Below, one piece after another: positions 1 through 64,000 of a stretch of DNA of 64,000 nt. The DNA comes from Desulfatibacillum alkenivorans DSM 16219. Lineage in GTDB: Bacteria > Desulfobacterota > Desulfobacteria > Desulfobacterales > Desulfatibacillaceae. The notes below the pieces were generated by a model. The model worked only from the letters and a program-made list of their open reading frames with translations. It made no database searches and was not told the DNA's origin. A program made the position numbers and the translations under genes. Numbering within the stretch: the first letter of the stretch is position 1; the number at the start of each line of letters is the position of its first letter. Location: positions 62,001 through 126,000 of the forward strand of contig NZ_FQZU01000004.1 in NCBI RefSeq assembly GCF_900142135.1, given 5' to 3'.

Positions 1-327
1 TTTAAGGGGTTTATGGATTAATCAGGGGACATTGTAGCGTCCGGCGGCATTTATGGTCAAGATTCGCATTTTGCATGGGCGAAAGCCGCCCGCCCGGATG
101 ACTTTTCAGCCGCCGCCTTCCAGGGGAACGCTCGCGGCTTCCATTTTTCAAAGTGCGCAAAGACGCCGCCATGCGGCCTTTTGTTGTTTTCTCATTATAC
201 CGGGCTGCCATCGCATCCGTTTGTTGACATGGAATGCTATTGCACTTAAGTTTAGTCACTAACACTTATTATTTGCACGTGCAGTCTTTTTTTATCTCTT
301 TTTGGAAATTATGGTTGGGAGGGCATT
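1..327. other. Intergenic lead-in
   Basis: I recognise no gene in this stretch; the short reading frames on both strands show no family features and no good ribosome site. It holds a promoter candidate for the gene at 328 (listed separately). Near 273-282 there is a short palindrome TGCACGTGCA followed by a run of seven T, which resembles a weak terminator or a leader structure ahead of the start codon. Confidence 0.5.
224..252 (+). promoter_or_regulatory. Candidate sigma70 promoter of the cytidylate kinase-like gene
   Basis: TTGACA (224-229), a 17-base spacer, then TAAGTT (247-252). The -35 box is perfect. The -10 box matches TATAAT at only three positions, but these include the first two and the last. 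It lies about 75 bases before the start codon at 328. Confidence 0.45.
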
Positions 328-951
328 ATGGCAGTGATCACAATAAGCAAGGAATACGGAACCCACAGCAATGAACTCGCCAAAAAACTGGCGGAAAAAC
401 TGGGGTATGACCAAGTGGGAAAGGGCTTGCTGGCGGACATTGCCAGGGAGTTGAATATTTCGGAAAACGAGGCTGAGGTGTTCAGCAAGGCCTCCAGTTC
501 CCGCGTGCTCCGGTTCGTCGATAAATATACCTGCTCCATCGTGCAAAAAGTGGTGGACCGCGAACACGGCTGCCTGGACGATGACAATTATTACAACGTC
601 ACCAAAAAACTGGTGGAAGACCTATACAACGAAGGCAATGTGGTCATCCTAGGATGGGGCGGGCAATGCATCCTTAAAGGCAGGGACAATGTTTTGCACG
701 TGCGCCTGACCAAAGACATGGGCCTTAAGGTCCGGGAAGTCATGGAAAAGCAAAAGCTGGATGAAGATGCAGCGAGAAAATACGTGGAAAATGAAGAAAA
801 CGACCTGAAAGCCTACATCAAGCAGTATTACAAAGAAGACTGGAACGATGCGCGTTTGTACGATCTGGTTATCGATATGGGCAAGAACACGGTTGATCAG
901 GCGGTTCAGGCCATTTGCGACAGCGTGAAGGGCAAGGGGTATATGGACTAA
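328..951 (+). CDS. Cytidylate kinase-like family protein
   Basis: 207 residues, related to the cytidylate kinase-like family (PF13189), common in deltaproteobacteria and clostridia, whose substrate is not settled. The N-terminus (ITISKEYGTHSNELAKKLAE) is laid out like the family's nucleotide-binding start, then 'K-GLL' and an alpha-helical body; 'VVILGWGGQCIL' near residue 110 is the second conserved block. Oddity: the family's usual glycine-rich loop (GSGG) is replaced by GTHSN, so phosphate binding may be weakened and kinase activity is uncertain. A GGGAGGG ribosome site sits 5 bases before ATG. The gene is monocistronic, with a convergent neighbour beyond a hairpin. The family call is fairly safe; the function is not known. 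Confidence 0.8.
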   Translation: MAVITISKEYGTHSNELAKKLAEKLGYDQVGKGLLADIARELNISENEAEVFSKASSSRVLRFVDKYTCSIVQKVVDREHGCLDDDNYYNVTKKLVEDLYNEGNVVILGWGGQCILKGRDNVLHVRLTKDMGLKVREVMEKQKLDEDAARKYVENEENDLKAYIKQYYKEDWNDARLYDLVIDMGKNTVDQAVQAICDSVKGKGYMD

Positions 952-960
952 GATGCAAAC

Positions 961-988
961 GGCCGTGCAACCTGATCGTTGCACGGCC
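961..988. terminator. Hairpin between convergent genes
   Basis: Perfect 10-bp inverted repeat GGCCGTGCAA / TTGCACGGCC with an 8-base loop, nine bases after the stop of the kinase-like gene and facing the end of the cation ATPase. No T-run follows directly; TTTTTTT lies about 25 bases further on. It is probably a terminator or a 3'-end stabiliser. Confidence 0.55.
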
Positions 989-1060
989 GGTAAATGAACT
1001 GCACGGGATGTGCTTTTTTTGTTCGGATTAAACGGTCTTCCAGCCCTCGCCGGCGATTTT

Positions 1061-3778
1061 TCAGCCTTCCGCCTTGCGCCGCCGGACCCATTTCTCCGTT
1101 TCAACCACCAGATAGATCAACAGGCTGTTGGCGAACACCATCCCCCACTCGGCCCAGCCCATAGGCGCGCTTTGAAAGATGCTGTTCATGAACGGAGCGT
1201 AGGTGAAGAGCAATTGCAGCGCGGTCATGATCCCGACCCCCGCCCAGAGAAACATGTTGCTAAAGAGCCCCAGAGTCCAAACCGGCCGGGTAATGGATCG
1301 GCAGTTGAACAGGTAGAACATCTCTCCAAATACAAAAACATTGACAGCCAGGGTGCGGGCCAGGCTTTCGTCCCCTCCCATCAAAGCGACTTCCAGCTTG
1401 AACAACCCAAAGGCGCCCAAAACAAGCAGCAGGCTGACCAGCACGATGCGCTCGATCAAGGTGCGGGTAAGGATCGGTTCGGACGGATCCCGGGGCATCC
1501 GCTGCATGATGCCTTCCTCTTTGGGCTCGAAGGCCAGCATCAGCCCCAGCAAAAGCGCCGTGGTCATGTTGATCCACAGGATTTGCAGGGGCAGAATCGG
1601 CAGCGCGGTTCCAAGCAGTATCGCGGTCAAAATGACCAATCCTTCGCCCCCGTTGGTGGGCAGGGTCCAGGTTATGAATTTGACCAGGTTGTCAAAAACC
1701 CCCCGGCCTTCCTCCACGGCGGCCTTGATGGTGGCGAAATTGTCATCGGTCAGGATCATGTCGGAGGATTCCTTGGAAACCTCCGTCCCCGTGATTCCCA
1801 TGGCCACCCCGATGTTAGCCTGGCGCAACGCCGGAGCATCGTTTACGCCGTCTCCGGTCATGGCCACAACGTTGTCCCTTTTCTGCAGGGCTTCCACCAG
1901 CCTGAGCTTCTGCTCCGGAGACACCCGGGCGAAAACCGCCGTGCTGTCGGCCTGCTCCACTAACTCCTGGTCGTCCAGAGCGGCGATATCCTTGCCGGTC
2001 AGCACCTCCCGGGTATGGTAGGAGCAGGTTTCTCCGCACAAACCCATCTGCCGGGCAATGGCCGCTGCCGTGCCCGCGTGATCGCCGGTAATCATCTTGA
2101 CGCGAATGCCGGCGGCCTGGCAGGCTTCCACGGCGTCCATGGCCTCGGGGCGGGGCGGGTCGATCATGCCCTGAAGGCCCATGAACTCCAAACCCTGCTC
2201 CAGGTCGGCATGCGTGATTTCCGTGGTGTCAGGCGGTACTTCCTTGCGGGCGAAAGCCAGTACGCGCAAACCTTTTTCCGCCATGGATTCCACCCATTGG
2301 GTAATGGCTCCGGCCTTGGGGACGTCCGGCTCCCCGTCGGGGCCGTAAATCACGCTGCACTCCACACAGATGCTTTCTATGGAGCCTTTGACATATATGA
2401 TGCGGGGTTTGCCCTCGCCCTGATCGTGAAGCGAGGCCATGTACTGCCTTTCCGATTCAAACGGGATCGTGTCCAGCCGGGGGATGTCAGAGGTCAACTG
2501 CTGCACGTTGTATCCGGCTTTCATGGCGGAGGTCAGCAGGGCGCCCTCCGTGGGGTCGCCTTCCACCCGCCATCCGCCTTCGGCCTTTTTTACCGTCGAA
2601 TCATTGCAAAGGACGCCGGCTTTGAGCAATTCCTGCAACGAAAGGTTGGCCTCGAGGTCGAAGTTCCCCTCTTCATCCCGGATTTCCCCCTCGGGGGAGT
2701 ATCCCACCCCGGTCAGGCTGTAGCGAACCCCCCCGGCCACGATATCCTGGACGGTCATTTGATTTTGCGTCAGGGTTCCGGTTTTATCCGAGCAGATGAC
2801 CATGGTGGACCCCAGGGTCTCCACGGCGGGCAGTTTCCTGATAATGGCATTCCGTTTGGCCATGCGGGACACCCCGATGGCCAGCGTAATGGTGATGGCC
2901 GCCGGCAGCCCTTCCGGGATGGCGCCCACGGCCAAAGCCACGGAGGCCATGAACATTTCCACCAGGTCCTGGCCCCTGATAAAGCCGATAATGAAGGTAG
3001 CTACGGCCATGGCAAGGATGGCATACAGGAGAATATTGGAAAAATGGTGGATTTTTTGGGTCAATGGGGTTTCCAGTATGTCAGCCGAGGCAATCAACTC
3101 ATTGATGCGCCCGATTTCCGTCCGATCCCCGGTGGAGACCACCACGCCCTGTCCGGCCCCATAGGTGACCAGGGTGGAGGAAAAGGCCATGTTGTGGCGG
3201 TCGCCTATGACCATGTCCTCGTCCAAAACCGTTTCGGCCTTTTGCACGGGCACGCTTTCTCCGGTCAAAGCGCTTTCATCCACCTGCAGTTCGCGCGATT
3301 TGATCAGGCGCATGTCCGCGGGCGCCTTGTCCCCTGATTGCAGCAGAACAATGTCTCCGGGAACCAGCTTGCTGGAATTGACCCTTTGCCTTTCTCCGTC
3401 GCGGAGCACCGTGGCTTCGCTGACCATGGCTTTGGCCAGGGCTTCGATGGCCTTTAACGCCTTGGATTCCTGCACAAACCCTATGATGGCGTTTACCAGG
3501 ACCACGCCGAAAATAACAATGGAGTCCACATACTCCTGAAGCAACAGGGTTATGACTGTGGCCGCGAGCAGGATGATGACCAGCGGCTGTTTAAACTGCA
3601 ATAAAAAACGAATCAACGGCCCCTGCCCCTTTTTTTGGGTCAGTTCGTTGGGGCCAAAAGCCTCTAACCGACGAGCCGCCTCCTGGCTCGATAAACCCTT
3701 TGCAGGGTCGGATTCCAAAACATTCAGCACTTCCTCTGACTTGAGGCTATGCCATACTTTTTCCGGCAGGCTATCCAT
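1061..3778 (-). CDS. P2-type cation-transporting ATPase (calcium pump-like)
   Basis: About 905 residues; an integral membrane pump of the P-type family. In order: N-terminal cation-ATPase domain; actuator domain with TGES; M4 with AVGAIPEGLPA, the proline-kinked ion-site helix typical of P2A/Ca2+ ATPases; phosphorylation loop SDKTGTLTQNQ with Asp331 as phospho-acceptor; hinge MTGDGVNDAPAL; and a C-terminal transmembrane domain with six helices. Length fits the family (880-950). An upstream in-frame ATG at 3790 lacks a ribosome site, while the ATG at 3778 has GGAG six bases before it, so I start there. Ca2+ or Mn2+ export is likely from family knowledge, but the ion cannot be fixed by eye. Transcribed alone from the promoter at 3888-3916. 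Confidence 0.93.
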   Translation of the reverse strand: MDSLPEKVWHSLKSEEVLNVLESDPAKGLSSQEAARRLEAFGPNELTQKKGQGPLIRFLLQFKQPLVIILLAATVITLLLQEYVDSIVIFGVVLVNAIIGFVQESKALKAIEALAKAMVSEATVLRDGERQRVNSSKLVPGDIVLLQSGDKAPADMRLIKSRELQVDESALTGESVPVQKAETVLDEDMVIGDRHNMAFSSTLVTYGAGQGVVVSTGDRTEIGRINELIASADILETPLTQKIHHFSNILLYAILAMAVATFIIGFIRGQDLVEMFMASVALAVGAIPEGLPAAITITLAIGVSRMAKRNAIIRKLPAVETLGSTMVICSDKTGTLTQNQMTVQDIVAGGVRYSLTGVGYSPEGEIRDEEGNFDLEANLSLQELLKAGVLCNDSTVKKAEGGWRVEGDPTEGALLTSAMKAGYNVQQLTSDIPRLDTIPFESERQYMASLHDQGEGKPRIIYVKGSIESICVECSVIYGPDGEPDVPKAGAITQWVESMAEKGLRVLAFARKEVPPDTTEITHADLEQGLEFMGLQGMIDPPRPEAMDAVEACQAAGIRVKMITGDHAGTAAAIARQMGLCGETCSYHTREVLTGKDIAALDDQELVEQADSTAVFARVSPEQKLRLVEALQKRDNVVAMTGDGVNDAPALRQANIGVAMGITGTEVSKESSDMILTDDNFATIKAAVEEGRGVFDNLVKFITWTLPTNGGEGLVILTAILLGTALPILPLQILWINMTTALLLGLMLAFEPKEEGIMQRMPRDPSEPILTRTLIERIVLVSLLLVLGAFGLFKLEVALMGGDESLARTLAVNVFVFGEMFYLFNCRSITRPVWTLGLFSNMFLWAGVGIMTALQLLFTYAPFMNSIFQSAPMGWAEWGMVFANSLLIYLVVETEKWVRRRKAEG

Positions 3779-3887
3779 ATTTATCTCCATTCGCGTAATT
3801 GATCATAGAAGCGTGTAGGTCGTTGGATGCATCCGTCCTTTACCTTGGTTCAAAGCAATGACTAACCCTTAATTTTTTTGTGAAATA

Positions 3888-3916
3888 ATTATGGGGTATC
3901 CGTGCAGTCAAGTCAA
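3888..3916 (-). promoter_or_regulatory. Candidate promoter of the cation ATPase
   Basis: Read on the minus strand: TTGACT, 17-base spacer, CATAAT (five of six in each box). The -35 box overlaps a second TTGACT, giving the tandem TTGACTTGACT. About 110 bases lie between the -10 box and the chosen start. Confidence 0.55.
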
Positions 3917-4260
3917 TATTTAGCGGCGCCGGCTGTCACGTTTCCGCAGGCGCCAAAGCCCGTTCCATGAGCGATGAAACCCGTTGTTTGGATAAAGAAA
4001 ACAGCTTTTTTTCTAAGGAAACAGATTGGAGAATAAGCAAAAAGCGCTTGCCAACTGAGCCCCGCAAACGCAAAGGCTGCAGCAGGTCCTGACGGCAGGC
4101 GCACTTTTTGATCTGCGTTTGAAGCGCCCAATTTAAAAGCCCCTCCCGGTTTACCGCGTCTTGTGTGAGGCAAACTGTTTGGGGCATTAAATGAAGCATT
4201 CGGCGCATTATGAATACTTAACGCCGCCTTTTCAACGCCAAGGGCGAATGGCAATGGCGC
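3917..4260. other. Intergenic, no gene recognised
   Basis: Several overlapping short frames on the minus strand run through here, but none has a ribosome site, family motif or convincing composition. I see no repeat shared with the rest of the window. Confidence 0.4.
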
Positions 4261-4578
4261 CTACAGCCCCCGGCGTTCCGGGACGTAGGCTTCCTCAATT
4301 TCACCCTCGTTCCATTCCTTGGACACGTATAAATTGCAATAACAGCTGCCAAACTCTTGCACATCCGGCTCCCTGTACTTGCAAGGACAAATGATGTCCT
4401 TGTCCGCGTCCTTGTCGTTGGCGGCCAGCCTGCAGGGGCAGCACATGTATCCGTAGCGCTCCTTGTTCTCCAGCAAGCCTTCCAGGAGCTCCATCACCAG
4501 GGCTTTGTCCTTGTTAAAGAAATACCCCTTGGGCTCCTGCAGCTTTCTCAATTTTTCGTAGAGCTCTTCCGCGTTCAT
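4261..4578 (-). CDS. Ferredoxin:thioredoxin reductase-type catalytic subunit
   Basis: 105 residues. The diagnostic cysteine pattern of FTR beta chains is present: CPC (47, 49), CPC (64, 66) and CYC (79, 81, where plant and cyanobacterial enzymes have CHC). These supply four ligands of a [4Fe-4S] cluster plus the redox-active disulfide next to it. Family knowledge: the protein passes electrons from ferredoxin to a disulfide in a thioredoxin-fold partner. The start ATG overlaps the stop of the glutaredoxin gene (ATGA), so the two are translationally coupled and the glutaredoxin is the obvious substrate (inference). No FTR variable (alpha) subunit is nearby, as usual for anaerobes. A longer frame reading back through the glutaredoxin gene is an overlap artefact. 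Confidence 0.88.
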   Translation of the reverse strand: MNAEELYEKLRKLQEPKGYFFNKDKALVMELLEGLLENKERYGYMCCPCRLAANDKDADKDIICPCKYREPDVQEFGSCYCNLYVSKEWNEGEIEEAYVPERRGL

Positions 4579-4823
4579 TGATCCAGGGCCTCTCTGATTT
4601 CTTTTTCCTTGAATCCCACGATGACGGTGTCGCCGATGACCAGGGTGGGAAAGGAAAGCCTGGGATTGCACTTCTTGACCTCTGCGATGGTTTCCTCCCT
4701 CTCTTTGCCTTCCAGGAGGTCCACGTCGGTGCTTTTGTATTCCACGTCGCATTCTTTCAGCAGCGCTTTCGTCCGTTTGCAGTGACCGCAAGTGCTTAAC
4801 GTATAGAGCATGATGTCTGCCAT
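4575..4823 (-). CDS. Glutaredoxin family protein (NrdH-like)
   Basis: 82 residues with a single thioredoxin fold. Active site C12-G-H-C15 after the first strand (MLYTLSTCGHC), and a cis-proline segment SFPTLVIG. The charged loop and short C-terminal helix resemble NrdH/archaeal redoxins rather than classical CPYC glutaredoxins. A perfect AGGAGG ribosome site precedes ATG. It is first in a two-gene operon with the FTR-like subunit, whose start overlaps its stop, so it is probably reduced by ferredoxin through that enzyme instead of by glutathione. The end target is unknown. Confidence 0.88.
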   Translation of the reverse strand: MADIMLYTLSTCGHCKRTKALLKECDVEYKSTDVDLLEGKEREETIAEVKKCNPRLSFPTLVIGDTVIVGFKEKEIREALDQ

Positions 4824-4911
4824 AAATACCTCCTAAATTAAAGGGTTCTGAAATAATATAGGGATTTCAGCCCGCCTTGTCAAAAAACCGGTGAAAGTCC
4901 TGAAAAAAGGT

Positions 4912-6330
4912 TCATTTAATTTGTTTATGGACGTTTTTCGCCAGGGCCAGCGCCTGCTCTTTGGTCTTAACCTGGCCTGCATCCTGGGCCGCGGTGACGG
5001 CTTTCAGAACCTTGCCTATCCCGGGGCCTTTGGGGAGGCCGATCTCCAAAAGATCGTTTCCGTTGAGGAGCAAAGGCCGGGCCAGGGCGCCCTTGGCTTC
5101 GGCGAAATACTCACGAACCATTTCCATGAGATGCTTTTCGCGCCGGCTGCGATCCGTTTCGGTGCACATTTTTCCCTGTTTGGAAATATTGTCGGCCATG
5201 GCCAGGACCGCGCAGGCCACGGAGAAATCCCCCAGCTTCCGGTACCAGGCCATGCGGGTCTTGTGTTTTACAACGGGCTGGGCCAGTTGCTCCACATGGC
5301 GATGTTCGGAAACCAGGAGGCACACAAAATCCAGGTCCTTGTTGGTCAGGCGCAGCCTGCCGAGGGCTGTCCGGGCCAGGGCCTCGCCTTTTTTTGCATG
5401 TCCGAAAAAGGTGGTGCGGCCTTTGGCTTCGTCGTATCGCCCAGTACAGGGCTTGCCGATGTCGTGGAGCAGGGCCGAGAGTTTTAGCATGGGGACGGCG
5501 CGGCCGGCCTCCAGGCATTCCCGCACTTGGGGCGCATACTCCCCAAACAAGGCGTCCAGACTGCCCAGAATGCCCTCCAGGGCCTCGTAAACGTCCAGAC
5601 TGTGCTCCCAAACGTTGTGGTGGTGAAACCCGTCCTGCTGGCAGGCCTCCATGGGGGCTATGTCCGGAAAGATGGGCAAAAGAACCCCGGCCTTCCACAT
5701 TTTGCGAACCACGGAATAGCTGCTCTCCGCCTCAAAAGCGGTAATCAGTTCATGGGTGATCCGTTCGGCTGCGATTCTCTCCAGTTGAGGGGCGAGCTCC
5801 CTGCAATCCGCCAGGGTTTTTCCCTCTATCTCAAAACCCAGTTGCGAGGCGAACCGGAAGGCCCGTAAAATGCGTAAGGGATCGTCCTCCAGGTTTTTGC
5901 GTCCTAAAGAACGAATGATTTGCTTCCTGAGGTCTTCCAGGCCGTTGAAGGGGTCCAGGATCGCCCCCATGGGATCTTGGGGAAACCCGTTTCCCAGGTC
6001 CAGGGCCATGGCGTTGATGGTGAAATCGCGGTCGGCAAGGTCGGAATGGATGTCTGGCCCGCGAAATCGGACCACGTCCAGAAAGTCGGCAGGATCGTTT
6101 CTGTTTACAACCCGGAAGCAAGGCGCCTTGGGATCCTTTTCCATGGGGACAAAGGCCGCGTTGTTTGCTCTCGCCAGCTTTTTAGCCAGTTCCCTGGCGT
6201 TGGGGCATGCCAGGTCAATGTCTTTCATGGGACGCCCCAGGACAAAGTCACGAACCGAGCCCCCCACTAAATAAAGGGGGGCTCCAGCCCCCCCTGATTT
6301 AAACCAGCTTGTCAGTTTTTGTTTCAGCAT
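4912..6330 (-). CDS. CCA-adding / poly(A) polymerase family nucleotidyltransferase with HD domain
   Basis: 472 residues, class II tRNA nucleotidyltransferase superfamily. Residues ~18-45 hold the nucleotidyltransferase signature LVGGSVRDFVLG and the metal-binding pair DID. An RNA-binding neck follows (the 'RILRAFRFASQLGFEI' block), and then an HD domain with LLHDIGKP in the C-terminal half. HD domains occur in proteobacterial CCA enzymes with 2',3'-cyclic phosphodiesterase activity. Whether this adds CCA, only A, or only CC cannot be read from sequence alone. It begins 4 bases after the RsbW-like gene and is probably co-transcribed. The first codons contain a run of G answered by a run of C (6275-6295) that can pair tightly. 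Confidence 0.88.
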   Translation of the reverse strand: MLKQKLTSWFKSGGAGAPLYLVGGSVRDFVLGRPMKDIDLACPNARELAKKLARANNAAFVPMEKDPKAPCFRVVNRNDPADFLDVVRFRGPDIHSDLADRDFTINAMALDLGNGFPQDPMGAILDPFNGLEDLRKQIIRSLGRKNLEDDPLRILRAFRFASQLGFEIEGKTLADCRELAPQLERIAAERITHELITAFEAESSYSVVRKMWKAGVLLPIFPDIAPMEACQQDGFHHHNVWEHSLDVYEALEGILGSLDALFGEYAPQVRECLEAGRAVPMLKLSALLHDIGKPCTGRYDEAKGRTTFFGHAKKGEALARTALGRLRLTNKDLDFVCLLVSEHRHVEQLAQPVVKHKTRMAWYRKLGDFSVACAVLAMADNISKQGKMCTETDRSRREKHLMEMVREYFAEAKGALARPLLLNGNDLLEIGLPKGPGIGKVLKAVTAAQDAGQVKTKEQALALAKNVHKQIK

Positions 6331-6334
6331 GCCT

Positions 6335-6748
6335 TTACAGGTCTATGCAGACTTCCAGGATGTTTTTTTCGTCTTCCCGCCTGTATTGCATGGCGTTCAT
6401 CATGTTGCGAACAAAGTGGATGCCCAGGCCTTCCTCCATCAACTCGTCTGCGTCCGCGGAGTGGCTGGCCCAGGGCAGGGATAGCGGATTAAACGGCGCC
6501 CCGTCGTCTTCCAGGACAATGCTGACTTCATCCTCGTCCAGTCCAATGGAGACGTCAATCTCATGCGTGCCTTCGTCCTCATAACCGTGCGTGATGACGT
6601 TGGTGAGCATCTCTTCCAGGATGAGGTCCACCCCGTACACGATTTTCGGATCCAGATTGAGCGGTTCCAGGAATTCGTTGGCGGCCTTCGAGATTTTGGC
6701 CAACTCGCCTAAATCATTTTTGATTCTACAGTTGAACTTTTCAGACAC
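6335..6748 (-). CDS. RsbW-type ATP-binding serine kinase / anti-sigma-like protein
   Basis: 137 residues forming one GHKL ATPase fold of the HATPase_c_2 group. N box: DLILEEMLTNVITHGY. G1: LEDDGAPFNP. G2: EEGLGIHFVRNMM. There is no histidine-phosphotransfer domain, so it is not a two-component kinase. Relatives phosphorylate STAS-domain antagonists and switch sigma factors or enzymes. No antagonist or sigma gene is adjacent; the STAS-like protein at 54617 is the only possible partner in the window (speculative). The start codon is GTG, set by GAGGAGG six bases upstream. It leads the operon with the nucleotidyltransferase gene. Confidence 0.87.
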   Translation of the reverse strand: MSEKFNCRIKNDLGELAKISKAANEFLEPLNLDPKIVYGVDLILEEMLTNVITHGYEDEGTHEIDVSIGLDEDEVSIVLEDDGAPFNPLSLPWASHSADADELMEEGLGIHFVRNMMNAMQYRREDEKNILEVCIDL

Positions 6749-7129
6749 TTGAGCCTCCTCGCAGTCACGGGGATATTCATTAACAGATGCTTTTTGTATA
6801 CACGTTTTCCCATCTCATTTCCACCCTAAAGGCGACCCCGAAAATTTGAGGCCCGGGTTTTGTATTTCCGGCAGGTTGCGTCCCCACGCCGGCTGTAGAA
6901 GGCCCAGGCGGAGGCGGTCCAACCGCGGCGTTCGCTGGTTGGTAATTATATAGAATTTTTCAATTTTTAGGATGTATTCTATCGATGAAATCAGTTTGAC
7001 TTATGGCGGGAATGGCAATAATCCCACTAGTCCAATAGACGGGTCTTTAAAAACATGCCGCGTTTTATAGCCTGCAGGGATAGACCCGCATTCAAACGGC
7101 AGGCGCCACACACACTGATTGATTAGTTC
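6749..7129. other. Divergent intergenic region
   Basis: This region separates the minus-strand RsbW-like gene from the plus-strand methyltransferase. It holds TATACA on the minus strand near 6798, a GC-rich segment around 6890-6940 that can fold, and a 7-bp inverted pair CGGGTCT / AGACCCG at about 7041 and 7083. I looked for a B12 riboswitch because a corrinoid enzyme follows, and did not find the conserved boxes. Confidence 0.4.
6996..7022 (+). promoter_or_regulatory. Weak promoter candidate for the methyltransferase gene
   Basis: TTGACT, 15-base spacer, AATAAT. Both boxes match five of six consensus positions, but the spacer is shorter than usual, so this is tentative. It lies ~107 bases before the start codon. 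Confidence 0.3.
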
Positions 7130-8767
7130 ATGGCTCGTTTATCTATAAATGGAGAGGCTGGTTTTCCCCGCCGTCTTGTTTATCCTATCAACGCCCTTCC
7201 TTCCGTTCAGACCATCGAAGCAGGAATTCACGAAATCTTGTGGGATGCAGACCTTAAATTCGAGGCGCTGAGACGATATTACCAAAACCTGGACGCCGAC
7301 GTCCTGTTTTATTTCAGCGACATCGTCATTCAAGCGGAGGCCATGGGGGCTGAAATTGCTTTTTCCAACGGGGGAATGCCGGCGGTGAAGTCTCCGGCCG
7401 GGTCCATTGAAGTTCCCAAACCGGGCCATGCCGCCCGGATGCAGATAAACGCCCGGGTTGTGTCCCGGATGCAGCAGGAGTTTCCCGGCAAGTATATAGC
7501 GGCGCCAGTATTCGGGCCGTTCACCGTAGCCGGCCAGGTCGTGGGCGAGGAAGCCCTGCTTCGGATGCTTGTTGACGACCGGGGCGCGGTCATGGATCTT
7601 TTGGAAAAGGCGCTGGAAGTGGCCGGGAATTATACGCAATTCCTGGTGGACGCGGGCGCCAATGTGGTTTCCGTTGCAGATCCTTTATCCGCCCTGATAC
7701 CGCCGGATCAATTCTGGGAGTTCGCAGGGGATTTTCTGCAACGGCTTTTTGATCCTTTCAACGCCCTTCCAACCATTCTTCACATATGCGGAGACACCGC
7801 CCAGGTTGTGGACCAGATGGTCAAGACCGGAGTCGGCGGCGTCAGCTTTGACAATTGCATGGATCTCATGGCCTTTGAGGACCAGATTCCGGATGACGTT
7901 TCCATTATTGGAAACATCGACCCGGTAAGCATCGTGGAAAGGGGCTCTTTGGAGGACATTGCCTCCGAAACCGCGGATCTTGTTTCCATGATGGCTCTGA
8001 AGAGGAATTTCGTCTTGAGCACGGGCTGCGCCGTGCCTTTTTCCGCCCCTCTTGAAAATGTGCGCTGTTTTGTGGAAACGGGCAGGCGCCGTTTCGCCGA
8101 GCTTGAACCCGCCGTTCCCCAATTATCGGAGATCAGCGCCCATGTTTTTTCCGCCAAGGCCGAGGAGGCCGTAAAAGGAGTGCAATCCGCCCTTGAACGG
8201 GGCGTAGATCCTTTGGTCATCGTCACCAGCGGCCTCACAAGAGCTGTTCGCAAGGGGAGCGCCCTATACGAGGCCAAAAAGTGCTTTTTGCCTTCCCTCT
8301 TGCTGATGGTCGACGCCTTTTACGAGGGCTTCCGCCTTTTGGAGGACAGGCTGCACAACCGGGGCGCTGGAAAAACGGATGTCATCCTTGGCACGGTCAA
8401 AGGGGATATTCATGAAATCGGCAAGAATCTGGTTCGCATCTTTTTTGAAATATACGGCTATCAGGTGGTTGATCTGGGCGTGGATGTGAGCGCCGAGGCG
8501 TTTTTAGAATCTTACGGCGAGCATCACCCTAAGTTGATCGGCCTTTCTGCGTTCACAACAAAGTCCAAAGAGGAAATGGGCAAAATTATAAACGCATTGC
8601 GTCAAAAGGGAAAAATCGACGCTCAAGTGATTGTGGGAGGCGCCGCCTTAAATGAAAGCGCGGCCCAATCGCTGGGAGCGGACGGTTTCGCCCCGGACGC
8701 AGTCAGGGCGGTGGGGCTTGCAAAAGGGCTGCTTCGCCAGGCAAAGAGCGGGCCGCAGCCGTCTTAA
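7130..8767 (+). CDS. CmuA-like fused methyltransferase/corrinoid-binding protein
   Basis: 545 residues. Residues 1 to ~340 form a uroporphyrinogen decarboxylase-type barrel of the MtaA/CmuA methyltransferase family, with zinc ligands His218-x-Cys220 (LHICGDT) and Cys300 (STGCAVPF). Residues ~345-415 are the helical cap, and ~415-540 a B12-binding Rossmann domain with the lower-ligand motif Asp426-x-His428-x-x-Gly431 (GDIHEIGKN). The same order occurs in chloromethane methyltransferase CmuA; most methanogen systems keep the two parts separate. Role: move a methyl group between a small compound or thiol and cobalamin. The substrate is not identifiable by eye. No clear ribosome site precedes ATG. 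A periplasmic-binding-protein importer follows directly, and no RamA-type reactivase is seen. Confidence 0.88.
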   Translation: MARLSINGEAGFPRRLVYPINALPSVQTIEAGIHEILWDADLKFEALRRYYQNLDADVLFYFSDIVIQAEAMGAEIAFSNGGMPAVKSPAGSIEVPKPGHAARMQINARVVSRMQQEFPGKYIAAPVFGPFTVAGQVVGEEALLRMLVDDRGAVMDLLEKALEVAGNYTQFLVDAGANVVSVADPLSALIPPDQFWEFAGDFLQRLFDPFNALPTILHICGDTAQVVDQMVKTGVGGVSFDNCMDLMAFEDQIPDDVSIIGNIDPVSIVERGSLEDIASETADLVSMMALKRNFVLSTGCAVPFSAPLENVRCFVETGRRRFAELEPAVPQLSEISAHVFSAKAEEAVKGVQSALERGVDPLVIVTSGLTRAVRKGSALYEAKKCFLPSLLLMVDAFYEGFRLLEDRLHNRGAGKTDVILGTVKGDIHEIGKNLVRIFFEIYGYQVVDLGVDVSAEAFLESYGEHHPKLIGLSAFTTKSKEEMGKIINALRQKGKIDAQVIVGGAALNESAAQSLGADGFAPDAVRAVGLAKGLLRQAKSGPQPS

Positions 8768-8858
8768 AGGCCTGAAATGCCGTTTAAGGGAGCGTAACCA
8801 AGCAATTGCAGGGGGCGCCATATCTTGTTTTTATTGATTCATGAAGAGGAGGCTTAAA

Positions 8859-10076
8859 ATGATAAGAAGGTTGGTTTTAATTGCTTTGATTTGCATCTTG
8901 ATTCCTTGTGCGGCCATGGCCGAAGGGGCGAAATTCGGGATTGTTCTGCCCCTTTCAGGACCTTACGCCGCCATGGCGCAGGACATGAAGAACGGGGCCA
9001 TGCTGGCCACCGACCAAGTCAATCAGGCCGGGGGCGTTTTGGGCGGACAGGCCGAGTTGATCGTCAAGGATTCGCAGCTTAAGGCGGACATCGCCCTTCG
9101 CCGGGTCAAGGAAATGGTGGAGGAGGAGCATCTCACCGTCATCGGCGGAAACCTGTCCGGCGCCATCTCCCTGGTCATCAATGAATACGCTTGTAAAAAC
9201 AACCTGCTGTATATGTCTTATTGCTACAACAGCCTGCCTGTGGGCAAGGAGTTTTGCGGCAAAGGCTTCACCTCCGCAGTGATTCCCTATCAGAATCCCG
9301 ACGCCCTGGCGACGTATGCGTTCAAGAACCTGGGTAAAACCTGGATGTCCTTGTCCGCCGACTATCGCGGCTTCCACGACATGATGGCCAGTTGGATGTA
9401 CAACAGCGACCAGCTTGGCGGGGAGTTCAAGGGCAATATCTATCATCCGCTGGGAACGCGGGACTTTTCCACCTACATCCCCCGCATATTGGCGGAAAGC
9501 CCGGACATTCTGGTCCTGAACAACTACGGGGCCGATCAGATAGCCGCCATCAAACAGTTTTCCCAGTTGGGCCTGACCAAAAAGATGAAAATCGTCATCA
9601 GCAAGACCCATTTGCACATCGCCAAAGAATGCGGCAAGGCCTATGACGCAAACATTTACGGAGGGGCAACCTATTACTGGAACATGAAGGCTGCAGGCGA
9701 GGAAAACAAGAAATTCGTCGAGGCTTTTACGGCCAAATTCGGCGCGCCTCCTTCCGGGGACGCCGAGGCCGCCTATGTGGGAACCAAAGCCGTCTGGCAG
9801 GCCATTGCCAAAAACGGCGCTGCGGATAACGTGGATGCGCTAATCGACGCGCTGACCAGCATGACCGTGCAAACGCCCAAGGGGAGTGAACAGTTCCGGG
9901 CTTGCGACCATGCGCGCCAGCAATCCATTCTCGTGTTAAGGGGCCGCGGCGATCAATCCAAGGACTGGGACGTTTTTGAAGTTGTGCAGGAAGTCCCCTG
10001 GGAGGAAACCCTGCAATCCTGCGAAAACAACAAAAACAATCTGCCTTACGGAAATGTTCCCATCCCCACCAAGTAG
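8859..10076 (+). CDS. ABC transporter substrate-binding protein, branched-chain amide (HAAT) type
   Basis: 405 residues. A signal peptide (RRLVLIALICILIPCAAMA, then EG) leads into a type I periplasmic-binding fold (Peripla_BP_6): GIVLPLSGPYAAMAQDMKNG is the classic LivJ-like opening. An upstream in-frame ATG at 8841 is unlikely because AGAGGAGG falls inside that extension, six bases before the ATG at 8859. Family members bind leucine-type amino acids but also amides, urea and aromatic acids, so the ligand is open. Its place between a corrinoid methyltransferase and the permease genes suggests a methylated or amine-type compound (inference). Confidence 0.92.
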   Translation: MIRRLVLIALICILIPCAAMAEGAKFGIVLPLSGPYAAMAQDMKNGAMLATDQVNQAGGVLGGQAELIVKDSQLKADIALRRVKEMVEEEHLTVIGGNLSGAISLVINEYACKNNLLYMSYCYNSLPVGKEFCGKGFTSAVIPYQNPDALATYAFKNLGKTWMSLSADYRGFHDMMASWMYNSDQLGGEFKGNIYHPLGTRDFSTYIPRILAESPDILVLNNYGADQIAAIKQFSQLGLTKKMKIVISKTHLHIAKECGKAYDANIYGGATYYWNMKAAGEENKKFVEAFTAKFGAPPSGDAEAAYVGTKAVWQAIAKNGAADNVDALIDALTSMTVQTPKGSEQFRACDHARQQSILVLRGRGDQSKDWDVFEVVQEVPWEETLQSCENNKNNLPYGNVPIPTK

Positions 10077-10120
10077 CGGCGGCAAGGGGTTTTTCCATAA
10101 AAGAAGCAATTATAATCATG

Positions 10121-10152
10121 GAAAGGCGGCTTTGCCGAAAGAGCCGCCTTTC
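10121..10152 (+). terminator. Hairpin between binding-protein and permease genes
   Basis: Perfect 11-bp stem GAAAGGCGGCT / AGCCGCCTTTC with a 10-base loop, followed by CTTTTAG. This is a leaky terminator or mRNA-stabilising structure placed where transporter operons often need more binding protein than permease. Confidence 0.6.
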
Positions 10153-10208
10153 CTTTTAGCATTGATTGCGAGGCGCATATTCTGGATATCGACCTGAACC
10201 TCATCATC

Positions 10209-11060
10209 ATGCACATCCTGTTGGGCTTGGCCCTGGGCGCCATCTACATTTTGCTGGCGGCCGGGTTGACCATCGTCTACGGGCTTCTGGACGTTGTAAA
10301 CTTCGCCCACGGCGTTTTTTATATGCTGGGCGCCTACGCCGTATTTTTGGTCATATCCCTGACAGGCAGCTTCTGGATAGGCCTGGCCAGTGCGGCGATC
10401 ATCACCGGGTTGATCGGAGCCCTGGCCGAAGTGTTTTTATTGCGCCCCTTGTACGAAAAACATCAACTATACCCCTTGTTGTTAACCTTTGGATTTTCAG
10501 TCGCCGTCCCGGACCTGATGAAGGTCATATTCGGTTTGATCGGAAAGACCGTGGATTATCCCGAGGCGCTGAGCGGATTCATCCTGCTGGGAACCATTCC
10601 CTTTCCCAAATATCGCCTGTTCATCATCGTCCTCACGGCCGTGGTCATGACAAGCCTATGGCTCTTCCTGAAAAAAAGCGACCTGGGAATGGTCATGAGG
10701 GCGGCTACCTTGAACAGCAGGATGGTCGAGGCCCTGGGGATTGACGTGGCCCGAATCTGGACCGTGGGGTTCAGCATCGGCGTCGGCCTGGCTGCATTGG
10801 GAGGCGCCGTAGCGGCGCCCATGGTTTCCGCCAGCCCGGATATGGGCGTGGAAATTACCGTGGAAAGCTTTGTCGTGGTGGTGCTGGGAGGCTTGGGCAG
10901 CCTGGCGGGCGCCGTAACGGGCGGACTGATTATTGGTCAGGTGGTCAGCTTTGTTTCGCTGTTCGCCGGTCAATACTCCAAGGTGGCTATTTTTATCGTC
11001 ATGTTTATTGTGCTCCTGGTCAGGCCGCGGGGGCTTTTCGGAGAAGCCGGGAGGCACTGA
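10209..11060 (+). CDS. livH: ABC transporter permease, LivH type
   Basis: 283 residues, about eight membrane helices, BPD_transp_2 family. It has the typical opening GAIYILLAAGLTIVYGLLDV with VNFAHG and a C-terminal LVRPRGLFGE, both hallmarks of LivH. The ATG at 10209 lies almost inside the first helix. The reading frame stays open upstream with LDIDLNLII, which looks like a normal LivH N-terminus, but I see no standard start codon there; the true start may be a rarer codon between the hairpin and 10209. The subunit works with LivM in the inner membrane. The symbol follows the family; the substrate need not be an amino acid. Confidence 0.88.
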   Translation: MHILLGLALGAIYILLAAGLTIVYGLLDVVNFAHGVFYMLGAYAVFLVISLTGSFWIGLASAAIITGLIGALAEVFLLRPLYEKHQLYPLLLTFGFSVAVPDLMKVIFGLIGKTVDYPEALSGFILLGTIPFPKYRLFIIVLTAVVMTSLWLFLKKSDLGMVMRAATLNSRMVEALGIDVARIWTVGFSIGVGLAALGGAVAAPMVSASPDMGVEITVESFVVVVLGGLGSLAGAVTGGLIIGQVVSFVSLFAGQYSKVAIFIVMFIVLLVRPRGLFGEAGRH

Positions 11061-11067
11061 GCGGATT

Positions 11068-12045
11068 ATGGAAGAAAAGCTGGAAAATCCATATAGCCTG
11101 AAAATCGTGTGGGCGATCCTGCTGGTTCTGGCGCCCATGCCTTTGGTTTTATCCACGCCCCTGGCTACGGAAATTCTCATTTACGCAATTTTCGCCATGG
11201 GCTTCAACCTCGCCCTGGGCCATACCGGCATCCTTTCCTTTGGGCACGCCGCGTATTTCGGCCTGGGTTGCTATGTCACCGGAATGGCTTTGCGGTATCT
11301 TGAGTTGGGCGTGTTCCCCGCCCTTTTACTGGGAACGCTCGCGGCGGGCTTGGCTGCTCTGGCGCTGGCCGCCCTGGCGGTGAAAAGGCAGGGCGTCTAC
11401 TTTGCCATGATTTCCCTGGCTTTTTCCCAAATGCTGTACTTTCTGGCCCTTTCGCCCCTTAAAGGCCTGACAGGCGGCGAGGACGGCCTCAAGTTTATCC
11501 CTAAGCTGGCCATTGAATTTCCTGCGCCGCTGGACTTGAGCAAGCCTTTGTCCGCCTATTTTTTCACCCTGTTTTTCTTCGCATTGGCTATATTCGCCAT
11601 GCGCCAGGTTTTAAATTCGCCCATGGGACGGCTGCTGCCGGCCATTCGGGAAAACGAAGCCCGAGTCAAGTCTTTAGGCTTTCCTTCACACGCCTTAAAA
11701 ATCATGTCCATGGCGATTTCCGGCCTTTTTTGCGGCCTTGCCGGGGGGCTTTTGACCGTGTACCTGGGGTATGTTCCATTATCCACCCTGCATTGGTTCA
11801 CCTCCGGCTCGATTATGATGATGACCATTTTGGGCGGCATGCAAAGTTTTTCCGGGCCTATCGTGGGAGTCCTCGTCTTTCTATGCCTCCAGGATGTAAC
11901 CGGCAATTTTACGGAGCGTTGGGAGCTGTTTTCGGGAACCCTCTTCATGGCGCTGATTCTGCTCTTCCCCCAGGGCGTTGCGGGGACCATCAGACAGCGG
12001 GTGCGGCGCCGCATGGCGCCGGCGATCCCGGAGCAGCAAACATGA
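11068..12045 (+). CDS. livM: ABC transporter permease, LivM type
   Basis: 325 residues, multi-spanning. LGHTGILSFGHAAYFGLG is the LivM signature, followed by GEDGL and a C-terminal 'FPQGVAGTIRQR'. I place the start at the ATG at 11068, seven bases after the stop of livH, with GGGAGG upstream. The longer frame that overlaps livH is not needed. Its stop overlaps the next start (ATGA), so it is translationally coupled to livG. Confidence 0.9.
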   Translation: MEEKLENPYSLKIVWAILLVLAPMPLVLSTPLATEILIYAIFAMGFNLALGHTGILSFGHAAYFGLGCYVTGMALRYLELGVFPALLLGTLAAGLAALALAALAVKRQGVYFAMISLAFSQMLYFLALSPLKGLTGGEDGLKFIPKLAIEFPAPLDLSKPLSAYFFTLFFFALAIFAMRQVLNSPMGRLLPAIRENEARVKSLGFPSHALKIMSMAISGLFCGLAGGLLTVYLGYVPLSTLHWFTSGSIMMMTILGGMQSFSGPIVGVLVFLCLQDVTGNFTERWELFSGTLFMALILLFPQGVAGTIRQRVRRRMAPAIPEQQT

Positions 12046-12794
12046 TTATCAAAGCGGAAAAACTGACCAAGAAATTCGGCGGGCTCGTGGCCGTGGATCA
12101 GGTGGATTTTACGTTGGCCGCCGGAGAATTCAAGTCCATCATCGGCCCGAACGGGGCCGGTAAAACCACCCTGTTCAACCTGATAGCAGGGGCAGAGCCC
12201 GTGGACGGGGGACGAATATTATTTCAAGGCGATGAAATCACTAACCTTCCCCAGGAGCGCATTGCGCGGATGGGCGTCGTCAAAACCTGTCAGACATCCC
12301 AATTTTTTCCCTCCTTATCGGTAATGCAGAATTTAAGCGTAGCCGCCCAGCCTCCCAGTTCATGGCGTTCTCTTTGGCGCGGAAAAGGGCTTGCCCAAAA
12401 AACGCTCAGGCAGGCAAAAGCCGTACTAAAGCAGGTCGGCCTTGAAAGCGCCGCCGACTGTCCGGCGGAAGCCCTATCCCACGGGGAAAGGCGCTATTTG
12501 GACTTAGGGCTGGCTCTGGCGGCCAATCCCAAGGTTTTGCTCCTGGATGAGCCGACCGCCGGCATGAGTCCGGCGGAAACCCGCCAGGCCGCAAGGCTTA
12601 TAAAGCATCTTGCCCAGGAATTCAGCCTATCCGTAATCCTGGTGGAGCACGACATGGGGGTGGTCATGGAAGTTTCGGACCGGGTGCTGGTGATGAACGA
12701 AGGGCGGATTTTTGCGGAAGGGGCGCCGCAGGAAATAAGGCGAAATCCCGACGTGCAAAGGATCTACCTTGGAAAGGGGAGGGCGGCGTGCTGA
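12042..12794 (+). CDS. livG: ABC transporter ATP-binding protein, LivG type
   Basis: 250 residues. Walker A GPNGAGKTT, a signature loop written LSHGERR (usually LSYGQQR), and Walker B VLLLDEPTAGMSP with switch His in VEHDMGVVMEVSD. The length and the extended helical segment after Walker A fit LivG. The start overlaps the livM stop by four bases and its end overlaps the livF start by seven. Confidence 0.92.
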   Translation: MIIKAEKLTKKFGGLVAVDQVDFTLAAGEFKSIIGPNGAGKTTLFNLIAGAEPVDGGRILFQGDEITNLPQERIARMGVVKTCQTSQFFPSLSVMQNLSVAAQPPSSWRSLWRGKGLAQKTLRQAKAVLKQVGLESAADCPAEALSHGERRYLDLGLALAANPKVLLLDEPTAGMSPAETRQAARLIKHLAQEFSLSVILVEHDMGVVMEVSDRVLVMNEGRIFAEGAPQEIRRNPDVQRIYLGKGRAAC

Positions 12795-13498
12795 CAGTCG
12801 ACACGGTTCAGGTCTGCTACGGAAAAAGCCCGGCTGTGCAGGATGTCTCGCTGCGCGTGGCGCCGGGGGAAACCGTGCTGCTTCTGGGCAGAAACGGCGC
12901 CGGCAAAAGCACCTTGCTGAAAAGCATCATGGGCGTGGAGCCTCCCTGTTCCGGCCGCATAATCTTCCAAGATCGTCCGATTACAGGCTCGTCCCCCTGC
13001 AAAATCGCCCGGCAGGGCATATGCTACATCCCCGAGGACAGGCAGGTTTTCAGCAATCTTTTGGTCCTGGAAAATCTGGAAATGGGCATGCTGGCCCATA
13101 AGAATAGGCTGGATCGCCGTGAGAGTCTTGAACGGGTTTTCAGCTACTTTCCCCGGCTTAAAGAAAGATTAGGGCAACAAGCCGGCAGCCTTTCGGGCGG
13201 CGAACAGCAGATGCTTGCCATAGCCCGCGGCCTGGTGTCCAAGCCCCAATTGATGCTGGTGGATGAGCCTACGGAAGGATTGATGCCGATTCTGGTGGAT
13301 GAAGTGGCAGGCATTTTGCGCCGGTTAAGGGAGGAAGGCGTGGCCATTTTGTTGGTGGAGCAGAATTACCCCATGGCCATGAGCCTGGGGGAAGATCTGA
13401 GCGTGTATTTTATGGAAAAAGGAAGAATTCTGAAACACGGCAATATTAAAGAGTTCCTAGCAGGCTTTGACGATCCGGACCATTGGATGAAGATGTAA
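12788..13498 (+). CDS. livF: ABC transporter ATP-binding protein, LivF type
   Basis: 236 residues. Walker A GRNGAGKST, signature SLSGGEQQ, and Walker B LMLVDEPTEGLMP, with the LivF-type 'EDRQVFSNLLVLENLEMG' block. The start codon is GTG, preceded by GGGGAGGG inside the end of livG. It completes a five-component importer (binding protein, two permeases, two ATPases). Directly after its stop comes the dispersed repeat at 13522, so the operon probably ends here. Confidence 0.92.
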   Translation: MLTVDTVQVCYGKSPAVQDVSLRVAPGETVLLLGRNGAGKSTLLKSIMGVEPPCSGRIIFQDRPITGSSPCKIARQGICYIPEDRQVFSNLLVLENLEMGMLAHKNRLDRRESLERVFSYFPRLKERLGQQAGSLSGGEQQMLAIARGLVSKPQLMLVDEPTEGLMPILVDEVAGILRRLREEGVAILLVEQNYPMAMSLGEDLSVYFMEKGRILKHGNIKEFLAGFDDPDHWMKM

Positions 13499-13521
13499 CA
13501 TCCCGGCGACGCCCGTCATAG

Positions 13522-13753
13522 ATGGGCGCCCCAGGCAGAGCAGTACCGTGCCTGGGCGCGTCAGCGCAGTAGGTGCGACCTATGTGGTTGGTTAACGTCT
13601 ATAAACTCAGGCGGACGAACGACCCATCCAAATCCAAACAAAAAGCATGAATTCAACCCACGCCGTTCGCCCGCCGGACTTGCCTAATTTCTTCAAGCAC
13701 TTCGGCCGCACCTTTTGGCCTTCGGCCCCAGGCATTGCATGCCCGGGCCACCC
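13522..13753 (-). repeat. Dispersed repeat, copy A (~232 bp)
   Basis: Read on the minus strand, this aligns over its whole length with 17563-17796, in opposite orientation on the chromosome. Both ends are hairpins built on CCCAGGCA / TGCCTGGG: one at 13525-13557 with outer GCGCC arms, and one at 13726-13752. The best conserved blocks are the tract ending TACTGCGCTGACGCGCCCAG and an inner ATTCATGCTTTT block. Internally the copies differ by many substitutions and small indels, so they are old. On the plus strand both copies open with a short frame starting MN....VRPP..PNF. Confidence 0.8.
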
Positions 13754-13778
13754 AAAAACAAGAAGCGCAATCTTGAGA

Positions 13779-14450
13779 TCACGCAAAGCCTGGCGCTTGC
13801 TTGCTCATGGCGGCGATTTGGTCCAGAAGATCCAGGCGTTTTTCATCGTCCGCCTCAAAGAAGTTGACCACGCCCAAGAATTTCCAGATCTTTTTTCCGA
13901 AGGAAAGCACCTTTTTCATGTGCGGAGGCACGTTGTCGTTATAAGGATTGGGCCCCATGGATTCCAGGCTGGCGGCCACCTTCTCAAGTTCCGCGGGGAT
14001 TCGCTCCATGCGCCCCACGGTGGAAAAGGTGTAGGTCAGGCCCGTGAGCATGGAATTGTCGCTGCCGTTGAATTTGGTGCGGTAGTCCTTTTTGTAGATG
14101 ACCAGGGGCTTTTGCACGGCGAAAGCTATGCCGGTTTCCACCACGCCGCCTTCGTCCGGGGTTCTGCCGTTCATGTTAAAAACCAGGTAATCGCAGCCTT
14201 CAATGATTTGATACACGTCCACGGAGAATATGGCCCGGTTTACGAATTGATTGATGCGCCGGAACATCTTGTTGGTCACCCTGGGGTCGTTGGCCAGGCC
14301 CATGACGTATTTTTCCAAGCCGTCCCGTTGGGGCAGGAAGGTGTCATATCCCGCTTTTTCCAAAACGTCCGCAATCGCTTTCATCCCCCACTGCTCTTCG
14401 GGGCAGAACAAAGGCCCGGAGCAGTACACCCTCTTTTTTGAATGCTTCAT
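13779..14450 (-). CDS. Nucleoside 2-deoxyribosyltransferase family protein
   Basis: 223 residues. The fold starts with VYCSGPLFCPEE, has CDYLVFNMNGRTPDEGGVVETG in the middle, and ends with a helical tail. The 'DEG...E.G.A' segment carries the catalytic glutamate in this family (PF05014), which exchanges or hydrolyses the base of deoxynucleosides for salvage or housecleaning. It is longer than minimal family members (~150 residues); the extra C-terminal ~70 residues are unrecognised. AAAGG precedes the ATG. It lies next to repeat copy A and is followed by EcsC on the same strand. Confidence 0.85.
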   Translation of the reverse strand: MKHSKKRVYCSGPLFCPEEQWGMKAIADVLEKAGYDTFLPQRDGLEKYVMGLANDPRVTNKMFRRINQFVNRAIFSVDVYQIIEGCDYLVFNMNGRTPDEGGVVETGIAFAVQKPLVIYKKDYRTKFNGSDNSMLTGLTYTFSTVGRMERIPAELEKVAASLESMGPNPYNDNVPPHMKKVLSFGKKIWKFLGVVNFFEADDEKRLDLLDQIAAMSKQAPGFA

Positions 14451-14478
14451 GCTAACCTTTCTGAATTTTTAATCGTTG

Positions 14479-15258
14479 CTATAATTGCTCGTAAAGGCGC
14501 TTAATCTCCTCTTTGCCGTGCGTTCTTTCCAGGCGCCTGACCGTGAAATGCCCCTTGGCCATACATTGGAAATGATTCATGAATAACGTGTTAACAAGGC
14601 TTCCGCCCGCGGCGCCTATGATGGGAATGGCCGAGGCGGCGGCTTTTTCGGAGACGACTATGCCGAACCGGGAAGCTATGGTAGAAATAAGACGCACCAA
14701 GGCCGGAGCGGTCCCGTCAACAGCGCCCTTTCTGGCAAGGTATTCCACCGCTTCCCCCACGGTCCGGGACAAAGCCGTCCGTACGGCGTAATATCCGGTT
14801 TCACCAGCGTCGTCGCCTTCGCTGCGGCCTCCCAGGGCGAACACCTCCAGTCCGGCCGCCAGGGTGGAGGGGGACCTTATATTCTCGCCGTTTTCCCGGG
14901 CGATATCCAGGATGGATCGAAACATGATGACCGTGGAAATCGGCAGTTCCACGGACAGGGCGGCCAGGCCGAATGCGCCGCCGGCGGCGCCGGAAGCGGC
15001 TGCAGCCGCTTTATGAAAAAAATTGGAGGCCTTGGGCTGTGAATCTTGATTCATGGTCATGACCGCGGCGCCCACGGCTTTTTCCAAAGCTGTCTTGGTT
15101 GCGATTTTCACCGCGCTCCCCATTTTTTTCGGCAGCATGTCAAAGCCCTGCTCGATGGGAGCGCCAAGGGCGTTGGACAACTTGACCGCCAATCCGGGAT
15201 TTTCCAGCAGGCGTTTGGCTTCCTTAAGCTCTTTCAGTTCCTTTTCGTTAAGGCCCAT
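14479..15258 (-). CDS. EcsC family protein
   Basis: 259 residues. The alanine/glycine-rich core (AAAAASGAAGGAFGLAALSVELPISTVIMFRSI) and the later IPIIGAAGGSLVN block are typical of the EcsC family (PF12787), whose biochemical role is unknown. I choose ATG at 15258 because AGGAAGG lies upstream and it avoids overlapping the previous gene. It follows the TPR protein gene by 16 bases, so the two likely form an operon. Two hydrophobic stretches suggest membrane association. Confidence 0.82.
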   Translation of the reverse strand: MGLNEKELKELKEAKRLLENPGLAVKLSNALGAPIEQGFDMLPKKMGSAVKIATKTALEKAVGAAVMTMNQDSQPKASNFFHKAAAAASGAAGGAFGLAALSVELPISTVIMFRSILDIARENGENIRSPSTLAAGLEVFALGGRSEGDDAGETGYYAVRTALSRTVGEAVEYLARKGAVDGTAPALVRLISTIASRFGIVVSEKAAASAIPIIGAAGGSLVNTLFMNHFQCMAKGHFTVRRLERTHGKEEIKRLYEQL

Positions 15259-15274
15259 AAGGCCGCCTTCCTTC

Positions 15275-17143
15275 CTATCGCTGATTGTTTCGGGCTCTGT
15301 CCAAAAGCAGGGAGAAACGCTCAACCTGCCTTTGATAATAAGGGGCGCTCAGGTCGTAGTAACGGGCTTTTTGCGCAAATTGCAGGGCGCCCTTCAGGTC
15401 CCCTGCAGCATAAAGGCATTCCGCCACGGTGTCCAGGACGGAGGGCTTTTCCGGGGCCAGGGCGTAGGCGACTTCCGCGTATTTTATGGCCATGGCCGGA
15501 CTAATGAACTTTTGGTCTTTGGCGGTGGAAAGAATTCTGGCGAACAAATCCAGGGCGTCCACATATTGGGGCATTTTTTCCAAGGCGTCCTGCAGGATTT
15601 TGATGGCCTCCACATACCGCTCCTGGCGATAAAGCGTTTTCGCGTCTTGAAACTGGGCGCGCAAGGCGCGGTATTCCGCGGTTTTTTCGATATAAGACTT
15701 GGGGGGGCTGCTGTATTTGCCGTAGGCGTTATCCTGGCATTCCAAGGCTTTGTCCAGATCTCCGTTTTCATAATAGGCGGCGCTGGCGGCGTCCCACACA
15801 TAAGGGTAGCAAGGCCGGAATTTAAGGACTTTTTCCGCAAGCTCCAAACTTTTTTTGGGGTCCTTCACTGCGGAGTCCTTGGCATTGGCGTACAAATAGG
15901 TCAGGGCGGCCAATGCCTTGGGATAGTCGGGCAATACCTCCAGGGCGGCGTTGAACTCCTTTTCCGCCTCGGAGAACTTGTCATTGCGATAGGCTTCCCA
16001 GCCCGCTTCCACGTGCTTTTCGTATTCCATGTCGTAGGCGAACATGGGACTGTAGGAAACTCCCACCCGGGATCCGCTTTTCATGCCCATGAGACGCACT
16101 TCCGTCCCGGCTTCGGTTTTTTCGTAGAGCAGGGAAAAACTCCGGTTTTCCACCCTATGGGCTTTCATGTTAAGGTCCCGCACCCGCACGTAGTCCCGGG
16201 CGAAGGTGAATCCCTTGGGCCAATACGCCTTTTCCAGCCATTCGTCATCAGCGGTGACAATGCGGAAGTCTTCCTGGGAGTTGAAATAGACCTTGCAGCT
16301 TTTGTCGATGAATATTCCGGTATGCAGCACTTCGTCCGGCGCCAGGTCGAAATGCTTGCGGGTGACGATGTAGAGCTTGCTCCTTTCGTCATTGGCCCGC
16401 CGGATTCTATCCCGTCTGGCGAAGAAGTCGGGCGTCTGTTCAATATAGGGGAACTCCAGCAGATATCCGCTTTGGGGCAATTGCTCTTGAATTTCCCGGC
16501 CCCGGGATTGCTCGGTAAAGGTGTAATCCAGGGCCGTGATCACGTATTTGGACGCCGGGATGGTTATGTCCGGCGAAATCCTGGCTGCTATAAGATCATC
16601 CTCTTTATATAAAATATCACCATCCTTAATATTCCCCCCTTCAAAATGGTAGTTGTCCGCCGTGCTCTCCCCCATGAGGGCCGCCACTTCCTCCGAAGAG
16701 CCCATGGTGATGAAGCCCGCATACCAGCCTTCGGGCCGCCGGTTGATCCGGTATGAAGCCCGGCCTCTGAAGCTGTATTCGGAAAAATAAAAGATGGAGG
16801 CGAAAAACCACCGGTGGCCCCCGGCGCCCGGAAAGTAAATGACCAGGACGTCGTCCTTTTCCATTTTGGCGGATATGGGCGCCTTTGCATCCAGTTCGGA
16901 AAGATGGCAGACCGCCATGCGCGAGTTGGTGAACGTGATGGGGTACCAGGTGCGGGAGTACTGAATCCGGGTCTGCTCCAGCGGGATGTATTTTCCATCC
17001 CTGAAGATATACATGCCGTATTCATCGGGTTTGCTTTTCAGCTCAAAAGCGGCGGCGCCGGCTAAAGCAGGGGATAGAATGCAAAAAAGAACGCATAGGA
17101 GAAACATATTCAGCGGGATGGATTTTGAACGTGAATGAGGCAT
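15275..17143 (-). CDS. Secreted TPR-repeat protein
   Basis: 622 residues. A signal peptide (MFLLCVLFCILSPALAGAAA) is followed by ~340 residues of beta-rich sequence that I do not recognise, then from ~375 to ~600 a series of TPR helices ('GWEAYRNDKFSEAEKEFNAA', 'AYYENGDLDKALECQDNAYG', 'ECLYAAGDLKGALQFAQKAR'). TPRs bind protein partners, so a periplasmic or outer-membrane scaffold is likely. GGAGG lies eight bases before ATG. It leads an operon with EcsC. The function of the N-terminal domain is unknown. Confidence 0.85.
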   Translation of the reverse strand: MPHSRSKSIPLNMFLLCVLFCILSPALAGAAAFELKSKPDEYGMYIFRDGKYIPLEQTRIQYSRTWYPITFTNSRMAVCHLSELDAKAPISAKMEKDDVLVIYFPGAGGHRWFFASIFYFSEYSFRGRASYRINRRPEGWYAGFITMGSSEEVAALMGESTADNYHFEGGNIKDGDILYKEDDLIAARISPDITIPASKYVITALDYTFTEQSRGREIQEQLPQSGYLLEFPYIEQTPDFFARRDRIRRANDERSKLYIVTRKHFDLAPDEVLHTGIFIDKSCKVYFNSQEDFRIVTADDEWLEKAYWPKGFTFARDYVRVRDLNMKAHRVENRSFSLLYEKTEAGTEVRLMGMKSGSRVGVSYSPMFAYDMEYEKHVEAGWEAYRNDKFSEAEKEFNAALEVLPDYPKALAALTYLYANAKDSAVKDPKKSLELAEKVLKFRPCYPYVWDAASAAYYENGDLDKALECQDNAYGKYSSPPKSYIEKTAEYRALRAQFQDAKTLYRQERYVEAIKILQDALEKMPQYVDALDLFARILSTAKDQKFISPAMAIKYAEVAYALAPEKPSVLDTVAECLYAAGDLKGALQFAQKARYYDLSAPYYQRQVERFSLLLDRARNNQR

Positions 17144-17518
17144 ACAGCCGACCTCCGTTTAGCAGGCGGAAAAAGCTGCCATTTTAAAAACTCCGCTTTT
17201 TAAAACGGCCTTTTCATAAAAGAAGGAACATGAATCGACATAAAGAGGACAATAGACTCGTCCGCCGGACCCGCCGCCCTCATCAGCGAGCCGTCTTTCA
17301 TATTCCAATTGAAGTGGCGTCCTACATGCTCATGGGATGCGCCGGAAATAACGGCATGCACTCCCGTTTATCCCCGCGTCCCAGATAAGGCATGATAATA
17401 TAGAATGGCCCTGGTTTGCAAGGCGCCAGGGATTTTAAACCAAGATACAGTCATTCCAGTAATTTGCTTTTTCATTTTTTGCGCTTTTAACCTCCATTTC
17501 GCTGCAGTTCCACAACGA

Positions 17519-17546
17519 CGCTGGATCCCCGTTTCCGGAAATGACG
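17519..17546 (-). repeat. Short REP-like element
   Basis: On the minus strand: CGTCATTTCCGGAAACGGGG followed by ATCCAGCG. The CCGGAAACGG core is palindromic. Related copies lie at 50398-50432 and 63746-63770. Confidence 0.55.
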
Positions 17547-17562
17547 GATGGCGGCGATGGTA

Positions 17563-17796
17563 GGGTGGCCCAGGCAGGCTTTTTTGCCTGGGTTTGAAGA
17601 ACAAAAGGCGCGGCCATATAAGAATGCAGAAATTGGGCACGGTTGGCGGGCGCACGGATCTGCTTGCATTCATGCTTTTGTTTGGCTTTGGAAAAGGCGT
17701 TCGTCTGCGGGAGATTGATGGCTTCTATCACCTCAAAGGCCGCTCCTACTGCGCTGACGCGCCCAGGCAGGATGCTGCTCTGCCTGGGGCGCCCAT
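17563..17796 (+). repeat. Dispersed repeat, copy B (~234 bp)
   Basis: The second copy of the element described at 13522-13753, inverted relative to it, with the same boundaries (GGGTGGCCC... and ...GGGGCGCCCAT). Its left hairpin CCCAGGCA-N9-TGCCTGGG (17569-17593) has a T-rich loop, and its right hairpin is GCGCCCAGGCA / TGCCTGGGGCGC. No transposase is linked to either copy. Confidence 0.8.
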
Positions 17797-18004
17797 TATC
17801 ATCGGTTGCGGCATTGATCGTCATCCCGGCAAGGACGATCCGCTTTTCAGGATCTTTCGCAAACCGGAAACCCGCGTCCTTTCAGGCTTACCATGGAATA
17901 TGATAACTTGTTTGAACGCAACTCAGTATTGTGGGGGGCTCGCTTCTAACAAGCCGCAAAAACAGCTTATTGAAGAGAGGATGCGCCAACCTGCGCAAAG
18001 ACGT

Positions 18005-18646
18005 TTACAAGCCTACGATAGCCGCAGCCCTGACGGGCGAGCCGTCTCCGCGCTCTATGGCAAGCGGGAAGCAGCAAAAGATAAAATCCCCGGCCGGCAA
18101 TTTTCCCAGATTGGCCAGGTTTTCAATAATCAGCACCTTTTGTCCCAGCAGAATGTTGTGCACAGGCAAATCCTCGGAATCCACGGCGTCTATGGAAAGG
18201 GCGTCCACGCCCACGCCTTTGATAGGCGCCTGAATCAGCCACTCGGCGGCCTCAGGCGTTAAGACGGGAAATCCGGAAAAATACTTTTCCCCGCCCCAAA
18301 AGGCGTCCCAGCCCGTGTATAGGAGAATAAAATCCATGGGCCTGCTCATGCACCCCGTCTGCTTTAGAAAATCCAGACTGACAGGCTTTGAACCGAGGGG
18401 CCGGCAGTCCACAACCTCTCCCTGGCCGCAAAAGGCCTCCAAAGGCAGGGCGTCTATGGTGTTGCCATGGGATAAAAGATGAGCGGGAGCGTCCACATGC
18501 GTGCCCGTGTGAGAGGACAGGGTCAAAAGCCGCTCCACACAGCCTTCCTTTTTCAAGCTGGCGGCGATCCGGATTTCCGGGCTGGGATCGCCGGGAAAAA
18601 CCGGCATTTCCGGGGTGATGGGGCGTGACAGGTCAATGACTTGCAT
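18005..18646 (-). CDS. Cyclase family / kynurenine formamidase-like metal hydrolase
   Basis: 213 residues. The metal-binding signature His46-T-G-T-His50-x-Asp52-x-x-x-His56 (HTGTHVDAPAH) with a further His60 defines the PF04199 cyclase family, which includes arylformamidases and isatin hydrolases. The strand DLSRPITPEMPVFPGD at the N-terminus is typical. Substrate unknown; no tryptophan catabolic genes are nearby. It is third in an apparent operon, four bases after the PDZ lipoprotein gene. Confidence 0.87.
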   Translation of the reverse strand: MQVIDLSRPITPEMPVFPGDPSPEIRIAASLKKEGCVERLLTLSSHTGTHVDAPAHLLSHGNTIDALPLEAFCGQGEVVDCRPLGSKPVSLDFLKQTGCMSRPMDFILLYTGWDAFWGGEKYFSGFPVLTPEAAEWLIQAPIKGVGVDALSIDAVDSEDLPVHNILLGQKVLIIENLANLGKLPAGDFIFCCFPLAIERGDGSPVRAAAIVGL

Positions 18647-18650
18647 AGAA

Positions 18651-19049
18651 TCAATTCCCGGAGACGGACACCCTGGTCATGGTGAAAATCAGTTTTTCCT
18701 CCATGGAAGCCCTTTTGATCGTCAAGGTGACGGATTCTCCCACTGGCCCGCGCATTTTTTCCTGGATCAGCTTGTCAAACTCCATGCCTTCGGTGGGCTC
18801 GTTATTGATATGGGTGATGACGTCCCCTTTTTCCACGCCCACCCGCTTGGCGGGCATGCCTTCCAGCACGTCCAGAACGACCAGGGGGCCTCTGTGATTG
18901 AATACGTTGGGGTCGAACAATTGGCCCACATTAAGGCCCATTCCCCCGAACTTCTGGTCCTGGGAGCAGCCGGTTACGGCCGGGAGCCCCAATAGGACGA
19001 TAAGCGCCAACACCGTAAAGAACGGTATATAGAAAGCCTTTGTTCTCAT
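18651..19049 (-). CDS. PDZ-domain lipoprotein
   Basis: 132 residues. A hydrophobic leader ends in a lipobox-like LPAVTGC (Cys28), so the mature protein should be lipid-anchored. Residues ~50-125 form one PDZ domain: PLVVLDVLEGMPAKRVGVEK, then GDVITHINNEP, and a C-terminal strand SVTLTIKR. There is no protease domain, so it is an adaptor or binding module. It sits between a hypothetical gene and the cyclase gene, with gaps of 19 and 4 bases. Confidence 0.82.
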   Translation of the reverse strand: MRTKAFYIPFFTVLALIVLLGLPAVTGCSQDQKFGGMGLNVGQLFDPNVFNHRGPLVVLDVLEGMPAKRVGVEKGDVITHINNEPTEGMEFDKLIQEKMRGPVGESVTLTIKRASMEEKLIFTMTRVSVSGN

Positions 19050-19068
19050 ATGCTTTCCTTTCCGGTCA

Positions 19069-19716
19069 TCATGATGTCCCTTCCTCTTGCCAGGACCATT
19101 GCTTGGAGATGAACAGGATGTATCGATATTCCTCCATGGAGCCTTTTTCCCGCTCCCCGTCCATCAATGCCTTGATTTCCTCGTTGATGCGGTCCCTTTC
19201 CGGCTCCATGTCCATTTCATCCTCCACAATCACCTGGGCGGAGTATATGTTTGCGGACACGCTGAAGCCGGGGAATTTCAGCCTTTTTTGTTTTTTTTCG
19301 TCTTGTGCGGACGGTTTTTCAAAGCCGAGGCGGTTAAGGGCTTTTTCCAGCTTGGCGAAAGCCCACGGCCTGGCGCCAGTCAGGTCCACCGTCAAAATCA
19401 GGAAAAAGGAGGTCTCCTCGTCGGTTTCTTCCCCGGCAGACGCCCCGTGCTGGAATTCCTCTTCCGAAGCGGCATGCTTTTTTTGCTGGTTTTTCAGCCA
19501 TTTGGTAAAGTATTCCTGCTTGCGAGCCTCGTAAGCCAGGATGCTTTTCAGAGTTTCGTAGTTCTTATCCGAATACTCAACATCCTGCACGTTTGCTTTG
19601 TGGAAAGTTTGGGCGATAAGCTCGCTCTGGGGCGCCGGGATTTTTCCCAGCTCCCTTTTAATGCGCTCAAAGTCTTCCAGATTTTTTCTGAGATGCCCGT
19701 TTTCCATGGAGTTCAT
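19069..19716 (-). CDS. Hypothetical protein with helical N-terminus
   Basis: 215 residues, unrecognised. The first ~90 residues are charged and helical (likely coiled coil). From ~100 a predicted alpha/beta domain starts with FFLILTVDLTGARPW and ends with EYRYILFISKQWSW. No signal peptide or membrane segment. It is the first gene of the run into the PDZ lipoprotein and cyclase. Met4 is an alternative start; neither start has a strong ribosome site. Confidence 0.7.
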   Translation of the reverse strand: MNSMENGHLRKNLEDFERIKRELGKIPAPQSELIAQTFHKANVQDVEYSDKNYETLKSILAYEARKQEYFTKWLKNQQKKHAASEEEFQHGASAGEETDEETSFFLILTVDLTGARPWAFAKLEKALNRLGFEKPSAQDEKKQKRLKFPGFSVSANIYSAQVIVEDEMDMEPERDRINEEIKALMDGEREKGSMEEYRYILFISKQWSWQEEGTS

Positions 19717-19903
19717 TTAAAACTGATCCCGAGGATAGAAAAAAATGGAAAGTTCACGCAACCGGGAGCATTTATCAAACCAACCCTTAAAAACCGTCAG
19801 CCCAAATTTTGTTAAGGGGCGGCAGTTTGATACCGGTTGCAGCCTGTATTCGTCATGATGCAATAATACCTTTCCATCCCTTGGAGGGCAAGAAAAACAA
19901 CGG

Positions 19904-20353
19904 TTAAATGCCGGCCCCTTCCTTTTCAGCCTTGACCTTTAAGGCTTTGTTCATCATTTCAAACCCCGTTTTTGTGCGCTCCATGACGGTTTTGGGTATA
20001 AAAGGCGAGAGCAGGCCGGAAAACTCCTGTCTGTGCACATGCAAGACGCCCCCGCCGGGCTGCGGATGGATTTCAAAAATATGCTCTCCGTCGGCCAGGC
20101 CGGGAAACAAAACGCCGCCTTTCCAGGCAAATATTTTTTGAGGGGTGCAGCGGGTGACCTTGGGGTGAAAGGTCAAAATGCGTTTTGTTCCAGGCATCCT
20201 GGGACGGCAGGTCAACCTGGCGCCAAAGGCGGGGCGCCCTGCAGACTCCAGAATAAACGGATTCCATTGCCCATACCCGTCTAAATCCGTGAGGATGGAC
20301 CACACAAGCCCGGCGGAAGCGTTAATAACAATTTCCGTATGGATTTTTCGCAT
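19904..20353 (-). CDS. SRPBCC (START-like) domain protein
   Basis: 149 residues. The opening 'INASAGLVWSILTDLDGYGQWNPFI' is the signature of the polyketide cyclase/SRPBCC ligand-binding fold, and the C-terminal long helix (VMERTKTGFEMMNKALK) closes the cavity. Such proteins bind hydrophobic ligands, and there are no catalytic residues to name. AGGAGG lies close before ATG. It is monocistronic, with flanking gaps of over 100 bases. Confidence 0.85.
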   Translation of the reverse strand: MRKIHTEIVINASAGLVWSILTDLDGYGQWNPFILESAGRPAFGARLTCRPRMPGTKRILTFHPKVTRCTPQKIFAWKGGVLFPGLADGEHIFEIHPQPGGGVLHVHRQEFSGLLSPFIPKTVMERTKTGFEMMNKALKVKAEKEGAGI

Positions 20354-20466
20354 GACGGCCCCTCCTTAATACAGTCGGAAGATCAGGCCAGGGGGAGCTT
20401 TAGAGGGCGTCGGCTTTGGGTGAAAATGCTACGTAATCAACAGCGCTTAAAAAGGATCATGCAGCC

Positions 20467-20856
20467 TTAAAGCTGAAGATTTTCTCTGGCGGTCAAATAC
20501 AGGCAAACCTTGTCCAGCAGTTTGCGCACGTCAAAGGGCTTGGGTAAAAATCCGTCAAACCCGGCATCCATCATTCTTTCTTCATCTTCATTGGAGACGA
20601 ATCCGGTCAACGCAATGATGGGAATAGCCCCTGTTTTGGCGTCCGATTTTAAGATTTTCGTCGCTTCCATGCCGTCCAGAAGCGGCAGGCCCAAATCCAT
20701 GAGGATGAGGTCCGGCAGGTCCGCCTGGGCCATTTCCAGGCCCTGTTTGCCGTTGGCGGCCACGGACACGGAGCAATAACAAACCTTTTCCAAAAGATCA
20801 TGAAGAAGGACTCTATTTGTCTCGGAATCCTCTACGACCAACACTTGTTTTTCCAT
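20467..20856 (-). CDS. Single-domain response regulator
   Basis: 129 residues, one receiver domain only: acidic pair E9-D10, phospho-acceptor Asp54 (LILMDLGLPLLDG), Thr in ALTGF and Lys in LPKPF. It has no output domain, so it acts by protein contact or phosphotransfer. I start at the ATG at 20856 with GGATGG upstream rather than the upstream TTG. It follows the GAF-histidine kinase gene by 54 bases and is its likely partner. Confidence 0.88.
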   Translation of the reverse strand: MEKQVLVVEDSETNRVLLHDLLEKVCYCSVSVAANGKQGLEMAQADLPDLILMDLGLPLLDGMEATKILKSDAKTGAIPIIALTGFVSNEDEERMMDAGFDGFLPKPFDVRKLLDKVCLYLTARENLQL

Positions 20857-20910
20857 ACTTTTCCATCCCCCGGTCAACCTGCGGATTAAGGCGAATCCTG
20901 CAAATTGCTT

Positions 20911-22368
20911 CTATCCGGCGGCAGACTGCGCTTCTTCCTTGCTCGCCCATGGGCAAATGCCTATGGGAAGCGTGAACACAAAGCAGCTCCCTTGATGTCT
21001 GCCTTCACTTTCCACCCAAATTCTACCCCCATGCAACTCTACCAAACGCTTCGCCAGGGGAAGACCCAAGCCCGTACCCGGCGTCTTGCCGGAAAGGCCT
21101 GCACTGACCTGGTAAAAATCGTCAAATACCCGCTTCTTGTCGTCTCCTTCGATGCCGATTCCCGAATCCCGCACAAACACTTCAATCCATCCCGGATTAT
21201 CGTCCTGATCCTGGGAACCCCCCCCGTCCGCAGGATCATGGATCACCCTGGCGCCCACGCAGATGGCGCCGTTGTCCGGGGTGAATTTTGCGGCATTGGA
21301 TAACAGATTGAAAAGGATCTGTTTTAATTTGGTGTGGTCTGCCAGTATGGCCATTTCCTTGATTTCGTCCGAGACGTCCACGGTGATGTCTATTCCGTGT
21401 TTGAAGGCCTTTTCCCGGATGAGATGCAAACTGCTTTCCAGGATAAAGGAAATCAGCAGAGGCTCCACCTCCAGCTTCATTTCCCCGGACTCCACCCTGG
21501 AAAGGTCCAGGATGTCGTTGATCAAATCCAAAAGGTGCTTGCCCGACTCCAAAATATCGTTGACGTACTGCTTTTGCTTGGTATTGAGACCGCCGAAATA
21601 CTCTTCCTGCAATACCTGGGAAAAGCCCAAAATGGCGTTTAAGGGCGTACGCAACTCGTGGCTCACGCTGGAAAGAAAATCGCTTTTGGCCCGCTTGGCG
21701 TGCTCCAGGGCCAGGCGAAGCCGATGCACGCGTTGGCTTTGCTCCTCCTCCCTTTCCTGCAGCTTTTTATATTGATGAGTCATCTTGGCCACCGCCTGGG
21801 CGCTGAATACGGCGTCAGCCAACTTTTCACAATCCTTTTCCAGGGACTCAATAACCTCACGGGGGATGGACGCGCCTTTTTCCGTTCGCAAGTGTAAGAC
21901 GCCCAACGCGCCGAATTCCCTGGCTACTAGCGGAATGGAAAGATCTCCGTGATCGGAAATCCCGCCCTGGGCGTTAAGATGGTCCGAATCGTCCAGGCCA
22001 AAGGCATAGGCGCCGGGCTTGCCGGTTTGAAAAGCCAGGCCGCACAAACACGTCCCCACTTTCACCTGGTCGCCGCAGGGGGGAGGATTGTCATCCATCC
22101 CGGTTCGCGCGGCCAGATTTAAAACCTGCTCTTTGGCGTCCAGCAAAAACAAGCTCCCGCCGCGAGTGGCGATCGAAGCGTATTTTTTCAGGACGCCGTC
22201 CAACCCTTCCCGGACAATGGAGTCCACATCCGTTATCCGCAGGATCTCGCAGGTATGCTGAAGCCCAAGATTCCTGGCTAACTGCCCGGCGGCCCTTCCT
22301 TTTCCCGCCCTGGAAAGCCCGCCGGCATGGCCGGAATTGTTGGCTGTTTTTTCAGGATCTGTTTCCAT
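20911..22368 (-). CDS. GAF-domain sensor histidine kinase
   Basis: 485 residues, soluble. The N-terminal ~30 residues are unassigned. A GAF domain spans ~37-190, then a coiled-coil linker (~195-230). HisKA has His237 in FLSSVSHELRTPLNAILGFS, and HATPase_c has N box NLLSNAAKFTP, G1 DSGIGI and G2 GTGLGLPLAKRLV. No membrane segment, so it senses a cytoplasmic signal. Genes on both sides encode response regulators: an HD-GYP regulator upstream and a single receiver downstream. The spacer upstream carries a TGTGAAAT operator-like cluster. Confidence 0.9.
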   Translation of the reverse strand: METDPEKTANNSGHAGGLSRAGKGRAAGQLARNLGLQHTCEILRITDVDSIVREGLDGVLKKYASIATRGGSLFLLDAKEQVLNLAARTGMDDNPPPCGDQVKVGTCLCGLAFQTGKPGAYAFGLDDSDHLNAQGGISDHGDLSIPLVAREFGALGVLHLRTEKGASIPREVIESLEKDCEKLADAVFSAQAVAKMTHQYKKLQEREEEQSQRVHRLRLALEHAKRAKSDFLSSVSHELRTPLNAILGFSQVLQEEYFGGLNTKQKQYVNDILESGKHLLDLINDILDLSRVESGEMKLEVEPLLISFILESSLHLIREKAFKHGIDITVDVSDEIKEMAILADHTKLKQILFNLLSNAAKFTPDNGAICVGARVIHDPADGGGSQDQDDNPGWIEVFVRDSGIGIEGDDKKRVFDDFYQVSAGLSGKTPGTGLGLPLAKRLVELHGGRIWVESEGRHQGSCFVFTLPIGICPWASKEEAQSAAG

Positions 22369-22477
22369 TACACCCGTACGAAAAGAGGATTGCCCGCCAT
22401 GTATACATCAGGCAGGGTTGCCGAAATCTTCAGGCCGCCGGGAAAATCCGCGTCGGCAGGCGGCTCGGATCGATATC

Positions 22478-22561
22478 TGTGAAATGAATCACTCTTATAT
22501 TAACACAGTTCTGAAAATAATCTGTGAAATGCGTTACCGTCACAATATGACCTATTTCACA
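22478..22561. promoter_or_regulatory. Operator-like cluster of TGTGAAAT half-sites
   Basis: TGTGAAATG at 22478-22486 and 22523-22531 in the same direction, and ATTTCACA at 22554-22561 in the opposite direction. The last two make a perfect 8-bp inverted pair 22 bases apart. It lies between the HD-GYP regulator gene and the kinase gene, in an AT-rich island, and is a candidate binding site controlling the kinase gene. The motif resembles CRP/FNR-type half-sites (TGTGA), which is inference. Confidence 0.45.
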
Positions 22562-22574
22562 ATAGCCAAAAAAA

Positions 22575-23681
22575 CTAGGTGTAAGGCAGCTCGGCCATCT
22601 CCACCAGCTTGCTCGGGCTCGTGTCCGGATGCTTGCGTTTGATGGACAGAATTTCCTCTTTGGCGGAAAAGAATGCGTCCACAACCACTGGATCGAACCG
22701 CAGGCTTCTGCCTTCGGCGATAATGGCGAAGGAGTCCTCTACGGATATGGGCTCCTTATAGGGCCTCCGCGAAGTCAGGGCGTCAAAGACGTCCGCCACG
22801 GCGCTGATTCTGCCCACAAGGGGGATCTGTCTTTCGCACAACCCGTTGGGATAGCCGGCGCCGTCCCATCTTTCATGGTGCGTCATGGCAATGACCTCGG
22901 CCAGCTTGATAAATCCCACGTCCGAACCCTGAAGGATTTGGGCGCCGATAACCGTATGGCGCTTCATGATCTCCCATTCTTCAGGCTCCAAACGCCGGGG
23001 CTTTAAAAGAATCCGGTCCGGAATGCCGATTTTTCCAATGTCGTGCATGGGGGCTGCGTACAGGATGGATTCCAGGATTTTCTGCCCCAGGCCGATTTCC
23101 CTGGCAATGGCCACGCTGTACTGGCTCATGCGCTGAATGTGGTCGCCGGTGTGCTCGTCCTTGTATTCAGCAGCCCGGCTGAGGCGGTGAATGGTGTCCA
23201 GGGAGGCGTCCTTGACCCTTTCATAGGCCAGTTCCAACTCCCTGGTCCGCTTGGCGATCTCGGTTTCCAGGTCCCTTTGGTACGACCGCATATGGTCGTT
23301 ATAGGCCTTGATTTTCAGGGAATTGGCGACCCGGGCCTTTAGTTCCAGCTTGTCCACGGGCTTGGTGAGAAAATCGTCTGCGCCCGCGTCCAGGGCTTTT
23401 ACCCGGTCGTCCACCTCTTTGAGGGCGGTGACCATGATGATGGGGATGATGCGGGTGTCTTCGTTGGCTTTGAGGCGGCGAGCCACCTCAAAGCCGTTGA
23501 CGCCGGGCATCATAATATCCAATAAGACCACGTCGGGAGGCGTTTCCCGAACAATATCCAACGCTTCTTCACCGCTGTGCGCTTTGAAAAACTCATAGCC
23601 CATAGGCAAAAGCATGGCTTCCATGAGACGGAGGTTTCTTTCCTCGTCGTCGACGGCCAATACCCTGGGTTTTATCGGCAT
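22575..23681 (-). CDS. Response regulator with HD-GYP output (RpfG-type)
   Basis: 368 residues. Receiver domain 1-~125 with Asp55 (VVLLDIMMPGVNG). A helical linker follows to ~170, then an HD-GYP domain with His213-Asp214 (HDIGKIGIPD) and HHERWDGAGYPNGL near 266-279. HD-GYP proteins hydrolyse cyclic-di-GMP to GMP; GAGYP in place of GGYP is a common variant. It heads the signalling cluster and is probably phosphorylated by the neighbouring GAF kinase (inference). GGGAG precedes ATG. Confidence 0.92.
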   Translation of the reverse strand: MPIKPRVLAVDDEERNLRLMEAMLLPMGYEFFKAHSGEEALDIVRETPPDVVLLDIMMPGVNGFEVARRLKANEDTRIIPIIMVTALKEVDDRVKALDAGADDFLTKPVDKLELKARVANSLKIKAYNDHMRSYQRDLETEIAKRTRELELAYERVKDASLDTIHRLSRAAEYKDEHTGDHIQRMSQYSVAIAREIGLGQKILESILYAAPMHDIGKIGIPDRILLKPRRLEPEEWEIMKRHTVIGAQILQGSDVGFIKLAEVIAMTHHERWDGAGYPNGLCERQIPLVGRISAVADVFDALTSRRPYKEPISVEDSFAIIAEGRSLRFDPVVVDAFFSAKEEILSIKRKHPDTSPSKLVEMAELPYT

Positions 23682-23774
23682 GCTCTATTCTCCCTTGGCT
23701 TCAACCTATGCTCGGACAGTTCCGGACGGCAAAAACGCATACCCGCAGAGCCTTGTAACTCCGTCATTTACATT

Positions 23775-24317
23775 CTAAAAGGAGTCCTGATGGACGAATT
23801 CGCTTATTTCCTTGCGCTTGGGAGCGCCCGAATCCTTGGCGATATGCCCCATGGGAACCATGGCCACCAGCTCCATGCCGTCGGGCAGATTCACGATCTT
23901 GCCCGCAGCGTCCTGGTCGAACAGACCCACAACCACCGTGCCCAGGCCAAGGCTTCTGGCCGTCAGGCAAAGGCTTTGGGTTGCAATGCCCAGATCAAAC
24001 AGCATCCAGTCTCCGAACTTGGTCGTGACCTGATCCTTGTAAAAACCGGAGGAGTTTTTCTTGCCGCAAACCACCAGAACGAGGGGCGCTTCCACCATGG
24101 CCTTGGATGCAGGATTGCCCTTGCCCAAGGTGGCCGCCAGCTTTTCCTTGATCTCAGGCTTCTTGACCACCACAATTTCCCAAACCTGCGTGTTGGCCCA
24201 GGAAGGAGACCATTGCACAGACTCCAGCACCTGCTGCAGCATGGATTCATCCACTTCCTTGTCCAGATACCGACGTACGCTTCTTCTTTCCTTGATGAGC
24301 TTCAGCATTTCCGACAT
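23775..24317 (-). CDS. Nitroreductase family flavoprotein
   Basis: 180 residues. FMN-binding opening 'IKERRSVRRYLDKEVDESML', SPSWANTQVWEIVVV, and C-terminal LGTVVVGLFD...MVPMGHIA; together they define a minimal nitroreductase domain. Members are FMN-dependent NAD(P)H oxidoreductases acting on nitro compounds, quinones or enones. No fused ferredoxin domain. GGGGGTG precedes ATG. Monocistronic. Confidence 0.9.
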   Translation of the reverse strand: MSEMLKLIKERRSVRRYLDKEVDESMLQQVLESVQWSPSWANTQVWEIVVVKKPEIKEKLAATLGKGNPASKAMVEAPLVLVVCGKKNSSGFYKDQVTTKFGDWMLFDLGIATQSLCLTARSLGLGTVVVGLFDQDAAGKIVNLPDGMELVAMVPMGHIAKDSGAPKRKEISEFVHQDSF

Positions 24318-24445
24318 AATACACCCCCGTAATCACAAACCTCAAAAGCGGTTTTAAGGATTGCGCAGTCTGAGTTGAGGGCCGGAACAACAGCTGTATT
24401 TGGTTCCGACTCCTATTATCAATAAAAATGGAGATGGGCGATTTG

Positions 24446-25378
24446 TCAAGGCATCCGTGCCGCAATGCCGACCCAACCGCCCGTCTCTTGTACCCTTTCA
24501 ACGGAAAAACGGCAAGCGTCCAGTGCTTCCAGCACCAGATCCTTTTTCTCCGCCATGATTCCCGAAGCAATAAAAATGGAGCCCGGCGCCATAATCTGGG
24601 GAAGTCCGGGAATAAGCATCACGTTGGCTTCCGCCGTGATGTTGGCCGCAACCATGTCAAAGGCGCCTTCCACAATTCCCGCCAGAAGATCCCCCAGCCA
24701 CAACCCGAAATCACTGTCCGGAACCCGGTTGCATGTTAGGTTCTTGGCGGCCGCCTCCAGGGCGTCCATGTCGTTGTCGCAGCCATAAACCTTGCGGGCG
24801 CCCAGCTTATACGCCCCTATCATGAGAATGCCTGATCCCGTACCCACGTCCAGAAACCGTTCCGGCGCCTTTTTAAGGCATTCCGTTTCGATCATTTCCA
24901 GGCACACGGCCGTGGTCGGATGGGTCCCCGTGCCAAAGGCCATGCCCGGATCCAACTCGATGAGCATGCGCTTTTCCGGGTTTTCGTAGTCCTCCCAACT
25001 GGGCTTGATGACCAGGGACTTGCCGATTTCAATGGGGTGAAAATGGGCCTTCCACGCTGTCTCCCAGGGCTGGTCGTCCTGCTCCGAAAAGCTGACGGAG
25101 AAATCCGTCAGGACCGATCCCTTGAGATCTTCCAGAGCCCCGGTCAAATCCGCCTTGCGCCCTTCGAACAAATCGTCCAAGGGCAAAAAGGCCGTGACGC
25201 TGTGCTCCTTGCTGTCCGGAATGCTGGATCCCGAGCCGTCCTGGACCATGCCGGTTTCGCCGGGCGTCGTCATTTCCAAGCCTTCCGCGCCGTGCTCCAT
25301 GACCAGATAGGAGACCATTTCCTGGGCCAGTTCCGGCTCAGCGGCTTCAAATACGATTTTTATTTCCATCCATTGCAT
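24446..25378 (-). CDS. prmA: Ribosomal protein L11 methyltransferase
   Basis: 310 residues. An N-terminal substrate-recognition domain (~1-115), then a class I SAM methyltransferase with the PrmA-specific block ELDPGMAFGTGTHPTT and SAM loop FLDVGTGSGILMIGA, acidic residue in VYGCDND, and a catalytic-loop region 'MVAANITAEANVMLIP' (PrmA usually NI). The cytoplasmic enzyme trimethylates L11. The gene follows dinB by six bases. Met4 is a possible alternative start. Confidence 0.92.
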   Translation of the reverse strand: MQWMEIKIVFEAAEPELAQEMVSYLVMEHGAEGLEMTTPGETGMVQDGSGSSIPDSKEHSVTAFLPLDDLFEGRKADLTGALEDLKGSVLTDFSVSFSEQDDQPWETAWKAHFHPIEIGKSLVIKPSWEDYENPEKRMLIELDPGMAFGTGTHPTTAVCLEMIETECLKKAPERFLDVGTGSGILMIGAYKLGARKVYGCDNDMDALEAAAKNLTCNRVPDSDFGLWLGDLLAGIVEGAFDMVAANITAEANVMLIPGLPQIMAPGSIFIASGIMAEKKDLVLEALDACRFSVERVQETGGWVGIAARMP

Positions 25379-25384
25379 AGAATA

Positions 25385-26575
25385 TTACCTGCGATTGTGT
25401 TTGGCGACGCCGGTAACCAGGGCCGCCGGCTCCACGGTCCCGGAGCCGAACCGGTCCCATATGCCGTCCAGGGCCTGGTTCAGCTTCTTTTTTCTCTCCG
25501 ATGCCGTGGGATCGTCAAATAAGCCGGGCTGCCAGGCCTGGCCGGGCGTTACCAACTGGGACAGGGTCACGCCCAGTAGGCGGACCGGTTTGCTGCCGAC
25601 CAGGGTCTTTTGTAGCAGTTTTTTGGCGTGTGTGTAAATCTCTCCGGGATCGTCCGTGGGAGATTCCAGGGTGACGGACCGGGTGATCTGGACAAAGTCA
25701 GCGTATTTTACCTTGATGTTAACAGTCCGGCCTGTGGCTTCTTCCTTGCGCATGCGCCTTGCCACCCTTTCGGAAAGGAACAGCATCCACTTATAGGCCT
25801 CTTCCAGAGTGTAGACGTTATGGTCAAAGGTGATCTCCCGTCCGATGGATTTGGCGGCGCCCGGCGGCTCCACGGGGCGGTCGTCCATACCCCGGGCGAA
25901 GGCGTAAACCAGCTCCCCGTTTTTGCCGAAATTGGCGGAAAGCATTGCTTTGGTCAGTTTTCTGACGTCGTGGATCGTCTTCACGCCCAGGCTGCGCAAT
26001 TTGTCTCGGGAAGCCGGACCCACGCCCCACAGCCTTGAGATGGGCAGGGGATCCAAAAATTCCTGGGTCTTATCCGCGGGCACGACCAGCAGGCCGTTGG
26101 GCTTGCACAGATCCGAGGCGATCTTGGCGACCAGCTTGTTCTTGGCGACCCCGGCGGAAGCCGTAATGCCCAGGGACGATTCTATCTGCTTGCGGATATT
26201 GGCGGCGATTTCCTCCCCGGACCCGAAAAGCCGTTTGGAGGAGGTGACGTCCATGAACGCCTCATCCAGGGAGATGGGCTCCACAAGCGGCGTGTATTGG
26301 TGGAAGATTTCAAAAACCTTGCGGGAAATCTCCTGGTAGCGGGCCCTCCTCACAGGCAGGAAAACCCCGCGCGGACAGAGCTTCCTGGCCGTGACAATGG
26401 GCATGGCCGACCGCACGCCAAGGGCCCTGGCCTCGTAGGAGGCGGAGCACACCACGCCGCGATTGCTCGCCCCTCCCACAATCACGCATTGGCCCCTTAA
26501 ATCCGGGTTATCCAAGAGCTCCACGGAGGCGTAAAACGCGTCCATGTCTACGTGGATAATCAGGTTTTCCGTCAT
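25385..26575 (-). CDS. dinB: DNA polymerase IV (Y family)
   Basis: 396 residues. Catalytic aspartates in HVDMDAFYASVE (residues ~7-18) and SLDEAFMDVT (~105-114), helix-hairpin-helix thumb LPISRLWGVGPASRDKLRSLG, and a little-finger domain to the end. This is an error-prone translesion polymerase. I start at ATG 26575 (MTENLIIHVDMDAFY), the usual DinB beginning, with GGAGAG upstream; the 37-residue extension above it is not family-like. A short beta-clamp-binding peptide such as QPGLFDD lies near residue 361. It leads an operon with prmA. Confidence 0.93.
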   Translation of the reverse strand: MTENLIIHVDMDAFYASVELLDNPDLRGQCVIVGGASNRGVVCSASYEARALGVRSAMPIVTARKLCPRGVFLPVRRARYQEISRKVFEIFHQYTPLVEPISLDEAFMDVTSSKRLFGSGEEIAANIRKQIESSLGITASAGVAKNKLVAKIASDLCKPNGLLVVPADKTQEFLDPLPISRLWGVGPASRDKLRSLGVKTIHDVRKLTKAMLSANFGKNGELVYAFARGMDDRPVEPPGAAKSIGREITFDHNVYTLEEAYKWMLFLSERVARRMRKEEATGRTVNIKVKYADFVQITRSVTLESPTDDPGEIYTHAKKLLQKTLVGSKPVRLLGVTLSQLVTPGQAWQPGLFDDPTASERKKKLNQALDGIWDRFGSGTVEPAALVTGVAKHNRR

Positions 26576-26715
26576 GAAGGTCTCTCCAGCCTTGAATTCT
26601 CCCAACAATATTAATCTTTTGGAAGGCAAGGTCAATTGCTTTGACAAAAAGGGGGTTTTAAAATAGTCCTTGAAAAGATGTTGCACCCCAAAGTCAATGC
26701 AAGGAGGTTTATATC

Positions 26716-27267
26716 ATGTATTTCAACGCACCTGGAAAAGAAAACACAAAAGCGACTCTGGAAGCAGCTTATAAACGCGCTCAGGAATTGGGCGTCAACG
26801 AAATCGTCCTGGCCTCCAGCAAGGGCGACACCGCCTACGCAGCCCTGGAAATCTGCAAGGGCATGAAGATCACGGCGGTCACCTACCACTGCGGGTTCAC
26901 CACCCCCTTTGTGTCCGTGATGAAAGAGGAAATCAAGCAGGACCTGGAAAGCAAAGGCGTCCGGGTGATTTCCGCAACCCACGCCCTGTCCGGCGTGGAG
27001 CGCTCCCTCATGAACAAATACAACGGCGGCCTGTGCCCTGTGCTGATCATGGCCGACACCCTCAAGCTCTTCGGCCAGGGCCCCAAGGTGGCTGTGGAAG
27101 TCAGCATCATGGCCGCCGACGGCGGCGCGCTCACGGGCGCGGACATCATTGCCGTGGGCGGCTCGGGGCGCGGCGCGGATTCGGCTTTGGTGATCAAGCC
27201 CGCCGGCCAGTCCCATGTCTTTGATATGAAAATCCGCGAGATCATCTGCAAACCCAGGGAATTCTAA
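26716..27267 (+). CDS. Stand-alone pyruvate kinase C-terminal-like domain protein
   Basis: 183 residues covering only the alpha/beta domain that forms the C-terminus of pyruvate kinases (PF02887): TLEAAYKRAQELGVNEIVLAS, then SKGDTAYAA, and ADIIAVGGSGRGADSALVIKP near the end. The catalytic barrel is absent, so it is not a pyruvate kinase; such orphans are widespread in archaea and anaerobes with no settled role. A strong AAGGAGG precedes ATG. A TTGACA at 26641 may be its -35 box. Monocistronic. Confidence 0.85.
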   Translation: MYFNAPGKENTKATLEAAYKRAQELGVNEIVLASSKGDTAYAALEICKGMKITAVTYHCGFTTPFVSVMKEEIKQDLESKGVRVISATHALSGVERSLMNKYNGGLCPVLIMADTLKLFGQGPKVAVEVSIMAADGGALTGADIIAVGGSGRGADSALVIKPAGQSHVFDMKIREIICKPREF

Positions 27268-27738
27268 TAGGGCGATTTGTAGTTGCGAGGTCTCCTCGGT
27301 TGTTGTAATTGCGGGGGGTCCCCGCTCGTAATCGCGAGGTTTCCGCGCCGGCAATCAACCGCATGCCATTTGTAGCGGCAGGCCCCCGTGCCTGCCCAAG
27401 GCGCGCTCTGCGCGTCTTGAAAAAGCGCCGAAAGATCTCCTTGCCCCGTAGCCGCTGGGCTTGCCCTGCCAGTAGTCGCTGGGTTTGCCCTGCCAGTAGT
27501 CGCTGGGCTTGCCCTGCCAGTAGCCGCTGGGCTTGCCCTGCCAGTAGCCGCTGGGCTTGCCCTGCCAGTAGCCGCTGGGCTTGCCCTGCCAGTAGCCGCT
27601 GGGCCTGCCCTGCCAGTAGTCGCGAGGTTTCCTATCCTGTAGTTGCAGGGTCTCCTCGCATTGTGCGCGGTCTCCGCGCCGGCAATCCACCAAATTCAAT
27701 TTGCAGGGGCGGGGCTTGCTACGCCTGTCATAACGCCA
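27268..27738. other. Repeat-filled intergenic region
   Basis: No gene. The whole stretch consists of degenerate GTAGTTGCGAGG-TCTCC-type units able to form GCGAGG/CCTCGC hairpins, a 24-bp tandem array (listed separately), and an outer direct repeat of 23 bp at 27338-27360 and 27669-27691 (GGTYTCCGCGCCGGCAATCM then ACC). Frames reading SRWACPA through the array are a by-product of its length being a multiple of three. Confidence 0.7.
27448..27627 (+). repeat. 24-bp tandem array (seven full units plus a partial)
   Basis: Unit GTAGYCGCTGGGYTTGCCCT plus GCCA, repeated from 27448 to 27615 with only C/T differences between units, then decaying at 27616. The four central units are almost identical, pointing to recent slippage or unequal crossover. 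It is a likely variable-number locus. Confidence 0.9.
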
Positions 27739-28236
27739 ATGTTATTCCGGCTGAAGGATCGAAAATGGAAATGCATGCTGTTCCGTTCCGGAATTCGAAC
27801 TTATCCGTATGCCAGCGGTTGCCTGAACTGCGGGCTGGTTTTCTGCCCGTCCGATCCCAAGGCCATGAGCGGCTACTTTCAACGATGCCCCATAGCCGGG
27901 CGCCCGGACCAGCAGGCGGGTGATTATGATCCGATAGAAAAATGCCATATTTGCGGAGGCGACAAGGTTGAGCCCGGCCTCTTGAAAGGCAGAAGCAACC
28001 ATCTTAAAAATGGAGCTTTTTTATACGGCCGCTACTTCAGCCCCGGCCATTTGAAGGAAAAAATGACCTTTCCAACAGGTGTGGAGACGGTTGGCGCCAT
28101 ATTGGTCTGCCGGGACTGCGGAACGATTTTCCTGGAAGTGCATCCATTTAAGCTGGTTGCGTTCATAAAAACGAAATGCGAGCCGGATTACGCGGCGTCT
28201 GTTTTAAAAGAATCGCCGCCTCCGCCCCTGAAATGA
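27739..28236 (+). CDS. Hypothetical zinc-ribbon protein
   Basis: 165 residues from this ATG; unrecognised. It has four cysteine pairs of the zinc-knuckle type: CLNCGLVFC, CHICGGDK, CRDCGTIF, and single cysteines in FQRC and TKCEPD. A structural zinc role is likely; no catalytic motif is visible. The start is uncertain: neither this ATG nor the one at 27775 has a good ribosome site, and sequence further upstream belongs to the repeat region. The gene ends 136 bases before tRNA-Lys. Confidence 0.6.
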   Translation: MLFRLKDRKWKCMLFRSGIRTYPYASGCLNCGLVFCPSDPKAMSGYFQRCPIAGRPDQQAGDYDPIEKCHICGGDKVEPGLLKGRSNHLKNGAFLYGRYFSPGHLKEKMTFPTGVETVGAILVCRDCGTIFLEVHPFKLVAFIKTKCEPDYAASVLKESPPPPLK

Positions 28237-28304
28237 TGGGGGCCAAGTTGTTATTAGCCGCTTATGCTGATCTAACGGAAAATGCACTTTTTTGAAAAAG
28301 ACGA

Positions 28305-28333
28305 TTGACAAACCCGGCTAAGGCTGGTACTCA
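28305..28333 (+). promoter_or_regulatory. Candidate promoter of tRNA-Lys
   Basis: TTGACA (28305-28310), 17-base spacer, then TACTCA. The -35 box is perfect and the -10 box poor. The distance to the mature tRNA 5' end is about 40 bases, as expected. Confidence 0.4.
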
Positions 28334-28371
28334 CCACCTTCGCACGGGGGAGGTCAAACCCGGCGCAACAA

Positions 28372-28445
<74 letters not shown>

Positions 28446-28462
28446 CTTTAAAAAAATAATAG

Positions 28463-28493
28463 GTTACGTCATTTGCGGCGTAACTTTTTTTTT
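28463..28493 (+). terminator. Terminator after tRNA-Lys
   Basis: GTTACG / CGTAAC stem (28463-28468, 28479-28484) with a ten-base loop, directly followed by nine T. A classical intrinsic terminator, 17 bases after the tRNA. Confidence 0.8.
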
Positions 28494-28524
28494 GTTCGGT
28501 AAGCTCCCGGCAAGCGTCGGGCAT

Positions 28525-28560
28525 AAAAAAGGCGTTGGAATTGCTTCCAACGCCTTTTTT
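28525..28560. terminator. Bidirectional terminator
   Basis: AAAAAA, perfect 10-bp stem GGCGTTGGAA / TTCCAACGCC with loop TTGC, then TTTTTT. It is symmetrical and can stop transcription from the tRNA side and from the large minus-strand gene that ends at 28645. Confidence 0.9.
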
Positions 28561-28644
28561 GCCGTTTCATGGCGGGCTTTTATCAAGGACCGAGCCGAAG
28601 GCAAGGGCGCGCCCGCCTGTCTACTTCCAGGGGGGCGCCCCTCC

Positions 28645-31600
28645 TTAAAGCCCTGCTGCTTTTTGCAATGCAAAGCAAGCCTCTTCCGTTCCGATCCGGT
28701 TGTCGTTATTGACGTCCGCGTCGGCGAATACAGGCTCCCCAGGCACATTGCCGCTTGCTATCTGAAGGGCGATCACTGCGTCCGCCATATCCACGGAGTT
28801 ATTGTGGTCAATATCCCCGGGCGCGGCGGCCGCGTTCCTTCTGGTGAATTGCGAGATATTCAGGACGGCGACATGGGCCTCGGTCCCAAAGCCGCACAGC
28901 GCAAACACCAGATCGCCGGACATCTCAATTTCGCCGATGCGGCTGTCCGAGACCTCGTCGATGTCGGCCAGCCATTCAGGAGCGGCGGGATCGCCCATGT
29001 CCAGAATGTTGACGTTGTTGTCTATCAGGACGGAAGCCAGCGGGGTTTCCATGGCAAGTCCTTCGACGAATCCCGGGAAGCCCCCCACGACTTGCGGCGC
29101 GGCTGGCGTTGATACGTCAAATGCCTTGAGAACGCCGTCGGCTCCGTCCCGCACTCCCAGATACAGCAAATTTCCGGATACGTCCATGGAAGGAGGCCAA
29201 ATAAGCTCCACGACCACTTCTCCGATTTTTAGGGGTGCTGCGGGATTGGAAACGTCGATGATATGCACGGCGCTGCCCCACAGGGTTGTGTAAACGCGGC
29301 CGCCGGAGACGATAACGCTCCCCAGGCCTCCCACCCCCTCGTTGTCGTAGGTCCCCTTATACACCGGGGCGGCGGGATCGGAAATGTCCACCACCTGCAG
29401 ATTGCCGGGGCTGTCGGCAAAGGCCAGAACGGACTCCCCTATGTCAAACCCCTGAATCCACCCCTCGCCGCTGGCGTATGTTCCCGCGCCTTGAGGGTTG
29501 TGCGGGTCGCTCACGTCGATAAAATGAAAAACTCCGTCCCCGTTGGCTACGCAGGCCAGATCCCCGTTTACGGAGATGCCGTAAATCGACTGAAAATCCC
29601 CATCGTAAGATCCGGCGGGAACCGGGTTTTCAGGGTCCGCCGTATTAAAGACCATCAAAGCGCCTTCAATGCCGTCGATCAGGTAGAGATAATCTTCCGA
29701 GACCGCCATGGCTTCGATCCCGCCGTCCAGGGAAATCCGGGACTCAACCATCAGGTATTCCTTGAGGTTGGACAGACCGTCTTTGTCTGCGTCCAATAGG
29801 GCGTCGTCAACGGCGGGATCGAATCCCGAATCCCTTTCCCACTTGTCGGGCATGCCGTCGCCGTCGGAATCCTGGCTGTCCGGGCGCGTGCCAATGCGGA
29901 ACTCCAGAAAATCGTTAAGCCCGTCGTTGTCATAATCTCCCTCGCCGTCCCGCGGCGTTCCGCCGAAATACAGGATTTCCCAACTGTCGTCCATCCAGTC
30001 TCCGTCCGCGTCCGATTCCGTGGGGCCAAGCGCCAGGACCGGCGCCGGTTCGTATTCGGCTGTCTTGGTTCCGGTCCCAAGTTGGCCGCATTGATTGGTT
30101 CCCCATGCCCACAGGGATCCGTCGGATTTTTGGGCGATGCAGAAATTCGCCCCGGCGTCCACGGCGATCCAGTCCTTGGCCTCGCCCACGGGGACGGGAA
30201 TGTTTTCAGGGGCGTATTGTATGCCTGAGGGCTGGAAATGGGATAAGGAGCCCCAGGACCACAGGGAGTTGTCTCCGCCGATGGCCGCCGTTGAGGCGCT
30301 GCCGCAGGATGCGGCCAGCCAGATGTCGTAGGGGGCGATCTGGGTTGCAGACCATCTTTTCAGGGAGGTTTCTCCGTCGCCGATTTGGCCGCTGTAATTA
30401 TCCCCCCACAGGTACAGGGCTCCGCCGGGGGTCAAGGACGCATTGGTGGTATTTCCGGCGTCAATGAACTGGTGTCCGTAAGTTAGCGCTTTCCATTCAT
30501 ACTCCGTGCCTTGGGAAGGGGTCAGGGCCTCCTGGGCTGTTGTCGTTCCCAACTGTCCGTAATAGTTGTTCCCCCAGGTCCAGACGGATCCGTCCGTCTT
30601 TAAGGCCGCTCCATGGGTGGACCCTGAAGCGGCCCACAGCCAGTCGTTGTCCGTCCCGACCTGCACCGGGGCCGCTTGGTTTTCCTTGGACCCTATGCCC
30701 AGTTGCCCGCCGTTGTTCAACCCCCATGCCCAAAGGGTTCCGTCCGTCTTGACCGCCAGGACATGGTTAGAGCCCGCTCCAATGGAAGCCCAGTCCGCAC
30801 TGGCGCCCACCCGGACTGGGGCCTGCCTGTTTTCCGCATCGCCAACCCCCAATTGTCCGTAATAGTTTTGCCCCCACGCCCACAACGAGCCGTCGGTCTT
30901 TATCGCCATACTGAAATAATTGCCGGCGGCGACAACGTGCCAATCAGAATCCTCGCCGATTCGGACGGGTTTGGCCCGGTTCTCCGTGGACCCGTCTCCC
31001 AACTGGCCTGCGCTGTTTGCGCCCCATGCCCAAAGGCCTCCGTCAGGTGTAATGGCCAGGGCGTGCTCGGCGCCGGCGGCGAAAGACGCGGAGGGGGATT
31101 TCGTCTGCAGAGCCCCGGAAGTGCAGCTGGTTACTCCCGGGCCTCTGGAGCGCCAAAGCGTATGCTTGATAATGGAGGCGGCGCCGCTGGTGTGAACAAG
31201 CGACCACAGGGAATGATCGTGGGTGAAAATTTGCCCCCTGACTTTGCTTGGCGCCTTCACGGACCGCCACGTAACCCCGTCCTCCGAAGTCCAGGCCTCA
31301 AACGACTTATACGGGTCAACGTGGCTGGTTCCGCCTAAAAGCCACAAACGGCCGTCCAGGGACGCCAGCCCGGCGCCGTACCGGGCGTCCCACGCGGGGG
31401 CGTCGGTCTCCAGGGTCCAGTTGGCGCCGTCGGGGGAGCTCCATACGTCCCGGTAGGTCGTCCAGCCGGATTGAGAATCATAAAGGTCGCCGCCCATAAT
31501 CCAGAGCTTGTCCTCGAAAACCGCTGCGCTCATGCCAGTGGGGTATCTTAACGGCCAGGGCGCCGAAGCCATGGCCTGGGTCCAGGAAATTCCGTCAGAG

Positions 31601-34600
31601 GAGGACCACACGTCATTTTTGGCTTCGTATGCTCCGGTTTGTTCGTTATAAACATAGCCGCCCACCAGCCACAATTTGCCGCCCATGGATAAAAGGCGGC
31701 CGTTCCTGCGCTGTCCGAAAGGCGCATTATCCGTAGCGCGGGACCAGTACAGGCCGTTGTCCGAAACCCACACATCCGCATGCCGGGCCGTCACTAACCC
31801 GGGGTTTTCAGGGTCTTCGGTCCATCCTCCGGCCAGCCACAAACGGTCGTTATGGACTGCAAGGGAAAAGGCGGTTCTGGGCGCCCAGAGAGGCTGGCTG
31901 GCTTCCCGGGTCCATTGCAGGCCGTTTTTGGACGTCCAGGCTTCGTGCACGGCCTTAACGGCGCCGGAGACTTCTTCGGTTTCGTATCTGGCCAGCGCCA
32001 CAATGCGGTTGCGGAAGGAAATGGCGTGGGTGAAATAGTACCAGTCATCCGTCTCGGCGGCGTCGCCGAGATCATCCGCCATTTTCTCCCAGTCCACCCC
32101 AAGCTGCATGGGTGGAGGGGAAGGCGATTCCGGAGGCGCGTCCTGAGGGTAATCCGCCGGATCGGCCGGGTCCGTCCCCGCCTCAACTTCTTCCAGGTCC
32201 GTAAAACCGTCATCGTCCGTGTCCGCAGACAGGGGGCTGCTTCCTACGGCCTGTTCCTGGGCGTTGGTAAGTCCGTCTCCGTCATTGTCCCCGGCGCCGT
32301 CGAAATCCTGGTCCGGGTCCAGGCCGTAAAAGGTTTCCCAGTCGTCCCCGCAGCCGTCTCCGTCCGTATCCTCCGTCACATAGACGGTTACGGTTAAGGT
32401 GTATTCGCCGGCCACGGAAAAGGTTACTGTCTGGGTTCCCGTCTGGTTGTACGGCCCCGGGTGAAAGGAGGCCAGCCCCTGCGCGTCGCTGCTGCGGACA
32501 ACCTCGCCCTGGAGGATGGCTTGGTCGTAATCCTGGGAGATGGGCGCGCCTGCAACAGGGGCGCCTTCCGAATCCGTCACCCGGACCACCAGGGGCGTTG
32601 CTATGGTCCGGCCCACGGGAATGGTGTAGCTGGAAGGGGACACGCGTTGAATGACAAGCTCTCCGTAGCCGCCCGCGAGCTTGGCCGCAATCCAATCTGC
32701 GGCGTTTGGTATGCCCTGGCGGATCTGGTCGAGAGTCAGGTATCCAAAAGGCTCCAGATAGGGGCGGCTATGGTATTTTAAAAAACGCACGGACGTGAAT
32801 TCATCCACCAGAGGTTGATTTTCCGGCAGAATCACAAAACTCTCGCCTGCATTGAACCCATGGCCCACGTTGTACAGCGGCGGGCGCAGTTCGTGATGGG
32901 CGAAGGTCAGGTTGTCGGTGACGGACCAGATTTCCTCCGTCAACTGGGCGAATCGCCTCCATGCCGTCTGGCCCAGGGATTGGATGTAATCCACATGGGG
33001 AGCGATTTGCGTTTCTACATCCGGCGGGTTGGAGTGGTAATACACGGTGTCCACGTGCTGCCACATATAATTGTCCAGGATTTCCAGAGAGTCGAAAAGG
33101 TATCCGTAATCCCCCGCTCCTAAAAACACGTCATCATCCCCGAACTTGTAATCGAGCATTTCCTGCGCCGCCGCCTGTTTGCCTGCAATGGCGTCGTTAA
33201 AGGCAAGCATCCGGTTGATGGAAAAGGCCAGGGCGTCCGCTTGATTGCCTATTTCCGTGGCCTGGTCGCCGGCCTCGTCCGCCTCAAAAGCAAATTGCTC
33301 CACTTCCCGCTCAAAATATTGGATAATGGCTTCGGTCTCCAGAATGGATATGCCGTCCTCGGCCAGGTACACCCGGGCGGACAATCCCGTCACATCAGCA
33401 TCCGAGACCGTGAATTTTTCGTCAAATTCCACCGTGGGAACCGTGTCCGCATGATTCTCCATGAATTGCCGGTATGCATCGGCCTTGCCTTGAAGCACGG
33501 ACAAATTCCAGGCCAGGGATTCGATCTCGCTTTGCGCGGAGGCCGCAGCGCCCGCAAAGCGGTTGGCCTCGCTGCGAATGGCGTTGAGGTTTTCCAGCAT
33601 GATGTTCTGGCTCTGGCGCGGCAGCACAAACACTTGATAGGGTTGGCGGGGGTCCGTAGTGGACAGCAGGTCTTCCCATTCCCGGTAGCTCATGCTGGCC
33701 CGGGCGGCCTGGGACGCTTTTGAATAGGTTGCCACAAGGCTGGAAAGGCGTGAAGGATAATCAATGACCACCTCGTGCCAGTCCGCGGCCAGGGCGCCGG
33801 TTTGCGAGGGCGCCACGGCCGGACCGGTTGCAGCGGCCAGCGCCGTTTGGTATTCGGTCTTCCATGCTCTGGGGTCAGTCCAGGTCAACTTCAGTTCCTC
33901 TGGAATGGGGTCATGACTGGAGCAGTCCGACAGAGCTACAGGCGATCCATAGGATATGGCCATGTAGTCCGTCAGGATGGATATCAATTCCTGACGCCAC
34001 TCCTCCCCCAAAACGTTCAACTGTTGGATATTGTTTTCCCGAGGGGTTGTCAGGCTTTCTTCCCAGGCGTCATACCAGTCATTGAAATCATTCCAGGCCT
34101 GGGTGTCGTCCGCGGTGGGCGTCAATGCATTATAAGCGGCCTGGGCCTCGGCGTATAATTCGCTGATGATTGTCTCGCCGCTCTCCCAGGGAAGCTCGGC
34201 TCCGTCCAGGCCGTCTTCAACCACGGCAAGCTCTATACTGTATGGCGAACCGTCAAAGGTCGCCTGCTGCGCGGGGGGGAGAGGCATGGACAGGCCGCGC
34301 TGGATGCTGTCCAGCGCCATGGGCATGGCCGCCTCGATGCGCTCCACCTCCGGGACCAGAACATTGATTCCCTGGCGTATGGTGCGCAATTCGCGAAAGA
34401 GCTTCACGACATTGTTCTTCAAGGTGATCAACCGGTTCAGGAGTTGACCGGAAGCCTCCAGCCTGGTGAAATTCACCTGGATGTTGGCCGCGTCCTCCTC
34501 CACCTGGGCCTGAAGGTCAATCAGGTTCTTTGGCGCCATTAAAGGGTTGTCCTTGACGGTGTCTACAATGCCCTTGCTCAGGTTGACCATGCCGGTGAGA

Positions 34601-35037
34601 ATGGAAAACAACGTCTGGAGTTTTTTCAGCCCAAGTTGTAGCCTGGCTTCGTCAATTTCTCCCAATAACTGCTTGTATTGAGCCCTGCTGTCATCCATCC
34701 TGTCCTGGTAGTAGGAAACTTTAAGCTCGTCGGGAAGGGGATTCAGGCTGATGGGCGTGTATGTTGGATTGGACTTGCGTTCGTCCCAAATATAATAGGC
34801 CCAGCTTGAGGCCCTTTCCAGGTTGCGGGCGGTGGCCGCCAATTGCTCCTTGGCCTGGACGTAGCTTCCGGACTGCACTGCAGACGTCGCTTGAGCCATG
34901 AGGTTATTGATATTGTCTACGCTTCCATCAATCCCGGTCCAATTGTCAGCGGATAGGGGCGAGGTCCAGAACAAAAGGATAAGCATCGCCAAGGATGTAA
35001 AAGACCTCTGGCCAATCTTTAAAACTCCAAATTTCAT
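28645..35037 (-). CDS. Giant secreted protein: three beta-propellers, Ca-binding spacers, dockerin-like end
   Basis: 2130 residues. Signal peptide (LAMLILLFWTSPLSA). ~30-790: helical, coiled-coil-prone region, unrecognised. ~795-888: Big_1-like Ig domain (VGRTIATPLVVRVTDSEGAP). ~890-965: thrombospondin type 3-like Asp-rich calcium repeats (DTDGDG, DTDDDG). ~980-1300: six kelch-like blades (LWLAGGW, LWLVGGY, LWIMGGD, LWLLGGT). ~1315-1665: seven RCC1-type repeats (SLWAWGQNYYGQLG and variants). ~1670-1760: second calcium spacer. ~1765-2030: LVIVD-type repeats (VVDISDPAAP). ~2068-2130: dockerin-like pair of EF loops (GDIDHNNSVDMADAV; ADVNNDNRIG). I start at ATG 35037 with AAAGGTGG upstream. Likely an extracellular binding or surface protein; the ligand is unknown and no cohesin is visible in the window. 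Confidence 0.88.
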   Translation of the reverse strand: MKFGVLKIGQRSFTSLAMLILLFWTSPLSADNWTGIDGSVDNINNLMAQATSAVQSGSYVQAKEQLAATARNLERASSWAYYIWDERKSNPTYTPISLNPLPDELKVSYYQDRMDDSRAQYKQLLGEIDEARLQLGLKKLQTLFSILTGMVNLSKGIVDTVKDNPLMAPKNLIDLQAQVEEDAANIQVNFTRLEASGQLLNRLITLKNNVVKLFRELRTIRQGINVLVPEVERIEAAMPMALDSIQRGLSMPLPPAQQATFDGSPYSIELAVVEDGLDGAELPWESGETIISELYAEAQAAYNALTPTADDTQAWNDFNDWYDAWEESLTTPRENNIQQLNVLGEEWRQELISILTDYMAISYGSPVALSDCSSHDPIPEELKLTWTDPRAWKTEYQTALAAATGPAVAPSQTGALAADWHEVVIDYPSRLSSLVATYSKASQAARASMSYREWEDLLSTTDPRQPYQVFVLPRQSQNIMLENLNAIRSEANRFAGAAASAQSEIESLAWNLSVLQGKADAYRQFMENHADTVPTVEFDEKFTVSDADVTGLSARVYLAEDGISILETEAIIQYFEREVEQFAFEADEAGDQATEIGNQADALAFSINRMLAFNDAIAGKQAAAQEMLDYKFGDDDVFLGAGDYGYLFDSLEILDNYMWQHVDTVYYHSNPPDVETQIAPHVDYIQSLGQTAWRRFAQLTEEIWSVTDNLTFAHHELRPPLYNVGHGFNAGESFVILPENQPLVDEFTSVRFLKYHSRPYLEPFGYLTLDQIRQGIPNAADWIAAKLAGGYGELVIQRVSPSSYTIPVGRTIATPLVVRVTDSEGAPVAGAPISQDYDQAILQGEVVRSSDAQGLASFHPGPYNQTGTQTVTFSVAGEYTLTVTVYVTEDTDGDGCGDDWETFYGLDPDQDFDGAGDNDGDGLTNAQEQAVGSSPLSADTDDDGFTDLEEVEAGTDPADPADYPQDAPPESPSPPPMQLGVDWEKMADDLGDAAETDDWYYFTHAISFRNRIVALARYETEEVSGAVKAVHEAWTSKNGLQWTREASQPLWAPRTAFSLAVHNDRLWLAGGWTEDPENPGLVTARHADVWVSDNGLYWSRATDNAPFGQRRNGRLLSMGGKLWLVGGYVYNEQTGAYEAKNDVWSSSDGISWTQAMASAPWPLRYPTGMSAAVFEDKLWIMGGDLYDSQSGWTTYRDVWSSPDGANWTLETDAPAWDARYGAGLASLDGRLWLLGGTSHVDPYKSFEAWTSEDGVTWRSVKAPSKVRGQIFTHDHSLWSLVHTSGAASIIKHTLWRSRGPGVTSCTSGALQTKSPSASFAAGAEHALAITPDGGLWAWGANSAGQLGDGSTENRAKPVRIGEDSDWHVVAAGNYFSMAIKTDGSLWAWGQNYYGQLGVGDAENRQAPVRVGASADWASIGAGSNHVLAVKTDGTLWAWGLNNGGQLGIGSKENQAAPVQVGTDNDWLWAASGSTHGAALKTDGSVWTWGNNYYGQLGTTTAQEALTPSQGTEYEWKALTYGHQFIDAGNTTNASLTPGGALYLWGDNYSGQIGDGETSLKRWSATQIAPYDIWLAASCGSASTAAIGGDNSLWSWGSLSHFQPSGIQYAPENIPVPVGEAKDWIAVDAGANFCIAQKSDGSLWAWGTNQCGQLGTGTKTAEYEPAPVLALGPTESDADGDWMDDSWEILYFGGTPRDGEGDYDNDGLNDFLEFRIGTRPDSQDSDGDGMPDKWERDSGFDPAVDDALLDADKDGLSNLKEYLMVESRISLDGGIEAMAVSEDYLYLIDGIEGALMVFNTADPENPVPAGSYDGDFQSIYGISVNGDLACVANGDGVFHFIDVSDPHNPQGAGTYASGEGWIQGFDIGESVLAFADSPGNLQVVDISDPAAPVYKGTYDNEGVGGLGSVIVSGGRVYTTLWGSAVHIIDVSNPAAPLKIGEVVVELIWPPSMDVSGNLLYLGVRDGADGVLKAFDVSTPAAPQVVGGFPGFVEGLAMETPLASVLIDNNVNILDMGDPAAPEWLADIDEVSDSRIGEIEMSGDLVFALCGFGTEAHVAVLNISQFTRRNAAAAPGDIDHNNSVDMADAVIALQIASGNVPGEPVFADADVNNDNRIGTEEACFALQKAAGL

Positions 35038-35085
35038 AAAACCACCTTTCCGGATCATGCCTAAAGTGCTAAAATGAAGCTATAT

Positions 35086-35113
35086 ATCATTGTACTGGCA
35101 AAAAGCCTGTCAA
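35086..35113 (-). promoter_or_regulatory. Candidate promoter of the giant secreted protein gene
   Basis: On the minus strand: TTGACA, 16-base spacer, AATGAT, then the AT-rich ATATAG. The -35 box is perfect and the -10 box matches four of six. Located about 50 bases before the chosen start. Confidence 0.5.
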
Positions 35114-35444
35114 AGGCGCAGCCTTGGCGCCGACGGGAACACCGCCTAAGAAAATTTCCGGCTCAATGTTTGGAATGAATATGGTTGATGAAAAACAGCG
35201 CTCTTCAATACCCTCATTTTATACAAAGGTCAAACAAAATGGCCGCGGGCCGCACCGCTCCCACGCAGTGAGCGCGCAAACCTCGGGACGCGCCAATCTT
35301 AGGGCTTAACCTGGCTTTTGGGCGCGTGCGTAATCACGCACCCTGCGCGTACCGCCTGTTCCAAAAAATTTGCCATGGCGCTTTTCTTCACGATTTGATA
35401 ACAGCATAAAAATAACCCCCACTATCCAGCAAGGAGGAGTGACC
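35114..35444. other. Divergent intergenic region
   Basis: No gene. It contains a small perfect hairpin GTGCGT-AATC-ACGCAC near 35326-35341 and otherwise nothing I can name. The ribosome site of the next gene (AAGGAGGAG) begins at about 35431. Confidence 0.4.
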
Positions 35445-36245
35445 ATGGATATTCAATCAGTGAAAGTCGCATACTTTTCCCCCACGGGAACCTCTAAAAC
35501 AGTCGCCCAAGCGGTCGCCCAGGGCATTGGCCTGAATAATGTGCAGCAAATCGACATCACGCAGCCCGGCGCCAGGAAGCAGCCCTTGAAGGTCGCCTCC
35601 AACGACTTGCTGGTGGCCGCCGTGCCCGTCTACGCAGGCAGGGTTCCGGGCCTTTTAATGGGGTGGCTGCAGTCCATTGAGGCGGATAACACTCCCTGCG
35701 TGTGCTTGGCCGTATACGGCAACCGGGAGTTTGACGACGCCTTGCTGGAACTGAAGGAAACCCTGGAAAAGCAAGGTTGCAAAGCAGTGGCGGGCGCCGG
35801 TTATATCGGGGAGCATTCCTTTTCGGCGGAAGACACGCCCATTGCGGTTTCCCGCCCTGATGAGAACGACCTGAAGCACGCCCGGGCCTTTGGCGCTAAA
35901 ATCAAGGAAAAGCTGGATTCCCTGGCTTCCGCGGATCAGATTCCCGCCCTGGAAGTTCCGGGAAACCATCCCTACAAAGAGATGGGCGGAGGAATATCCG
36001 CCGATTTTATCGAGGTAAGCGAAGCCTGCACCCAATGCGGCATCTGTGAGGATCTTTGCCCGACCAACGCCATTGACTACGAAAACGACGTTATGGTGGA
36101 CGTGGACTCTTGCATCCGCTGCTGCGCCTGCATCAAGGGCTGCCCGGAAAACGCCCGGAGCATGAAAGCCAGCAAGGTCAAGGAAATCGCCAAGTGGCTC
36201 TCCGACAACTGTAAGGAGCCCAAGCAGCCGGTGAACTTCCTTTAA
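35445..36245 (+). CDS. EFR1-type flavodoxin/ferredoxin fusion
   Basis: 266 residues. N-terminal flavodoxin-like domain with the FMN phosphate loop YFSPTGTSKTVAQAV. The C-terminal ~70 residues hold two [4Fe-4S] motifs, CTQCGICEDLCP and CIRCCACIKGCP. This is a cytoplasmic electron carrier or reductase of the EFR1 group, common in anaerobes. AAGGAGGAG lies before ATG 35445, which matches the flavodoxin opening; an upstream ATG gives a non-family extension. Monocistronic, closed by the terminator at 36273. Confidence 0.9.
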   Translation: MDIQSVKVAYFSPTGTSKTVAQAVAQGIGLNNVQQIDITQPGARKQPLKVASNDLLVAAVPVYAGRVPGLLMGWLQSIEADNTPCVCLAVYGNREFDDALLELKETLEKQGCKAVAGAGYIGEHSFSAEDTPIAVSRPDENDLKHARAFGAKIKEKLDSLASADQIPALEVPGNHPYKEMGGGISADFIEVSEACTQCGICEDLCPTNAIDYENDVMVDVDSCIRCCACIKGCPENARSMKASKVKEIAKWLSDNCKEPKQPVNFL

Positions 36246-36272
36246 TAAGCCCCAACCAAGACGATCAAACAA

Positions 36273-36309
36273 GAACCCCCTCGCCGCTTTTCGGCGAAGG
36301 GGTTCTTTG
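36273..36309. terminator. Terminator between convergent genes
   Basis: 14-bp stem GAACCCCCTCGCCG / CGGCGAAGGGGTTC with one mismatch, loop of five, then TTTG. It is close to symmetrical and serves the flavodoxin/ferredoxin gene and possibly the converging oxidoreductase gene. Confidence 0.8.
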
Positions 36310-36349
36310 ATGAACGACATTGAATTCAATTAATGATGGCGGCCTGACG

Positions 36350-38350
36350 TCACACCTCCGCTCCCGCTAAAAATCCCTGGTGGATGGCTTCCATGGCCCG
36401 GCCGATGGCCTTGGCGTCGCCCACCACCTTAAAAGGAACGCCTTTTTCCTCCAGCCAGGCGCCGAGCGGATTATGGCATTGCGACCCGGCAGCCAGCACA
36501 ATGGTGTCGGCGGAGATGTCCTTTTTTCCGTCCGGGGTTTGCACCTTAAGCCCGTTTTCCGTGACAGCCAGGGCTTTTGTCCGGGTGCGTAGCTGAATGC
36601 CTGCGGTCTTCACGTCCTCCATCATGGCCCACCGGGTGGACTTGCCGAAGTCTCTGCCCACGGCGTCCTCCATCTCCAGGACGATGACCTGCTTGGTTCC
36701 CTTGGTAGCCAGATCGTAGAGGTCTTCCACCGGTTCGGCCTGATGCACCAGCAGGAACTTGAGCACTTCCGGCGACAAGGTTCCTTTTTCCGCCAGGAAG
36801 AGGGCGGTTTCGATTCCCACGGCGCCGCCGCCTACAATGACCACCCGGCGGCCGGTGCGGGCCTTGCCGGCCAGGACGTCCCAGGCCTGAACCACGTCCG
36901 CCTCTTCAATGCCTTCGATGGGCAGGAGCATGGGCGTCGCCCCGGACGCTATGATGACTTCATCGGGCGCTTCCTGCTCGATCAAGGGCTGATCTACGGT
37001 TGTTTCCAGGTAAATGCTCGCTCCATGGATTTCCGCCTGCCGGGCGAGGTCTGCAGCCAGTTCGATGAACTCCTCCCGTCCTGGAGGCGCGCCGGCCAAA
37101 AGAAGCTGTCCGCCCAGCACGCCGGATTGTTCGTACAGAGAAACCTTGTGGCCCCGGCGCGCGGCTGCGGCCGCCGCCGAAAGTCCGGCCGGGCCTCCCC
37201 CGACAACCATGATCTTCTTAGGCGCCGCCGCAGGCTGCAGGCAGCGGGATTCTTCGTAGCCCGCCTGGGGGTTGCACAGGCATTCCACAGGGGCCAGGGC
37301 CGCCACGTGGTCGAAACATCCCTGGGCGCAGGCGATGCAGTGGACGATATCCCCGTCTTTTCCCGTGCGGGCCTTCTCCGGCAGATAGGGATCGGCGATG
37401 AGGGCGCGGCCCATGGCGACCATGTCGCACATGCTGTCGGAAAGCATGTTCCGGGCGGTCTCCGGATCGTTAATGCGGTGGCTGGCGATCACGGGCACGT
37501 CCACGGATTCCTTGATGCCCCGGGAAAGGTAGGCGAAGGCGCCCCTGGGCACTTCCGCCAGAATTTGGGGCACCCTGGCTTCGTGCCAGCCCACGTTGAC
37601 GCAAAGCCCGTCCACGCCTTGTTCCACCAACCGGCGGGCGAAAAGGATCAATTGGTCGCGGCGCAGCCCTCCGGGCATGAACTCGTTGCCGTTGATGCGG
37701 AACATCAGGGGATAGTCCGGTCCCACGGCGGCTTTGACGGCCCGGGCCACTTCCAGGCCGAAGCGCATGCGGTTTTCAAAGGCGCCGCCGTACTCGTCGG
37801 AGCGCTGGTTCGTGACTTTGGAGAGAAACTCGCTGATCAAATAGCCTGTGCCTGCCAGGATTTCCACGCCGTTGTAACCGGCCTCCACGCCGCGCAACGC
37901 CGCCGAGGCAAAGTCCTTGACCGTCTGCTTAATCTCGCCGAACTCCAGTTCCCGGGGCGTTTCCCTGGTCAGGCGGGAGGGCGCGGCCGAGGGCGCCACG
38001 GGCTGTTTGCCGCCCAAAAGCATGGAGTGGTTGTACCTGCCTGCATGATTAAGCTGCAGGATGGCCCTGGCGCCGTTCTCGCGGATGGCGCCGGAAAGTC
38101 TTTTCAGGCCCGGAATGAAGTCGTCGGAGTGGGCGCCCAGGCAGCCGGGGTTCCCCGCCAGTTCATTGACCGTGGAATACCCCACGGCGATCATGCCGGC
38201 GCCGCCTTTGGCCCTTTCGGCGTAAAAGGCGATCATCCGGTCCTGGGGGATGAAATCCGTCGCCATATTCAAGTGCATGGCCGGAAGGTAAATCCTGTTT
38301 TTCACGTCCATGCCGTTAATGGTAATTGGTTCAAACAAAGGGTCTTTCAT
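36350..38350 (-). CDS. NADH:flavin oxidoreductase / 2,4-dienoyl-CoA reductase family protein
   Basis: 666 residues. Residues 1-~345: old-yellow-enzyme FMN barrel (FEPITINGMDVKNRI, ILQLNHAGR, with YLISEFLSKVTNQRSDEYGG as the substrate/FMN segment). ~345-375: [4Fe-4S] ligands CIACAQGC...CLCNP. ~383-660: FAD and NAD(P) Rossmann domains with GGGPAGLSAA and VVIVGGGAVGIETA. The layout matches bacterial FadH and trimethylamine dehydrogenase. Reduction of an enoyl-type substrate is likely; in a hydrocarbon- or fatty-acid-degrading sulfate reducer it could act on unsaturated acyl-CoA (inference). AGGAGG precedes ATG. Confidence 0.92.
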   Translation of the reverse strand: MKDPLFEPITINGMDVKNRIYLPAMHLNMATDFIPQDRMIAFYAERAKGGAGMIAVGYSTVNELAGNPGCLGAHSDDFIPGLKRLSGAIRENGARAILQLNHAGRYNHSMLLGGKQPVAPSAAPSRLTRETPRELEFGEIKQTVKDFASAALRGVEAGYNGVEILAGTGYLISEFLSKVTNQRSDEYGGAFENRMRFGLEVARAVKAAVGPDYPLMFRINGNEFMPGGLRRDQLILFARRLVEQGVDGLCVNVGWHEARVPQILAEVPRGAFAYLSRGIKESVDVPVIASHRINDPETARNMLSDSMCDMVAMGRALIADPYLPEKARTGKDGDIVHCIACAQGCFDHVAALAPVECLCNPQAGYEESRCLQPAAAPKKIMVVGGGPAGLSAAAAAARRGHKVSLYEQSGVLGGQLLLAGAPPGREEFIELAADLARQAEIHGASIYLETTVDQPLIEQEAPDEVIIASGATPMLLPIEGIEEADVVQAWDVLAGKARTGRRVVIVGGGAVGIETALFLAEKGTLSPEVLKFLLVHQAEPVEDLYDLATKGTKQVIVLEMEDAVGRDFGKSTRWAMMEDVKTAGIQLRTRTKALAVTENGLKVQTPDGKKDISADTIVLAAGSQCHNPLGAWLEEKGVPFKVVGDAKAIGRAMEAIHQGFLAGAEV

Positions 38351-38879
38351 GTCGCCTCCTGGGTCAGGTGCTCAAAAGGTTGTAGAAAGCGGGGGGAATG
38401 CTTGCATAGGATTTATTATAGGGCGCCTTCCGTGTCAATCTTTAGCTGGCGTTCAAGAAGTTGAGATTTTGGGCCGGCCGTGGTAAATAATCCCCACGGC
38501 TTTGCGCCGGGCCAAGGCGGGTTTCTGCTCGGGGATTCAAGGCCGTAAACAGCGTTTATCCGGGGGCTTCGGAAGTAAGTCCAAACATTTATGTAACAAA
38601 CAATTGCTTGCAAGGAATTGGTTTTTGGGCTACGCTGAAATCCAAACCGTCCCTGTGGACGCGGGTCTTCCAAGACCGCCGGAATATGTTGCTTCCTGCG
38701 GCGCCTACAGACGCCCGGTTAACCAAAGTATTAATAGTGTTCTTGTATGGGTTTTCATCCGCCCGCAATACACCCGGCTTTTTTCGGGATAACGATGTTC
38801 ATCCCGCATAACGGCCAAAGGCTCCTCCTCGTGTATGGGAGCCTGGCTCATTGCCAGACTTTGCAGGATATTGAGCTCT
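38351..38879. other. Divergent intergenic region, nothing recognised
   Basis: 529 bases without a convincing gene. Short frames on both strands lack ribosome sites and motifs. It must hold the promoters of the divergent flanking genes, but no clear box pair stands out. Confidence 0.4.
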
Positions 38880-40988
38880 ATGCCTTCTTCCCTTCATAAA
38901 CGGCGCTCTCCAAAAAAGAATGAAGTCCAAAACACGCTTTCGCTGGTGCAAAGTTTGGTTTTTGGCGTGCCGTTTTTGTGCATGTTGTATCTGCAATACA
39001 GGGGAATCATCCAGGTGACCACCTGGATGGTGCTTGTCATGGCGTTCAGCCTTTTGCTGATTCTCGCCGGGTTCATGATTTTAAGCCGATTTTTCGCCAG
39101 AGTTTCCGAATTTTCCGCCATGGTTAAAAAGGCCGCCGAGGGGCAGACCACGGTCTTCGCCTACCAGGATTCGGCGGGGGAGTTGCGGGAAGTCGCCGGC
39201 GCCTTTAATGAAGTGCTGAAAAAAATGGAATCGGCCAATACAGAGTTGTCCCGGAAAGTTCAAGGCCTTTCCGTCATGAAGGAATTGCTGAACTCTGTGG
39301 ATCAATGCGACAGCATGGAAAGCCTCATGAATCTCCTGCTTGAAAAATCCATGCGCCTTTCCGGAGCGGAAATCGGCTCGGTTTTTTCCTACGATCCCCA
39401 CACAAAAAACCTCGTCCTCGTGCGGTATCATGGGCCGGGCGCGCCGCCTCCCCCGGATTTTCCCGTGGATGAAACCTCGCCCGTGCTTAGCCAGGTTCTT
39501 AAAACCAAGAAGAATCTGGTGGTTCGGGATATCGAGGAAGATCCCCGGGTGGAAAAGTCCAACAATCCCAAGTACGGCCCGCCGTCGTTCATCAGCATGC
39601 CGGTTTTCGCCGGCAAGTACTTCACGGGAGTGCTGAATCTGGCCGGGAAATCCGACAATCAGCCCTTTGATGAGGAAGATGAGCAATTGTTGAGCCTGGT
39701 GGTGGGCGAGATGGGCTTCGCCTTGCAAAACACCCTGCTCCAGAAACTCTACGACGCCCAGGTGCGTGAATCAGACCGGCACAAGAACCTGTATCAGGAG
39801 GAGTTGGATATCCGAAAAAGGCTGGAGTCGGAGCGGAACCAATTGTCCAGCCAGATGGTCCATGCGCAGAAAATGCAGGCCATTGGCACCCTGGCCGGGG
39901 GGATTGCCCATGATTTCAACAATTTGCTTATGGCGATCCAGGGCAACGTCTCCCTGATGCTGCTCACCTCCTCGCCCCATGAAGACAACTATGAGCGGTT
40001 GAAAAGCATTGAAAAGCAAGTTTCCAGCGGGTCCAAGCTCACCGGGCAGTTGCTGGGATTCGCCCGAAAAGGCCGCCTGGAATGGAAGCCCATCCAGTTG
40101 AACCGGATCGTCCGGGAATCCTGTGAAACCTTCGCCAGGACCAGGAAGGACGTCTCCGTCACCCTGAATCTGGCGGCCGACCTGTTTCCCGTGAGAGCGG
40201 ATCAGGCGCAGATGGAGCAGGTTTTGTGGAACCTGTTCATCAATGCCTCGGACGCCATGCCTGAGGGCGGAGGCCTTTCCCTGACTACCTGCAACGTGAC
40301 CCATGAGGATATTGTGGGCATGAAAAAAGCGGTCAAGGCGGGCAAATACGTGCATTTGCGCCTTACGGACACGGGAACCGGCATCCCTCCCAAGATCATG
40401 GACCGGATTTTCGAGCCCTTTTTCACCACCAAGGAAATCGGCAAGGGCACCGGGCTGGGGCTGGCCTCGGTCTACGGCGTGGTCAAGGGGCACGGCGGCT
40501 ACGTCAACGCCGCTTCCGAGCTGGGATCCGGCACTACGTTTCGGGTGTATCTGCCGGCCTCCGACGCCGAAGCCCCGGCGGCGGCGCCTCCGACTCGCGA
40601 TCCCATTCCCGGAACCGGCTCCATATTGCTGGTGGACGACGAAGAGTCCGTCCTCAAGGTGGGCGAAGAAATGCTTTCCAGCCTGGGGTACAAGGTCTAC
40701 TCCGCAAGCTCGGGCATGCAGGCGGTGGACATGCTCAAGTCCGGCCTGGACGACATTGACGTGCTTATACTGGACCTGGTTATGCCCGGCTTGAGCGGGG
40801 TGGCCACCTATGATTTGATCAAGGAAGTCAACCCCGGCGTCAAGGTGCTTCTATCCAGCGGCTTCGACCAAAAGGACTCCTCCACGGACCTGTTGAAGCG
40901 GGGGTGTATGGGCTTTATTCAAAAGCCTTTTTCCATCAATTTTCTGTCGGAAGTGATCCACAACATCATGAAAACGGAAAAAGCCTGA
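38880..40988 (+). CDS. Membrane GAF hybrid histidine kinase
   Basis: 702 residues from this ATG. Two membrane helices at ~15-60 with almost no periplasmic loop, a HAMP-like stretch (~60-115), GAF domain (~120-290), a coiled coil, then histidine kinase core with His344 in GTLAGGIAHDFNNLL, N box NLFINASDAMPEGG, G1 DTGTGI and G2 GKGTGLGLASVYG. The C-terminal receiver domain has Asp632 (VLILDLVMPGLSG). The HDFNN form is typical of hybrid kinases of this lineage. An upstream ATG at 38835 is possible; both have weak ribosome sites. There is no linked output gene. Confidence 0.9.
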   Translation: MPSSLHKRRSPKKNEVQNTLSLVQSLVFGVPFLCMLYLQYRGIIQVTTWMVLVMAFSLLLILAGFMILSRFFARVSEFSAMVKKAAEGQTTVFAYQDSAGELREVAGAFNEVLKKMESANTELSRKVQGLSVMKELLNSVDQCDSMESLMNLLLEKSMRLSGAEIGSVFSYDPHTKNLVLVRYHGPGAPPPPDFPVDETSPVLSQVLKTKKNLVVRDIEEDPRVEKSNNPKYGPPSFISMPVFAGKYFTGVLNLAGKSDNQPFDEEDEQLLSLVVGEMGFALQNTLLQKLYDAQVRESDRHKNLYQEELDIRKRLESERNQLSSQMVHAQKMQAIGTLAGGIAHDFNNLLMAIQGNVSLMLLTSSPHEDNYERLKSIEKQVSSGSKLTGQLLGFARKGRLEWKPIQLNRIVRESCETFARTRKDVSVTLNLAADLFPVRADQAQMEQVLWNLFINASDAMPEGGGLSLTTCNVTHEDIVGMKKAVKAGKYVHLRLTDTGTGIPPKIMDRIFEPFFTTKEIGKGTGLGLASVYGVVKGHGGYVNAASELGSGTTFRVYLPASDAEAPAAAPPTRDPIPGTGSILLVDDEESVLKVGEEMLSSLGYKVYSASSGMQAVDMLKSGLDDIDVLILDLVMPGLSGVATYDLIKEVNPGVKVLLSSGFDQKDSSTDLLKRGCMGFIQKPFSINFLSEVIHNIMKTEKA

Positions 40989-41010
40989 TCTTCCCTAATT
41001 TTTTCCCCTG

Positions 41011-41038
41011 TTGACAAAGTTTTAAAACCCATTAGAAT
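41011..41038 (+). promoter_or_regulatory. Promoter candidate of the YkgJ gene
   Basis: TTGACA, 16-base spacer, TAGAAT (six of six and five of six). The best sigma70-like pair in the window, 72 bases before the start codon at 41110. Confidence 0.65.
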
Positions 41039-41109
41039 GGCCGCCAAACGCCCAGGCCTGCCCACGGGTCCGGAAAGGGCGTTTATTGTTATGTGCGAAA
41101 GGAATTAAC

Positions 41110-41925
41110 ATGAGCCAAGATACCCCAAAAGCCCAACTGGAGCCTTTGCAGCTTACCATAAACAGCCGGTTTCAATTCCGTTGCGGACCGGATCTGGAAT
41201 GCTTTACCAAGTGCTGCAGAGGCATTGATATTGTCCTGACCCCTTATGACATTATCCGCATGAAAAAACGCCTGGACCTGGATTCCGAGCAGTTTCTGGC
41301 CATCTACACACGGCCCGAACTCCTGGAAAAAACCGACCTGCCGGTGCCGGTGCTTAGAATGCTGGAAGACGAAGAAGGCCAGGAAGACAACCCGCCTTGT
41401 CCCTTTGTCCGCGAAGAAGGCTGCATCATCTACGAAGACCGTCCGGCTGCATGCCGGTACTACCCCTTGGGGCACGCCACCATGCGGCCCAAGGAAGGAG
41501 ACGCAACCGAGGATTTCTTTTTTTTCGTCAAGGAGCCCCATTGCAAGGGCTTTGAGGTGGATAAGGAATGGACGGTCAAAGAATGGCGTAAAGACCAGGG
41601 CGTGGAGGAGCACGATGCGATCAACGAAGGCTGGAACGAGCTGGTAGTCCGCAAAAGGTCGTTTCCGCCCAACATCAAGATCACCGAGCCCGCCAAAAAG
41701 ATGTTTTACATGGCCTGCTACAACCTGGACCAATTCCGCAGGTTTGTGTTTGAAAGCACCTTCCTCACCCTCCATTCCCTGGATGAGAAAACCATAGAGG
41801 CCATCAAAACCGATGACGTGGCCCTGCTTAAGGTGGGGACCGAATGGCTGAAGGGCGCCCTGTTTTCCCAGGGCTCCATGAAAGTCAGCGACGACCAGGC
41901 CCAAAAGCGCATCTTCAACAAATAA
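41110..41925 (+). CDS. YkgJ family cysteine-cluster protein
   Basis: 271 residues. Cysteines at 25, 31, 35 and 36 (FRCGPDLECFTKCC), then CPFVREEGCIIYEDRPAACRYYPLG, make the PF03692 pattern thought to hold a metal, possibly zinc or an iron-sulfur centre. Function is unknown for the family. The C-terminal ~120 residues are a helical extension. AAAGGA lies eight bases before ATG 41110. Own promoter and own terminator. Confidence 0.87.
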   Translation: MSQDTPKAQLEPLQLTINSRFQFRCGPDLECFTKCCRGIDIVLTPYDIIRMKKRLDLDSEQFLAIYTRPELLEKTDLPVPVLRMLEDEEGQEDNPPCPFVREEGCIIYEDRPAACRYYPLGHATMRPKEGDATEDFFFFVKEPHCKGFEVDKEWTVKEWRKDQGVEEHDAINEGWNELVVRKRSFPPNIKITEPAKKMFYMACYNLDQFRRFVFESTFLTLHSLDEKTIEAIKTDDVALLKVGTEWLKGALFSQGSMKVSDDQAQKRIFNK

Positions 41926-41955
41926 ACCGGGCCGTCTGATCAAATTTTAAAACCC

Positions 41956-41991
41956 AAAGGCCGATTCGCTTTTAAGCGACTCGGCCTTTTT
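41956..41991. terminator. Terminator between convergent genes
   Basis: Stem AAAGGCCGA-T-TCGCTT paired with AAGCGA-C-TCGGCCTTT, one internal mismatch, tight loop, ending in TTTTT. It ends the YkgJ transcript; the A-run on the left lets it serve the opposite strand too. Confidence 0.85.
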
Positions 41992-42068
41992 GCGCTGGGA
42001 CGCGTCAAGGTCTATCCTCTACGCGGGCGCGGCAAGCGTCGCCCAATACAGGCGGAAGACTGGAAATC

Positions 42069-42536
42069 TTATTGATTGCGTTGCGGCCGTTTGAGCGTGC
42101 GGACGGCTATGGCCCGTTTTAGGGGGCTTCTGTGCCGGGCGGACCAGGAGGCCTGGCCTGTGTCATAGGAGAAGCACCAGGCGGACTTTTCGCCCTTATG
42201 TTCGGATGCCCAGACCGTGTATTCGGTGATTTGGATCAGAGGGCTGATGTTGTGATCGCCTACGCCTTCTTCATAAAGCGTTTCCAGCTCCTTGACGGTG
42301 GGCATGCGCCACCCGCCGTTGAATTGGGCCGCGTAGCGCGCCCAGCGCTTGGCGTCGTGCCAGTTGGCGTCGATGTCCGGAGCCGGCCACCACTCCAGGC
42401 CGGTTTTGGAGTCCAGGACGACCCTGCTTTCGTACAGGGTGAATCTGGGATCATCTTTTGCAACATCGCTTTGGGCTGAAGCCAAAGCCACGCTTGCTGC
42501 TAAGAAAATGATCGTGAGAAGCGCAAACGGCCTCAT
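42069..42536 (-). CDS. DUF1566 (Lcl-type) secreted protein
   Basis: 155 residues. Signal peptide (ALLTIIFLAASVALASAQ). The core WHDAKRWARYAAQFNGGWRM then PTVKELETLYEE is the DUF1566/Lcl C-terminal fold, related to C-type-lectin/FGE-like modules. It is a single small module, probably periplasmic or secreted. GGAGAATC precedes ATG. It is 35 bases downstream of the membrane-protein gene on the same strand, so the two may be co-transcribed. Confidence 0.82.
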   Translation of the reverse strand: MRPFALLTIIFLAASVALASAQSDVAKDDPRFTLYESRVVLDSKTGLEWWPAPDIDANWHDAKRWARYAAQFNGGWRMPTVKELETLYEEGVGDHNISPLIQITEYTVWASEHKGEKSAWCFSYDTGQASWSARHRSPLKRAIAVRTLKRPQRNQ

Positions 42537-42571
42537 GGGTCTGATTCTCCTGCCGGATCGGGCGGAAGGGG

Positions 42572-43156
42572 TTAAACTCCTGCGACAAAGGCGTGAACCG
42601 TCACCACGGCCAGGACAACGTAAATAATCGCGATCATGATCCGCAGTCCGTCTTTGTCCTCAGGGTCGACGACATTCCTCCATAAGCCCTGATTCCACTC
42701 TCCTGCGTACTTCCATGCCTTAGGGGCCAGGGCGATCAAGGCCAGATCTCCCAGCCTGGCGCCGATAAACACGGCCTTGTTCAGAATAAGCATGCCGTTA
42801 AACTCGCCGGAAGCGCCCATCAGCGCCGCGGACTTGAACAGCCCTTCTCCTTCAACGGCCCCGGAAATGAGAAAGAGAAGATCAAAGGCGCCAAGGAGGG
42901 CGAGCCCGGTAATGGCCCACCGCTTGAGATTCCACGCTCCGCTGGCCATGATCAGGTACGGCAAAGACAAGATCAGGCACTTCCACAACATGGCGGGCTG
43001 GGGGCTTGCCGGCTCCAGGAAAAACCATACGCTGGATTTAAGCAAGGCGATCCAGCCGAGCGCCCAGACAAACCAGGGGAAGTCTTCATAGGAGCGCCAC
43101 GCGGGCGCGAATTTAAAAGGCGGAAAATTTTTCTGGGTAGTGCCTGCCATGTTCAT
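42572..43156 (-). CDS. Hypothetical membrane protein
   Basis: 194 residues with five likely membrane helices: FVWALGWIALLKSSVWFF, MLWKCLILSLPYLIMASG, WAITGLALLGAFDLLFLISG, a weaker one around 'AVFIGARLGDLALIAL', and the C-terminal IMIAIIYVVLAVVTVHAFV. I recognise no family. AAGG lies just before ATG. It likely shares a transcript with the DUF1566 gene. Confidence 0.72.
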   Translation of the reverse strand: MNMAGTTQKNFPPFKFAPAWRSYEDFPWFVWALGWIALLKSSVWFFLEPASPQPAMLWKCLILSLPYLIMASGAWNLKRWAITGLALLGAFDLLFLISGAVEGEGLFKSAALMGASGEFNGMLILNKAVFIGARLGDLALIALAPKAWKYAGEWNQGLWRNVVDPEDKDGLRIMIAIIYVVLAVVTVHAFVAGV

Positions 43157-43285
43157 AACCTTATGTGTTGTTCAAGTGCAAATGTATCCATGGGAGTTAA
43201 ATACCCCGTGGGCGCCGCGAAGTCAACGCCCCGAAACAGGTTTTGGCAGGGAAAGTTAAGACCGGTTATGGGAGATGGAGCCCCA

Positions 43286-43311
43286 AGGGGAGGCCAAAAC
43301 CGGCCTCCCCT
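43286..43311 (-). terminator. Hairpin after the HU gene
   Basis: Perfect 10-bp stem AGGGGAGGCC / GGCCTCCCCT with a 6-base loop, ten bases past the HU stop codon. No T-run follows on the minus strand, so this is a 3'-end structure more than a textbook terminator. Confidence 0.6.
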
Positions 43312-43320
43312 GAAACGGGC

Positions 43321-43590
43321 TTAGTTGACTGCGTCTTTCAGAGCTTTGCCGGGATTGAACTTGGGCACGTTGCGTGCGGGAATGTCCAAGGCCTCGCCGG
43401 TCCTGGGGTTGCGGCCTTTGCGGGCCTGCCTTTTGTCCACTTTAAAAGTTCCGAAGCCGACCAAAGTCACGGCGTCGTCCTTTTTCAGGGCGTCCGAAAT
43501 GGTGGCGAATACGCAATCCACGGCGGCTTGGGCGTCTTTTTTGGTTCCTAAAATCTTGGCTACTTCTTCGATCAGGTCTGCTTTGTTCAT
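43321..43590 (-). CDS. HU-family nucleoid DNA-binding protein
   Basis: 89 residues. Starts MNKADLIEEVAK and carries the DNA-arm motif GRNPRTGEALDIPARNVPKF; full-length bacterial HU. It bends and coats DNA and supports replication and repair. AAAGGAG lies before ATG. Monocistronic, with a hairpin after the stop. Confidence 0.97.
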   Translation of the reverse strand: MNKADLIEEVAKILGTKKDAQAAVDCVFATISDALKKDDAVTLVGFGTFKVDKRQARKGRNPRTGEALDIPARNVPKFNPGKALKDAVN

Positions 43591-43993
43591 GTAATGCTCC
43601 TTTCGTGCTGGTGTGTTATGGGGCCAAAAAAAACTACATTTTTGTTTTCGAAATTCGTGTATATGCCCGTCCTGCGCCCCTTGACGGCGTTTTCACCTTG
43701 GGACGCGCTTCTCCACAATACCGTGTAATGCCCTTGACTTGGCAGTCAGGGCGTACCTGGGTTGATCCCCCAAAATCAATTTGTGACAGTGGAAGGGCGT
43801 TCCGCCCCTGCTGCGCATAGAACCAAGTAAGGTCGACGCCTGTGTTCAGGCATCCCAACCTGCAGCGTAATACGGCTTACATCCGGTGAAAAGTAAGTTG
43901 CTTAATCCAGGGGCCGCATTTATCAGACCCAACCGGGTTTTGCAACATAAAAATTCAGAAATAACAATAGTGACGGGCTTTCCCCGTATTTTA
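43591..43993. other. Intergenic, HU upstream region
   Basis: No gene. On the minus strand it holds an A/T-rich leader before HU (43615-43660). A small palindrome TGACT-TGGC-AGTCA at 43736-43749 may be an operator. Nothing else is recognised. Confidence 0.4.
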
Positions 43994-45688
43994 CTAACGC
44001 GCTGCCAGCTTTTTTCCGCCGTATCGCATGGGGAGAACTATAGTCACTGCACAAAGAACCAGGACAAGGCCGAAAGAGATCGCCGTCCAGGTCCAGGCGG
44101 CGTCCGAAACAGCCTTTCCGCGCAACCCGGCGTAGACCACGGAATACACCGGTCCGGACTCCAAAATAACCACCAGCCCCGTGAATAAGGCGCTGAGAAT
44201 CATGAATAAAAGCCCTCCGTAGCTGGTGACCGTCTGGGCCGGGTTCTCCGATTGAAAATCAGGATAAGCCGCGCCAAGCCCCACGGCCAGCGAGACGATG
44301 CCCGGCGCCATGAACAGCAAGGTTAACGATGACATCCACATCATGAAGGGCGTGACTTGCAGCAAAATATTCGTGGCTATAATCAGGATCTGGGACATAA
44401 TCGTCAAAGGAACCACATAAACGGCGAATTTGATCCAAAGCACCGTCTTAAGGGAGACCGGGCCGCTTTGCAGTATCCAAAAGGCGCTTTTTTCCTGAGA
44501 CACGGCGGGAAAGGCGAAGCGGGCCGCAATGGACGTGAGTACAAAAGCCGCCAAGGCCATGTTGAGAAACGAAAAAAGGTTTTGCAGGTACACTGTTTTA
44601 ATGGGCGCCTTTTCCAGCGGCAGCACCTTAAAATTGTACAGGTAGATGGCCACCAGCGCAGCGACCAGGAAGATTTGGGACCACTGGGTGGAGTCCCGCA
44701 TGAAAATTTTGATTTCTTTGGCCATAATCGCCCGTTTGGGGCCTTTTATAAAGCCAAACAGCCTCCGGCCCTGGTAATGCCTCCTTTCCGGCTCGATTTG
44801 TTTGCCTGTGCGGGTGATCTGGGCTTTTGTGACCCCCCTGAAATAGACCAGCCCGGAAAAAAGAAAGGCGATAAATACAAGACCGCCCGCAGCGCTGTAC
44901 GCGGTGGCGTTATGAAACAGGGCCTCGCCGTAATTCCCGTGAATCACGGAGGTCATGGAGTCGAAAGCCCACGTGGACGGAAGCCAGTCCGCCGCGGGCG
45001 TGCGCAGGCTGGCTATATACTCGGACACGGAAAACGCCGCGTCAGGGTCCACCAGCCGCTCCGGCCGGAGCATGCGTACAAGAAAATACAGGCCCACAAA
45101 AAGCCCCATTCCCACAAATATCAGCATGCCCCTCAGCCGGTTGGCAGGCAGGGCCACAACCACAGCCATTACGGCCAGGGTGGAGATTATGGACGCGGAC
45201 ACGCAAAAGGGAATCAGGACCAGGAGCATATTCAGGTAAAACAGGGCGCCCTGTTGATAGACGATTCCATACGAAAAAAAGGCCGGCGTGGCGTAAACCA
45301 GCACCATCCAGGACGAGTCGAACGCGGCTTCCATCCAACGCGCCAGGAAGATCTGCCTATGATCCACGGGATAGCTGAAGACCAGATGCAGGTCCCGGCT
45401 GAGATAGAGCTTGGACAGGGACGCTATGACGGAGCTGAATAAAAGCAGGGCGAAAAAGGTGAGAAAGACCATGGACAGCAGCTTTTCCGCCAAAATGTCC
45501 CCGAATTCCTCAACCCCCTGGAAATAGGTGAGAACCTCAAAAAATATCCAAAAAATCCCTATCCAGAACGCCAGCCCGAATAACGCGAACAACAAAGCCC
45601 TATACTGGCTGCTTTTGCCGTCCTCAAAATCGTTATACCGTTTCAGGCCGATTATCCGGGGCCGAATCAAGGTAGCGGTCTTGAACAT
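43994..45688 (-). CDS. ABC exporter permease (putative ABC_tran_2 family)
   Basis: 564 residues with about 12 membrane helices. The opening 'RALLFALFGLAFWIGIFWIFF', the amphipathic SKLYLSRDLHLVFSYPV and the conserved IMAKEIKIFMRDSTQWSQIF midpoint fit bacterial half-exporter permeases paired with a separate CcmA-like ATPase. It starts one base after the ATPase stop and is the last gene of a three-gene operon. Substrate unknown. Confidence 0.85.
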   Translation of the reverse strand: MFKTATLIRPRIIGLKRYNDFEDGKSSQYRALLFALFGLAFWIGIFWIFFEVLTYFQGVEEFGDILAEKLLSMVFLTFFALLLFSSVIASLSKLYLSRDLHLVFSYPVDHRQIFLARWMEAAFDSSWMVLVYATPAFFSYGIVYQQGALFYLNMLLVLIPFCVSASIISTLAVMAVVVALPANRLRGMLIFVGMGLFVGLYFLVRMLRPERLVDPDAAFSVSEYIASLRTPAADWLPSTWAFDSMTSVIHGNYGEALFHNATAYSAAGGLVFIAFLFSGLVYFRGVTKAQITRTGKQIEPERRHYQGRRLFGFIKGPKRAIMAKEIKIFMRDSTQWSQIFLVAALVAIYLYNFKVLPLEKAPIKTVYLQNLFSFLNMALAAFVLTSIAARFAFPAVSQEKSAFWILQSGPVSLKTVLWIKFAVYVVPLTIMSQILIIATNILLQVTPFMMWMSSLTLLFMAPGIVSLAVGLGAAYPDFQSENPAQTVTSYGGLLFMILSALFTGLVVILESGPVYSVVYAGLRGKAVSDAAWTWTAISFGLVLVLCAVTIVLPMRYGGKKLAAR

Positions 45689-45689
45689 G

Positions 45690-46414
<725 letters not shown>

Positions 46415-46418
<4 letters not shown>

Positions 46419-47881
46419 TTTTTCTGCTCCAATACTTCAATCGTCAGACGGCCGATCAAGCCGGCCACTTCCAACTGCACGTCATATCCGCCCTGGGCGA
46501 ACTGCAAATGGGCAGCGTCCACCGGGAACTGCCCCACCGTGGCGTCTCCCGTAATCCATTGTCCGTCTACATAAAAGGAGTTCCATGCGTGGTATCCGAA
46601 CACGCCGTCCACGTAGTACAGGCCCATGTTCACCTGGGCGGGAACGCCCACTGCCCGGGCCAGGGCGGCCATTAACATGGCGTGCTCGCCGCAATCCCCC
46701 TTGCGGGTGCGCAGGGTTTCCAGAGCCTGGGGCATGCTCAATACAGGCGTCTTTTCCAGTTCCTCGTATCCCCACTGGATGATCTTCCTGATTATCTCCT
46801 GGGGCGGGTCATTCTCATTCACAATCGTATGAGCCAGTTCAACGATTTCGGGATGGTCCGACTGGATAAAAGAGTCCGAGCCCAAAAAGGCCGGGTCGCC
46901 CGTGTACGGAACCTCCAAACCGGGATCAGGCAGCGGCTCCACCTTGACGGTTAAAACGCCGTCTTTAAACGTCTGCCTGCCCTGATTCAGTTTCTCTGCA
47001 AAATGATCGGCGCCTGTCACTCTCACCTTGAGCATCTTCAGCTTCCGGGGCGACATCAAAGGCGTGTCCACGGGAACGGCCGCCAGGGCGAAAAGGTCGT
47101 CGCCTTTTTCAAAACTTGTCTCTTCCATGGCCAGGTCTCTGGTGGTTTTCTCCAGCCGGAGGCCCATCAAGCCCTCTTGCGCCAGCATCTCTCCGTCTTC
47201 CGATATCCAGGTGGCCTGGGTCTGGCCTATAAAGGTCATCTCCAGCTTTTTCGCGGGAACGGTCTCTCCCAGGATTGTTATGGAATCCGGGCCGATCATT
47301 TTAATTTTTACCTTGTAATTGGTCATGGTGGCCGGGTCGAATATGGGATACGCGGCCGTTTCGCCGGGCTTTAATTCCCGCAAGGCGGAAAGGCGCATCA
47401 GGCCGGCGTCAATCAGGGGAGGGCTTTCCATAGGGAATTCCATGGCTTGCTTGGATTCCCCTGCTCCGGTTTCCACTTTCAGGACGTCCCCGTCCATCCA
47501 GGCCTTGGCGTCAAAAGACCCTAAGTCGGATTTCATCCTAAAGCCCATGGACCGCAACGTCATATCCGGATTCAAGTGGGCGCCGGAGGTCAACATGGTT
47601 TTCTGGACGGTCCCCATGGCGTTGAGCTCCATATAAGCGGTCTCCTTGGCAAGCCATCCGTCATCGGTTTTAATAAAGGACGAATCCACATACCCGATCT
47701 TCTTGCCGTTCTGCAGGATGTTCATAAAGTTTCGAGACTCATCCCGAAACCCCCGTTCCACGTCCAGGAAGTTTTCAGGAACCTCGACCTCTTTGTCAAA
47801 ATAGCCCACTCGAACGGAAAAAAGCACCGCAAAAATCAGTATGAAAGCCAATCCGGCGACCCACGTCCAACGATTTTTCAT
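46415..47881 (-). CDS. Transglutaminase-like domain protein, membrane anchored
   Basis: 488 residues. An N-terminal membrane anchor (WVAGLAFILIFAVLFSV) is followed by ~330 residues of beta-rich sequence, then a transglutaminase-core domain with triad Cys397 (RKGDCGEH), His431 (GYHAWNSF) and Asp446 (TGDATVGQ). Faces the periplasm. Members can be amidases, proteases or cross-linking enzymes. Overlap with the ABC ATPase gene ties it to that exporter, perhaps maturing the exported product (inference). GAGGT precedes ATG. Confidence 0.88.
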
Positions 47882-47991
47882 TTTACCTCACAGGGTTAGG
47901 AAAACATTTAAGGCCGGAGCCTATTTACGGAATATAGGGGGCATTCCATGGCTGTCAAGCTGCTATCATAATCATAACAAACGATTATCCG

Positions 47992-49164
47992 TCAGGGCGA
48001 GGCTTTTCGCCCCGAAGGCGCCCCGCCGTACGCTGCAAACAGGATCGCTCCCAGCAAGGCCATGGCGCCGCTGGCGGCGAAAGCCATGCCCCCGCCAAGG
48101 CGCTCGAACAAATATCCGCTCAGGAACAAGCCGGCCATCATGCCCAGGCCGTAAGTCATGGAATTGTTGACCGCCTGCCCGGCCGTCCTGGCCTGGGGCG
48201 GAATAAGCTGCTCGATGTAGACGATGCTGGCAATATGAAAGCTGCCGTAGGTGAAAGCGTGTAGAATCTGCACCATGCAAAGGGCGATGGGGGATAAGGT
48301 CCAGGCGGTCAGGCCCCAGCGCAGGGCCGCAATGCACAGGGAGAAAAACAAAAGCCTCCGGGGATGAAATCGTCCCAGGATGCGGTCCGAGTTGATCATG
48401 ACTCCCATTTCAGCGGCGGAAGCCAGGGCCCAGGCAAAGCCTATGAAGGTGGAGGAATAGCCCGCCTTTTCCAGGTGGATGGAAAAGAAGCCGTAATAGG
48501 TTCCGTGGCTGGCGAGCATCAGGAAGGCGCAAACCTGGAAAATCACCACCGGCCTGGAAAAAAAATAGCCCAGGGCGTTTATCCGTTCCTGGGGGGCGGA
48601 GGGAGCGGGAGCGCCGGGCATGCGGGTGCTGATCAGGGCCTGCACAGCGGCGCCGGCCAGGATCAAACCCAAAATGACGGAAACGCCGAAAGCCTCCACC
48701 ACCTTGCCCATGACAAGCGCCATTCCGACAAAAGCGATGGTGCCCCAAACCCTCACGCGGCCGTACTGATTTCTTTTCGGCCCCAGGATTTCCATGGAAA
48801 AGGCTTCGATGAACGAAATAATCGGCGCGTAAAACAGGGAGTAAACAACGGTTATAGCCAGCACAGGCAGGAATTCCGTACTTAAGTAATACAAGGAAAA
48901 CAGGGCGGCGCTGCACGCGTTGCACAGGACGAAAATGGCCTTTCTTTTGCCGCTTCTGTCCGCCAGCACCCCCCATAAAAGGGGCATGACCACCACCGCG
49001 GCCGAGCGAATCCCCGCAATCACGCCTATCCGGATGCCGTCAAAGCCCAGGTGGTCCAGGTAGAGATTGAAATAGGGCAGCACAATCCCGAAGACTCCAA
49101 AATACAAAAAATAATGGAGCGAAAGGATGGTCTTGGGCTTAATAAGGTTGTCTTTGCCTGGCAT
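47992..49164 (-). CDS. MFS transporter (MFS_1-like)
   Basis: 390 residues, 12 predicted helices. Loop 2-3 motif WGVLADRSGKRKA is the MFS A-motif; the opening 'LSHHYFLYFGVFGIVLPY'-like segment (here SLHYFLYFGVFGIVLPYF) and the split into two six-helix halves resemble the HcaT/nucleoside-permease-like branch. Substrate unknown. It lies 110 bases upstream of the transglutaminase operon on the same strand and has its own promoter candidate at 49227-49255. Confidence 0.88.
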   Translation of the reverse strand: MPGKDNLIKPKTILSLHYFLYFGVFGIVLPYFNLYLDHLGFDGIRIGVIAGIRSAAVVVMPLLWGVLADRSGKRKAIFVLCNACSAALFSLYYLSTEFLPVLAITVVYSLFYAPIISFIEAFSMEILGPKRNQYGRVRVWGTIAFVGMALVMGKVVEAFGVSVILGLILAGAAVQALISTRMPGAPAPSAPQERINALGYFFSRPVVIFQVCAFLMLASHGTYYGFFSIHLEKAGYSSTFIGFAWALASAAEMGVMINSDRILGRFHPRRLLFFSLCIAALRWGLTAWTLSPIALCMVQILHAFTYGSFHIASIVYIEQLIPPQARTAGQAVNNSMTYGLGMMAGLFLSGYLFERLGGGMAFAASGAMALLGAILFAAYGGAPSGRKASP

Positions 49165-49226
49165 ATACGCTGCTTAAAGATTTGCCGCGGCTTTTCTCCG
49201 CCGGCGTTTTTCGAATTTCAGCCCGG

Positions 49227-49255
49227 AATATAACACGGAACAGCCCTTTGGTCAC
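49227..49255 (-). promoter_or_regulatory. Promoter candidate of the MFS gene
   Basis: Minus strand: GTGACC, 17-base spacer, TATATT (four of six and five of six). About 63 bases before the start codon. Confidence 0.5.
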
Positions 49256-49411
49256 CCATAGTAACGATCTTCAAACAAGTCCATGGTATTTCCAGCCGAA
49301 AAAAACCGCCGTTCGTGTTGAAGGGCTGCTTTGTTTGGTGCGGCGGACGGTTTTGTGCTATACATAAACGCGCTTCAGTTCTAACACAGCCTCACAAAAG
49401 GATCTCCCCTT

Positions 49412-49924
49412 ATGTTGTACGACTTCTGCCCGAAATGCGGCAAACGCCTGGAAGAATCCATCGCCGACGGAATCCGGCGTAAAATCTGCCATGCCTGCGG
49501 TTACATCCAATACAGAAACCCCACGGTGGGCGTGGCCGTCATCGTCATGGAAAAGGGCCGGCTCCTGCTGGTCAAACGAAAAGGCTCCTACGAGGGAATG
49601 TGGTGCATCCCCTGCGGCCACCTGGAATGGGACGAAGACGTCCGCGAAGGCGCCCGCCGGGAGATTCTTGAGGAAACCGGGCTGGAAGTCCGCATAGGGC
49701 CTGTGTTCGACGCGTTGTCCAATTTTCACGATCGCCGCCGGCACACCGTGGGCGTGTGGTTTTGGGGCAAAAAAATCGGAGGGCGGCTCGCCCCTGGATC
49801 CGACGCCCTGGACGCCCGCTTTTTTTCCCTGGACGAATTGCCCCACAACCTGGCCTTTCCCACGGATCAGGCAGTCTGTGAGCGCCTGCAGAGGGGAGGG
49901 GAGGCGCCCCACGGATATGAATAG
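49412..49924 (+). CDS. Nudix hydrolase with zinc ribbon
   Basis: 170 residues. N-terminal zinc ribbon C6-x2-C9 ... C26-x2-C29. The Nudix box is complete: Gly69-x5-Glu75-x7-Arg83-Glu84-Ile-x-Glu87-Glu88-x-Gly90 (ending [11 protein letters not shown]). The layout with a ribbon recalls NudC/NADH pyrophosphatase-like and ADP-ribose-type hydrolases, but the NudC signature SQPWPFPxS is absent, so the substrate is open. AAGGAT lies upstream. Confidence 0.9.
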
Positions 49925-50331
49925 GCGCCGGCGTTAATTCTTGCTCTTGATGATGTATTTATAGCGGTTTATTTTAAAAATTGAGGCGCTTTCCCGGGAA
50001 GTGGGGTTGGGTGTTCTGCCTCCACGTCAATACAAGGATCTCCTGGTGATATCCGAAGTGCACCGGCAGCAGCAGTGAATGTGCGGCAACAAGGCCAAGC
50101 GCGTGGACGACCGCATCGTAAGCATAAGCCAGCCCCATGTGCAGGGGCAAGGCCGGGAAGGACACGGAGTTTGGGCTAAACTGTCCTTGAGCCTGTTTTT
50201 TAGAGCAGGCATGGAAGGCGACGGGCTCATTGGAACAAGAAGGGGAGGCTATGGGACAGAAAAACCCATATGCCTCCCGAGCCAGGAATTGTACTCGCGC
50301 CTTGCCTTTTTAGAATTTTATTTTTTTCAGG

Positions 50332-50393
50332 AAACCCTGGGTAGAGCCTGCGAAACCCAACATATTTCGCCGTGAAGCGGCATCCTTATTTTT
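50332..50393 (-). repeat. Dispersed palindromic repeat, copy 1
   Basis: On the minus strand AAGGATGCCGCTTCACGGCG then a segment with TGTTGGGTTTCGCAGGCTC. A matching copy lies at 55342-55400 on the plus strand, i.e. inverted. Both read CWVSQA in one frame because of shared sequence. Confidence 0.75.
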
Positions 50394-50397
50394 TCGC

Positions 50398-50432
50398 CGT
50401 CATTCCCGAGTGTAGTTATCGGGAACCCAGCG
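50398..50432 (+). repeat. Short REP-like element
   Basis: CGTCATTCCCGAGTGTAGTT followed by ATCGGGAACCCAGCG; the arms ATTCCCGA / TCGGGAA pair. Same class as 17519-17546 and 63746-63770. Confidence 0.55.
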
Positions 50433-50547
50433 TTGGCCTTTAGAACAACAATGACTTTGGGTTCCCACATGCGCGAGGAGGACGGACTTAATCGGCCGGA
50501 ATGCCGCATTTGGCCTGCCCTTCTTCCTGCCTGTATTTGGATGCTGC

Positions 50548-50663
50548 TTGCTGCGCCGGTTTTTTGAGGCGCCTTACACCTTGCTGTGGAATGCTTCCCT
50601 TTTTCAGGCCCCTTTCAGAGGGCTTGCCCGACCTGTCAAATCATTCTTTTTTTGCCATCATCC
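50548..50663 (+). repeat. Direct repeat flanking the PAS kinase gene, left copy
   Basis: About 116 bases, nearly identical over long tracts to 54378-54492 in the same orientation: shared blocks include CTGCGCCGGTTTTTTGAGGC, TTTTTCAGGCC and AGAGGGCTTGCCC. The two copies bracket the kinase gene, 3.7 kb apart. Confidence 0.85.
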
Positions 50664-50941
50664 CCGAGACCACTCATGGAGTTAGTCGATTGATCAAAGG
50701 CGTTCCTAAGGCACATTGGGCTTGGGGGATGGGCCTGTCAAAAAAAGCAAAATGTCTTTTATGAAAAGATAAAAAAGTGAAAAATTATTGCAGTAAATAT
50801 CAAACGAAAATATATCATAATTTTAATGTAAAAAATAGGATTCCAAAAATATACGTCACGGTATTTTCGATATTTTGAAAATCTCCAGATAGATTGAACT
50901 GGGGTCAATTTTTCTGGGAATCAGTAAAAAAATTAAATAGT

Positions 50942-50971
50942 TTGACTGATTCGATTGTGGTGGATTATGTT
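50942..50971 (+). promoter_or_regulatory. Promoter candidate of the PAS kinase gene
   Basis: TTGACT, 18-base spacer, TATGTT, inside the AT-rich leader; 126 bases before the start codon. Confidence 0.4.
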
Positions 50972-51096
50972 TTGGCGGGGGGCCATATTAAGTAATACTA
51001 ACCATTCAAAGCAATGTTGGAAAGTTGAAAAGATCGTCCCAAAAATGTCAGTACTGATGAACATGAGCAATACCTTCCGGCGCTGGAGATATCATT

Positions 51097-54000
51097 ATGT
51101 GTGATAACCCCTCATATGAAGCACTAAAAAGCAAAGTCGCCGAACTTGAGCAGCAAAACCGTGAATTGCGATCCAAGGCCGCAAGATTGCAAACATTATT
51201 CGACGCCAGTTCGGATGCCATTTTTCTGACTGCGCCTCATGGGCAGGTCCTCCATGCCAATCCGGCGGCCTGTGAACTCTTCCAGATGACGGAGCGGGAA
51301 CTGATCTCTGGAGGCCGAGCATTAATGTATGCTGACGGTGACGCACAATTAGCGCAAGCCGTTGCAGAAAGAGAGACTACCGGCAAATTCCGAGGGATTC
51401 TGACCCACCGGAAAAAGGATGGCAGTCTTTTTCCCGCGGAAGTTGCTTCTGTCATTTTTAAAGACCAGAACGGGGATCAGCGAGCTTGTACGATCATAAG
51501 GGACATGACAAAATGGCATGAGCAACGCAAGGACCTTCAACGTGCCATAGAGAAGTATAAAACCCTCTTCCACGCCTTTCCCCTGGGCATCACGGTATCG
51601 AATGAACAGGGCCGCATCATTGAGACAAACGCCATTGCAGAGCAAGTGCTGGGCTTAGGTAAGGATGAGCATGAAGGGCGAAACCTGGATAGTCAGGAAT
51701 GGCGGATTATTCGTCCCGACGGGTCCGACATGCCTCCTAATGAATGGGCGAGTATCATTGCTCTAAATGAGAACCAGACGGTTAGGAATTGCGAAATGGG
51801 GATCGTCAAATCCGACAACACCGTCACCTGGCTTAATGTCACTGCAGCCCCGCTGCCTATTGAAGGCCATGGGGTGGTGGTCACATATAATGACATTACC
51901 GAACGTAAAAACGCGGAGGCCGCCCTTAAATGCAGCGAAGAAAGGTACCGCTTTTTAGCTGAAAATGCCGAAGATGTCATTTTTACTTTGGATATGGATT
52001 TGAATTACACCTATATAAGCCCGTCGGTGAGAATTCTCCGGGGATATGAACCATCCGAGGTGATTGGACAGACCATTGATCAAGTATTAACTCCCAAATC
52101 ATTGCCGATAGCGACACAAGTCCTTTCGGAAGAATTGGAACAAAAAAAACAAACAGATTCAAATTTCAGGGTTACCAAAAATATTGAACTGGAGATGATT
52201 CGTAAGGACGGCTCCACGGTCTGGACTGAGGTAAAAGCGACTCTGCTTCGTGATGAGAAGGGCAATCCGTCGGGGATTCTCGGTGTCACAAGGGATATTT
52301 CCGCCCGCAAAAAAGCGGAAGATGCCTTACGGCTTAGTGAAGAGCGTTATCGCATGCTGTTCGAGCATTCTCCTTTGGGTGTTTTTCAAACCGATGAAAA
52401 TGGAATTATTGTATCGGGTAACGATAATTTTGTAAAAATAATTGGTTCATCACGAGACAAGTTGGTGGGGCTGGATATGTTCACCCTGCCGGACAAAAAA
52501 ATGGTTGGGGAAATGCAAAAAGCCTTACAAGGAGATCTTGGTTTTTATGAAGATGTTTATCGCTCTGTGACGGCTCACAAGGAAACTCCCGTAAAGGTGC
52601 ATTATGCACCCATATCTTTAACCAGTGGGAAGATTGTGGGTTGTGTCGGCATTATCGAAGATATTACTGGGCAGAAAGAATATGAGAATAAGTTACTTGT
52701 CAAAGAAAACATTATCCGGTGTTCTTCTATCGCTATCGCCACCTGCAACCTTGAAGGGATGATGACTTACGCCAACCCTGTTTTTTATAAATGGTGGGAT
52801 TTTAAAAGCCCTGATGAATGTATCGGGCAACATTTCACAAAGTTTTGGATATTGGGGGAGAAATACGAAGATGTTATGAAGGCCCTGGAAGTTGAGAATA
52901 TTTGGACCGGAGAAATCAAAGCCAAAAGAAAAGATGGTTCTCTTTTTGATGTTCAGGTTTCGGCTTCCACAGTTTTTGACGACAAGGGAAATCCGGTCGC
53001 CATGACCTCCTCGACCATCGACATTACCGACCAAAAACAGGCTGAAGAAGAGCGTAAGAGACTACAGGCCCAACTGATTCAATCTCAGAAGATTGAGTCC
53101 ACAGGACGATTAGCAGGCGGGGTGGCGCACCATTTCAACAATATGCTGGGTGTAATATTGGGCCATGCGGAAATGGCTTTGGACGGGATGGCCCCGGATA
53201 ATCCGCTTCATTTTAACGTATTGGAGATTTTTAACGCTGCTCAGCGTTCCGCGGATATCACACGACAATTGCTAACTTTCGCACGCAAACAGATCATTAC
53301 ACCTAAAGCAATCAATCTGAATACAAAGGTTGAAGAAATGCTCAAGATGCTTCGGCGTCTCATAGGCGAGGATATAAATCTGGTTTGGCTGCCCGGCGAA
53401 AATTTGGGGATCGTCAAAGTGGATCCATCACAAATTGATCAACTTTTGGTTAAGTTGTGCGCCAACGCACGAGACGCCATTGAGGGGAAGGGCAAAATCA
53501 CCCTAAAAACGGACAATGTGGCCTTTGATGAGGCCCTGTGTGCGGAGCATATAGGTTGTGCGCCTGGCGAATATATCTTGCTGGCTATTTCAGACAACGG
53601 CTGCGGTATGGATGAGCTAACCCGTGACAACCTGTTCGAACCCTTTTTCAGCACCAAGGACGTGGGGAGTGGGACCGGACTTGGTCTCTCCGCAATATAT
53701 GGAATTATTAAGCAAAATGGCGGTTTCATCACTGTTTACAGTGAACTTGGACAGGGAACCACTTTTAATATTTATTTACCCCGGCATGAAATCATTACTG
53801 GACCGCCTCAAAAAAGGCGGAATCAAGCGCTTCCTGCTGCACGGGAAAACGAAACCATTTTATTGGTGGAAGACGAGCGCGCCATATTGAACATGACCCG
53901 TCAAATGTTAGAACAGTTTGGATACAAAGTCTTGGAAGCAAGCACGTCAGATGAAGCCCTCCGACTGGCCGAGGAATACACCGGCGAAATTCATCTGTTT

Positions 54001-54219
54001 ATGACCGATCTGGTGATGCCGGAGATGAATGGCCTTGAATTGACTAAAAGACTGATGGGTTTATATCCAAATGGCAAATGCCTTTATATGTCCGGTTATA
54101 CGGCCAACATTATTGAGCGGCGCGGTGGCTTGGCGGATGGGTTGAATTTTCTCCCCAAACCATTTACACGAAAAAATCTCGCTGATAAGATTAGGGCGGT
54201 GCTGGATGCAAATGGATAG
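51097..54219 (+). CDS. Soluble multi-PAS hybrid histidine kinase (lower-GC gene)
   Basis: 1040 residues, no membrane helix. Coiled start, then five PAS/PAC units at roughly 30-145, 150-275, 280-405, 408-530 and 535-655, each ending in a 'DIT'-type strand (YNDITERKN, VTRDISARKK, IEDITGQKE, TIDITDQKQ). Kinase core: His678-His679 in AGGVAHHFNNMLGVILGHAE (most relatives have HDFNN), N-box region KLCANARDAI, G1 DNGCGM, G2 GSGTGLGLSAIYG. Receiver at the C-terminus with Asp971 (LFMTDLVMPEMNG). Codons are visibly richer in A/T than neighbours, and the gene sits between ~115 bp direct repeats: signs of acquisition. GGAG lies eight bases before ATG. No linked output gene. Confidence 0.92.
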   Translation: MCDNPSYEALKSKVAELEQQNRELRSKAARLQTLFDASSDAIFLTAPHGQVLHANPAACELFQMTERELISGGRALMYADGDAQLAQAVAERETTGKFRGILTHRKKDGSLFPAEVASVIFKDQNGDQRACTIIRDMTKWHEQRKDLQRAIEKYKTLFHAFPLGITVSNEQGRIIETNAIAEQVLGLGKDEHEGRNLDSQEWRIIRPDGSDMPPNEWASIIALNENQTVRNCEMGIVKSDNTVTWLNVTAAPLPIEGHGVVVTYNDITERKNAEAALKCSEERYRFLAENAEDVIFTLDMDLNYTYISPSVRILRGYEPSEVIGQTIDQVLTPKSLPIATQVLSEELEQKKQTDSNFRVTKNIELEMIRKDGSTVWTEVKATLLRDEKGNPSGILGVTRDISARKKAEDALRLSEERYRMLFEHSPLGVFQTDENGIIVSGNDNFVKIIGSSRDKLVGLDMFTLPDKKMVGEMQKALQGDLGFYEDVYRSVTAHKETPVKVHYAPISLTSGKIVGCVGIIEDITGQKEYENKLLVKENIIRCSSIAIATCNLEGMMTYANPVFYKWWDFKSPDECIGQHFTKFWILGEKYEDVMKALEVENIWTGEIKAKRKDGSLFDVQVSASTVFDDKGNPVAMTSSTIDITDQKQAEEERKRLQAQLIQSQKIESTGRLAGGVAHHFNNMLGVILGHAEMALDGMAPDNPLHFNVLEIFNAAQRSADITRQLLTFARKQIITPKAINLNTKVEEMLKMLRRLIGEDINLVWLPGENLGIVKVDPSQIDQLLVKLCANARDAIEGKGKITLKTDNVAFDEALCAEHIGCAPGEYILLAISDNGCGMDELTRDNLFEPFFSTKDVGSGTGLGLSAIYGIIKQNGGFITVYSELGQGTTFNIYLPRHEIITGPPQKRRNQALPAARENETILLVEDERAILNMTRQMLEQFGYKVLEASTSDEALRLAEEYTGEIHLFMTDLVMPEMNGLELTKRLMGLYPNGKCLYMSGYTANIIERRGGLADGLNFLPKPFTRKNLADKIRAVLDANG

Positions 54220-54377
54220 AGGAACTCACTCTTGTCCAAAATAAGGATTTGAAAGGCAAGTCATTATTCGAAATGATAAAGACCTTGCCCAATACAGATA
54301 TCGGAAAAAAAACGCTTCCTTGCGTACGGGCGAAAACCCAAATCCTTTTGTTGTAGAGTGGGTAGACGCCCCGCAGC

Positions 54378-54492
54378 CTGCTGCGCCGGTTTTTTGAGGC
54401 GCCTTACAGCTTGCTGTGGGAGTCTGCACTTTTTCAGGCCTCTCAGAGGGCTTGCCCAATCCGTCAAATTATTTTATTTTTACCATCTTCCC
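54378..54492 (+). repeat. Direct repeat flanking the PAS kinase gene, right copy
   Basis: Partner of 50548-50663, same orientation, with a few substitutions and a 3-base gap. The inner CGCCGG...GAGGCGCC arms around TTTTTT could form a hairpin. Confidence 0.85.
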
Positions 54493-54572
54493 ATCAGTCT
54501 TTAGGCAGCCTTTTGAGTTATTGACATTTTGGCGGATGTCCCCAAAAAAAGTCTTTCTCCCTATTAAAAGAG

Positions 54573-54586
54573 ACAGGTTGACCTGT
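54573..54586. promoter_or_regulatory. Palindrome ACAGGT-TG-ACCTGT
   Basis: A perfect 6+6 palindrome, the size of a dimeric repressor site. It lies 30 bases past the end of the STAS-like gene. The assignment is only structural. Confidence 0.3.
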
Positions 54587-54616
54587 TAGCAGATTAATCA
54601 GGGAGTCCTGTAAAAC

Positions 54617-54994
54617 TCATTTTTCTTGTTTTTCGACCAACCAGGATAACGCATCTTTTCTGGAACTGAAGCATTTTAAGTAAATGCCGCGGTTAATTCC
54701 CGTGGTCTCGAGGCTTCTTTCGTCTTGTCCCAGTGACGAGCATAGGACGGCGTATTTTATAGTTTTGAGTTTCTCGTCTGCGGCAATTTTCTCGTTGTGT
54801 TCCAGCGCGGCGACGATTGGCGGGAATCTCAGGAGCGATGAGGCATCAATGAGGACCTTTTGGATGCCGCTACTCGATAAAGCGTCAGCCACCATCTTTC
54901 TTTGCTTTGCCAGATCATTCGGCGTGACGGGCTCCGGAAGGTAGGTGACTACCAGAATGCCGATGTCTTCATTCATGTCGAGGCTGATGCCCAT
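54617..54994 (-). CDS. STAS/SpoIIAA-like small protein
   Basis: 125 residues. The pattern of strand (DIGILVVTYLPEPV), helix, strand (QKVLIDASSLL), helix, strand (IKYAVLCSS) and a closing helix 'SSRKDALSWLVEKQ' fits the SpoIIAA-like/STAS fold found beside signalling genes. There is no serine in the canonical DSSG phosphorylation position, though DASSLL is nearby. AGGAGG precedes ATG. It stands alone in the repeat-rich region; a link to the RsbW-like ATPase at 6335 is conceivable but unsupported. Confidence 0.7.
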   Translation of the reverse strand: MGISLDMNEDIGILVVTYLPEPVTPNDLAKQRKMVADALSSSGIQKVLIDASSLLRFPPIVAALEHNEKIAADEKLKTIKYAVLCSSLGQDERSLETTGINRGIYLKCFSSRKDALSWLVEKQEK

Positions 54995-55341
54995 GCCTCC
55001 TCCTGATCAACGGTAATTATCGCCGTCCCGCCATGTTGTGCATAGCATTTTAAAATCCGTGCCATAGCTCCATACGGCAAATATGCAATTGTGTATATAA
55101 ATGCCTGGAACTATGCAATAATCTTTGCAAAGCAATTTTAGTGCGGCGATGTTAGACATTGCCGGCTGCCGAAACAACACACAAGAAAGAGTCCCAATAG
55201 ACGCCAGGATAAAACATTTTGCTTTGCAATGCAAAAACAAAAGTTTTGGGGATATCCGTCAAAAAAACCTTGGGGATGATGGTAAAAAACTAAAAATTGT
55301 ATCAGATTGGGCGGCGGCAGCGCCCAAAGGGATGCGCAGTG

Positions 55342-55400
55342 CAAAAACAAGGATGCCGCTTCGCGGCGGAATTTGTTGGGTTTCGCAAGCTCAACCAGCC
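55342..55400 (+). repeat. Dispersed palindromic repeat, copy 2
   Basis: AAGGATGCCGCTTCGCGGCG then a segment with TGTTGGGTTTCGCAAGCTC; inverted partner at 50332-50393. Confidence 0.75.
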
Positions 55401-55539
55401 TACGATTTCGTCGTTGGTTAGAGATGAGGCATGCAAGGGAATGACGGACGTTTGCTTCTTTTCTCACTTGCGCGAAGCGCCATTTTAACGTTTTGATCAA
55501 ATCTTTTTGCCGCTTCGCGGCGTGCAGAAAAAGGGTTTG

Positions 55540-55674
55540 CCGCCGGAGGCTTTAAGCCCCTGCGCGAAGCGCGCTTGAAAAGTTTTAGCCCCTTTTTTTT
55601 TCAAAAAGAGGGCCGCCGGAGGCAATAGTCTACTCCGCCGGAGGCAGGCGGTTACGCCGTTCGCCGCCGGAGGC
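55540..55674 (+). repeat. Four CCGCCGGAGGC boxes
   Basis: Exact 11-base boxes at 55540-55550, 55613-55623, 55635-55645 and 55664-55674, with irregular spacing. Between the first two lies a GCGCGAAGCGCGC palindrome and a run of nine T. Likely a decayed cluster of short mobile repeats upstream of the heat-shock operon. Confidence 0.75.
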
Positions 55675-55754
55675 GGGCTGTAAAATGCGCCTGCCTTGCC
55701 CTTTAATTCCGCTCTTCATGCTGGTTACCGAATAAAAATCGAACACGCCTAACC

Positions 55755-55783
55755 TTTACGATGCCGGAACCCTGTGTTATCAT
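55755..55783 (+). promoter_or_regulatory. Promoter candidate of the hsp20-lon run
   Basis: TTTACG, 17-base spacer, TATCAT (four of six and five of six), 65 bases before the hsp20 start. I see no CIRCE element and no clear sigma32 box pair. Confidence 0.5.
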
Positions 55784-55847
55784 TGTAGGTAAGGCATTAA
55801 CACGGCGCCGGGCGCGAAACCGGCGACCCTTAACCCGGAGGTAGAAA

Positions 55848-56291
55848 ATGGATTACATAAAAATCCGTTTCGGAGGTGGTTTCGGGCAGTTGCAGTCAGA
55901 GCTGGAAGAAACGCTGAACAACTTATACAGGACCGCCAGCCCTGTGTTCTCCGGTTCTTCCCAGGGCTTCCGGCCTGCAACCGACGTATTTGAAACTCCC
56001 GATGAAATTGTTATTATGGCTGAAATGGCTGGCGTGAACAAGGATGAACTGTCAATCGAACTCGACTCGCGGGCGGTGAAAATATCCGGCAGAAGAAAGG
56101 AAATCCGGCGGGGCGCCCAGGCGCGCTTTCATTTGGCTGAAATCCCCTACGGATATTTTGAACGCACATTGTTTTTCCCCAGGCCGGTGGACCCGGAAAA
56201 GGTGACGGCCACCTACGCCGAAGGCATGCTGGAAATCCGTGTGGCCAAGGCGAAAACATTGTCGCCCCAGAGAGTTCAAATTCAAGATTAA
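55848..56291 (+). CDS. Hsp20 / alpha-crystallin small heat-shock protein
   Basis: 147 residues. The alpha-crystallin domain runs from ~44 to ~138: ATDVFETPDEIVIMAEMAGV, then YFERTLFFPRPVDPEKVTAT and the family signature EGMLEIRVAK. It holds unfolding proteins in an ATP-independent way. CGGAGG precedes ATG. It is placed 20 bases upstream of lon, so holdase and protease are co-expressed. Confidence 0.95.
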   Translation: MDYIKIRFGGGFGQLQSELEETLNNLYRTASPVFSGSSQGFRPATDVFETPDEIVIMAEMAGVNKDELSIELDSRAVKISGRRKEIRRGAQARFHLAEIPYGYFERTLFFPRPVDPEKVTATYAEGMLEIRVAKAKTLSPQRVQIQD

Positions 56292-56311
56292 GGAATAATC
56301 AGGGTGAAAAC

Positions 56312-58669
<2,358 letters not shown>

Positions 58670-58683
58670 TCCTTGCAGCCGCC

Positions 58684-59400
58684 ATGGGCGTTTTGATTGT
58701 TTTCTGCTTGGCGGCGATTCCGGCTTGCGTCAAGGAGCCGCCGCCGCCCAAGCAGCAGATAAAGACCTCCGCGCCCACGTCCAGGCCCTATAAAATCCAG
58801 GGCAAATGGTACCATCCCATTCCCGACGCCAGGGGGTTCACCCAAACAGGAAAAGCCTCCTGGTACGGGAAGGATTTTCACGGCAAGAAAACCGCCAACG
58901 GCGAAACCTACAACATGCACGCCATGACAGCCGCCCACAAAACCCTTCCCCTGGGCACGTGGGTGCGCGTCTATAATCTCACCAACGGAAAAACCTGCGA
59001 CGTGCGCGTCAACGACCGGGGCCCCTTTGTAAGAGGCCGCATCATCGACCTGTCCTACTCCGCGGCCAAGGAAATCGGTCTGGTGGGTCCGGGCGTGGCT
59101 AAAGTGCGCATCAAAGCCCTGGCGCCTCCGGCCGGAGCGGTCCAGGGAGACCGGAACGTCTACTATAAAGGCAACTTTACAATTCAGATAGGGGCTTTTA
59201 AAGATAGGACCAACGCCGAAAATCTGGTAAACAAATTGTCGGTCAAATACAATAACGCCCATATGGTCCAGGCAATGGTCGGAAACGACCGGTACTACAG
59301 GGTCCGGGTGGGACAATGCTCCACCCTGGAGCAGGCCGCCCAGTTTCAGTCCGTCATGAGGTCCAGGGGATATAAAAACGCCTTTGTGGTTGCTGAATAA
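58684..59400 (+). CDS. rlpA: RlpA-type septal lipoprotein (DPBB and SPOR domains)
   Basis: 238 residues from this ATG. Lipobox LAAIPAC with Cys15; double-psi beta-barrel ~50-140 ([40 protein letters not shown]); SPOR domain in the last ~75 residues ([20 protein letters not shown]). RlpA proteins bind or cleave naked glycan strands at the division site. Oddity: from this ATG the signal has no positive charge. The frame continues upstream as GRLILAAAM, so the real start probably overlaps the end of lon, but no standard start codon is near. Confidence 0.88.
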
Positions 59401-59407
59401 AGGTATT

Positions 59408-60001
59408 ATGAAAAATTTGCACAGCGGGAAGTTTGTTTTTCTGGATCGGGACGGGGTGATCAACCGGGACTCGTCCCATTATATCAAGAACTGGTCGGAG
59501 TTCCATTTTCTGCCCGGCAGCCTTAAGGCCCTGGCCTTACTGAAGGAAAACGGATATCATGTGGTGGTCGTCACCAATCAGTCCATCATAGGACGGAAAA
59601 TGGTTGAGCCCCATGTTTTGCAGGACACCCATGACAATATGCGCCGGGTTGCGGCGGAAAACGGCGGCGAAATCCGCGAAATTTTTTTCTGCCCCCATAC
59701 GCCGGACGATCATTGCGATTGCCGGAAGCCCAAGCCGGGGCTGTTGCACCAGGCCAGGGACGCTTTCGGCCTGGACCTGTCCAACCACGCCATGATCGGC
59801 GACAGCGCCAAAGACGTTCTGGCCGCCAGGGCCGCCGGGTGCGGCCTGGCCCTTTTGGTGGGCACGGGGAACGGCGAAGCCGCCCTGGAGGATTTGCGCC
59901 GTAAGGGCGTGGAGCCCGATTATGCGGCTCATGACCTGCTCGATGCGGTGAAATGGCTCCTTGCCCGGGATAAGGAAGCCTTCGGAGGCCTTCATGCCTG
60001 A
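59408..60001 (+). CDS. gmhB: D-glycero-D-manno-heptose 1,7-bisphosphate 7-phosphatase-like (GmhB)
   Basis: 197 residues, HAD superfamily. Asp13-x-Asp15 in VFLDRDGVINRD, Thr in VVVTNQS, zinc-loop residues CPHTPDDHCDCRKP typical of GmhB, and IGDSAKDVLAA near the end. It removes the 7-phosphate on the way to ADP-heptose for LPS core; related histidinol-phosphatase domains share these motifs. AAGG lies just before ATG 59408. The gene overlaps recD2 by eight bases. Confidence 0.9.
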   Translation: MKNLHSGKFVFLDRDGVINRDSSHYIKNWSEFHFLPGSLKALALLKENGYHVVVVTNQSIIGRKMVEPHVLQDTHDNMRRVAAENGGEIREIFFCPHTPDDHCDCRKPKPGLLHQARDAFGLDLSNHAMIGDSAKDVLAARAAGCGLALLVGTGNGEAALEDLRRKGVEPDYAAHDLLDAVKWLLARDKEAFGGLHA

Positions 60002-62183
60002 GATCCAAGGCAAAGTGCAGGGCATCACCTTTTTTAACGAACGCAACATGTACACCATCGCCAGGGTGGACACGGACAATGGCCTGAAAACCCTGGTGGG
60101 CGGCATGGGGCGTTTGGCCGTGGGGGAGACCATCAAGGCCCGGGGCGAGTGGGACGTCCACCCACGCTTCGGCGAGCAATTCAAGGTGGACGCCTTTGAA
60201 ATCCTCCTGCCCTCCACCACCGAGGGGGTGCGCAATTACCTGGCTTCCGGCATGATCCGGGGCGTGGGGCCGGCCATGGCCGACCGCATCATCGATCATT
60301 TCGGGGAAAAGGCCCTGGAAATCCTGGACGAATCCCCGAAAAGGCTTTCCGAAGTCAAAGGCATCGGCAAAAAAAAACTCAAGGGAATCATCGCCGACTG
60401 GCAGGATAAGCGCACCCAGCGCAACGTCCTCATGTTTCTGGCCAGCTTTGGAATAGGCACAGCCTACGGGGTGCGCATATTCCAGACCTACGGCCAGGAA
60501 ACCGGCGCAATTATCAAGGACAATCCGTATAAACTGGCCGAAGACGTGGCCGGCATAGGCTTTTCCACGGCCGACGGCATCGCCCGGAAAATGGGCATCC
60601 CGGCGGACTCGCCCAAACGCCTGGAGGCGGGGGTCCTTCACGCCCTGGGCCGGGCTTCCAACAACGGCCATTTTTATTTGCCCCGGGAGGAGTTGATCCA
60701 CGAGGCGGCTTCCTTGCTGGATCAGAACCCTTCGGACGTGGATAACGTCCTCAGCGGCATGTGGCAGACGGGCAAGGTGATTTTCGATAAAATCACGGAG
60801 GATCCGGAAAACCCGCTTGATATCGTTTACCTGACCGCCTATTACGCCGCGGAAGTCGGGCTGGCCCGCCGCATCCAGGCCTTCTTGACCGTGCCTTTGA
60901 ACCTGAAAAAAATCAAGGCCGAGGAAGCCCTGGAACGGGTGCACCAGCGCTTCGCCATTCGTTTGTCCGAAGAGCAGCTGGACGTGCTGGAAAAAATTTT
61001 CGGCTCCCGGATTTCCGTGATCACGGGCGGGCCGGGTACGGGAAAGACCACCCTGGTCCGGTCGGTCCAACTGTTGTTTTCCGCCATGGGAAAAAGCGTG
61101 CTCCAGGTCGCTCCCACGGGACGGGCTGCCAAACGTCTTGCGGAGGTCACCTCGCGGGACGCCTCCACCATTCACAGGGCCCTGGCTTACGACTTTAAAA
61201 CCGGCAAGTTCTTCCGCAACGAGGAAGAGCCCCTGGACGCAGACGTGATCATCGTGGACGAAGCCTCCATGGTGGACGCCTTTTTGATGTATCACCTGAT
61301 CAAGGCCATCCCCATGAACGCCGTGCTCATCCTGGTGGGCGACGTTTCCCAGCTTCCCCCCGTGGGGCCGGGCAATGCATTGCGGGATATCATCGAGTCG
61401 GGCCGGGTTCCGGTTTTTCACTTGACCAAAATTTTCCGGCAGGCCGCCCAAAGCCTGATTATCCGCAACGCCCACAGGGTTAATGCGGGGGAGGACCTGG
61501 TCACGGTCCGCGACCAGAGCAAGGAAGACCCGGATTTCTATTTCCTGTCCGAAAACGACCAGGAGAGGATGGTGTCCCTGGTGCTGACCATGTGCCGGGA
61601 GCGCATCCCCAACCGGTTCGGGTTCGACCCCATGACCCAGATTCAGGTGCTGACGCCCATGCACAAAGGGCCTGCGGGAACCATCAACCTGAACCGGCAG
61701 TTGCAAAAGGTTTTGAATCCCGGGGTGGACTTGCTTATCAAGGGAGAGCAGTCGTTTCGCCCCGGCGACAAAGTCATGCAGATCAAGAATAATTACTCCA
61801 AGGAGGTCTTCAATGGCGATATTGGGACGATCGCCAAAGTGAATCCATCCTCCAAAAGCGTGGTGGTGGAGTTCGACGCCGGCCCGGTCCCCTATACTTT
61901 CAGCGAAATGGAGGAACTGGTCCTGGCCTACGCCGTTACCATCCACAAGTCCCAGGGATCGGAATATCCGGCGGTGATCATGCTGCTTTCCACGGCCCAT
62001 TACGCCTTGTTGCAGCGCAATCTGGTTTACACCGGAATCACCCGGGCCAAACGCCTTATGGTGCTGGTGGGCAGCCAAAAGGCCGTGTCCCTGGCCGTGG
62101 GAAACGACACGCCGTCCCGGCGCGCCACCCGGCTGGCTCACAGGCTGCGCCAAACCTCCCCGTCCCTGGTGGATGACCAATAG
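59994..62183 (+). CDS. recD2: RecD2-type ATP-dependent DNA helicase
   Basis: 729 residues. OB-like/N-terminal domain (~1-95), helix-hairpin-helix repeats (IRGVGPAMADRII; VKGIGKKKLKGI; DVAGIGFSTADGIA), helicase motif I GGPGTGKTT, motif II IVDEASMVD, and UvrD-like C-terminus ending in YAVTIHKSQGSEYPAVI and YTGITRAK. The N-terminal HhH region separates RecD2 from RecBCD RecD. 5'-3' helicase in repair and mismatch tolerance. GGAGG precedes ATG 59994, inside the end of gmhB. Confidence 0.94.
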   Translation: MPEIQGKVQGITFFNERNMYTIARVDTDNGLKTLVGGMGRLAVGETIKARGEWDVHPRFGEQFKVDAFEILLPSTTEGVRNYLASGMIRGVGPAMADRIIDHFGEKALEILDESPKRLSEVKGIGKKKLKGIIADWQDKRTQRNVLMFLASFGIGTAYGVRIFQTYGQETGAIIKDNPYKLAEDVAGIGFSTADGIARKMGIPADSPKRLEAGVLHALGRASNNGHFYLPREELIHEAASLLDQNPSDVDNVLSGMWQTGKVIFDKITEDPENPLDIVYLTAYYAAEVGLARRIQAFLTVPLNLKKIKAEEALERVHQRFAIRLSEEQLDVLEKIFGSRISVITGGPGTGKTTLVRSVQLLFSAMGKSVLQVAPTGRAAKRLAEVTSRDASTIHRALAYDFKTGKFFRNEEEPLDADVIIVDEASMVDAFLMYHLIKAIPMNAVLILVGDVSQLPPVGPGNALRDIIESGRVPVFHLTKIFRQAAQSLIIRNAHRVNAGEDLVTVRDQSKEDPDFYFLSENDQERMVSLVLTMCRERIPNRFGFDPMTQIQVLTPMHKGPAGTINLNRQLQKVLNPGVDLLIKGEQSFRPGDKVMQIKNNYSKEVFNGDIGTIAKVNPSSKSVVVEFDAGPVPYTFSEMEELVLAYAVTIHKSQGSEYPAVIMLLSTAHYALLQRNLVYTGITRAKRLMVLVGSQKAVSLAVGNDTPSRRATRLAHRLRQTSPSLVDDQ

Positions 62184-62191
62184 AGGCTCCA

Positions 62192-62938
62192 ATGATCAAG
62201 CCGTCCGCATATTTTTATCCCATTCTGCTGCTGATCGCGCTGCTGTGCTTTCCGGCCCTTCTTTGCGCGGAATTCTACAGATACAAAGACGATTCCGGAA
62301 AGACCTGTTATGTGGACGACATCGCAAAAGTTCCTCCCGAATACAGGGACCAGATAAAAAGCTACACCGAAGAGTCGGACCACATGACTCCCGCCGAAAA
62401 AGCGGCCCTGGAAGCCAGGAGGGAGCGGGAGCGGGCCTATCGCCAAATGCGCCGGGAGCAGCTATTGGAGGCCCAGCGCGAACGGCAAAAAATGCAGCAG
62501 TTGCAGAACAAGGCGGACGCGGCAACCGCCAATGACGTCAGGGGTTCGCACGGATACACGGCCGTGACCATCGCCAACAACCAGGTGGTGGTGCCGGTTC
62601 AGTTCCGTTTTAAGGGCAAGACCGTAACCGCATCCATGCTGTTGGACACCGGCGCCAACAGGACTTTGATCAACAAAGACGTGGGCGAGCGGTTGGGTTT
62701 GAAGCCGGAGGACGGGGGCATGACAGGCATCCAGGTTGTGGGGGGAGGGCTGCTGCCTGCCATGGACATACCCGTGGATGAAATCAGGGTGGGCCCCAAT
62801 AAAAGAAAAAACATGAACGTCCTTGTGCTGGAAAGAAGGGCCGCCGGCGGCCACGACGGCTTGTTGGGCATGGATTTTCTCATGGGCTACAAGTTTCATG
62901 TGGACTACGACAAGCAGCGCCTTGTCTGGTCCCGCTAA
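62192..62938 (+). CDS. Retropepsin-like aspartic protease with DUF4124 N-terminus
   Basis: 248 residues. Signal peptide (PILLLIALLCFPALLCA), a DUF4124-like strand pair (FYRYKDDSGKTCYVDDIAKV), a charged coiled coil (~65-105), then a clan AA aspartic protease domain from ~118 with Asp152 (MLLDTGANRTLI) and the second signature GLLGMDFLMGYKF. One domain per chain, so it must dimerise to be active. Periplasmic; natural substrate unknown. Eight bases after recD2, and thus probably in the same transcript. Confidence 0.87.
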   Translation: MIKPSAYFYPILLLIALLCFPALLCAEFYRYKDDSGKTCYVDDIAKVPPEYRDQIKSYTEESDHMTPAEKAALEARRERERAYRQMRREQLLEAQRERQKMQQLQNKADAATANDVRGSHGYTAVTIANNQVVVPVQFRFKGKTVTASMLLDTGANRTLINKDVGERLGLKPEDGGMTGIQVVGGGLLPAMDIPVDEIRVGPNKRKNMNVLVLERRAAGGHDGLLGMDFLMGYKFHVDYDKQRLVWSR

Positions 62939-62954
62939 AAATGGGGGAAAGTTG

Positions 62955-63689
62955 ATGGTAAAAAGCGAGTGGAAGCCTGAAGAGGAAATCAGGCTGGCCT
63001 TGGAGGGAAAGGATCGCATCGCCGTCATCTCCTGCGCCGTTTGCGCCAACCTGAGCGGCACGGGCGGTTATCAGGGGCTGAAAAAAATGCGCCGCCTGGC
63101 GAAAAAATGGGGCAAAAAGGTTGTTGTCTCCCAATGCGTTGTGGCCTGCTGCTCCCAGGAAATCATGGGCCAGACCAAAAAAGTGCACCTGGACCCCGTC
63201 GCCGCCAAATGCGACGCCCTGGTCATGCTCTCCTGCTCCGGCGGCGTTAAATCCGCATTCATTACAGATCCCGGCATGCCCATTGTCGCGGCCCTGGACT
63301 CCATGGGAAGCGCTGTGGTCACGCGGAAAGAAAGCATTATTGCGGAAAGCCTGTGCACCGGCTGCGGCCAGTGCGTCCTCACTTACACCGGCGGCGTCTG
63401 CCCGATAGCCAAGTGCCCGGCCAAGCGCCAATATTCCCCCTGCCCCAAACAGCCCCGGGAGGGCGATCAGTGCGCCTTGGACCCCGCTCGCAAATGCGTG
63501 TGGAAGGAAATTGAAAAGCGTGGAGACCTCCAGGCCCTCCAGGCCCTGGAAGCAAGGCATAAAAACAGCGGCGAACCCCGCCTCGCCGCTGAAATTCCTC
63601 AGGAGTTCCCCGGCCTGGGCAAGGCCCTGGCCGGATGGGCCATGGCCAAAAGCGGCCGCTTCGCCCGGATAATCAGTTCGATTTTGTAA
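62955..63689 (+). CDS. metV: Methylenetetrahydrofolate reductase C-terminal domain protein (MetV-like)
   Basis: 244 residues. PF12225-type cysteine-rich protein: CAVCANL near residue 27, VVACCSQEIMG, CTGCGQCVLTYTGGVCPIAKCP, and further Cys at the end. In acetogens and sulfate reducers MetV is the small partner of MetF in the methyl branch of the Wood-Ljungdahl pathway; the cysteine pattern can hold a [4Fe-4S] cluster or zinc. GGGGAAAG precedes ATG 62955. No metF is within the window; it may lie downstream or elsewhere. Last gene of the plus-strand run. Confidence 0.88.
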   Translation: MVKSEWKPEEEIRLALEGKDRIAVISCAVCANLSGTGGYQGLKKMRRLAKKWGKKVVVSQCVVACCSQEIMGQTKKVHLDPVAAKCDALVMLSCSGGVKSAFITDPGMPIVAALDSMGSAVVTRKESIIAESLCTGCGQCVLTYTGGVCPIAKCPAKRQYSPCPKQPREGDQCALDPARKCVWKEIEKRGDLQALQALEARHKNSGEPRLAAEIPQEFPGLGKALAGWAMAKSGRFARIISSIL

Positions 63690-63745
63690 TCCTGAGCCAA
63701 ATGTGCTTTAGAGATTGCTCCCTTCCTCCGCCAAGATTGCAGGAA

Positions 63746-63770
63746 CACTGGGTCCCCGTTTCCGGGAGTG
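63746..63770 (-). repeat. Short REP-like element
   Basis: Minus strand CACTCCCGGAAACGGGGACC then CAGTG; a third member of the class at 17519-17546 and 50398-50432. Confidence 0.5.
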
Positions 63771-63772
63771 CA

Positions 63773-63859
63773 GAGTTAGGGGGACACGATCCTTATCTCA
63801 TCGGAGTCCTTGCTGATTAGGTTCACTATACCCGAGATAAGGTCATGTCCCCCAAACTC
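63773..63859. repeat. Long imperfect inverted repeat (REP/IS200-related type)
   Basis: Arms of about 27 bases: GAGTTAGGGGGACACGATCC then TTATCTC at 63773-63799, and its near-complement at 63834-63859, around a 34-base loop. Only about three differences separate the arms. GGGGGACACGAT-type termini are familiar from elements linked with REP-associated IS200-like transposases (from memory, not checked). No transposase is within the window. Confidence 0.6.
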
Positions 63860-64000
63860 ATCCCTGCGTCTCCCTTCACGGGGATGACCGAGAGCGGAAG
63901 CTTTAACTGCCAAAAGGTTTTGGATCCTCCCTTATCCTGACGGAAGGGCGGCAAGCGTCCTCCGGATTTTAGTCAGGCGCAAAAGGCCGTCATCCCGGCA

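Follow-up and report, generated by a model that had tools for sequence, protein, structure and literature searches.

We propose that a protein of Desulfatibacillum alkenivorans DSM 16219, in which three propellers are followed by a dockerin-like C-terminal tail, is probably an exported cargo of a non-cellulosomal cohesin–dockerin network in Desulfatibacillum (Desulfobacterales), with the tail binding a cohesin. To our knowledge, the partners and purposes of dockerins outside cellulosome makers are mostly not known; here, a single genome supplies both a delimited family of tails and a pair of firm cohesins, which turns the matter into a simple binding question. The conserved single-cohesin protein described below is confined, in a sample of 194 genomes, to those that bear tails, and the proposed system has a bearing on the way in which an extracellular matrix is assembled by sulfate reducers, syntrophic ones among them.

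Architecture of the three-propeller protein

The gene lies within the 64 000 nucleotide stretch of DNA that was analysed (the window), where an open reading frame at 28645–35058 on the minus strand encodes 2137 amino acids when counted from the first ATG. An alternative start at 35037 yields a protein of 2130 residues (35037–28645, minus strand), and this start was preferred because AAAGGTGG, read by eye, is situated directly upstream of its ATG. From the N-terminus, the protein consists of a signal peptide, a region predicted to be helical, an Ig-like domain, a TSP3 spacer, the kelch and RCC1 propellers, another TSP3 spacer, the LVIVD propeller and the dockerin-like tail (Table 1). The inverted repeat downstream of the gene is likely to act as a transcription terminator.

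Table 1. Features of the three-propeller gene and its downstream flank (window positions).
Feature	Position	Strand	Basis
Signal peptide, cleavage probably after ...TSPLSA	34948–35037	-	By eye and hydrophobic segment
N-terminal 'rod', some 770 residues, mostly helix by prediction	32644–34947	-	Low-confidence prediction
Ig-like domain, Big_1-like, under Pfam cut-off	32374–32616	-	Pfam
Bacterial TSP3 calcium-binding spacer 1	32125–32367	-	PF18884
Kelch-type propeller, six blades counted by eye	31159–32061	-	Pfam, solved-structure matches, motifs
RCC1-type propeller, seven repeats counted by eye, fifth and sixth degenerate	30055–31086	-	Pfam, structure matches, motifs
TSP3 calcium-binding spacer 2	29755–30045	-	PF18884; similar stretches in relatives
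LVIVD-repeat propeller, six clear motifs	28861–29736	-	PF08309, motifs
C-terminal dockerin-like tail up to the stop codon, two EF-type loops (28780–28815 and 28681–28716)	28648–28824	-	
16-bp perfect inverted repeat flanked or accompanied by A/T runs (pair I2)	28525–28560	.	Downstream of gene

Pfam matched the RCC1 part over six stretches (E 1.4e-54; 182.8 bits against a cut-off of 21.7) and the LVIVD part with PF08309 (E 1.9e-12; 46.8 bits against 20.2), and the kelch repeats were above the cut-off (Kelch_1 3.2e-8, Kelch_6 1.1e-6). Repeat motifs accompany these matches: six GQ[LI]G and nine WG-type motifs in the RCC1 part, regularly spaced EAWTS/DVWSS and LW..GG motifs in the kelch part, and the LVIVD-type motifs of the third propeller. 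Solved structures matched by the RCC1 part include UVR8, HERC2, RPGR and RCC1 (best 1.4e-73), and those matched by the kelch part include designed SAKe proteins and Keap1 (best 1.3e-13); the LVIVD part gave no sequence match to a solved structure at E up to 1. A single-sequence AlphaFold2 model of the propeller region had a mean pLDDT of 31.9, too low to be of use, and closure of the three propellers is putative. At the level of sequence, the architecture claimed in the first-pass annotation holds, in its Pfam families, its repeat motifs and both calcium loops of the tail. When the protein was compared with the other 58 genomes, with up to six candidates scored in each, the matches were partial only.

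The spacers correspond to TSP3_bac (E 2.4e-11 in Pfam), and the Ig-like domain is a weak, sub-threshold match to Big_1 (E 0.0093, or 0.0022 with the N-terminal piece alone). Single-sequence AlphaFold2 modelled the N-terminal region as mostly helical at low confidence (mean pLDDT 37.6). One remote paralogue of this region was found within the D. alkenivorans genome; the other 394 genomes gave no match to it, with up to two candidates scored per genome, and in a search for named relatives 42 stretches fitted the pattern, none of which encoded a relative.

A family of dockerin-like tails in D. alkenivorans

The loops of the tail, DIDHNNSVDMAD and DVNNDNRIGTEE, both carry the calcium ligands at positions 1, 3, 5 and 12, the absence of which had been named beforehand as speaking against the proposed architecture. 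A hidden Markov model built from 23 other tails in the genome scored the three-propeller tail at 68.3 bits compared with 13.3 for the best of 1000 shuffles, and the resemblance is therefore not due to chance. Pfam Dockerin_1 (PF00404) gave 15.6, 17.9 and 19.4 bits on this tail, always under its cut-off of 22.9. Among solved structures the best match to the tail profile was a dockerin (5m2o, 4.5e-7), with other EF-hand proteins among the top matches from rank 3 onward.

Tails of this family occur in 33 intact ORFs of the genome at E < 1e-10, although 24 of these were used to build the tail model (A1) and match it by construction. A search for other dockerin-ended proteins had been suggested by the first-pass annotation, and 28 of the 33 tails, with position scored in the D. 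alkenivorans genome, are indeed C-terminal (nine residues or fewer from the stop codon); the other five are internal or near the N-terminus. Close to its N-terminus, each of the 33 ORFs encodes a hydrophobic segment, compared with 5/15 control ORFs from the window, export being gauged here by hydrophobicity and not by a signal-peptide predictor. Across the genome, PF00404 exceeded its cut-off at 13 of 24 listed sites (10 alone and three with in-frame neighbours), and 17 of 24 tails matched it at E up to 0.1. Strict calcium loops numbered two or more in 10 of the C-terminal tails, one in 13 and none in five. The tail alignment is highly variable.

Cargo was scanned in 30 of the 33 tail ORFs and comprises propellers, lectin-like, peptidase, LRR, Ig-like and other domains. 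Enzyme families are represented by GH123, clostripain, an M14 peptidase and a phosphoesterase, GH123 being the one match to a catalytic glycoside hydrolase; there was also a marginal match to the non-catalytic GH43_C2 domain (23.8 versus 22.7) and one Cthe_2159 carbohydrate-binding domain. No cellulase family was found in these 30 ORFs, and plant-cell-wall hydrolases, the main dockerin cargo of a cellulosome, do not predominate among them.

Cohesins in D. alkenivorans and across the order

Cohesins, whose absence from the genome would in the earlier view have weakened the idea of docking, are present in D. alkenivorans. Two are firm: a small single-cohesin protein (C76:185561-185953) and a cohesin–tail fusion (C56:29577-30164), and fusions of this kind, judged on C-terminal sequence, also occur in other genomes. 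When the single-cohesin profile (A2) was compared with solved structures, cohesin and scaffoldin chains headed the list of 25 matches (3l8q, 7.8e-11). Neither a lipobox nor a membrane anchor was seen by eye in the single-cohesin protein, and no neighbouring ORF was common to more than three of 14 other loci in a comparison that left out frames overlapping the cohesin gene itself. Repeated cohesin searches of D. alkenivorans did not establish any scaffold with several cohesins; matches at C76:68205 (25.6 bits, over the cut-off) and C76:69111 (23.4 bits, below it) did not recur in three later searches and were therefore not used.

Among 194 genomes of the order Desulfobacterales, a PF00963 cohesin was found in 34 of 47 with tails and in seven of 147 without (p 1.8e-20), and A2, leaving out the nine genomes used to build it, matched 17 genomes, all of them tail-positive (p 6e-14); both p-values are optimistic because the genomes are related. 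By family label, cohesins were present in 21/28 families with tails and 4/45 others. PF00963 was present in all 20 genomes with at least 20 tails and in 25 of 27 with at least eight, these tail numbers being lower bounds as the order and phylum searches scored about 33 or 16 candidates per genome. With the full set, A2 matched 26 of the 194 genomes at E < 1e-37 and 27 at a limit of 1e-6, every one of which is tail-positive. For G046, G120 and G151, three genomes with tails but no PF00963 match, A2 supplied the cohesin, leaving 10 of the 47 with neither, one of which (G154, eight tails) is 73% complete.

The fn3 control, scored in an 80-genome subset, gave an odds ratio of 2.2 (p 0.27) compared with 126 for cohesin. 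Given the strength of the cohesin association and the lack of a link with fn3, we conclude that the tail tracks cohesins specifically. Neither this control nor a comparison within genome-size classes lends support to the notion that tail and cohesin merely mark genomes rich in extracellular proteins.

Proposed role and alternative explanations

In the arrangement that we favour, the signal peptide would export the three-propeller protein and its tail would dock onto a cohesin, the likeliest partners being the single-cohesin protein and the cohesin–tail fusion, with the latter as a possible chain extender. Once docked, the protein would stay on the cell surface or within the extracellular matrix, where the propellers, held at a distance by the N-terminal region and by spacers stiffened with calcium, could serve as binding platforms. 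Cohesin binding, cell location and a function of the propellers in adhesion or ligand binding are what we infer from these data, and kelch, RCC1 and LVIVD propellers are for the most part binding domains. Several observations weigh against this arrangement: the 10 tail genomes that match neither PF00963 nor A2, the seven genomes with a cohesin but no tail, the score of this tail under the Pfam dockerin cut-off, the C-terminal tails with one strict calcium loop or none, the EF-hand proteins among the structural matches of the tail profile, and the failure to see an anchor on the single-cohesin protein or to establish a multi-cohesin scaffold. The first-pass annotation had offered two readings, an extracellular scaffold or an adhesion module that docks onto a cohesin encoded at another locus. 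Docking gains support at the sequence level from the cohesins, the other tails and their co-occurrence, the partner itself being putative; the scaffold reading was dropped because Pfam finds no cohesin in the chain, and a place as one cargo among about 30 fits better.

The C-terminal position of 28 of the 33 tails, on varied proteins with exported-looking N-termini, would also suit a sorting or export tag for a secretion or surface-anchoring machine, by a logic comparable to that of PEP-CTERM and type IX secretion tails, and several tails that lack some calcium ligands have kept an ALYILQ-type helix. That the tail is such a tag and not a cohesin ligand is nonetheless unlikely, given the five tails placed elsewhere, the failure to see by eye a transmembrane helix or basic cluster behind the tail, a tail profile nearest to dockerins, and tails that follow cohesins but not fn3. 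The strong and specific cohesin association, including the 17/17 result, and the existence of tail–cohesin fusions make it highly improbable that the tail is a calcium-stabilised cap without a partner, domain-shuffled among large secreted proteins, even though EF-hand relatives appear among its profile matches and the two TSP3 spacers of the same chain likewise derive from a calcium-binding repeat family. As for the chain as a whole, the enzyme families on some tail proteins raise the prospect of a secreted enzyme or a subunit of a periplasmic complex in place of an adhesion or binding module; we regard this as very unlikely, as Pfam shows no catalytic family in the three-propeller protein and its propellers are of kinds that mostly bind.

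If the cohesin-docked cargo reading is extended to many Desulfobacterales, it is possible, and we suggest it only tentatively, that a conserved single-cohesin socket and a large, fast-changing range of dockerin-tailed cargo (propellers, lectins, peptidases) form a general extracellular plug-and-socket, with the three-propeller protein as a ligand-binding head. By exchanging cargo on an unchanged socket, a Gram-negative cell could then remodel its matrix or surface.

Comparison with known systems

The three propellers share the repeat signatures of the RCC1, kelch and LVIVD families, and the RCC1 and kelch parts also match solved propellers; what sets this protein apart is that three unlike propellers stand within a single exported-looking chain. 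The proposed network has in common with the clostridial cellulosome its dockerin-bearing cargo, cohesin receptor and calcium loops, but differs from it in that no cellulase family was found among the 30 scanned tail ORFs and no multi-cohesin scaffold is firm in D. alkenivorans. Closer in kind are the non-cellulosomal cohesin–dockerin modules (Peer et al., 2009, as cited in passages of PMC9012536), which include, in the same passages, a cohesin–dockerin pair from Archaeoglobus fulgidus: shared features are a host that is not known to make cellulosomes, diverse cargo and a cohesin–dockerin fusion, whereas here about 30 tails have a signature in common, for the most part at the C-terminus, and part of the order conserves a single-cohesin protein. 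In ANME archaea and the sulfate reducers that partner them, cohesin and dockerin proteins have been proposed as adhesion parts (PMC9012536, PMC10553843). Those sulfate reducers belong to the same broader group, and the adhesins there are tied to syntrophic partners, whereas the system proposed here also extends to Desulfatibacillum and Desulfonema magnum, with cargo that includes propeller, lectin-like and peptidase domains.

Architecture and genomic context of the three-propeller protein

The main protein, 2130 residues long, is encoded in a genome of 6.47 Mb on 102 contigs. Its start codon follows a ribosome-binding-like AAAGGTGG (by eye), and the gene is flanked by a divergent ferredoxin-type gene on one side and, on the other, by a convergent ORF that matches no Pfam family. 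Elsewhere in the window, a 24-bp direct repeat lies between a pyruvate-kinase-like gene and the next ORF, and is open in two reading directions as WACPASSR-type or GYWQGKPS-type units.

Features discussed in the text (positions without a contig are those of the window; C, contig and L, locus of the D. alkenivorans genome; G083, another genome)
Feature	Location	Strand	Remark
Main protein gene	35037-28645	minus	start at ATG 35037
Likely terminator hairpin	28525-28560		near main gene
24-bp direct repeat	27445-27630		about seven copies
Single cohesin, 176 residues	C76:185561-185953		firm; signal peptide
Cohesin-tail fusion, 235 residues	C56:29577-30164		firm
553-residue protein	C76:69111-69542 (L160:8787-10448)		cohesin-like similarity weak
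Regulator-propeller pair	C76:307529-310574 (L146)		adjoining, tail-bearing
Clostripain pair	C7:38914-41546 (L137)		adjoining, tail-bearing
Tail-like stretch	C69:18439-18588 (L162)		internal stop codon
Intact tail	C69:14027		
Remote paralogue, 2243-residue frame	C83:19398 (L138:599-7327)		tail-bearing
Tail-rich stretch	G083:C358:19985-57990		at least seven tail matches

The first-pass annotation had read kelch, RCC1 and LVIVD propellers and a calcium-binding, dockerin-like end in this chain, and at the sequence level both readings held: all three propeller families scored over their Pfam cut-offs, as did TSP3_bac (Big_1 gave a weak match), and the last 60 residues carry full sets of calcium ligands in both loops. 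The propeller motifs are regularly spaced; the count by eye is six blades for kelch and seven repeats for RCC1, and a scripted search found six LVIVD motifs. Compared with solved structures, the RCC1 part matched the UVR8, HERC2, RPGR and RCC1 propellers (best 1.4e-73) and the kelch part designed SAKe kelch proteins and Keap1; sequence search found no solved structure for the LVIVD part. The tail scored 68.3 bits with a model built without it, a value that 1000 shuffles approached no closer than 13.3.

The N-terminal region (765 to 774 residues) had no match in the other 394 phylum genomes searched or in the named genomes, a collection that may omit this one, and nothing convincing among solved structures (best E 0.62). 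Within the genome it is remotely similar to the N-terminal region of the C83 frame (BLASTP 20.8% over 18-354, E 1.3e-5, 33 ORFs compared), a paralogue that the 394-genome search did not report. The local score of this pair was 115, against a mean of 47.5 (sd 6.8, maximum 88) for 200 shuffles and 35 to 48 for 22 other tail ORFs. In the C83 frame the region is followed by Big_5, TSP3 and Big_2 domains, a weak TolB-like propeller match far under its cut-off, and then the tail; the frame may encode another protein of the 'rod plus propeller plus tail' kind.

Tails and cohesins in the same genome

Alignment of 24 tails from this genome gave the consensus GDxNxDGxxxLADAILxLQ ... ADxxGDGxxGLxEALYILQ, and the derived model found 40 matches at E <=0.01, of which 34 were stronger than 1e-7 (33 intact ORFs and one broken). 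The genome search for further dockerin-ended proteins that the first-pass annotation suggested was positive: 28 of the 33 intact ORFs stop within nine residues of the tail, which is internal or near the N-terminus in the other five. Among the 30 ORFs scanned with Pfam, seven carry a propeller family over cut-off (the main protein, RCC1 twice, FG-GAP twice, Reg_prop and LVIVD), two Laminin_G_3 (one also with FG-GAP) and two Lcl_C; GH123, clostripain, M14, phosphoesterase, beta-helix, LRR, Cthe_2159, cohesin and others occur once each, and four have no family at the 1e-4 limit. The regulator-propeller and clostripain pairs each have paralogue-like N-termini (by eye), and one member of each was scanned. 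The tail-like stretch on C69 may be a remnant of a duplicated tail protein.

The cohesin anticipated elsewhere in the genome was also found, PF00963 giving four matches, two of them firm. The remaining two (C76:68-69 kb) were not reproduced in protein-level or larger searches; the 553-residue protein there contains a TSP3-like stretch and, twice, a dockerin-like repeat of another kind, the LDVDGDGSYNSLTDGILIFRYL type (by eye). Nine single cohesins from nine genomes share the majority motifs VDNLAG and HVVNDKxPG...VMAGARGIKG, and their profile matched cohesin and scaffoldin chains of solved structure. By eye, this conserved protein starts with a plain signal peptide and shows no visible anchor; in several genomes it is extended at the C-terminus by a charged or proline-rich segment. 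Among named genomes, in a collection that may omit our own, the profile found 24 loci (one weak), carriers including Desulfatibacillum sp. MAG7, Desulfonema magnum 4be13 and Eth-SRB1.

Co-occurrence of tails and cohesins

In 194 genomes of the Desulfobacterales, drawn from a larger group, 47 had tails, 41 PF00963 and 34 both (Fisher p 1.8e-20; this and the following p-values are optimistic because genomes share descent). PF00963 was present in 20/20 genomes with at least 20 tails and 25/27 with at least eight, and occurred without a tail in seven; by family label (73 labels), cohesin was found in 21/28 tail families versus 4/45 others. The single-cohesin profile matched 26 genomes at E <1e-37 and a 27th at 2.1e-7, all 27 tail-positive; the strong genomes among them that lay outside the building set gave 17/17 (p 6e-14). 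Three tail genomes missed by PF00963 (G046, G120 and G151) matched this profile, and 10 of the 47 tail genomes matched neither model. In 80 of these genomes, the control domain fn3 occurred in 18/22 tail genomes versus 39/58 others (p 0.27), and cohesin in 18/22 versus 2/58; cohesin kept this pattern within three genome-size classes, at 4/6 versus 2/31, 6/6 versus 0/19 and 8/10 versus 0/8. Outside the order, PF00963 was found in 14/23 tail-positive genomes versus 23/355 others (p 2.6e-10), many of these tail matches being weaker and possibly other dockerins. The G083 stretch, a single-contig region whose tail matches lie in frames of 958 to 1729 residues, is a possible cargo cluster.

A proposed docking model and known systems

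Most likely, the main protein is docked outside the cell: the tail would attach it to a cohesin, and in these surroundings the propellers would bind something. The first candidate for the socket role is the conserved single cohesin. A same-genus genome (G001) keeps it at 75% identity together with at least 28 tails and has no match to the main protein's N-terminal region, a pattern that fits a socket staying steady while its cargo changes.

Peer et al. 2009, cited in PMC9012536, reportedly treats non-cellulosomal cohesins and dockerins. Literature on dockerins combined with RCC1 or other propellers, and on dockerins of Desulfatibacillum, Desulfonema, Deltaproteobacteria or Desulfobacterota, yielded no title or abstract opening that describes the tail family; the novelty of the family in print is not established. 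PMC11557425 makes no mention of Desulfo or Deltaproteobacteria. According to PMC9012536, cohesins and dockerins outside cellulosomes are already known, and PMC10553843 presents cohesin/dockerin proteins of ANME-partner sulfate reducers as proposed adhesins.
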